This document shows, in pieces, positions 1-26,647 of a stretch of DNA of 26,647 nucleotides. The notes under the pieces were generated by a model that saw only the letters and a list, made by a program, of their open reading frames with translations, had not been told where the DNA came from and made no database searches. The stretch is from a virus: the IMG/VR virus record IMGVR_UViG_3300048836_000701, positions 1 to 26,647 of that record. One strand, written 5' to 3'. A program made the position numbers and the translations under genes. How positions within the stretch are numbered: the stretch's first letter is position 1; the number at the start of each line of letters is the position of its first letter.

Positions 1-454
1 CCTCTTTGGAACAACGCTTTTTCATGCTGGCGGGGACATTTCCGAAGCCACCACCGGCGCCGGCTCCATCACCCCAACCATTGCCGAAATCATTACCGTC
101 GCCAAAATCCATCGACGGGGTGGTGACGTCGACGTCAGGCACTGGAACCGCGACTGGCGACGAGGTGTTGGCCGTGATGACCTTGGCCATGGAGGAGGAG
201 GGCGATGACGGCTTGCGATCCATGCTCGTCTGCACCTTTTTCTCTTCCAGCTGGGTCTCTTCGTCCAAATTGGACTCGTAGGTGACGATCGTCGGGGTTT
301 CCTTCACCAGCGCTGGCAAGAGGAAGACGCCGAGCACCAAGGCGATCAACACGACGACCAGAAAGGCGATCACGATTGAGGAGATCGTCGAGTTTCTCCG
401 CTGTGCGTGAAGTTTTTCCAGCGCTTCAGGACTGAGTTCTGCGTGTAGGCTCAT
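1..454 (-). CDS. Membrane-anchored prenyltransferase/squalene-cyclase-like repeat protein, N-terminal part (cut by window edge)
   Basis: The minus-strand frame opens at an ATG at 454 and runs off the left edge, so only about 151 N-terminal residues are visible. It starts MSLHAELSPEALEKLHAQRR and then has a single hydrophobic segment (about residues 24-47), a proline/serine-rich linker and a Gly/Asp-rich stretch, ending at the window edge in KKRCSKE. It is plainly a paralogue of the complete gene at 601-2100, which starts MSLHAESTLEAQQRLHAQRR and carries RKRCSKED at the matching place. The missing part should be the alpha/alpha-toroid repeat domain. A single-pass inner-membrane protein with its bulk outside the cytoplasm is inferred. 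The function is unknown. Tandem duplication is the simplest origin. Confidence 0.85.
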   Translation of the reverse strand, partial: MSLHAELSPEALEKLHAQRRNSTISSIVIAFLVVVLIALVLGVFLLPALVKETPTIVTYESNLDEETQLEEKKVQTSMDRKPSSPSSSMAKVITANTSSPVAVPVPDVDVTTPSMDFGDGNDFGNGWGDGAGAGGGFGNVPASMKKRCSKE

Positions 455-561
455 GGTGTTTTTGGGTGGCGGAGGTTAACTCTCCTGCTCCGGCTTGCCA
501 GTAGAAAATCCGGGATCCGGGCACGAAGTGACGTTGTTCATCAAGTAAACGAACCCAAAGG

Positions 562-583
562 GGATTTCTTTGGAAAAATTATG
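562..583 (-). promoter_or_regulatory. Possible promoter block upstream of the partial repeat-protein gene
   Basis: On the minus strand CATAAT (583-578) lies about 125 nt before the ATG at 454, followed downstream by AAGAAATCC. The paralogous gene at 2100 has the same two elements at almost the same distance. Conservation between paralogues suggests a -10 box, but no convincing -35 hexamer is seen. The rest of 455-600 holds no gene that I can support. Confidence 0.3.
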
Positions 584-600
584 GGGTATTTCAGGTCGGA

Positions 601-2100
601 TCAGGGTGCATCCACCGCGCTGGTGCCGGGCAGGAAACGATAGTAAACCTCCAGCATCAGGGTGTTCAGGCAGGTCCGGTAGTGGGCGTTGGTGGTGAAT
701 TGGGGGGCCACCGCACGGATTTTCGCTCCGCCGCCGGGAACCTTCCAGGAGCCGTCCGGATTCTGGTTGTTGAGCAGTTGGTCGCGGAAGATGGCGTTGT
801 AGCTGCGCCAGGCTTTGCCGCCACGGTTCATCATCGCCTGGGCCTCGTAATAGTGGCCGTAGAGGTCGGAAAAGCCGGTGTTGTAGTCGAATCTCGTGTG
901 GGTCGCGATGTATTCCGAGCCTTTGCGCGCGGCCGGCAGGGCTCCCTTGGCCCACAGTTGCAGGCAGAGCACGCCGCCGCCGGTCATCGTCCGGTAGCCT
1001 TCGGCATGCGGGGATTCATCGGCCTTGACGTAGGCGAAACCGCCGTCGCGACACTGGAGGCTCGCGACGTAAGCGAGGGACTTTTTTACGGATTTGACGA
1101 GTCCGGTGAATTCCAACCCGGTGTGCCTGCACGCCTTCAATGCCTGGAGTTGCCAGGCGGTGATTGACAGGTCGCCGCCGCGGGCGCTGGTGGTATCGAA
1201 CGAATAGTCCCAGCCGCCGGTGTTGCGGTTTTGGTTGTCGACGATGAGTTGTCCGGCTTTTTGGGTGATTTCCTTGAGGTTTGGGATTTCGACGCGCTCT
1301 GCATTGCAAAAGGTGGTGGCTTCGGCGAGTGCGTAGGTGGCGATGGCATGTTCGTAGGGCCAGTGTTTTTCGGCGGGGTTGGTGCTGAGCTTGCCATCGT
1401 TTTTCATGCCCACGTTGACGAGCCAGATGATGGCGCGCAGGCAGGAGTCACCATAGTCCTTGGAAAGCGGGGTTTCACAGTGGCCGAGGTAGGCCAGCAG
1501 CGCGAGGCCGGTCATCGCCGACGGGTTGCTGCCGGTCCAGGAGCCGTCGGAGTTCTGGGTGGCTTTCAACCAGTCGAGTGCCTTGATGACGGCATCCTCA
1601 CATTGCGGGTTGCCGCCGGTTTCCTGCAAGCGGGCGAGTCGGTCTTCTTTCGAGCAGCGCTTCCGGTGACTCGGCGGAAACCCTGGTGGCCCGGTCCCTG
1701 ATTCGTTGCCGGAACCCCAGGAATCGCCGAAACCATTGGAATCGCCGAACTCGACCGTGGGCACGCTGACGTCGAAATCCGTGACCGGAACCGCCACCGG
1801 CGAAATCGTCGCTGCCGCCAGCACTTTGAGCCGCGATGAACTGGGCGAGCTGGGTTTGGGTTTTTCCGTCACAAACTTCGGGCTGTCGAGCGGAGGGTCC
1901 GGGTCGAATTTTTCCTCGGGAGTGATGACGGTGATGTCCGCTTGGTTCTTGGAAAATTCCGGCAGCAGGACAACCCCGAGAATCAGGGTGATCAGCACGA
2001 CGACAAGAGACGCGATGACGATCGAGGAGATGCTCGAGTTTCTCCGTTGGGCGTGAAGCCGTTGTTGGGCTTCGAGGGTGGATTCGGCGTGCAGGCTCAT
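601..2100 (-). CDS. Membrane-anchored prenyltransferase/squalene-cyclase-like repeat protein
   Basis: 499 aa. Residues 24-47 form one transmembrane helix (ISSIVIASLVVVLITLILGV). A low-complexity linker of about 100 residues, rich in Pro, Ser, Gly and Asp, follows. From about residue 165 the protein shows alpha/alpha-toroid repeats of the terpene-cyclase/prenyltransferase fold, each with a QxxDGxW/F motif: QNSDGSW, QCRDGGF and QNPDGSW. The DXDD cyclase signature is not obvious, so terpene cyclisation should not be assumed. Proteins of this layout are abundant in Verrucomicrobiota and Planctomycetota and mostly uncharacterised. The topology suggests a cytoplasmic N-terminus and a periplasmic repeat domain. 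A truncated paralogue lies just downstream, and a prepilin-type gene is divergent. The ATG at 2100 is supported by the identical MSLHAE start in the paralogue. No Shine-Dalgarno site is seen (AAACACC before ATG). Confidence 0.85.
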   Translation of the reverse strand: MSLHAESTLEAQQRLHAQRRNSSISSIVIASLVVVLITLILGVVLLPEFSKNQADITVITPEEKFDPDPPLDSPKFVTEKPKPSSPSSSRLKVLAAATISPVAVPVTDFDVSVPTVEFGDSNGFGDSWGSGNESGTGPPGFPPSHRKRCSKEDRLARLQETGGNPQCEDAVIKALDWLKATQNSDGSWTGSNPSAMTGLALLAYLGHCETPLSKDYGDSCLRAIIWLVNVGMKNDGKLSTNPAEKHWPYEHAIATYALAEATTFCNAERVEIPNLKEITQKAGQLIVDNQNRNTGGWDYSFDTTSARGGDLSITAWQLQALKACRHTGLEFTGLVKSVKKSLAYVASLQCRDGGFAYVKADESPHAEGYRTMTGGGVLCLQLWAKGALPAARKGSEYIATHTRFDYNTGFSDLYGHYYEAQAMMNRGGKAWRSYNAIFRDQLLNNQNPDGSWKVPGGGAKIRAVAPQFTTNAHYRTCLNTLMLEVYYRFLPGTSAVDAP

Positions 2101-2191
2101 GGTGTTTCCAGGTTGAGGTGGGTGGCTCCGGGAGCCCTTTCGGGGGACAACCCGTGGTGGCGGACTTCACTGGATGAACTGCCGGGCAAAT

Positions 2192-2223
2192 GGATTTCTT
2201 GGTGCTCATTTGAAAATATTATG
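2192..2223 (-). promoter_or_regulatory. Possible promoter block upstream of the repeat-protein gene
   Basis: Minus-strand CATAAT (2223-2218) sits about 120 nt before the ATG at 2100 and is followed by AAGAAATCC (2200-2192). Both elements also occur before the paralogue at 454, but there they are 10 bp closer together, about one helical turn. Within 2101-2258 there is also a small inverted repeat (2124-2136, GGCTCC/GGAGCC). The plus-strand pilin promoter must also lie in this gap, but I see no clear hexamers for it. Confidence 0.3.
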
Positions 2224-2258
2224 CAACCGCCCGATGCTTCCCAGACATTCATGCTTTT

Positions 2259-2972
2259 ATGAAGAACCCAATGCATTCCACAAATCGCCGCCGGGCAGTC
2301 GCGCAAGGCTTCACCCTGGTGGAGTTAATGGTCGTGATCCTGATCATCGTCGTGATGGCCGTGCTGGTCGTTGCCGGAACGAACCGCTTCATCGAGAACA
2401 GCCGCAAGGTGAAGGCGATGGCGCAATTCCGGGATTTCCAGGTGGGCATGACCTTGTTTGAAGGGGACTATCAGAAACCGCCGATTCCCCAATCGAAGCG
2501 CGATACCGGATGGGACACGATTTATGGCGATCCGGGTGGAAACTATTCGAGCCAATTCCTGGTTTCCGCGCTTGCCGGTGAGGACAAGGACTTCCCCTAC
2601 AAGGGCGAGAATTTTTCCTCCAAGGACGTCAATCCCCGCAACGAATCCTACATGATCTTTCCGTTTTCTCCGGACAACAAGTCGGGAGTGGGGAAGGATG
2701 GACGGTTGTATGATCCGTGGGGTGGCGAAGTCATGGTGGCCATCAATGGATTCAAATCAAACAACTCGAATTCAATCCTGGTCGACTTCAACAGCGGCCA
2801 GAACGACCGCCGGCTCCACACCTGGGGACTTGCCGAATACAAGGAAACCAAGCCGAAGGATCAATCCTACGTATTCTGGTCTTATGGCAAGGACAAGAAG
2901 AAGGGGAAAAAGGGCCCGAACAACCAGAGCGTCGTCAGTCTGGCCGGGTCGGATGACGTGATCTCCTGGTGA
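2259..2972 (+). CDS. Prepilin-type N-terminal cleavage/methylation domain protein (pseudopilin-like)
   Basis: 237 aa. The N-terminus has a basic leader (NRRRAVAQG) and then the type IV prepilin signature FTLVELMVVILIIVVMAVL, with Gly at -1 of the peptidase site and Glu at +5, which serves in methylation and assembly. The remainder is a hydrophilic globular domain with a lysine-rich stretch near the end (KDKKKGKKG). The protein would be cleaved by prepilin peptidase and either act as a type II secretion pseudopilin or be an extracytoplasmic protein using this export route. Such genes are numerous in Verrucomicrobiota. It is transcribed away from the repeat-protein genes and ends one base before the phosphatase remnant on the other strand. 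The start could also be the ATG four codons later, as neither has a clear ribosome site. Confidence 0.85.
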   Translation: MKNPMHSTNRRRAVAQGFTLVELMVVILIIVVMAVLVVAGTNRFIENSRKVKAMAQFRDFQVGMTLFEGDYQKPPIPQSKRDTGWDTIYGDPGGNYSSQFLVSALAGEDKDFPYKGENFSSKDVNPRNESYMIFPFSPDNKSGVGKDGRLYDPWGGEVMVAINGFKSNNSNSILVDFNSGQNDRRLHTWGLAEYKETKPKDQSYVFWSYGKDKKKGKKGPNNQSVVSLAGSDDVISW

Positions 2973-2973
2973 C

Positions 2974-3251
2974 TCAGGCTTTCATCTCGTCGAGAATCCC
3001 GGCGCAGCCGTCCTTGAGCAACTCAATGACGTGGTCGAAGCCGCGCTGACCACCATAGTATGGATCGGGAACCCGCGGGTCGTCATGCTCGCGGCAGAAA
3101 CTCACGAATGGCCGGATCTTCGAGTGGAACTTCCCGCCCGGGTCGAGGTTGCGGACGTCGGCGAGGTTGGATTCGTCCATCGTGACGATCAGATCGAACG
3201 TTTCGAGGTCCTTCGGTTCGATTTTTCTCGCGCGGCCACTGATGGAGAAAA
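2974..3251 (-). pseudogene. Low-molecular-weight protein-tyrosine phosphatase, C-terminal fragment disrupted by the prophage
   Basis: The frame reads SGRARKIEPKDLETFDLIVTM, then DESNLADV, and near the end VPDPYYGG, which is the general-acid Asp loop of LMW-PTPs, followed by FDHVIELLKDGCAGILDEM. These are the middle and C-terminal parts of the family. The N-terminal P-loop (CxxGNxCRSP), which carries the catalytic cysteine, is absent. Upstream of about 3252 the frame runs into unrelated phage-end DNA. I infer that the gene was split by phage insertion, with the 5' half at the other prophage end outside this window. The fragment cannot be an active phosphatase. Precise excision could in principle restore it if the target duplication were removed. 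Confidence 0.85.
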
Positions 3252-3300
3252 TGTAAGTGACATGGGATTTGAGAAAAATGGACAACAGTTTGAGAAAAAT
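3252..3300. repeat. Mu-type phage terminus with paired transposase-binding-like repeats
   Basis: Reading inward from the host junction, the sequence starts TGTAAGTGACATGG. TTTGAGAAAAAT then occurs at 3268-3279 and again, identical, at 3289-3300, in direct orientation 21 bp apart. Similarity extends left of both cores (GACA at 3259 and 3281). Mu phage ends also start with TG and carry directly repeated MuA sites about two helical turns apart at the right end. The role is inferred from this layout, since the bases themselves are not those of Mu. Confidence 0.75.
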
Positions 3301-3368
3301 CCGCGTTTGCCGCCGCTGGATCTGCCTTTGCAGGAGCGTTGCACACAGCTTGAACCCCGGTTGAAATT

Positions 3369-3381
3369 GCCGGTGCCCGGC
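3369..3381 (-). terminator. Possible weak terminator hairpin after the fibre gene
   Basis: Just past the fibre stop the minus strand reads GCCGG-GCA-CCGGC followed by AATTTCAA. The stem is five G/C pairs with a 3-nt loop, but there is no proper U-tract, so it may be only a weak end signal for the late operon. Confidence 0.25.
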
Positions 3382-3385
3382 GGGA

Positions 3386-5566
3386 TCAGTTGGAAACTTC
3401 GACAGTGTCGATGACCGCTGTCCAGTTGATATTCGTCGCCGCCGCGCCTGTCCCTTTGATGGCAAGCGATCCGTTGGTCGTGTCGGCCGTCGCTGTGCAA
3501 AGCCAGGCTGAAGCGCCGGCGTCTTCGTAAGCGGTAGAAAGGACGGTACCGACGATCGCGGTCGCGGCCGCGTTCGCCCCCCGTTCGATCGCTCCTTGCA
3601 AGTGCCATGTTTTCGTGTCGCCGCCGGATGACCGGGCCGTCACCATCGCCTTGAAGCCATAAGTCGTATTATTTGACAGCGCGATCCGGGTCCCGGTTGT
3701 CGGGTTTGCCGCGTCGGCTGAAAGTTCGGTTTCGGTCGCGTTCGTCGTCTGGCGCTTCAGAATATAGCTACCCGCTTGCGAATCGCCCGCCGTCGAGAAC
3801 CGACCGGCCGAATGAGCGATCATCGCATGAATCCCGCGGGTCGTAGATTGGAGGCCTGTCGCCATGGAGTAGTTCCCCGATGCCGTCACGCTTTGCCCGC
3901 CTGGACTCATGGCCGCATATCCGGAAACCGTGTTTTGCGTCCCACCCGCTACTGAAGCATAGGTCCCGCTGACGACGTTTCGATCTCCACCCGCGCAAAC
4001 CGAATAGGTGCTGGAAACCGTGTTGTCATTGCCTCCGCCGATCATCGAGTAAGTCGCCAGGACTTCGTTGAAATAACCCCCGCTGACGACCGCATATTGA
4101 GAATTCGCCGTGTTGCGCCCGCCCCCGGTGATGACCGAATTCGCGCCGCTCGCGACCTGCGAGTTCACAGTAATATCCCTCTGAAGGTCGACCGCGTAAG
4201 CGCCCCGCTTATTCCCCCCGGGGGTCGTTCCGTCCGGGATCCGCGCCAGGATAGCGCCCGTCCCCTTCGGGGCGAGAATAGCGTCGACGTTGGTGGCCGC
4301 ATTGGCGGCCGTGAAACTGATCGCCGGCACGGTCGCGTTAGGGGCCGAAGTATTGACCGCTTCCGTCCAGTTCGTCAGCCCTCCGCCGCCCGCGGCCGCC
4401 CAGGATGGTAGGCCGCTGGCCAGCGTCAGCACATGCCCGTCAGTGCCCGCGGCGAGCCGGGTGAAAGCTCCGCCTGCAGAGCGATAGTAAATGTCTCCAG
4501 TGGCATCGCCCGTCACGTTGATCACTGGCGAGGTGAGTGTCTTATTGGTGAGGGTTTCGGCACCGGCGAGGGTGACTTCATCCGCTGGAGAAAGGGCCGC
4601 GATCGCTTGTGCCGTGCGCAGCGGATTCATGTAGGTGGTGGTGTCTGTGCCGGCCTCTGCTTGCACCTGGCTGGCGAAGGTGCCTCCTCCGCTGCCGCCG
4701 AGTGCGGCTATGGCTTCCGCGGTGCGCAGCGGGGTCATGAGTTTGACGTTGTCGGTGCCTGCCTCCGCCTCCGCTTGGCTCGCGTATGCGGGCAGCGGTT
4801 CCACGCCGAGTTCGGTGGCAAGGTCGGCGAACGTCATGCGACTGATGGCCGCGCCTCCCACGGAGGTGATGACCCGGTCTGCGATAAACGGCGTGTTGGT
4901 CCAATAGGGAATCTCCTCGGACGCAGAGCCCAGATTCGCCACGGCCGCGGTGCCGAGTCCCAGGTTGGTCCGTGCGGTCGCCGCGCTCGCCAGGTCCGAG
5001 AGGTTGTTTGCTGCCACCAGGTCACCGCCGCCGGTGATGGTGTCCCACGCCGGGATGCCGGATGTCACCTTGAGAAACTGCCCGGCCGAGCCAATGCCGA
5101 GCCGGGTGAATGCGCCGGCCGCCGAGCGGTAATAAATATCCCCGGTAGCATCGCTCGTCACGTTGATGACGGGCGAGGTGAGTGTCTTGTTGGTGAGGGT
5201 TTGCGCATCAGAATCTCCGACGACCGTGCCGCTCGGAGCTGTCTTGCTCGCCCAGCTCGTGAGGTCCGCATCATAGGCTTGGATATGGGTGCCTGGCACC
5301 AGGCTCAGAGCTGCCTGCTGGGCCGCCACATCGGCGGCTTTCATGAGGGTCGCGCCGGCGGCGGTGGTGCCCCATCCGGTGAAGAGATTGTCGATGGTGA
5401 TTTTCTTCGATCCGGCGGCACCGGCGGATACATCCACGATCGGCAGGATGTCCGTGGCGGGTGCCAGATTCCCGGCGGAAAGCGCGGTGCGATCGCTCAC
5501 CTTTTGCTGTGCCGAAACGCAGCCGCAGAGAGTCGCTGTAATGATATAAACTAGCCTGATTTTCAT
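3386..5566 (-). CDS. Long trimeric tail fibre / receptor-binding protein with signal peptide and YadA-like repeats
   Basis: 726 aa. Residues 1-20 look like a signal peptide (MKIRLVYIITATLCGCVSAQ), with an LCGC that could be a lipobox or a type I site after VSA. A 34-residue unit starting TLTNKTLTSPVINV occurs twice (about 123-156 and 338-371) and is a well-known phage-fibre motif. Two AEAGTD...PLRTAxAIAAL units follow at about 267-289 and 303-325. Residues 485-574 form six repeats of exactly 15 residues (N-x-V-S...Y-S-x-x-x-G-G), resembling the left-handed beta-roll head of YadA-type trimeric adhesins. The C-terminal 130 residues probably form the binding tip. The start codon overlaps the stop of the tail-tip gene by 4 bp (ATGA). 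An export signal is unexpected for a tail fibre assembled in the cytoplasm. Confidence 0.85.
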   Translation of the reverse strand: MKIRLVYIITATLCGCVSAQQKVSDRTALSAGNLAPATDILPIVDVSAGAAGSKKITIDNLFTGWGTTAAGATLMKAADVAAQQAALSLVPGTHIQAYDADLTSWASKTAPSGTVVGDSDAQTLTNKTLTSPVINVTSDATGDIYYRSAAGAFTRLGIGSAGQFLKVTSGIPAWDTITGGGDLVAANNLSDLASAATARTNLGLGTAAVANLGSASEEIPYWTNTPFIADRVITSVGGAAISRMTFADLATELGVEPLPAYASQAEAEAGTDNVKLMTPLRTAEAIAALGGSGGGTFASQVQAEAGTDTTTYMNPLRTAQAIAALSPADEVTLAGAETLTNKTLTSPVINVTGDATGDIYYRSAGGAFTRLAAGTDGHVLTLASGLPSWAAAGGGGLTNWTEAVNTSAPNATVPAISFTAANAATNVDAILAPKGTGAILARIPDGTTPGGNKRGAYAVDLQRDITVNSQVASGANSVITGGGRNTANSQYAVVSGGYFNEVLATYSMIGGGNDNTVSSTYSVCAGGDRNVVSGTYASVAGGTQNTVSGYAAMSPGGQSVTASGNYSMATGLQSTTRGIHAMIAHSAGRFSTAGDSQAGSYILKRQTTNATETELSADAANPTTGTRIALSNNTTYGFKAMVTARSSGGDTKTWHLQGAIERGANAAATAIVGTVLSTAYEDAGASAWLCTATADTTNGSLAIKGTGAAATNINWTAVIDTVEVSN
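3845..4114 (-). repeat. Six 45-bp coding repeats (15-residue beta-roll units) in the fibre gene
   Basis: Conserved Asn falls at residues 485, 500, 515 and 530, and again at 545, with a Gly-Gly step before most of them, so the period is exactly 15 residues. The units have diverged at DNA level, but the protein periodicity is clear. The pattern matches collagen-free trimeric beta-roll heads of YadA/Hia-type adhesins. Confidence 0.8.
4454..5200 (-). repeat. Two-copy 102-bp direct repeat within the fibre gene (outer limits)
   Basis: The copies are at 5099-5200 and 4454-4555. They encode the same 34-residue segment with only a few changes (for example TSDATG against TGDATG, and RSAAG against RSAGG). 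The copies are separated by about 540 bp of coding sequence, so recombination between them would delete a fibre segment in frame. Confidence 0.7.
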
Positions 5567-7389
5567 GTGTCTTCTGTCGTTGGGTATGTGATTCCGTCTT
5601 CGTTGATTTCGTAGGTTGTTCCGTCCTCATGGAGGATGGATCCGGTGGGTGGTCCGGAGCCCGGATCCCCGCCTCCTGGAGCCGCGTCTCCGAGCGTGCC
5701 GAGCCAGTAGATATTGTCCGCGCCGCTCTGCCGGAATCGGTTGACCAGATCGCGGTAAGAGTGCCGCGCCGGCGGGCCTAGCAGGTAAGTGATTTGGCCA
5801 GTGGCCGGGCGCACAGAGCAGCCGGAAATGAGCGCTCTCATGGTGGCGGTCTCAGGCACCCATCCGGCGATGTTGAGCACGCTGCCCACCGGGTTTCCGG
5901 CAGGGATTTCGTCCACGGCGATGGGCACCGGCCCCTCGTATGGCAGCCAGTTTTGGGTGGTCAGAAGGTTGTCCGCCAGGTCGGCTGGCGGATTCACCCA
6001 GCCCCAGTCTTCCTGGCGGATCAGCGTGGTATCTTCCGGCCAATGGTTTTTCACCAGCGGCACCACCGTGGACACGGTGGCCTGCCACACGTAGCGCACG
6101 TGCAGAATCCCGCCGATGAGCAGGAAATGACTGCTCGCCCGCGCACCTACGATGCGTGCCCATTGCGGCATGGCCGGGGCATCATCGGTGATCCCGGCGG
6201 TGACGGATTGCGCCACCGTGGCGGTCACCCGGGCGCGGACGCTTTCGATGCCGTCTTTCTCGAACCAATCCCTGATCTCGCCCTTGGTCAGGTAGTAGGG
6301 CCAGTCCTCCATGTCCAGGGCGTTGCCCTCGCTGTCGGTCACCACCAGCATCGGGTCGCTGGGCCAGTTGGTGGTGATGCCCGCCGCCGTATCGCTGAGC
6401 GCGGTCTGATAGACATCGATATCCGCCACGCCGCCCGCCTTGAGCAGGTCATGCCAGAGGGACAGCGCCTCGCCCACATGCCCGGAGAATTCCGAGGATT
6501 GCACCACCACCGAGTCCGTGAAGTCAGCCGGCAGCCATGTATCCAGTTCCGGCCCCGTCGTTGTGATGATCTGGCGGGATGGCAGGGGAGTTGCTGCCAC
6601 CGGCGCCGTCTCATAGTGCTGCCACAGGGTTTTGCGTTGGTTTCCCTCCGTCGCGCGGCGCGCGGTCTTCAGGCTCACGCTCGTCACCTGCAGATCAATG
6701 CGCGGCCGGATCCGTAGCTCCGGTACCGCCAGCAAAGCGGGCTCGATCTCGATGGTCGTGGCCGCCGCCCGTCGCTGCATGCAGATTGCAGGAGGCGTCG
6801 CGTCGCTGCCGCTGTAGTCGATGTAGATCAGACCGTCCGCCAGCCAGCGCATCAGCTCGGAAATCGCCTCTGCGAAGGACATCTCGCGCAGGGAGAGCCG
6901 TGGCACGTCGAAGCAGGTGGCCATGCTGCCCATGCTCACCGGCACCCCGGCCGCGATGGCCACCGTCACCAGGCTGATCAGGTGATCCCGCGGGCTGCCG
7001 GTGGGGAAGAGAAACATCGCGCGCGGCGCTGAGGTTTCCGCCTGGTCTTCCACCTCCGTCTCGATGGATATCTCCCGCAGGAAATACCACGGTCCGGAGA
7101 CGGTGATGGCATAGCCCCAGCGGCCTGCGGAAAAGCTCGGCTCGCGCCCGGTCACATGCCCGGTGAAGTAGCGGTCGCCATTCAGATAGACGGTGATCTT
7201 CTGCCCCCAGTCCGGCACGTAGGTGGCGATCTCCGCCAGAGTCTTGAGCCAGATCGTCCAAGTGGCGGCATCGTCCGCCAGGCTGGCGGTGCTGATCTCC
7301 AGCCCCTCCATGCGCAGTTGCGGCAGCGTGCGCTCGGTCGCGTCGATCGCTTTGCCGGCCTCGCCCTTGATGGTCCAGATGTCAGGCAT
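5563..7389 (-). CDS. Tail tip / baseplate hub-like protein
   Basis: 608 aa. The protein lies directly after the tape measure gene and before the fibre gene, the usual place for the distal-tail/hub protein of siphophages. The N-terminal 100 residues (WTIKGEAGKAI, then YLNGDRYFTGHVTGREPSF) resemble the hub fold of tail-tip proteins, in which a beta-barrel domain carries an 'LNGDxxFxG' strand pair. The C-terminal 35 residues are Gly/Pro rich and end in short DGTTYEINEDGITY strands, perhaps a fibre attachment tail. No peptidoglycan hydrolase motif is recognised. The start at 7389 follows the tape measure stop by 3 nt, so coupling is likely. The assignment rests mostly on position, and the exact family is not recognised. 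Confidence 0.7.
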   Translation of the reverse strand: MPDIWTIKGEAGKAIDATERTLPQLRMEGLEISTASLADDAATWTIWLKTLAEIATYVPDWGQKITVYLNGDRYFTGHVTGREPSFSAGRWGYAITVSGPWYFLREISIETEVEDQAETSAPRAMFLFPTGSPRDHLISLVTVAIAAGVPVSMGSMATCFDVPRLSLREMSFAEAISELMRWLADGLIYIDYSGSDATPPAICMQRRAAATTIEIEPALLAVPELRIRPRIDLQVTSVSLKTARRATEGNQRKTLWQHYETAPVAATPLPSRQIITTTGPELDTWLPADFTDSVVVQSSEFSGHVGEALSLWHDLLKAGGVADIDVYQTALSDTAAGITTNWPSDPMLVVTDSEGNALDMEDWPYYLTKGEIRDWFEKDGIESVRARVTATVAQSVTAGITDDAPAMPQWARIVGARASSHFLLIGGILHVRYVWQATVSTVVPLVKNHWPEDTTLIRQEDWGWVNPPADLADNLLTTQNWLPYEGPVPIAVDEIPAGNPVGSVLNIAGWVPETATMRALISGCSVRPATGQITYLLGPPARHSYRDLVNRFRQSGADNIYWLGTLGDAAPGGGDPGSGPPTGSILHEDGTTYEINEDGITYPTTEDT

Positions 7390-7392
7390 GGT

Positions 7393-9186
7393 TCAGCGTG
7401 CGGTAGAGGTCAGCCCTTTGATCGTGTTTTGGATCCCGTTGATGATCCGGTTCTGTTCGTCCACCTTGGCGCTTAGCGTGGTGATGGTGGAGATCGAGGC
7501 ATCCACCACGCCGATGAATTGATTGAGCAGTTTCACGTTCTCCCCGGCGCTCGCCTCACTGCGCGAGAGCAGTTGTTGGAAGAGTTGGAAGATTTCGTTC
7601 TGCTCGCCAGCTTGCACGCCATCTGCAGCGAGCTCCTTGATGCGCTCCGCCGCGGTTTTCACCTCGGGGCTATTGGCCGCCTCACCGATGTTCCGGAGCG
7701 CGTCGGTTAGAACCGTGCCGATATCGGCGGACGCCTTGGCACCCGCATCGCGGATCTTCGTGTCAGTGGCTCCGGCATCGCTGATCGCCTTGATCTGCCC
7801 CTCGTTAGTCCGTTCCTGGTTCTGTGATGCGCGCAGATTGTCTAGCCCCAGAGTGGCATCCTTCAGGGACTGTGCGGCCGCACGTTGATCGTCGGATGCC
7901 TTCTTGAAGTTTTCCGCCGCGGCTTTGGCTGCGGCTTCCGCTGCGTCCCGGTTCACGAGGGCCGTGGCCTCTTCGTTGGTCGGGTTCTTCTGTGCCGCCT
8001 CGATGGCCGCTGACAGACGCTTAGCCAGGGTTTCGGCAGCCACGCTTTCCAGCGGGTTGTTGGTCTTTGCCTGCCTGGCGATTGCCGCCTCCCGCTCGGT
8101 GATGAGTCCCTGGATGCTCTTGAGTCTTTGCTCGGTGGCAGATGCCAGCACCTCCGCCGCCCGGCCCAGGCTTTGGCCTTTTTCAGAGGCATTCTCAGCA
8201 GTGAAGTCCTTCGTCTGGTTCGCGCGGCCCAGAGCTTCCTGTGCGGCCGTCACCTTCGCTTTTGCCGCCCGTTCTTCCGCCAAACGCAATAACTCCGCCG
8301 TCCGCTCTTCCAGTGCCACGATGCGTTTCAGGGCAGCCTCCCGGTCCTTTGCCAGCTTCACGGCGCGCTCGCCGCTGGCCGTGAGCAGCTCGGTTTCGAT
8401 CCTCGTCAGGTTCAGCCGCTCGGCCGCCACGGCCACGCCGCCGTCACCTTGGATCCGCTTCTTTTCAAGGTCGCTTTCCGCCGTGGCGATCCGCTGCTGC
8501 GCAGCTGCGTAGTCCTGCTGCTTGGCCAGCAGCGTGTCCATGGAGTCGCCACGCAGGTTTTCGATTTCGAGGGCTTCATTGCCGAATTCCTCCTGCAGTT
8601 TTTTAGCGATCGCCAGGAAGTCCACCGTGTCTTCCGTCGCCTTCTTGCTTCCCGCGCTATAGGCTTCCCATAACTGCGATCCCACCACTGCCACCAGCGA
8701 GATCACACCCGCCAGCCCGGCGCTTCCACCCAGCATGGCGATCAGTCCGGGAAGGTTGTTGAGCACGCCGCGGATGCCGTATTGAGCGTCCTCGAAGGCT
8801 CGGGAGAATTCCAGCACGGCCGCGCCGGCATTGCCCTGCCTGCCCATCGTGGCACCCAGCTTGCGGGCTTCTGTCTGCGCCGCTGCCAGGGACTTTTGCG
8901 CACCCTGCACGCGCGTCGCCATCTTGGTGAACTCCTCGCTGCCCACCGGCAACCGGTGAAGTTCCGCCACCAGTTGACTCACCTCGTTCTCCAGCGCGTC
9001 GATCGAGCCCTTCGCCGGTTTCGCCTTGTCCGTCACTTCCTCGAGTCCGCGGCCGTCCACCTGGTCGATCGCGGCTTCCACCTCGCGGCCCTTGTCCACC
9101 ACTTCATCCAGCGCGTCAACGGCCGCGTCCGCGCCCTTGGTGTCCGCCGTGGTCCGGATGCCGATTTCTACTTTGCGTTCAGCCAT
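7393..9186 (-). CDS. Tail tape measure protein
   Basis: 597 aa, highly Ala/Glu/Lys/Gln rich, with long predicted coiled coils (about residues 20-115 and 195-560) around a hydrophobic stretch at about 141-172 (NNLPGLIAMLGG...LAGVISLVAVVG). This is the standard layout of tape measure proteins, which set tail length and are ejected into the host membrane at infection. At about 1.5 angstrom per residue a tail near 90 nm is implied, a rough inference. No lysozyme or peptidase domain is seen. The gene sits between small tail genes and the tail-tip gene. The ATG at 9186 follows the previous stop by 4 nt with no Shine-Dalgarno motif. Confidence 0.85.
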   Translation of the reverse strand: MAERKVEIGIRTTADTKGADAAVDALDEVVDKGREVEAAIDQVDGRGLEEVTDKAKPAKGSIDALENEVSQLVAELHRLPVGSEEFTKMATRVQGAQKSLAAAQTEARKLGATMGRQGNAGAAVLEFSRAFEDAQYGIRGVLNNLPGLIAMLGGSAGLAGVISLVAVVGSQLWEAYSAGSKKATEDTVDFLAIAKKLQEEFGNEALEIENLRGDSMDTLLAKQQDYAAAQQRIATAESDLEKKRIQGDGGVAVAAERLNLTRIETELLTASGERAVKLAKDREAALKRIVALEERTAELLRLAEERAAKAKVTAAQEALGRANQTKDFTAENASEKGQSLGRAAEVLASATEQRLKSIQGLITEREAAIARQAKTNNPLESVAAETLAKRLSAAIEAAQKNPTNEEATALVNRDAAEAAAKAAAENFKKASDDQRAAAQSLKDATLGLDNLRASQNQERTNEGQIKAISDAGATDTKIRDAGAKASADIGTVLTDALRNIGEAANSPEVKTAAERIKELAADGVQAGEQNEIFQLFQQLLSRSEASAGENVKLLNQFIGVVDASISTITTLSAKVDEQNRIINGIQNTIKGLTSTAR

Positions 9187-9190
9187 GGTG

Positions 9191-9625
9191 TTAGAGAGTG
9201 GGGATGGTGGTGGTGACGAGCAGCTCGGTGATCACGGAGGAAACGGATCCACTCGGCAGCGCCGGCGTCCGCGTGCTGATCACCGCCGGGGAGAAAACCG
9301 TGTCCGCGAATCCCGCGGAGGAGAATGTCAGTGCGCCCTCCACATGCAGCAGGCTCACACCCGCCACCGTGTGCCCGTCCAGGAAGGCCGTCTGCGCCGC
9401 GCCGTGGTTGTCCGCATCCCACTCGGTCGACAGCGCCAGGCTGATCACCGCGCCGCCCAGCGGCCGGAAGTGCGCGTTGTCCAGGAGCACTCCGTCACTC
9501 TCATAGAGATCCTGCTGCGCGTCCCACACCGGCAGCTTCGCCAGCCAGTCGCCGGCGGCCACCAGCGGGATCGCCGCGCCTCCCACTGGCGTGAAGGTGA
9601 TCGTGAATGGTGACTGGATGCTCAT
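9191..9625 (-). CDS. Small tail protein of unknown family
   Basis: 144 aa, mostly beta-strand-like with alternating hydrophobic and small residues (FTITFTPVGGAAIPLVAAGDW, then LSTEWDADNHGAAQTAFLDGH). It lies immediately before the tape measure gene, where siphophages usually encode tape-measure chaperones. It does not look like the helical G/GT chaperones, and no frameshift partner is evident, so a structural tail or baseplate role is more likely. The start overlaps the preceding stop by 4 bp (ATGA), so the two genes are probably coupled. I do not recognise the family. Confidence 0.65.
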   Translation of the reverse strand: MSIQSPFTITFTPVGGAAIPLVAAGDWLAKLPVWDAQQDLYESDGVLLDNAHFRPLGGAVISLALSTEWDADNHGAAQTAFLDGHTVAGVSLLHVEGALTFSSAGFADTVFSPAVISTRTPALPSGSVSSVITELLVTTTIPTL

Positions 9626-10482
9626 GGCGTGAGGGTGCCCAGGGTGGCGTGACTTTCCCGCTCGTAGCCTACCAGTGGAATGGCTGGCGGCAGCGTGGCC
9701 GCCAGCGTGGTGGACGCGGCGCCGTGCACCAGCTCCGCGATGCTCAAGCCCGTGGCATACTCCGGTTGTGGGTCTATCGGATCGAGCGTGGGGGTGAACT
9801 CGATGGTCGCCTCCACCCGGATCGCCAGCCAGATCCTATCGTAGATCTCGCCGTCGCGGAAGAGCGTGATGATGATGATCCGGTTCCCGGCCAGCTCCTG
9901 TGTCTCGTCATACGGATCGCTGCTCGGGTCCGTCCATGCTCCGCCGCTTATCACCAGGGAGCCGCTGTCCGCGGCCGGATCGTCGGCACCCAGCACGTTC
10001 ACCGTGTAGCTGGCACCGTCCGTGCAGCCCACCCGGGTGAGCGCGTAGTCCAGCATTACCCGCACGTTGTTATAGGGCAGCGGCGTGCCCACCTGGTAGG
10101 GCACCGTGATGGTTCCGATGTTCAGCACCCCGGTGGTGGCCACTGGCGCGAGGGTGGAGGGATACACTCCGCCGGATGCGCCGGTGGTGGTGTATGAATC
10201 GTCCGGCAGATAGCGTGCTCCGCTCAGCGAGAAGGCCGTGAGCGCGGGCAGCGGATCCGCGGTGATGCCCACCTCCAGCGCGCCGCCCATCCAGTCCCGG
10301 CGCGTGTAGTTGATCGTGTAGGTGAGGGTTTCCTCCGCCACATGCCTTGGCTGGAACTGATAGTCCTGCTTGATGTCATGGCCGCGCGGTGCCGGGAAAT
10401 CCGGCCAGGATGCCGTGCGGAAGTTCACTGCGCCGGCCGCCGGCGGATTGAAGGTCCCTGGAGTGATGGTGATGCCGGCCAT
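9622..10482 (-). CDS. Phage tail protein of unknown family
   Basis: 286 aa, beta-rich, acidic, with no signal peptide or membrane segment. Visible features are an N-terminal FNPPAAGAVNFRTASWPDFP segment, a central YTVNVLGADDPAAD stretch, and EIYDRIWLAIRVEATIEF near the C-terminus. The gene is in the tail module between the tube-like gene and the tape measure gene and overlaps its neighbour by 4 bp. It may form part of the tail tube, the tail tip or an attached Ig-like decoration. I do not recognise the family, so the call rests on position and composition. Confidence 0.6.
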   Translation of the reverse strand: MAGITITPGTFNPPAAGAVNFRTASWPDFPAPRGHDIKQDYQFQPRHVAEETLTYTINYTRRDWMGGALEVGITADPLPALTAFSLSGARYLPDDSYTTTGASGGVYPSTLAPVATTGVLNIGTITVPYQVGTPLPYNNVRVMLDYALTRVGCTDGASYTVNVLGADDPAADSGSLVISGGAWTDPSSDPYDETQELAGNRIIIITLFRDGEIYDRIWLAIRVEATIEFTPTLDPIDPQPEYATGLSIAELVHGAASTTLAATLPPAIPLVGYERESHATLGTLTP

Positions 10483-10486
10483 GGTA

Positions 10487-10903
10487 TTAGATCGGAGTCA
10501 CCCGGAAGGCATAATCATGCACGCTTTCGATCATGCCGTCCGCATGGTCCGGCCGGTGGCGGCAGCTCAGCAGCGCCGCCGTGTAGGTCCGCACCGCACC
10601 GCCGCGCGGTTGGATTGTTAGGCTCGCCTTGATGCCCCAGGGTGCCACGCGCAGCGCATCTAGCGCCGCCTGCCAGGATGCGGCCGCCGTGGCATGGCCC
10701 ACCCGCCGGGAAAACTCCAGCCGCCGCCGTGCATTGCCGCGGGAGGCAGGGATCGCTCCTGGGGCGAAGTCCGGCTTGCCGCTGGCCACCAGTTGCTGGC
10801 CATCCAGCCGGATCTCCGCATCCATCAGATCGCCATAGGTCAGGAGCGTGGCCGGGGATGCCCCGGCCGCGTCCCAGATGATTTCCCATGCGCTCTCTCT
10901 CAT
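10487..10903 (-). CDS. Small tail-module protein of unknown family
   Basis: 138 aa. It has an N-terminal WEIIWDAAGASP segment, a basic middle (SRGNARRRLEFSRRVGH) and a C-terminal stretch with a conserved-looking CRHRPDHADGMIESVHDYAFRV. The mix of strands and one alanine-rich helix suggests a small structural protein. The gene stops 4 nt before the next start and follows the tube-like gene by 27 nt, so it is part of the same operon. A tail-completion or tape-measure-chaperone role is possible but is not shown by the sequence. Confidence 0.55.
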   Translation of the reverse strand: MRESAWEIIWDAAGASPATLLTYGDLMDAEIRLDGQQLVASGKPDFAPGAIPASRGNARRRLEFSRRVGHATAAASWQAALDALRVAPWGIKASLTIQPRGGAVRTYTAALLSCRHRPDHADGMIESVHDYAFRVTPI

Positions 10904-10930
10904 CGTGGCGGTGTGGCCGGAGCGTCAGTC

Positions 10931-11506
10931 TCAGGCCGGGTAGGGCACGTAGGTGTCCAGCGCGCCTGCATCCGCCAGGTGGGCGATCCGCCACACCGGG
11001 CTGCCATCCTCGTTCTTGATCTCAGGTGCGGCGGAGATTTCCAACCGCACATGGATCGTGAGGATCCCGGATACCGTGCCGTCTTCCTCGACCATGGTCA
11101 GCTGTGCCCAGCCGTCCTTGTAGCGGTCCGCATCCGCGAAGGCCTGCTGGCTCACCGTGGCCGCGGTCGGGTTGGTCAGGCCGAATGCCAGCTGGTCGAA
11201 GATCGAGGTCGCGTAGTCGATCACCGTAATCTCGTATGCGTCTTCCGTCACTTGCTTGGTGGTCCGCTCCTTGTAGCCGCCGGTTTCCAGCGCCCATTCG
11301 CGGGTCCGGTCCTTGGTCTTGGGAACATACTTGGAGTTGTTGATGCGGCCGAGGCTGAAGTCTTCGGTGAAGACGTCCACCGCCGGCTTGATGAGTTTGC
11401 TGGTGAGCGAGGGCACCTCGGTCTCCGAGATGTCCGTGCCGTCCAAGATGAAGCGAAAGAGAGCGCCCGTGAGCCGCTCCTTGAGTGTGCCGAATTCGTA
11501 AGCCAT
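10931..11506 (-). CDS. Probable major tail tube protein
   Basis: 191 aa. The protein is about the usual size of siphophage tube proteins and lies upstream of the tape measure gene and downstream of the neck genes. It shows the expected beta-rich pattern (FRFILDGTDISETEVPSL, then SGILTIHVRLEI) with a long charged loop (KTKDRTREWALETGGYKERTTK). No Mu L-like sheath gene accompanies it, which supports a non-contractile tail. The assignment is inferred from order and size, and no family signature is certain. The gap before it (11507-11574) contains a micro-repeat. Confidence 0.6.
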   Translation of the reverse strand: MAYEFGTLKERLTGALFRFILDGTDISETEVPSLTSKLIKPAVDVFTEDFSLGRINNSKYVPKTKDRTREWALETGGYKERTTKQVTEDAYEITVIDYATSIFDQLAFGLTNPTAATVSQQAFADADRYKDGWAQLTMVEEDGTVSGILTIHVRLEISAAPEIKNEDGSPVWRIAHLADAGALDTYVPYPA

Positions 11507-11535
11507 AATATTGGTTTGTTAGTGTGGGATTGGAT

Positions 11536-11578
11536 TCTCTTGTCTTGTGTCTTGCGCTTGAAGTCTTGCGTCTCTCAG
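11536..11578. repeat. Micro-repeat tract (TCTTG/GTCTTGCG family) after the 64-aa gene
   Basis: Plus-strand TCTCTTGTCTTGTGTCTTGC, then GCTTGAAGTCTTGCGTCTC. In transcript sense this is a CAAGAC-rich purine tract beginning right at the stop codon of the gene at 11575. It is related to the tracts at 19255 and 25051. Confidence 0.6.
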
Positions 11579-11769
11579 ATCCCGTCGATGCGCACGCGTG
11601 GCGGGTTCAGCGAGGCCAGCGTTTCAGCGTTGGATTTCGTCAGTTTGATTTTCGCGCCGGCCGCGCAGATCGCCCGGCCGATTTCGGTGCCAGTCACCAG
11701 CACGGTGCAGGCTAAGAGCGGGTTCTTCGGATCAGCGGCCGGTGGTTTCGGTGTCGTGTTTTCGTTCAT
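11575..11769 (-). CDS. Small phage protein of unknown function (64 aa)
   Basis: The frame could open at 11868, but that would overlap the upstream gene and add a basic non-conserved-looking extension. The ATG at 11769 gives MNENTTPKPPAADPKNPLLA, a proline-rich linker followed by a compact domain ending KLTKSNAETLASLNPPRVRI. The pattern 'IGRAI..AGAKIKLTKSNAETL' resembles small phage proteins with a short beta domain and an AEAL helix that often lie near neck genes. The role is unknown. It lies between a neck-type gene and the tube gene, and micro-repeat DNA follows its stop. Confidence 0.6.
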   Translation of the reverse strand: MNENTTPKPPAADPKNPLLACTVLVTGTEIGRAICAAGAKIKLTKSNAETLASLNPPRVRIDGI

Positions 11770-11811
11770 ACAGGATCGGTTCTTTTGGTGGTTTTCAGGT
11801 CGGTGCAAGTT

Positions 11812-11832
11812 GCCTGCAAGCGTCATGCAGGC
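11812..11832. other. Perfect 7-bp inverted repeat in the gap before the 64-aa gene
   Basis: GCCTGCA at 11812-11818 pairs with TGCAGGC at 11826-11832, with a 7-nt loop. It lies between two late genes (stop at 11840, start at 11769). There is no U-tract on either strand, so it is more likely an RNA processing or stability hairpin, or chance, than a terminator. Confidence 0.4.
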
Positions 11833-11839
11833 GGGAGAT

Positions 11840-12319
11840 TTAGGAGTCCGCCATGGGGGTAGGGCCATACAGCAGGATCGTGGTTTTGAAGACGGCCTGG
11901 CGGATCACGTAGTCGTCATCCTCCACATCCTCGAAGTCCTCGAGCTGGAGGGAATAGTGCAGAGCGCTGCGTCCCAGCGGGGACTCCTGCAGCCGCATCA
12001 CCATCGCTTCCCAGCGCGTGTCCTCGTCCACCTCCGGATCGGACTCGTCCACTTCCGGATCCACGTTGGGAGTTTCGAGCAGGGTCACCGGAATCGTCAG
12101 CTCGATGCGCAGCCGCTTCCCGCCCTGGGTCTTCGTCAGGGAGCGCCCCTTGGCCACGCCGATCACCAGGCACTGGCCGCGCGCACTCGCCGCGCAGGCC
12201 ACCGCCACATCGTTCCAGATGTCCGTGCGGCGCTTGATCAGCACCTCATCCGCGTGCCACAGACCATCCACGGTGAGAATCTCGCGGATGACCTTGCGCA
12301 CTTGATAGATCTTACTCAT
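11840..12319 (-). CDS. Probable neck / tail-completion protein
   Basis: 159 aa with a basic N-terminal region (KIYQVRKVIREILTVDGLWH), a beta-rich centre and a very acidic segment (DPEVDESDPEVDEDTRW). It follows the gpG-like gene with a 4-bp ATGA overlap and precedes the tail tube gene, the usual slot for head-tail joining or tail-terminator proteins. I do not recognise a specific family. The call is by position. Confidence 0.55.
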   Translation of the reverse strand: MSKIYQVRKVIREILTVDGLWHADEVLIKRRTDIWNDVAVACAASARGQCLVIGVAKGRSLTKTQGGKRLRIELTIPVTLLETPNVDPEVDESDPEVDEDTRWEAMVMRLQESPLGRSALHYSLQLEDFEDVEDDDYVIRQAVFKTTILLYGPTPMADS

Positions 12320-13017
12320 GCCGGACCCCCTTCGTTAAGCGCCGCCACGTAGTCATCCGCCTCTTGCTGCAGCGCGGTGAGCAGCGCCTCGTCATTCGGC
12401 AGCGCGTCGGGATCCTTGGCGATCGTCACGGACTTCCTGAGCGCGAATACCGCGCGCACTCCCGTCCGTGAAATCAAGCCCACGCTCTTGCTCGTGCCAT
12501 TGCGCCGCCGCACCCGGCCGATCAAGCCGGGCTCCAGGCTGCCCCGCGTTTCCGGGCCGGTCCGCTCGAACAGCGCGTTCTTGCCCCGGATCGTGAAGAG
12601 TTTCTTGCCGGTCTCGGACTGATAGTTATACGCCCGCTTGCCCAGCGCCTCGCGGATCAGCGGGATCGTCAGCGCCTTCTTGCCCGGGCCGGGCAGGATC
12701 GTCCCGCCGAAGAGGTGGATGTTAAAGTGATTGGTCCCCACCGCCACCGTCGCCCCGCTCTCGGTGATGGTTTCCAGCTTGGTGGCATCCGCCATCCGCT
12801 GCCAGAACTCCGTCTTCGGCCCGCCCAGCTTGTCCGCCAGGGAGCCCGGCCGTTTACCCGCCGCGTTCTTGGCGCGGAAGTGGCCTTTGATTTCCTCTGC
12901 CAGCCGCAGTCCCAGCGCTTCATTGAGTGCGCGCCGGTCACCCAGATCGGCGGATAGGATCACCAGAAACGCCCTCGTTTCCGCCGCTCCGCTGTTTGTC
13001 ACTTGCACCGTGATCAT
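12316..13017 (-). CDS. Phage virion morphogenesis protein, Mu gpG-like
   Basis: 233 aa from the ATG at 13017. The longer frame starting at 13110 is rejected because this ATG has a strong ribosome site (GGAAAGGAG, spacing about 7) and starts MITVQVTN. The N-terminal helix ending LGLRLAEEIKGHFRAKN and the later KKALTIPL are typical of the Mu gpG/tail-completion family, which acts in head-tail joining. The C-terminal 40 residues form an acidic Ala/Leu-rich helix. It follows the MuF-like gene, as G follows F in Mu, although a plus-strand gene has been inserted between them. Confidence 0.7.
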   Translation of the reverse strand: MITVQVTNSGAAETRAFLVILSADLGDRRALNEALGLRLAEEIKGHFRAKNAAGKRPGSLADKLGGPKTEFWQRMADATKLETITESGATVAVGTNHFNIHLFGGTILPGPGKKALTIPLIREALGKRAYNYQSETGKKLFTIRGKNALFERTGPETRGSLEPGLIGRVRRRNGTSKSVGLISRTGVRAVFALRKSVTIAKDPDALPNDEALLTALQQEADDYVAALNEGGPA

Positions 13018-13035
13018 GCCAGGGCTCCTTTCCGG

Positions 13036-13064
13036 TTGCCGGCGCTCGCTTCGCGTGGTAACAG
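13036..13064 (+). promoter_or_regulatory. Possible promoter for the lone plus-strand gene
   Basis: TTGCCG (13036-13041) and TAACAG (13059-13064) are separated by exactly 17 bp. The predicted start of transcription falls at or next to the ATG at 13072, so the transcript could be leaderless. The hexamers are imperfect. Confidence 0.35.
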
Positions 13065-13071
13065 TGCCCGC

Positions 13072-13263
13072 ATGACAGGAGTCAAGCCGCGCACCAAAAT
13101 GATCGCCCATATCAAGGCGGAGCTGGGCGTCGACGATGTCACCGCCGCCAGATACTCCAAGCTGCTGGGTGACACATACGAAACTTCCGAAGATGGAAAG
13201 AAGTTCGTGATACGTGACGAAAAGGGCATCATCCTCGCGCTCCTTTCCATCCAGCCTGCTTGA
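13072..13263 (+). CDS. Lone plus-strand small protein (63 aa), moron or immunity candidate
   Basis: This is the only plus-strand gene that I can support inside the phage. The ATG at 13072 gives MTGVKPRTKMIAHIKAELGV, then DDVTAARYSKLLGD, a helical N-terminal half, and DGKKFVIRDEKGIILALLSI, two C-terminal strands. Sequence composition is that of a folded soluble protein and not of a GC-rich shadow frame. It fills the 211-bp gap between two minus-strand genes and overlaps the end of the MuF-metallopeptidase gene by 35 bp. A longer frame from 13003 is less likely. A promoter of its own would allow expression in the lysogen. The function is unknown. An antitoxin or immunity role for the adjacent metallopeptidase domain is a hypothesis only. 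Confidence 0.6.
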   Translation: MTGVKPRTKMIAHIKAELGVDDVTAARYSKLLGDTYETSEDGKKFVIRDEKGIILALLSIQPA

Positions 13264-14833
13264 AGAGTGCTCTCATCAGCGCCTTGATTGATCGGAACTC
13301 CGTGGAGTTCCAATGAAGCTCTCTCGGAAATCCCTCTGCCTCGAACTCACCTTTGCGGAATCTTGTTAGCCCGCTCTTCAGCAGCGCGTCGTCGCTCTCT
13401 TCGATGATGAATTGCGCATAGGCCCGGGCGAACAATTCCTGCCGTTCCAGAATGTCCGCATCCTCGCCATAGCGCGCCGCCAGTCTCGAGACCGCGCTCG
13501 TTTCGCGCAAGGCCTTGATCAGCGCGTCGAGTTCCGGCTGGCCGTTGGAGGCATAGGCCCGGGCCGCGGTCGGAACATGCAGCCCCAGATTGTCGAGCAA
13601 GTGTCCCGTTTCATGCAGGATAACCAGGCCAATGGGCAGCTCTGTGGCAGGATCCACGTTGATTTCCACCCGCTCCCCGCCGCCCAGGGATTTCTTATAG
13701 AGTGCGGGATCTTCCTGGTATCTTGAAACCTTGCGGAAAACCACCTGCAGATCCGGCAGCACGCCGTCCTGGTGAATTTGGTTCGCGGCTGTCAGCGCGG
13801 CCTCCGCTTGTGCGATCAAGTCCGGGTATTCCTCCGCAGGCCGCACCGTGATCACCTCAGTGAGCGGTCTGCCATCCGGTGTCTGTGGCGGGCGGGATGT
13901 CCTGTCCAGCTCGGCATCCTGCTGCTGCCACTTCCGAATCCCGCGCGGCCGCGCGCGGCTCATCGCATCACCACCCTGTGGTGGCAGCAACCGGATCACA
14001 TCGCCCTCGATCTCCACGTCCCCCAGGAACGCGTCCTCGATCGCGCGGCGCCGTGCCGGGGAAATCCCTTTCAGGCTCGCCTCCGCACCGGAATTGAACG
14101 GCACCTTTTCCGGCGCTTGGGGCGGATCTCCCGCCTTGATCACGCCAAGCGCCAGCGCCTCACGCCGGCCCACGTTCCGGGTCCCCATTCCACTGCCCCA
14201 GTCAAAGGGTTTCCACGGCACCCCGAAGCGGTTCAGCGCCGGCCAGATCGGATCATTCCTCAGCGCGATCATGCGGCCCTCCGGATACTCGGCCGGTCCC
14301 GGGTAAAACTTCCCTCCCAGGGCTTTCCACTTCACGTTCCAGCGTCGCCGTTCCAGTCGGTTTTCCAGGCGGATGAATTCCATCGCCGGCCACATCCGCA
14401 ACGCCACGTCCGACTGTCCCGTCTTCCATTGCGCGTAGCCTTGCGCCTGGTCCAGGTTCATCTGCCAGATCAGCTCCAGCCGCCGCGTGCTTGTGAAGTC
14501 CTGCAGCGTGCCCTTCTTCTTTGGATCCGGCCGGTAGCCCGCCTTCTTGAATTCCTGGCGCATCCGCTCGATGAACAGCCCACGGTCCATGAACACGCCC
14601 TCGCCACCGCCTGCCAGCTTCTCGCGCTCCATCGCGATGAACTGCCGGATCTTCGCCTGCAGCGAGGCCGCCATCCGCTCGTCTTCCAGCCGCGCCGCCC
14701 ACATCGTCCGCAGCCGGATCTCCGCCGGCACAGCATCCCACTCCGCAGACGAGAGCGCATTCCCCATCGGCGTCCGCCGGGAAATCTGATCCACCGCATC
14801 CTGCAGTGGCATCGCTGTAGTAAAATCAATCAT
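13229..14833 (-). CDS. MuF-type head morphogenesis protein fused to an HETGH metallopeptidase-like domain
   Basis: 534 aa. The N-terminal 270 residues match the phage head-morphogenesis (Mu gpF / SPP1 gp7) type: basic helices, RMWPAMEFIRL, YPEGRMIALRNDPIWPALN, then FGVPWKPFDWGSGMG. Such proteins sit at the portal and can be injected with DNA. Residues 270-320 are a linker. The C-terminal domain contains LVILHETGHLLDN with the zincin motif H407-E408-T409-G410-H411, and later RQELFARAYAQFI, whose Glu466 could be the third zinc ligand, as in phage and polymorphic-toxin metallopeptidase domains (LPD1-like). MuF proteins with C-terminal toxin domains are known in temperate phages. The substrate is unknown. 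Unlike in Mu, the gene lies after the capsid genes. Confidence 0.75.
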   Translation of the reverse strand: MIDFTTAMPLQDAVDQISRRTPMGNALSSAEWDAVPAEIRLRTMWAARLEDERMAASLQAKIRQFIAMEREKLAGGGEGVFMDRGLFIERMRQEFKKAGYRPDPKKKGTLQDFTSTRRLELIWQMNLDQAQGYAQWKTGQSDVALRMWPAMEFIRLENRLERRRWNVKWKALGGKFYPGPAEYPEGRMIALRNDPIWPALNRFGVPWKPFDWGSGMGTRNVGRREALALGVIKAGDPPQAPEKVPFNSGAEASLKGISPARRRAIEDAFLGDVEIEGDVIRLLPPQGGDAMSRARPRGIRKWQQQDAELDRTSRPPQTPDGRPLTEVITVRPAEEYPDLIAQAEAALTAANQIHQDGVLPDLQVVFRKVSRYQEDPALYKKSLGGGERVEINVDPATELPIGLVILHETGHLLDNLGLHVPTAARAYASNGQPELDALIKALRETSAVSRLAARYGEDADILERQELFARAYAQFIIEESDDALLKSGLTRFRKGEFEAEGFPRELHWNSTEFRSIKALMRALFKQAGWKGARG

Positions 14834-14836
14834 CTA

Positions 14837-14880
14837 TCTCTTCATCTTCTGTCTTCTGTCTCCCGGTCTTCTGTCTCCCC
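14837..14880. repeat. Micro-repeat tract (TCTTCTGTCT family) between the FnIII and MuF genes
   Basis: Plus-strand copies of TCTTCTGTCT recur three times in 44 bp. In transcript sense this is an AGACAGAAGA purine tract that begins directly at the FnIII gene stop (14881) and ends next to the following ATG (14833). It is related to the tract at 15837. Confidence 0.65.
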
Positions 14881-15288
14881 TCATGGCTTCACGATCCGCA
14901 GCCGGAAGAACTGCTGCGGCCCGTCCGGCTCCACATAGTTTCTCGCCAGCGGCCGCCAGTCCTTCATGTTGCTGGATTGTTCCAGCTCCAGGATCACCGG
15001 TGCGCCCGGCTTCGTGGGAGGTGCCGGAATCACCAGTTCGTCCGAGGGTTCGCTTTCGCTGCCGTTCCACGCCGTGACCACCAGCCGGTCGCCGGGCTGG
15101 GCCTCGGTCTCGATCCGGTTCGTCGGAGCGGTCCCCAGAAGTTCGCGGCCGGCTTCCGTGATCTTGTAGATCCGGTAAGCCAGCACGCCCTCTTCCGGCG
15201 GGTTCGGGTTCCACTTCAGCTTGTAGGTCGCCGCCCGCGCGGAAACACTCAGGGTCAGGGTGAGCAGCACCAGTAAAAGTATTTTCAT
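14881..15288 (-). CDS. Secreted fibronectin type III-like protein
   Basis: 135 aa with a clear signal peptide (MKILLLVLLTLTLSVSARA, cleavage after ARA). Residues 20-90 look like an FnIII domain (YKLKWNPNPPEEGVLAYRIY, then AYRIYKI...RLVVTAWNGSESEPSD). The tail has LEQSSNMKDW and QFFRLRI, the pattern of a beta domain common in secreted Verrucomicrobiota proteins. Export across the inner membrane is expected. Its place between DUF1320 and MuF head genes is odd, because head proteins assemble in the cytoplasm. It could be a lysogenic-conversion cargo gene or a captured host gene. The gap on each side contains micro-repeats, consistent with later insertion. Confidence 0.75.
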   Translation of the reverse strand: MKILLLVLLTLTLSVSARAATYKLKWNPNPPEEGVLAYRIYKITEAGRELLGTAPTNRIETEAQPGDRLVVTAWNGSESEPSDELVIPAPPTKPGAPVILELEQSSNMKDWRPLARNYVEPDGPQQFFRLRIVKP

Positions 15289-15320
15289 GATAGTAGTCGG
15301 TGGGTGTGGGATGATTCCAT

Positions 15321-15350
15321 TTCAGCGTTTCAGAATTTCAGCGTTTCAGA
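15321..15350. repeat. Micro-repeat tract (TTTCAGCG family) after the DUF1320 gene
   Basis: The unit TTTCAGCG/TTTCAGAA occurs four times. In transcript sense (CTGAAACGCTGAAA) it starts about 10 nt after the stop codon at 15360. The same kind of tract, with a shared GGTAAA lead-in, follows the HTH gene at 25673. Confidence 0.65.
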
Positions 15351-15359
15351 TTTTACCCG

Positions 15360-15833
15360 TCAGATTCCCTCCTGCTGGTCCCGCCCGAAGCGGCGCTTCC
15401 GCGCGTTGATCTTCGGCGAGGGATGCGCCTTGTCTTCCGGCACCGGGTTCGCCTCCGCATCCGGAGCCGGCCGCGGCCGGATGGTGCCCTTGGCCACGGA
15501 AAGGAAAAATGCGTCCGCCTTGTCATAGGCGTCCTTGCGCGCGTCTCCCGGCTTGTAGCCCGGGATGGTGATCAGCACCCGCCACCGCGCGATCTCCATC
15601 GCCTTGGCCACGAACTCGGACGGTATCAAAAGCGGATCCGCGCTCAGCGTGTTGCGCGAGTGGCTGCCGATGTAGCCGCGGATCTCGTTCACCAGGTCCG
15701 AGAGGATCGGAATCACCCGGTCCGCCACATCCACCCCCACCGAGGTCTTGCCGAAGTCCTCACGCTCCCGCAGCGTCATCGAGGACAGCAGGTTCTCCGC
15801 GCTCAGCGCTACCCATGGTTGCAGTGTGGACAT
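15360..15833 (-). CDS. DUF1320-type (Mu gp36-like) head-tail protein
   Basis: 157 aa. The N-terminal 105 residues fit the Mu gp36/DUF1320 pattern: a helical domain with DVADRVIPILSDLVNEIRGY, ADPLLIPSEFVAKAMEIARW, then TIPGY.....DAYDKADAFF. Members lie just after the capsid gene in Mu-like phages and are thought to act in the neck. The C-terminal 40 residues are basic and proline rich, possibly a disordered tail. It follows the major capsid gene after a 116-bp gap that contains a hairpin and a micro-repeat, and precedes the secreted FnIII gene. Confidence 0.75.
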   Translation of the reverse strand: MSTLQPWVALSAENLLSSMTLREREDFGKTSVGVDVADRVIPILSDLVNEIRGYIGSHSRNTLSADPLLIPSEFVAKAMEIARWRVLITIPGYKPGDARKDAYDKADAFFLSVAKGTIRPRPAPDAEANPVPEDKAHPSPKINARKRRFGRDQQEGI

Positions 15834-15836
15834 ATA

Positions 15837-15866
15837 TCTTCTTCCCGTCTTCCCGTCTTCTGTCTC
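15837..15866. repeat. Micro-repeat tract (TCTTCCCG/TCTTCTGTCT family) before the DUF1320 gene
   Basis: TCTTCCCGTCTTCCCGTCTTC, followed by TGTCT, on the plus strand. In transcript sense it is a GAAGACGGGAAGA purine tract directly upstream of the ATG at 15833. It shares TCTTCTGTCT with the tract at 14837. Confidence 0.6.
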
Positions 15867-15880
15867 GGACCCCCGGTGAT

Positions 15881-15917
15881 GCTATGGACGGACAACCAGC
15901 ACGAAGCCGTCCATAGC
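15881..15917. other. Perfect 11-bp hairpin downstream of the major capsid gene
   Basis: GCTATGGACGG (15881-15891) is the exact reverse complement of CCGTCCATAGC (15907-15917), leaving a 15-nt loop. It begins 32 nt after the capsid stop. No U-tract follows on the minus strand, so it is a better candidate for an mRNA-stabilising or processing hairpin protecting the abundant capsid transcript than for an intrinsic terminator. A DNA-binding site is an alternative. Confidence 0.7.
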
Positions 15918-15949
15918 ACGAACCGGAGTCCCGTCCGGCCTTGCCCTAC

Positions 15950-16879
15950 TCAGGCAAGAGCTACCGTGCGGCGGATGCCCGCTGCGGAATTGGTCACCTT
16001 CACATCTTCGGACCAGTCGAACTTCGCCACTTCCACGCGGCCGTCGTCGCGCATGTAGGTGCCGGGTTTCATCCACTGGTTGCGCAGGCGGAAGGTCTTC
16101 ATGAAGCTCGGGTCGAAGCGGGTCGGCTGCGCCGTGCGCGCAAACACGATGATGTCCCCGTCCAGCACGAACTCGATGTCCTCGGCCAGGCCCTCCGGAG
16201 CGTCGTCATAGCACATCAACGCCACGCGGGAGTCGCACTTGGAGATCAGCAGATTGCCGAAGTCTTCCAGCGTCACGTTAGCAAGGTCTTTCTTGCCGCC
16301 GGAAATCAGCCGGCCGCGCACCGAGGCATGGTTTTTCACCACCCGCCAGGCACCGGCCCCGAAGGCCACGCCCACGTTCATGAAGCCGCCCATCTTGGCG
16401 GACTTGATCACGGACAGCACGCTGGTATCGAGCTGGGCGATGATGTCATCCCCGCCGCCGATGCTCAGCGCCGTGCCGGCACCCAGCGCAGCGAGCGCCG
16501 TGTCCACCACGGTTTTTTCGTGCGCCAGCGCGCCCACCTGGGAGCAGATGTCCGCTCCCTCCTGGAGCAGGTTCATCAGCCCGTCCGACTCGATGGCTTC
16601 CAGGTTATCCACCGGGAAGTCCAGCGCGTGCGGCGCGCAGTTGTAGTTCTCGTCATCCGCGCTGAAGCCGATCGTCGATGCGCGGCCGCCGAGCGCCCGG
16701 CGGGTATCCGGCACGCGGAAGCGGTTTTTGACGGTGTAGACCTTGTAGCGGCCCACCGAGGTGGCCACTGGCACTGTTGGCGCGATGAAGTCCGCCAGGC
16801 TGGAGGTCGCGGTCTGTGCCGCGCCCTGTGAGTATTCGACCACCACCGGGTCTTTGGATACGGAAGCAAGTTTGCTCAT
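15950..16879 (-). CDS. Major capsid protein
   Basis: 309 aa, the size of Mu gpT-like and other HK97-fold shells. Supporting features are an N-terminal SSLADFIAPTVPVATSVGRY (the 'iAP.vpV....G.Y' start seen in many capsid proteins), RFRVPDTRRALGGRAS, a central long-helix region (LLQEGADICSQVGALAHEKT) and a beta-rich C-terminus with KTFRLRNQWMKPGTYMRDD. It lies in the order protease, decoration, capsid, DUF1320. No N-terminal delta domain is obvious, so the neighbouring protease gene may supply the scaffold. A hairpin after the stop may stabilise its mRNA. The ATG at 16879 is not preceded by a Shine-Dalgarno site. Confidence 0.85.
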   Translation of the reverse strand: MSKLASVSKDPVVVEYSQGAAQTATSSLADFIAPTVPVATSVGRYKVYTVKNRFRVPDTRRALGGRASTIGFSADDENYNCAPHALDFPVDNLEAIESDGLMNLLQEGADICSQVGALAHEKTVVDTALAALGAGTALSIGGGDDIIAQLDTSVLSVIKSAKMGGFMNVGVAFGAGAWRVVKNHASVRGRLISGGKKDLANVTLEDFGNLLISKCDSRVALMCYDDAPEGLAEDIEFVLDGDIIVFARTAQPTRFDPSFMKTFRLRNQWMKPGTYMRDDGRVEVAKFDWSEDVKVTNSAAGIRRTVALA

Positions 16880-16894
16880 GATGTTGATTCGTTA

Positions 16895-16912
16895 GATTTC
16901 GATTTCGATTTG
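16895..16912. repeat. GATTTC triple micro-repeat before the capsid gene
   Basis: GATTTC, GATTTC and GATTTG occur in tandem. In transcript sense this is an A-rich CGAAATCGAAATC tract about 15 nt ahead of the capsid ATG. Confidence 0.45.
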
Positions 16913-16958
16913 GTTTGGATGTTGTGGCGGGGGGCTGGAACCGCCGGCGGGATTTGGC

Positions 16959-17411
16959 TTACGGCACCACCAGCGCGCCGGGGTTTGGCAGCAGGCGGCA
17001 TTTGACGAGCTGCTCGTCCACGCCCTTCTCTTCAGCACGCAGTGCCACCCAGTAGGTATCTGCCGCCGCCGGCACCGTGCGGGCCTTGCCGTCATCGGTG
17101 CCGTCGATCGCGCCGAGCGTCAGCTTGTCGCCCGGGTTGCAGGTGCCCGCCAGGCGCACCCGCATGCTGGTCGCCCGGTCCAGGGCCACCACCGTCACCA
17201 GCTCGCCATCGGCCGCCCCTTCGAGCAGCAGATAGTCCGCCTCATCGGCCACGTCATTGGGCAGGATGACCTCCGAAATGCCGCCGGAGTGCGTGAGTTT
17301 GACCAGGCGTCCTTCCTTGCCGGTCAGATCTTCCCCGGCCAGGACCTTGAACGGCCCCTCCTGGATGTTGGATTGGGTCGCGAAGACCGCGAGTGCTAAT
17401 GCTAGGCTCAT
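16959..17411 (-). CDS. Capsid decoration protein (DUF2190-like)
   Basis: 150 aa. After a short N-terminal stretch (MSLALALAVFATQSNIQEG) the chain is a small beta-barrel type domain with KVLAGEDLTGKEGRLVKLTH, VILPNDVADEADYLLLEGA, then GDKLTLGAIDG. This is the layout of the DUF2190/capsid-cement family: 'itaG.dl...g..vkl...g...l......p.Gvl'. Such proteins stabilise the head from outside and usually lie next to the capsid gene, as here. The hydrophobic N-terminus lacks basic residues and is unlikely to be a signal peptide. Confidence 0.75.
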   Translation of the reverse strand: MSLALALAVFATQSNIQEGPFKVLAGEDLTGKEGRLVKLTHSGGISEVILPNDVADEADYLLLEGAADGELVTVVALDRATSMRVRLAGTCNPGDKLTLGAIDGTDDGKARTVPAAADTYWVALRAEEKGVDEQLVKCRLLPNPGALVVP

Positions 17412-17431
17412 AATGATATGTGGTGTTGGGA

Positions 17432-17488
17432 TTCGGTTTTCAGTTTTCTATCTTCAATGTTCGGCGTTGGAGTGTCGGTGTTCGGTGC
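17432..17488. repeat. Micro-repeat tract (TTCGGTGTT/TTTTC family) after the protease gene
   Basis: Plus strand TTCGGTTTTCAGTTTTC, later TTCGGCG, GTCGGTG and TTCGGTG. In transcript sense ACCGAACACCGACACT starts exactly after the protease stop codon (17489) and occupies most of the gap to the decoration gene. Confidence 0.55.
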
Positions 17489-18445
17489 TCAGCCCTGCTC
17501 CGCCTGGGCGCGGGAAAACGCCTGGTTGAATGGGATCTTCTCCTCGCGGGAGATCGTGTGCGCCCGGTTGCGAATCGCGGCTGCCTTCTTCTCGGCTCCC
17601 GCCTTGTCCCCATCATCGCCATCACTCACGGCATCCGGCTGTTTGGCGTTCTCGCGGTTGAAGATCCGCCTCTCTCCTTCCTTCTTCGCGGGCTCGGGAA
17701 GCAGCTCGAGCATCGCCACCGTGTCTTCACGGTTGCGGATCAGCTGTTTCTTCACGTCGTCGCGTTTCTCTTTCGGGATGCGCTCGCCGTAGCGGTTCAT
17801 GATCGCTTCGGCCTCCGTTTCGGCGGTCTTGCCCTTGAGGGTTTCCAGCTCGGACATGATGTCCGCGAGTTTTTTCAGGATGGCTGCTTCGTCGGCATCG
17901 GCGGGCAGCCCCAGTTTCAGTGCAATCGGTTGCATGTTTGGTGTGGTTTCGGTTTCGGTTTGCTCGCCGCCTTCGCGGTTGGAGATTGGTTTGCCGCCCC
18001 GGTTGTTAGGGCGGTTGGTGAAGGCCAGTCCGGAGAGGCGCAGCGGTCGCACGGCTCCGGTCCCGATGTTCTGCACATCTTGTGGGTCGTATTCGGTGGA
18101 GAAGAACTTCACGCGCTTGTTGCGGATGGCCATCTCTCCCAAATCGGAAAGCTCCAGCCTGCCGTGCAGTTGGCCGTCGCGGATCTCCACCTCCTGGAGC
18201 CAGGCATAGGCTTCCGTCGTGTTGTCCATGTCGTGGGACAGATGGTCCAGATCCACCAGCATCCCCGCGAAGTTGTCACCGGCCTCAGCCTTCTCGGCCG
18301 TAAACCGGTTCACGATGGATTCCAGCGCGATCGCATCGATCACCTGCTTGCGCGCTTTCCCGGCCGGGTGCGTGCCCGTCACTTCGATCTGATACCATCC
18401 GTCGGACGGCACCTCGCCTGCTCGGTTCAAAATTTTCGCTCTCAT
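17489..18445 (-). CDS. Mu I-like prohead protease with C-terminal scaffold region
   Basis: 318 aa. Residues 1-155 match the Mu-like prophage I protein family: WYQIEVTGTHP, GMLVDLDHLSHD (the conserved V-D-x-x-H region), AYAWLQEVEIRDGQLHGRLE, KRVKFFSTEYDP, then RLSGLAFTNRPNN. The family cleaves scaffold and capsid precursors in the prohead. Residues 190-318 are charged and coiled-coil-like (ADIMSELETLKGKTAETEAE), as expected for a fused scaffold. In Mu an internal start makes scaffold Z. The Met here before QPIALKLGL has no ribosome site. The gene follows the portal directly (8 nt). Confidence 0.8.
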   Translation of the reverse strand: MRAKILNRAGEVPSDGWYQIEVTGTHPAGKARKQVIDAIALESIVNRFTAEKAEAGDNFAGMLVDLDHLSHDMDNTTEAYAWLQEVEIRDGQLHGRLELSDLGEMAIRNKRVKFFSTEYDPQDVQNIGTGAVRPLRLSGLAFTNRPNNRGGKPISNREGGEQTETETTPNMQPIALKLGLPADADEAAILKKLADIMSELETLKGKTAETEAEAIMNRYGERIPKEKRDDVKKQLIRNREDTVAMLELLPEPAKKEGERRIFNRENAKQPDAVSDGDDGDKAGAEKKAAAIRNRAHTISREEKIPFNQAFSRAQAEQG

Positions 18446-18452
18446 AAATTGT

Positions 18453-20627
18453 TCAGATGGTTTCTTCTTCGCGTCCCTTCGCGGACTTTGCGCCTTTGCG
18501 GTTCAAATCCTCTTGCCGGATCCCGTCCCGCGTGCCGATCAGCACCGCCGTCCCCATCGCCGCTTCCAGGTCCGCGGCCAGCGCCTCGGCATCCGCCGGG
18601 TCGAACAGCTCGGGAAACGTCTCCGCCGCGTCCTCCACGAATTGCAACCAGGTTGCATCGTCGATTCCGGCTTCCTGCGATCTCCCCGCAAGCCCCGAAA
18701 TCAGATCATCGATCGGGTCTAACATCCCGCTCCGGACGCCGAGCGCCCCCGCGAGCGATTTCGTGAACAGTTGCTCGAAATCATCGCCGCCTCCATCATC
18801 GAGATCTTCCCGGATGCTGTTACGGATCGGCGTCGTTTCCTGCAGCGTGCTCGCCATCGTCAGGATCAGCCCGATGGCATGCAGCGCGGGAGCCTTGATC
18901 CGGAACACGGGGATTGGCTTGTTGGGAGCGTCCTGCAGCGCGGCGAGGTATTGCCCGTCCACCACATGGTGGTCGGAGGAAATGAGCAGTGCACGTTGCG
19001 GGCCAGCGTGTTCCCGCGCCTTTTCCACCTTCGCCGGGCAATACTCCGCCTGCGTCGGCTTCAGATCCGCCGGCTTCATTTCCAGCTTCTCATAGTCCAC
19101 GCCGTGACGGCGCAGCATGTTCACCATTGCCGCCCGGTTGCCGCTCTTGATCTGCGGCATGATGGTGCGCGGGATTTCAAGCGTGCCTGTTTCCCTGGCG
19201 AACGTTTTCCAAACACTCCCATCCGCCGCCACCCGGTTCAAAATCTTCTCTCCAGCCTCTTGCGTCTTCAAGTCTTGCCTCTTGCGTCTCACCGGATACC
19301 CCGTCTTCTCCTCGATCCACTTCTCGTCCGCCTCCAGCCCAGCACCTTCCAGGGAAACGATATCCTTCACCACTTGCGCCGGATCCATCTCCTCATTGGC
19401 TGCCAGTTCGAAGTAAGCATAAGCATCCTCCCCTGGTGTCACCCGCTCGATGATCTCCGCATCCAGGCACTTCCGGAAAATCTCGCTGATCTCCGCCGCT
19501 TCCGCCCGGGCGATCGCCTGGAACGTCTCCGCATGCACGCTGCCGCCCAGCGTGCCGCTGCCGCTCTCCGCCAGCATCGTGAGCTTGCCGCCGGTACCGC
19601 GCAGTACCACCTGTTCGTCCTGGTAGGCGATGTGGTCTTTAAAGGGATTGTTTCCGCGCGCTCCGTTGTCCACGGTTTTGACATCGGATCCGCCCGGCAG
19701 CACGCCGCGGGCATCGCCCGTCACCTGGTCCGCCATTTCCAGGTATTCGTCGGACTTCTCCTCCGGCACATCCTCCGGCATCACGATGAACACCGCCGGG
19801 ATCCCATAAGTCTCGATGAAGCCGTCCCAGTCCTTCTGGCTGAGCGCCTTTCTAACAAACGCGATGAGTGCCACCCGGTTGATCGGCCGCGAGACCTCGC
19901 GCGAGACAAACCTCGGCTCCGGCACATCCTCGCCGCGGTTCGTGCCCAGGGTGGATCCCGCATTGAGCTGCCAGCGGCCGTAGAGGCCCTGCCGCACCCA
20001 GAACCACTGATCCACCGGTGCCAGCTCCACCACCTCCCCGTTTTCATCCGTCACCTTCTCCAGCCGCGCGTAACCGCGGAAGCTCGCCATCGCCAGCGCC
20101 TCGAATGCGGCTGATAGATTTTCAATCCGCTGGTATCCGGCCTTCAGCGCGGCCGCCTGGCGTTCCGCCACAGCTTCTTTCCCGGCCGGGATCTCGGACC
20201 GAGTCTTGATGTCCCAGTCCAACTCCTGGATCGCGCTTGTCCTGCGCTCCACCAGTGCGCCGAGCGTCGCGTCCTGCATCTCGATGTAGCGGAATGTCCA
20301 CTGCAGGTCCGCCATCGCCCCGCGCTCGCCGTCTTCGAGCATCTGCACCGCCCGTGCGATCGTAAGGCTGCGCAACGGATTGTAGCTGTCCCGCCACTGG
20401 TTCGCGCTCGCCACATGCAGCCGGTAATTGACCGTGTTCAGCGCACGGTTCATGATCGCCCCCATCCGGGACAAAAATCCCCCCCTGGAGGCCGTTTTCG
20501 GGCTTGCCAGCGTCCTCACGCCCGTCCTCCTTCCCGCCGCAGGGCCAGACCCCATTGCATTTCGCGGCAAACCCATTGCAGATTTGTTTTCGGGCGCGTC
20601 AGGCGCAATGGTGCCATATCGGCCCAC
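18453..20627 (-). CDS. DUF935 portal protein (Mu gp29-like) with C-terminal ParB-like domain
   Basis: 724 aa from a GTG at 20627. Residues 80-445 match the Mu gp29/DUF935 portal family: YNPLRSLTIARAVQMLED, AIQELDWDIKT, ETYGIPAVFIV, GDARGVLPGGSDVK, then SVHAETFQAIARAEAAEI. About residues 522-590 (KPTQAEYCPAKVEKARE, LLISSDHHVVDGQYLAAL, PIPVFRIKAP) look like the ParB/sulfiredoxin-type domain, although the usual DGHHR is DGQY here. The C-terminal 15 residues and residues 446-458 are encoded by dispersed repeats. The start is uncertain: the GTG is inside a run of eight G in the transcript. ATG codons at 20576 and 20465 (MGAIMNRALN) are alternatives, the latter after another G7 run. The protein forms the DNA-entry vertex. 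Confidence 0.8.
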   Translation of the reverse strand: MGRYGTIAPDAPENKSAMGLPRNAMGSGPAAGRRTGVRTLASPKTASRGGFLSRMGAIMNRALNTVNYRLHVASANQWRDSYNPLRSLTIARAVQMLEDGERGAMADLQWTFRYIEMQDATLGALVERRTSAIQELDWDIKTRSEIPAGKEAVAERQAAALKAGYQRIENLSAAFEALAMASFRGYARLEKVTDENGEVVELAPVDQWFWVRQGLYGRWQLNAGSTLGTNRGEDVPEPRFVSREVSRPINRVALIAFVRKALSQKDWDGFIETYGIPAVFIVMPEDVPEEKSDEYLEMADQVTGDARGVLPGGSDVKTVDNGARGNNPFKDHIAYQDEQVVLRGTGGKLTMLAESGSGTLGGSVHAETFQAIARAEAAEISEIFRKCLDAEIIERVTPGEDAYAYFELAANEEMDPAQVVKDIVSLEGAGLEADEKWIEEKTGYPVRRKRQDLKTQEAGEKILNRVAADGSVWKTFARETGTLEIPRTIMPQIKSGNRAAMVNMLRRHGVDYEKLEMKPADLKPTQAEYCPAKVEKAREHAGPQRALLISSDHHVVDGQYLAALQDAPNKPIPVFRIKAPALHAIGLILTMASTLQETTPIRNSIREDLDDGGGDDFEQLFTKSLAGALGVRSGMLDPIDDLISGLAGRSQEAGIDDATWLQFVEDAAETFPELFDPADAEALAADLEAAMGTAVLIGTRDGIRQEDLNRKGAKSAKGREEETI
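18467..18506. repeat. Dispersed repeat, family A, copy 1 (encodes portal C-terminus)
   Basis: Plus strand CTTCGCGTCCCTTCGCGGAC, then TTTGCGCCTTTGCGGTTCAA. It aligns with 24031-24069 with only a few differences. On the minus strand it supplies the portal end NRKGAKSAKGREE. The element resembles repeats common in intergenic DNA of Verrucomicrobiota and Planctomycetota. Confidence 0.75.
19255..19290. repeat. Dispersed repeat, family B, copy inside the portal gene
   Basis: The 22 bp at 19255-19276 are identical to 25055-25076, which is intergenic. The tract continues with a second CCTCTTGCGTCT. It encodes portal residues 446-458 (RRKRQDLKTQEA) in frame, just at the linker between the portal core and the ParB-like domain. 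Confidence 0.75.
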
Positions 20628-20670
20628 CCCCCCCTAGAAATCGATTCTACGGGCCATTTTTTCCGCACGC

Positions 20671-22680
20671 TCATTGCACGCTCCTTTCCTTGTTGCGCGT
20701 CCGCCTGCCACCGGGCCGGGGAGCGAATACGAATTTGCCGCTTGGATGCACTCCGAGCACCAGATGTTCGGCCAGTCCGGAATAGGCGTCAGCCAGCAGC
20801 AAGTGGTTGTCGCATTTGTCCACATAGTCGCCCTTTTCGCCATCCTCCTCCTCGCGGGCGGATCCGGTGATCAGGTGATGATCCAGCGTTTCCAGGATTT
20901 TCGGACTGCCGGCCACGCGCCGCGGCAGCAACATCACCGGCTCCTGATAGACGCTGCCATTGTGCTGGCGGAAAATGTTTTCATCCGGCGTGAGAAACTC
21001 AGTGATCACCCGGTCGATCGTGTCGAAGCGGCTGCACAGGATTCGTGGGAAAAACCTCGTCACCCCATCCGCGGATTCCTTGCCGATCTCCTGCACGATG
21101 CCCGTGCCCGGCTTCCGTGTGAATTCCACCACCGCACAGCGCAGTTTCTCCCACTGCCCCTTCTTCCCATCCCACACCAGCCCGCTGCCGCCAGGGAACT
21201 TGATCACCGCATTGTCCGGATCCGCGACCACAGGCCACTTGATGCCGTCCAGGCCATTGAGAAGATAGGTAATCATCCGCGCCTCGTTGACAGCCGGGCG
21301 GGCGTCGATGAAGAGTGCTGTGAGACCGATCTTGTGATAGAGTGAGACCGCCCTCCGGACCACATCCGCCAGCGGGATGTCTTCCGCATGGATCAGGCGC
21401 TTCTCCACTTCGCTGGTCACCTCGCGGGCCACGAACCAGCAGGAGTTCCCCGTATCCAGCCCGCCGTAGCCGGCTGTGCCGGGACGCAGCGAGAGGCTCG
21501 TGTCAAACGGCTCGGCTGCCGCCCGGCTCCGCGTGAGGATTTCGGGTGATAGACCCCGCGTCGTGTTTTTCGGCAGCGCCAGCACCTCGCAGCAGAATGC
21601 CACCATCGTCACCGGATCCTTGATCGCCTTCTGCCAGCGCGCCAGCGTCTGCGTGAGATCGTAGGCCGCCATCCCCAGGTGGGAAAAACTGAAACTCCAG
21701 TCCCGCATCGGGATGCGCTCCGGCCGCAGATGTTTCTCGATGGGCTTCGTGCGGTCGATCACCACGCCCGTCTCCGGATCCGCCAGATAGTAAGTCTGCC
21801 CTGGCACATAAGGATGCCGGCGCTCAAAAGCATCCTCAAAGTCACCGGAGAAAGTAAGTTTCGGATCGCTCGGATGCGGAGTATCGCCAAGCTGTAGCCT
21901 GCACACCTGCGGCCAATGCTCTTCCGGGCGGATGGTCTTGCCGTCGCCCACATCGAAAACAAACACGCCCTGGCTGCCATCCTGCCATTCCTTATTCTGC
22001 CCGGCGCCGTGCAGGCGCTGCGTGCCGATGGAGATCCGGAACCGCAAATCGGAGGCACCCATCCGGCCTTCCAGGTATTTTGAAAACTTGGACTTGATGT
22101 CATCCTTTTCATCCTCGATCGCGATGGACATCGAGAACGTGGTCGGCACCTTGTTGAGTCCCATCACCATCCCTTCCGCAGTGCGCTCGCCATCCTTCAC
22201 CATGAAGGCCCCCTTGCGGTTCACCATCCGGCCCCGCTTGTCCTTGGCTTTGCCCAGCGTCATCAGCGGCCCCAGGAAATCCACACGCTCGATCACATCC
22301 GGCCGCAGCTTCCCGTCCACCACGCCTTCCACCAACTCGCCATCCGGAAGATACAAGCCCACGTTCAAAAACCTCACGCCCGTGCCATAAGCCATCAGAT
22401 TGCACTCGATGATCGTCTTGCCAATCTGCGCCCCGCCGCAAATCGAGAGCTTCGCGTCCGGCAGCATCTCTCCCGTGTGACTTCCCAACACCAGATCGAT
22501 CACCCGCACCGCGGAGAGCAGCGCTTCGCGCCCCACCAGCGAATACCGCACATAGTTGCCAGACGCCAGACGCACCGATGCGTATTCCATCAGGAACTCC
22601 TCGAAGCTCCCGATCTTCGGCGCGGTGCCCTTGGCCCCTGCATCGATCCGATCATCCAGCTTTGACAGCACGCTGCTCAT
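20671..22680 (-). CDS. Terminase large subunit (Mu gp28-like)
   Basis: 669 aa from the ATG at 22680, which overlaps the preceding stop by 4 bp. The frame extends upstream to 23544, but that part is low-complexity shadow of the neighbouring genes. The ATPase part has a Walker A-like CGGAQIGKT (residues 81-89) and a Walker B-like SIAIEDE (185-191). The nuclease part shows the RNase H-fold acidic residues: Asp409 in GYGGLDTGNSCW, Asp459 in ALFIDARPAVNEAR, and a third Asp in LDHHL or DKCDNHLLLAD near 600-623. It packages phage DNA into proheads through the portal. In Mu-like phages it cuts inside flanking host DNA by headful. The gene order with small terminase upstream and portal downstream agrees. 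Confidence 0.85.
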   Translation of the reverse strand: MSSVLSKLDDRIDAGAKGTAPKIGSFEEFLMEYASVRLASGNYVRYSLVGREALLSAVRVIDLVLGSHTGEMLPDAKLSICGGAQIGKTIIECNLMAYGTGVRFLNVGLYLPDGELVEGVVDGKLRPDVIERVDFLGPLMTLGKAKDKRGRMVNRKGAFMVKDGERTAEGMVMGLNKVPTTFSMSIAIEDEKDDIKSKFSKYLEGRMGASDLRFRISIGTQRLHGAGQNKEWQDGSQGVFVFDVGDGKTIRPEEHWPQVCRLQLGDTPHPSDPKLTFSGDFEDAFERRHPYVPGQTYYLADPETGVVIDRTKPIEKHLRPERIPMRDWSFSFSHLGMAAYDLTQTLARWQKAIKDPVTMVAFCCEVLALPKNTTRGLSPEILTRSRAAAEPFDTSLSLRPGTAGYGGLDTGNSCWFVAREVTSEVEKRLIHAEDIPLADVVRRAVSLYHKIGLTALFIDARPAVNEARMITYLLNGLDGIKWPVVADPDNAVIKFPGGSGLVWDGKKGQWEKLRCAVVEFTRKPGTGIVQEIGKESADGVTRFFPRILCSRFDTIDRVITEFLTPDENIFRQHNGSVYQEPVMLLPRRVAGSPKILETLDHHLITGSAREEEDGEKGDYVDKCDNHLLLADAYSGLAEHLVLGVHPSGKFVFAPRPGGRRTRNKERSVQ

Positions 22681-23210
22681 GCCTTGGCCAGCACCTCCCG
22701 AAGTTTTTGATAGAGCGCCATTGCTGGTGCATTGCCCTGGATCTCCGCCGCCAGAGCATCGAGCCCTTTCTCCACGTCCGTCTTGGATGCCGCGGACAGC
22801 TTGTCGCGGTTGAAGGCTTCGCGCTTCTCCGCCAGCCCCAGCTTGCGGATCGCCACGTAGCCCTTCACATCCTTGTTGACGGCCACCTCGGCCTTCATCA
22901 CCCGGTCCGAGAACTTGTCCAGTTCCTCGTCTGAGACCAGCGGATCCTTCGCAAGCTCCATGCGCGCCTGCATCGCGAAGTCCTGCGCATCCTGCCACCG
23001 CTTCCAAACTTTGAGCCAGGCATAATAGTCCGAAAGCGTAGATCCGGACATGGTGGTTCCATAGCGCGGAAGAATCTCGGCGCGGATGCGGGCAAACGTG
23101 AGCTTCTTTTCTCCCGGCGCCGGGTTGCGGCAGCTCCACAAAAACAGCAGATCCTCCTTGGGAAGGTCCCTCAGTTTCGCGTCGGCTCGGGTATCGTTCG
23201 GATCGTCCAT
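22677..23210 (-). CDS. Probable terminase small subunit (Mu gp27 / DUF3486 position)
   Basis: 177 aa. The N-terminal third has helix-turn-helix-like spacing (FARIRAEILPRYG, then TMSGSTLSDYYAWLKVW), suited to DNA recognition. The rest is charged and helical (ELAKDPLVSDEELDKFSD, YVAIRKLGLAEKREAFNRDKL), as in oligomerising small terminases. It overlaps the large terminase by ATGA and abuts the preceding gene with no gap. Mu gp27 sits at the same place before gp28. Family membership is inferred from layout, so DUF3486 is a best guess. Confidence 0.7.
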   Translation of the reverse strand: MDDPNDTRADAKLRDLPKEDLLFLWSCRNPAPGEKKLTFARIRAEILPRYGTTMSGSTLSDYYAWLKVWKRWQDAQDFAMQARMELAKDPLVSDEELDKFSDRVMKAEVAVNKDVKGYVAIRKLGLAEKREAFNRDKLSAASKTDVEKGLDALAAEIQGNAPAMALYQKLREVLAKA

Positions 23211-23474
23211 TCACCTGATGTTTTCCTGTTGGATTCCTTCGCGGGTGATGAACCATTCCGTCACCTCGGCTTCCTTGTCGTAGCTGCTGCGGATGAATGC
23301 CTCGCCATGGTTGTATTCCATGGCGTCCCGGAGCTCCTGGAGGGACACTCCGCCGCCCACCAGCTCGTTCACCATCTCCAGCAGCATGCCTTCGGTCTTG
23401 CCGGTGCCTGGCTTGATGTTGAGGGCCTCGCGGATCTTCTTGCGGATGCGGGCGGTGGAAACGGAAGGCGTCAT
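23211..23474 (-). CDS. Small phage protein in the Mu gp26 position
   Basis: 87 aa: RIRKKIREALNIKPGTGKTE, then GMLLEMVNELVGGGVSLQEL and EAFIRSSYDKEAEVTEWFIT. It is helical and probably dimeric. No family is recognised. It overlaps the upstream gene by 4 bp (ATGA) and its stop directly meets the start of the small terminase gene, so it belongs to one translationally coupled chain from the endolysin to the terminase. A packaging or regulatory role is suggested by position only. Confidence 0.65.
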   Translation of the reverse strand: MTPSVSTARIRKKIREALNIKPGTGKTEGMLLEMVNELVGGGVSLQELRDAMEYNHGEAFIRSSYDKEAEVTEWFITREGIQQENIR

Positions 23475-24010
23475 GATTTGTTAGGGTGTGTGGGTTGCAC
23501 CTTGGTTTGCGGGGATAGCGCCTCGGCCAGCTTGCCGATCTCACCCGCCACGTTGGAGGTTGCCTTGATCGCCGCCAGATCCTCGCGCTGGTGGTTGACT
23601 TGCTCCCAGATCGCCTTTCGCCCCTGGTAGTCGCCAGTGCCCATCTCCTTGATGTCCTGGGTCAGCCTCGCGTTCTGGTTTTCGATCTTCTTGGTGAGGG
23701 CTGTATTCTGCGCGGCGATCGCCTGCATGGTTTCCTTGAACATGCCTTTGATCTCCGTGTTGTTCACCGCCACCATCCCGGCCAGTTGGTCGAACTCGCG
23801 CCGCGTAATAAACTGCTCCTTCAGCTCGATCATGAACGGCTGCGGTCCGATCTGCAGCGCCTCCGCCTTACCCTCCGCCTTGCCTTCCGTCTTGCCGCTG
23901 CGTTTGCCGATGATCCCGCCGCCGACCAGCGCCGCGATGATCCCGCCGATGATTGTCCCCACCGTCGCCGGATCGAGACCTATGGTTGTCTGTCCTAACA
24001 TCATCATCAT
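23471..24010 (-). CDS. Membrane-anchored coiled-coil protein in the Mu gp25 (DUF2730-like) position
   Basis: 179 aa from the first of four ATG codons at 24010 (MMMMLGQTTIG). This start has a GGAGG site 9 nt upstream and overlaps the preceding stop by ATGA. Residues 12-36 form a glycine-rich transmembrane helix (ATVGTIIGGIIAALVGGGII) followed by a basic stretch with GKTEGKAEGKAEA. The rest is a long coiled coil (FKETMQAIAAQNTALTKKIE, then NQNARLTQDIKEM). A single membrane anchor plus coiled coil is typical of Mu gp25/DUF2730-type proteins, and also of inner-membrane spanins, so a lysis role cannot be excluded in this lysis-to-packaging cluster. Confidence 0.65.
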   Translation of the reverse strand: MMMMLGQTTIGLDPATVGTIIGGIIAALVGGGIIGKRSGKTEGKAEGKAEALQIGPQPFMIELKEQFITRREFDQLAGMVAVNNTEIKGMFKETMQAIAAQNTALTKKIENQNARLTQDIKEMGTGDYQGRKAIWEQVNHQREDLAAIKATSNVAGEIGKLAEALSPQTKVQPTHPNKS

Positions 24011-24234
24011 GATTCCATTCCTCCCTCTTCCTTCGCGTCCCTTTGCGGCCTTTGCGCCTTCGCGGTGAACTCTTCCCCGCGCAGCCGCTCCACCGCCGCC
24101 TCCAGGCACACCCCCAGCAGCACGCCCGCCGTATCGTTTTCGTTCGCCCCGCCGCGCCCCAGCGCGCCGATCAGCTCCGCCAGCTCCCGCCCGCTCAGTG
24201 AGCGCACCGCCTCCTGGAATCGGATCACGCTCAT
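24007..24234 (-). CDS. Small phage protein in the Mu gp24 position, with repeat-encoded C-terminus
   Basis: 75 aa. The first 54 residues form a compact helical domain (SVIRFQEAVRSLSGRELAEL, then IGALGRGGANENDTAGVLLG). The remaining 21 residues, from about EFTAKAQRPQRDAKEEGG, come from the family A dispersed repeat and look non-native. It overlaps both neighbours by 4 bp (endolysin upstream, coiled-coil gene downstream). The family is not recognised. The true domain probably ended before the repeat, which appended a new tail. Confidence 0.6.
   Translation of the reverse strand: MSVIRFQEAVRSLSGRELAELIGALGRGGANENDTAGVLLGVCLEAAVERLRGEEFTAKAQRPQRDAKEEGGMES
24031..24069. repeat. Dispersed repeat, family A, copy 2 (encodes gp24-position C-terminus)
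   Basis: Plus strand CTTCGCGTCCCTTTGCGGCC, then TTTGCGCCTTCGCGGTGAA. It aligns with 18467-18506. Here the minus strand is read one base shifted relative to the portal copy, giving FTAKAQRPQRDAKE and not NRKGAKSAKGRE. Confidence 0.75.
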
Positions 24235-24878
24235 AGTTGTGCCACCAGGGTTTGCAGTTTCCCCACCGTCGCCCGGATCTCCTCATGGAGCGTGGGCGTC
24301 CCGCCCGCATCATCCAATCCGAAATGTTTCCCGGTGCCGGCCGCCAGCGCCCGTGCGCAGCGCGCCAGGTTCGCCGGCTGCTTCAGCCAGGCCTCGCCCG
24401 CAACAGTGTGTATAAACTCCACCTCAAACAGGATCGCCCGCATGTGCGTCCTCTTGATCACCGTGAAGTCCCGCTCCTTGTCCACATCGCCGTCGCTCAT
24501 GTCCATGCGCCGTGCGTTGTTAGGAAACTCAGCCCCGAAGGCCGTGAAAACATCCGTCGCCAGCGCATCGCTCTGCGTCTGGCCGATGCTCGTGAAAACC
24601 TCAAACCCCGTCCCCTGTCCCGGGGATCCCGCATTGCAGTGGATGGAGATAAACGCATCCGCCTGCCAGTCATTCGCCTTGGTTGCTCGGTGGCCCAGTT
24701 CCACAAAGGTGTCATCGCGCCGGGTGTAATTCACCTCGCACCCGGCCGCCAGCAGCGCGCTGCCCAGCAGCATCGCCAGCGTCAGCGTCACGTCCTTCTC
24801 CTTCAGTCCCATCGGCCCCACCGCACCGGAGTCATGACCTCCATGCCCCGCGTCGATCATGATCTTTGGCTTCTTCAT
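24231..24878 (-). CDS. N-acetylmuramoyl-L-alanine amidase (Amidase_3), phage endolysin
   Basis: 215 aa from the ATG at 24878, chosen over 24923 because of its ribosome site (AAGGAAG, 8 nt) and because the fold starts at once (KKPKIMIDAGHGG). Amidase_3 zinc and catalytic residues are present: His in DAGHGGHDSGAVG, Glu in LKEKDVTLTLA, His in FISIHCNAG, and the catalytic Glu in ILFEVEFIHT. The enzyme cleaves the amide bond between muramic acid and the peptide stem. It has no signal peptide, so a holin is needed, and the membrane protein upstream (25090-25542) fits. About 30 C-terminal residues (TPTLHEEIRATVGKLQTLVA) may be a helical extension. A possible 30-codon leader frame overlaps its start by TAATG. 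Confidence 0.85.
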   Translation of the reverse strand: MKKPKIMIDAGHGGHDSGAVGPMGLKEKDVTLTLAMLLGSALLAAGCEVNYTRRDDTFVELGHRATKANDWQADAFISIHCNAGSPGQGTGFEVFTSIGQTQSDALATDVFTAFGAEFPNNARRMDMSDGDVDKERDFTVIKRTHMRAILFEVEFIHTVAGEAWLKQPANLARCARALAAGTGKHFGLDDAGGTPTLHEEIRATVGKLQTLVAQL

Positions 24879-24970
24879 TACTGTGGCTTCCTTTCCCGCG
24901 GCTGCCTCCGGCGCAGGCACCACAGCGCTAGCTCTGTCGTGATGATCAATCCTGCGTCGGAGGCGTTCAT
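24878..24970 (-). CDS. Possible 30-aa leader peptide coupled to the endolysin
   Basis: ATG at 24970 reads MNASDAGLIITTELALWCLR, then RRQPRERKPQ, and stops in TAATG, which contains the endolysin start. A short hydrophobic stretch (GLIITTELALWCL) is followed by a basic tail, so it could be a tiny membrane peptide or a translational coupler. There is no ribosome site and it may be chance. Confidence 0.3.
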   Translation of the reverse strand: MNASDAGLIITTELALWCLRRRQPRERKPQ

Positions 24971-25009
24971 TCGGTTATGTGTATGTGTGTTGAAATGCGG
25001 GAAGCTCGT

Positions 25010-25086
25010 AAAAAATCCGTGTCAATCCGTGGTTCAAATTCTTCCTCTTCTCTTGCCTCTTGCGTCTTCAAGTCTTCGAGTCTTGG
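25010..25086. repeat. Composite dispersed repeat after the holin gene (AAAATCCGTGTCAATCCGTGG plus family B)
   Basis: Two repeat types are joined. Positions 25010-25043 read AAAAAATCCGTGTCAATCCG, then TGGTTCAAATT, a direct-repeat type (ATCCGTG/CAATCCGTGG) frequent between genes in Verrucomicrobiota and Planctomycetota. Positions 25051-25086 are a TCTTGCCTCTTGCG tract (family B), 22 bp of which are identical to portal coding DNA at 19255-19276. The tract ends 3 nt from the holin stop codon. Confidence 0.7.
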
Positions 25087-25089
25087 AGA

Positions 25090-25542
25090 TCACTTCTCCC
25101 GGTAAACCGCCGGCATCTCCCCGTAGCCCGGCCGGTATTCCATCTCCAGCCCGCCCTTGCTGCTATAGCTCAGCGCCCCTTCCTCCAGGATCGCCGTCAC
25201 CTTCACCGGAAAGTTCGAGCACGACGGCAGGCAACCCATTAGCACTGCCGCCGTGCCCATCAGCAGCAGCAGTTGGGCCGCCCCCCCGGGCCTGCCCTTG
25301 CCGCTGTCGTCGTTTTCCTCCCCGGCACCCCGCCGGAAGATTGTTCCCGCCCAGGAAATCAAAAGTCGGAACAAGCCCGCCGCCACCGCTCCCAGGATGA
25401 TCACCAGCGGCTCGATCATATCTCCCCCCGCCTTGTTCACCGCCGCCACCTGTTCCGGCGCGATCAGGTTCCAGGTGAGCAGCATCGTCCCGATGCCTGC
25501 TAGAAATGTCAGTAAATGGCGGACCTGTGTGGAGACGTTCAT
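25090..25542 (-). CDS. Holin-like membrane protein with lipoprotein-like C-terminal segment
   Basis: 150 aa from the ATG at 25542; a longer frame from 25614 adds a basic stretch that looks non-coding. Hydrophobic segments are at about residues 9-28 (HLLTFLAGIGTMLLTWNLIA) and 44-65 (PLVIILGAVAAGLFRLLISW), as in two-helix holins. A charged loop (FRRGAGEENDDSGKGRPGG) is followed by a third hydrophobic stretch ending in a lipobox-like VLMGC and then SCSN. About 45 polar residues complete the protein. This third part resembles an outer-membrane spanin or small lipoprotein. The linker is encoded over a G7 run (plus-strand C7 at 25281-25287), where a slip would change the frame. Its position before the endolysin supports a lysis role. 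Confidence 0.65.
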   Translation of the reverse strand: MNVSTQVRHLLTFLAGIGTMLLTWNLIAPEQVAAVNKAGGDMIEPLVIILGAVAAGLFRLLISWAGTIFRRGAGEENDDSGKGRPGGAAQLLLLMGTAAVLMGCLPSCSNFPVKVTAILEEGALSYSSKGGLEMEYRPGYGEMPAVYREK

Positions 25543-25630
25543 GGTGTTGCGTTGGATCTGCACGCACCTTGCATCACCCCTGCATTTCCGTCCGCCACAC
25601 CTCCCAGAGGTCACACACCTTTCTCTGTTA

Positions 25631-25665
25631 TTTCAGTTTTTCGGCATCTCAGCTTTTCAGCATTT
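25631..25665. repeat. Micro-repeat tract (TTTCAG/CTTTTCAGC family) after the HTH gene
   Basis: Plus strand TTTCAGTTTTTCGGCATCTC, then AGCTTTTCAGCATTTACC. In transcript sense GGTAAATGCTGAAAAGCTGA follows within about 10 nt of the stop at 25673. It shares GGTAAA and the CTGAAA unit with the tract at 15321. Confidence 0.6.
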
Positions 25666-25672
25666 ACCTCAC

Positions 25673-25996
25673 CTACCCCTCCATCGCCTCGCGGCTGGCC
25701 TTGTAGCGCAGCACGCTTTCAGAGTCCAGCCTTAGCGCCGCGTTGGAAGCCTTGCCATCCTTGCGCGTCATCACCCGCGCACCCGGCTTGTATCCTTTCA
25801 GCAGGCCCAGCCGGTAGAGATCGCTCACCGTCCATTCGGATACACCCAGCGCCAGGCTCGCCTGTTTCCGGCTCATGTGGGACAGCGGCTTGCGCGCCGT
25901 GATCACCACCCGGCCGTCGCCCAGCGCGCTCACCTCGCTCTCCCATACGAAAAGCTGCATCTGCTTCGGCGGGGCGGGGGACTCGGGCGCTCTCAT
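25673..25996 (-). CDS. Helix-turn-helix DNA-binding protein, possible late regulator
   Basis: 107 aa. Residues 38-70 form a winged-helix/excisionase-like HTH (SHMSRKQASLALGVSEWTVS, then DLYRLGLLKGYKPG). The basic C-terminal region (RVMTRKDGKASNAALRLDSE) would be the wing and a dimer helix. In Mu-like phages a late activator (C or Mor) lies ahead of the lysis and head genes, and this gene has that position, although it is not of the Mor/C family as far as I can see. An excisionase-like or MerR-like role is an alternative. The N-terminal start is uncertain (residues 1-35 look non-globular). Confidence 0.65.
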   Translation of the reverse strand: MRAPESPAPPKQMQLFVWESEVSALGDGRVVITARKPLSHMSRKQASLALGVSEWTVSDLYRLGLLKGYKPGARVMTRKDGKASNAALRLDSESVLRYKASREAMEG

Positions 25997-26040
25997 GCCC
26001 GCATCCTACCACAACGTCGCGGATTCCTCCGCTTGCCGCG

Positions 26041-26376
26041 TTATTCCTCTCCCCGCTCGTCATCCAGCTTGTCGAACATTTCCCGCATACCGTCCGCGTC
26101 TTTCACCGCCGTCTTCATCGCACTGATGAGGTCGAGCCACTGCTCCAGCGTCATTTCCACGGCGATCTCCACGCCATCCATTTCGTGATGCCCCGGCTCC
26201 GGAGCCTCGAACATTCGCAGGTTGAATCGGTCGATCCGGGTTCCCTCCCCACTTTTGTGCTCCACCGTGGGATTGAAGTCCAAACGGATCTTCATGGCTC
26301 CTTTGCGGTAGATCTTCCCCGCCACATAGCCTTCGTAAACGTTCCGATCACTCCGCAGGGTTTCGTCTTCACTCAT
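26041..26376 (-). CDS. Hypothetical phage protein (111 aa)
   Basis: A soluble acidic protein with no signal or membrane segment: RNVYEGYVAGKIYRKGAMKI, then RFNLRMFEAPEPGHHEMDGV and EMTLEQWLDLISAMKTAVKD. The first half looks beta-rich and the second helical. No family is recognised. It lies between the repressor-like gene and the HTH gene, so an early or middle gene function is likely. The start at 26376 is the most upstream ATG that leaves a 32-nt gap to the next gene. No Shine-Dalgarno is seen. Confidence 0.6.
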   Translation of the reverse strand: MSEDETLRSDRNVYEGYVAGKIYRKGAMKIRLDFNPTVEHKSGEGTRIDRFNLRMFEAPEPGHHEMDGVEIAVEMTLEQWLDLISAMKTAVKDADGMREMFDKLDDERGEE

Positions 26377-26408
26377 GGCGCTTACTTGCCACGTCTCCCG
26401 CGAACATG

Positions 26409-26647
26409 CTAGCCCAAAAAAGAGCGCAGCCGCGCCGCCGTCCCCTCCGCCTCCCGCAACTGCCGCGCCAGCTTCTCCGCCTCCGCCCGTGCGCTCTTTA
26501 GGCTCCCGGACTCCGCTGGCACCACACGCGGTTGCGGTCCGTGGCCAGTTAGGAGGAATTCCATCGAGACGCCAAGAGCCTGAGAGATCCTCAGCAGCTC
26601 TTCCGCTTTAGGCGATGCTTTCCCATTGAGGTAGCGGCTAATTGCCC
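26409..26647 (-). CDS. XRE-family HTH repressor-like protein, C-terminal part (start outside window)
   Basis: The frame enters from the right edge and stops with TAG at 26411-26409; 78 residues are visible. The first part is the second half of an HTH_3/XRE domain: AISRYLNGKASPKAEELLRI, then SQALGVSMEFLLTG, with the usual 'i..yl.G...P....l..ia.aL.vs..yLl.G' spacing. A proline-rich linker and a charged coiled-coil helix (LKSARAEAEKLARQLREAEG) follow, suited to dimerisation. No peptidase S24 domain is present, so it is not a LexA/CI-type self-cleaving repressor. A phage repressor or Ner-like role is inferred from position. Confidence 0.75.
   Translation of the reverse strand, partial: AISRYLNGKASPKAEELLRISQALGVSMEFLLTGHGPQPRVVPAESGSLKSARAEAEKLARQLREAEGTAARLRSFLG

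Follow-up and report, generated by a model that had tools for sequence, protein, structure and literature searches.

The window analysed here is the whole of a 26,647-nucleotide stretch, positions 1 to 26,647 of the IMG/VR virus record IMGVR_UViG_3300048836_000701. On its minus strand, a gene at 13,229–14,833 encodes a 534-residue MuF-like head protein, made up of a conserved N-terminal part and a C-terminal zincin tail (residues 286–534; 13,232–13,978, minus strand). Converging on the 3′ end of this gene is a plus-strand ORF for a protein of 63 amino acids (13,072–13,263), the proposed antidote of the zincin tail. It begins with ATG and overlaps the head-protein gene by 35 bp, as originally described. 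The ORF lies in a 211-bp space bounded on one side by the stop codon of the head-protein gene and on the other, at 13,017, by the start of the minus-strand gene that comes next. That neighbour (12,316–13,017, minus strand) is a virion-morphogenesis gene of the gpG or tail-completion-like kind, a relative of which (in locus L089) matches Phage_tail_S; its 5′ end lies beside the −35 element of the small gene. The original prediction had the small gene as the only one on the plus strand, which is true of the phage part but not of the whole window, since a second plus-strand gene is found at 2259–2972.

The record also contains genes for a Mu-type portal (18,453–20,627), a head maturation protease, a major head protein, a head-tail adaptor and an endolysin, together with a weak terminase match. 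At its left end are a squalene-hopene-cyclase-like repeat protein (601–2100, minus strand) and a host-like pseudopilin with an N-methylation motif, encoded by the plus-strand gene at 2259–2972. As genes of these kinds are typical of a host chromosome, the phage is probably integrated in a verrucomicrobial chromosome. At the other end of the record, an apparent truncated helix-turn-helix protein of the XRE type (26,560–26,647, minus strand) is possibly a phage regulator.

The tail of the head protein was predicted to be zincin-like, with a HETGH motif at residues 407–411 (13,601–13,615, minus strand) and a downstream glutamate in the sequence ELFARAY, and both the motif and the glutamate were confirmed. 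The glutamate is E466, and the H, E and H of the metal-binding motif are invariant in the four intact tails known among relatives with the same N-terminus. An AlphaFold2 model of the tail (five relatives) has a pTM of 0.74 and a core pLDDT mostly between 80 and 93. It consists of a helix (model residues 52–68), three strands (77–81, 95–97 and 104–108), a helix carrying HETGH (116–132) and a helix carrying ELFARAY (179–194). The model thus contains the features of a gluzincin-like zincin: an N-terminal helix, a three-stranded sheet, the HExxH helix and a glutamate in a later helix. The best-matching solved structures were the PPEP Pro-Pro endopeptidases and lethal-factor-type metallopeptidases, with VIA Z scores of 8 to 9.5 over approximately 150–165 residues (top match 6fpc, Z 9.5). 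Foldseek alone gave an E value of 0.02 at best, so the likeness of the modelled tail to PPEP and lethal factor is taken as a resemblance of fold only. Sequence searches against solved structures gave nothing credible, and the Pfam profiles for polyvalent-protein metallopeptidases gave only sub-threshold LPD1 matches over the half of the domain containing the glutamate.

The N-terminal part of the head protein gave no match to Pfam families, MuF included, in the window protein or in six relatives. A profile alignment of this part with relatives that match PF04233 was weak (probability 2.8%, E 0.016). Between the head-protein gene and the portal gene lie those for the protease, a scaffold-like protein, the major head protein and others. 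The original description of the protein as MuF-type therefore draws on its position and on zincin-tailed relatives that match Phage_Mu_F, and is not confirmed by a MuF profile match of the window protein itself.

Scanning viral contigs with the 63-residue sequence alone gave no protein matches, and relatives of the small gene were reached only by way of the head protein. The head-protein relatives in viral contigs were L002 (67% identity), L003 (53%) and then L006 (43%). All three of these phage contigs have an opposite-strand ORF of 60–63 codons at the equivalent, convergent position, and its product aligns with the 63-residue protein (BLASTP E 2e-14 for L002). The family has the signature Y-A-x-x-[IL]-G-D-x-x-E-x-D-x-x-G...R-D...G. 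In the alignable core of the small gene there are 108, 74 and 146 differences at codon positions 1, 2 and 3, respectively. This order (3 > 1 > 2) is the behaviour expected of a translated frame, and shows the purifying selection that had been named as a check on the prediction. On the evidence of these sequences, the ORF is a real, conserved gene. The family is not recognised by Pfam or NCBIfam, a search of phage records for it gave no convincing match, and no Rfam families were found in the sequence. The predicted model of the small protein consists of two helices and a hairpin and is weak (pLDDT 66). A fold search with this model gave no clear match among solved folds, and with so weak a model we do not claim a new fold.

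The promoter-like sequence proposed upstream of the small gene, TTGCCG-17-TAACAG, is present, and its geometry is conserved in the relatives. It forms part of an extended sigma70-like promoter (13,036–13,064, plus strand), with TGG before the −10 element and 7 nucleotides between the end of TAACAG and the ATG. The arrangement TTGnnG-17-TAnnnn-7-ATG, with TGn before the −10, is common to all four loci (the window, L002, L003 and L006). A fifth, degraded locus in genome G699 has identical geometry and a GTG start. Among 98 loci, this fixed promoter-to-ATG pattern matched only those with a convergent small gene. In the window the extended pattern occurs once, against 0.01 occurrences expected from shuffling, for a pattern that was composed after the relatives' alignment had been compared. 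In viral contigs, a broader promoter-plus-ribosome-binding-site pattern picked up three loci that were already known, the other matches being unrelated and due to chance. The −35 element adjoins the facing gene's ribosome-binding site, and part of its conservation may stem from this. As just 7 bases separate the −10 element and the ATG, the geometry implies an mRNA that would be leaderless or nearly so.

We compared the relatives that share the N-terminus of the head protein, on which alignment, a table of tails and a tree all show the C-terminal domain to be exchangeable. The small gene was found beside intact HExxH tails in 4/4 cases and beside other tails in 0/14. This gives a Fisher p value of 3e-4 if the loci are taken as independent, which they are not fully. 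Co-occurrence with the zincin tail was thus borne out, and together with purifying selection and the conserved promoter geometry it gives good support to the proposed pairing of the two genes. Phage loci that combine the convergent gene with an intact tail number only four so far, with the degraded copies in G699 in addition. At the four loci, the small gene lies in a gap of 205–211 bp. At 10 of the 14 loci without it, the stop codon of the head protein is overlapped by the following gene or is at most 2 bp from its start, and gaps of 13–253 bp are found at the other four. Two of the loci without the small gene retain traces of a zincin. In L011, from an Akkermansia muciniphila MAG, the whole zincin domain is kept and HELGHLLDN is replaced by QAMARMMDR. 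In L013, from a Luteolibacter MAG, the catalytic core is gone and the C-terminal half survives only as a remnant; this remnant matches the zincin profile with an E value of 2e-4, compared with 0.4 or worse for unrelated tails.

In a tree of the N-terminal part, L006 groups with L013 (support 99/97), apart from the window, L002 and L003 (98/98). The intact tail with its small gene therefore occurs on at least two separate branches and at least two changes are needed, which indicates that tail and small gene were gained or lost together; the tree gives no direction of change, and its loci are only partly independent of one another. When the window is compared with L002, identity is 81% in the N-terminal part, as against 51% in the zincin tail and 37% in the small protein. 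These identities suggest that the pair of tail and small protein evolves fast.

Other arrangements were also seen. A different conserved C-terminal domain replaces the zincin tail in L007, L008, L014 and L015, and probably in L017. Loci of the L007, L008, L014 and L015 type have no small partner, and the next gene overlaps by 4 bp. A HELWH sequence in L008 was considered as a zincin motif and rejected, as it is not conserved in the near relatives L014 and L015 and the tail has no match to the zincin profile. A 4-kb contig of G699 (contig 203, L086) carries two copies of the small family, one of them facing a zincin-tail remnant.

Zincin tails were also found on another backbone. In two prophages (L089 in genome G452 and L090 in genome G546), proteins recognised by Pfam as Phage_Mu_F, and unrelated in their backbone to the window type, end in a HEIGH-bearing zincin tail. 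Each is followed by a co-directional gene of the small family, the ATG of which overlaps the zincin stop codon, and then by a virion-morphogenesis gene. Other intact zincin tails in the Verrucomicrobiales, some belonging to very large proteins (open frames of 1346 and 1993 amino acids), have a small ORF of another sort behind them on the same strand. Most of these ORFs form one helical family; when profiles were tested by leaving one out, seven of nine supported each other. This second family lies behind the zincin tails of head proteins and of large polyvalent-type proteins (L043, L045, L047–L052 and L054). We tested for homology between the two families of small partners and found none. The 63-residue family was absent beside the intact zincin tails of the Akkermansia phages Chambord and Chantilly and of several prophages. 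In Chambord and Chantilly (L037 and L038), the head-morphogenesis protein ends in an intact zincin tail bearing HEIGH, and the ORF that comes next, overlapping it, is small and acidic and belongs to a different kind. The variety of partners indicates that the combination of a zincin tail and a small partner is general in this group, and that the identity and strand of the partner vary.

The observations from which we start are the gene itself, its travel with the intact tail, its promoter geometry and the co-directional homologue behind other zincin tails. The explanation that we prefer, with a probability of about 0.68, is that the locus encodes a polymorphic protease toxin of MuF-like type, and that the antidote to it has moved from the late operon onto a promoter of its own. 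From these observations we infer a scheme of packaging, ejection, proteolysis, toxicity, neutralisation and expression of the pair, which would run as follows. Late expression would produce the head protein, and its zincin tail would be carried in or on the capsid, probably packaged. The tail would enter the next cell with the DNA and cleave a cell protein there. The 63-residue protein would bind the tail or neutralise it in some other way, a reading that we favour because the small gene tracks intact tails and recurs behind zincin tails on the other backbone. Lying opposite the late operon, under a host-type promoter of its own that leaves no space for a leader, the small gene could be expressed in the lysogen while the late genes are off. 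An antidote expressed in this way would guard the lysogen from protease arising from leaky induction or arriving with sister virions, and would also guard the producing cell at induction. Counting against this explanation are the small number of convergent loci, the weak model of the small protein, the intact zincin tails of Chambord, Chantilly and several prophages that do without the 63-residue family, and the members of that family on chromosomes and beside a restriction enzyme.

A different possibility is that the zincin serves the phage itself, as a head-assembly or self-processing protease, and that the small protein is a morphogenesis chaperone or a timing inhibitor with no role in the lysogen. 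The L089 and L090 loci fit this, because there the homologue lies inside the late operon and its start codon overlaps the zincin stop. It also fits the proposal, in the excerpts of PMC5512222 used here, that zincins of polyvalent proteins process large phage polypeptides. The window-type gene, however, has its own conserved promoter facing the late operon, which would be a poor source of supply for a late factor. Moreover, where relatives lack an intact zincin, they have a different tail or no tail, so protease activity is not needed for the head. We consider this explanation unlikely.

The small family extends beyond phages. A profile of it matched in 31 of 387 Verrucomicrobiales genomes, and most of the members are standalone chromosomal genes for proteins of 60–66 residues in ordinary neighbourhoods. 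In one host family of 68 genomes, approximately 28 have a chromosomal homologue, at a distance from any zincin gene. One member (L088, 5120–5302) lies 7 nucleotides behind a gene for a 1645-residue Type ISP restriction-modification enzyme, an arrangement in which a link to restriction control is possible. In another case (L091, 248–1239), the small-family gene lies 93 nucleotides behind one for a YgjP-like metallopeptidase, which itself comes after the apparent end of an HsdR-type restriction gene. The chromosomal homologues may be orphan immunity genes; the family may equally have another basic function, as the chromosomal copies lie apart from zincins and one member abuts the Type ISP enzyme. 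At the level of genomes, seven of 14 with a zincin also have the small family (p 2e-5); this co-occurrence was set aside as evidence, since the chromosomal copies cluster in a single family.

These chromosomal genes, and the members behind the restriction enzyme and the YgjP-type metallopeptidase, would suit a general verrucomicrobial regulator or adaptor, present at the phage locus as a passenger of the cassette or as a surrogate for the host protein under attack. A passenger, however, would not be expected to be absent where the active site has eroded (L011 and L013), nor to be found beside zincin tails on an unrelated backbone (L089 and L090). Furthermore, zincin-tailed phages occur in genomes in which no chromosomal homologue was found, for example G123 and G524. 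This account therefore seems quite improbable. That the ORF is an artefact, or an antisense element that is never translated, is hardly credible: it is short, lies opposite another gene in G+C-rich sequence and has a promoter not flagged by a simple consensus scan, but homologous proteins occur in divergent phages and chromosomes, the codon-position divergence is that of a coding frame, and the start and promoter geometry are conserved.

If the locus does encode a protease toxin with its antidote, it bears on what protects a lysogen against a virion-borne toxin when the toxin and its usual immunity gene both lie in the late operon, a matter not addressed in the excerpts of the MuF papers used here (PMC5576092 and PMC11699363). 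The locus suggests a simple and testable answer, namely an antidote gene that is convergent and has a constitutive-type promoter to itself. The small gene and the part encoding the tail are short (about 0.2 and 0.75 kb), and the relatives that lack both the active site and the partner provide a comparative contrast. Also described is a small-protein family, with members on chromosomes, that goes unrecognised by Pfam and NCBIfam. It is possible, and we put it forward tentatively, that some phages have uncoupled the antidote of a virion protease from the late operon, through a convergent position and a conserved near-leaderless promoter of host type, so that lysogens are continuously protected, and that the chromosomal homologues in one verrucomicrobial family are orphan immunity genes protecting uninfected hosts against phages armed with the protease.

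Among solved structures, the modelled tail most resembles those of PPEP and lethal-factor-type metallopeptidases, but differs from them in having only about 10–15% identity and no family-level sequence match. Zincin-like MPTase domains of polyvalent proteins were described by Iyer et al. (2017; PMC5512222), for which processing or effector roles are favoured in the excerpts used. As in those domains, HExxH and a downstream glutamate helix are found here in multidomain proteins that are, or would be, delivered by phage, and some of the relatives with an equivalent tail are likewise very large. Unlike the window tail, the polyvalent MPTases have no dedicated small partner described in those excerpts.

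The closest parallel is with the polymorphic toxins of the MuF type that temperate phages carry (Jamet et al., 2017; PMC5576092). According to the excerpted text, 20% of predicted MuF toxins have a metallopeptidase domain, and the toxins are proposed to be carried with the head and delivered with the DNA. Apk2 and Bxa are toxin-immunity pairs of this kind that have been tested (excerpts of PMC11699363). The window locus has in common with them a head protein whose C-terminal domain, here a predicted enzyme, is exchangeable, in a phage that is probably integrated. Beside the gene for this protein there is likewise a small ORF (<150 residues; here 63) for which an immunity role has been proposed or shown. 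It differs in belonging to a verrucomicrobial phage, and in that some relatives of its head protein lack both the active site and the partner. The family of the 63-residue partner is not described in the excerpts of the two MuF papers. Since the N-terminus has no MuF profile match and the gene does not adjoin the portal gene, the locus would work like the MuF toxin family by likeness rather than as a proven member. Where known MuF systems have the partner next in the operon, the window has it convergent and under a near-leaderless promoter of its own, and a convergent antidote with a separate promoter would be the new feature of this system.
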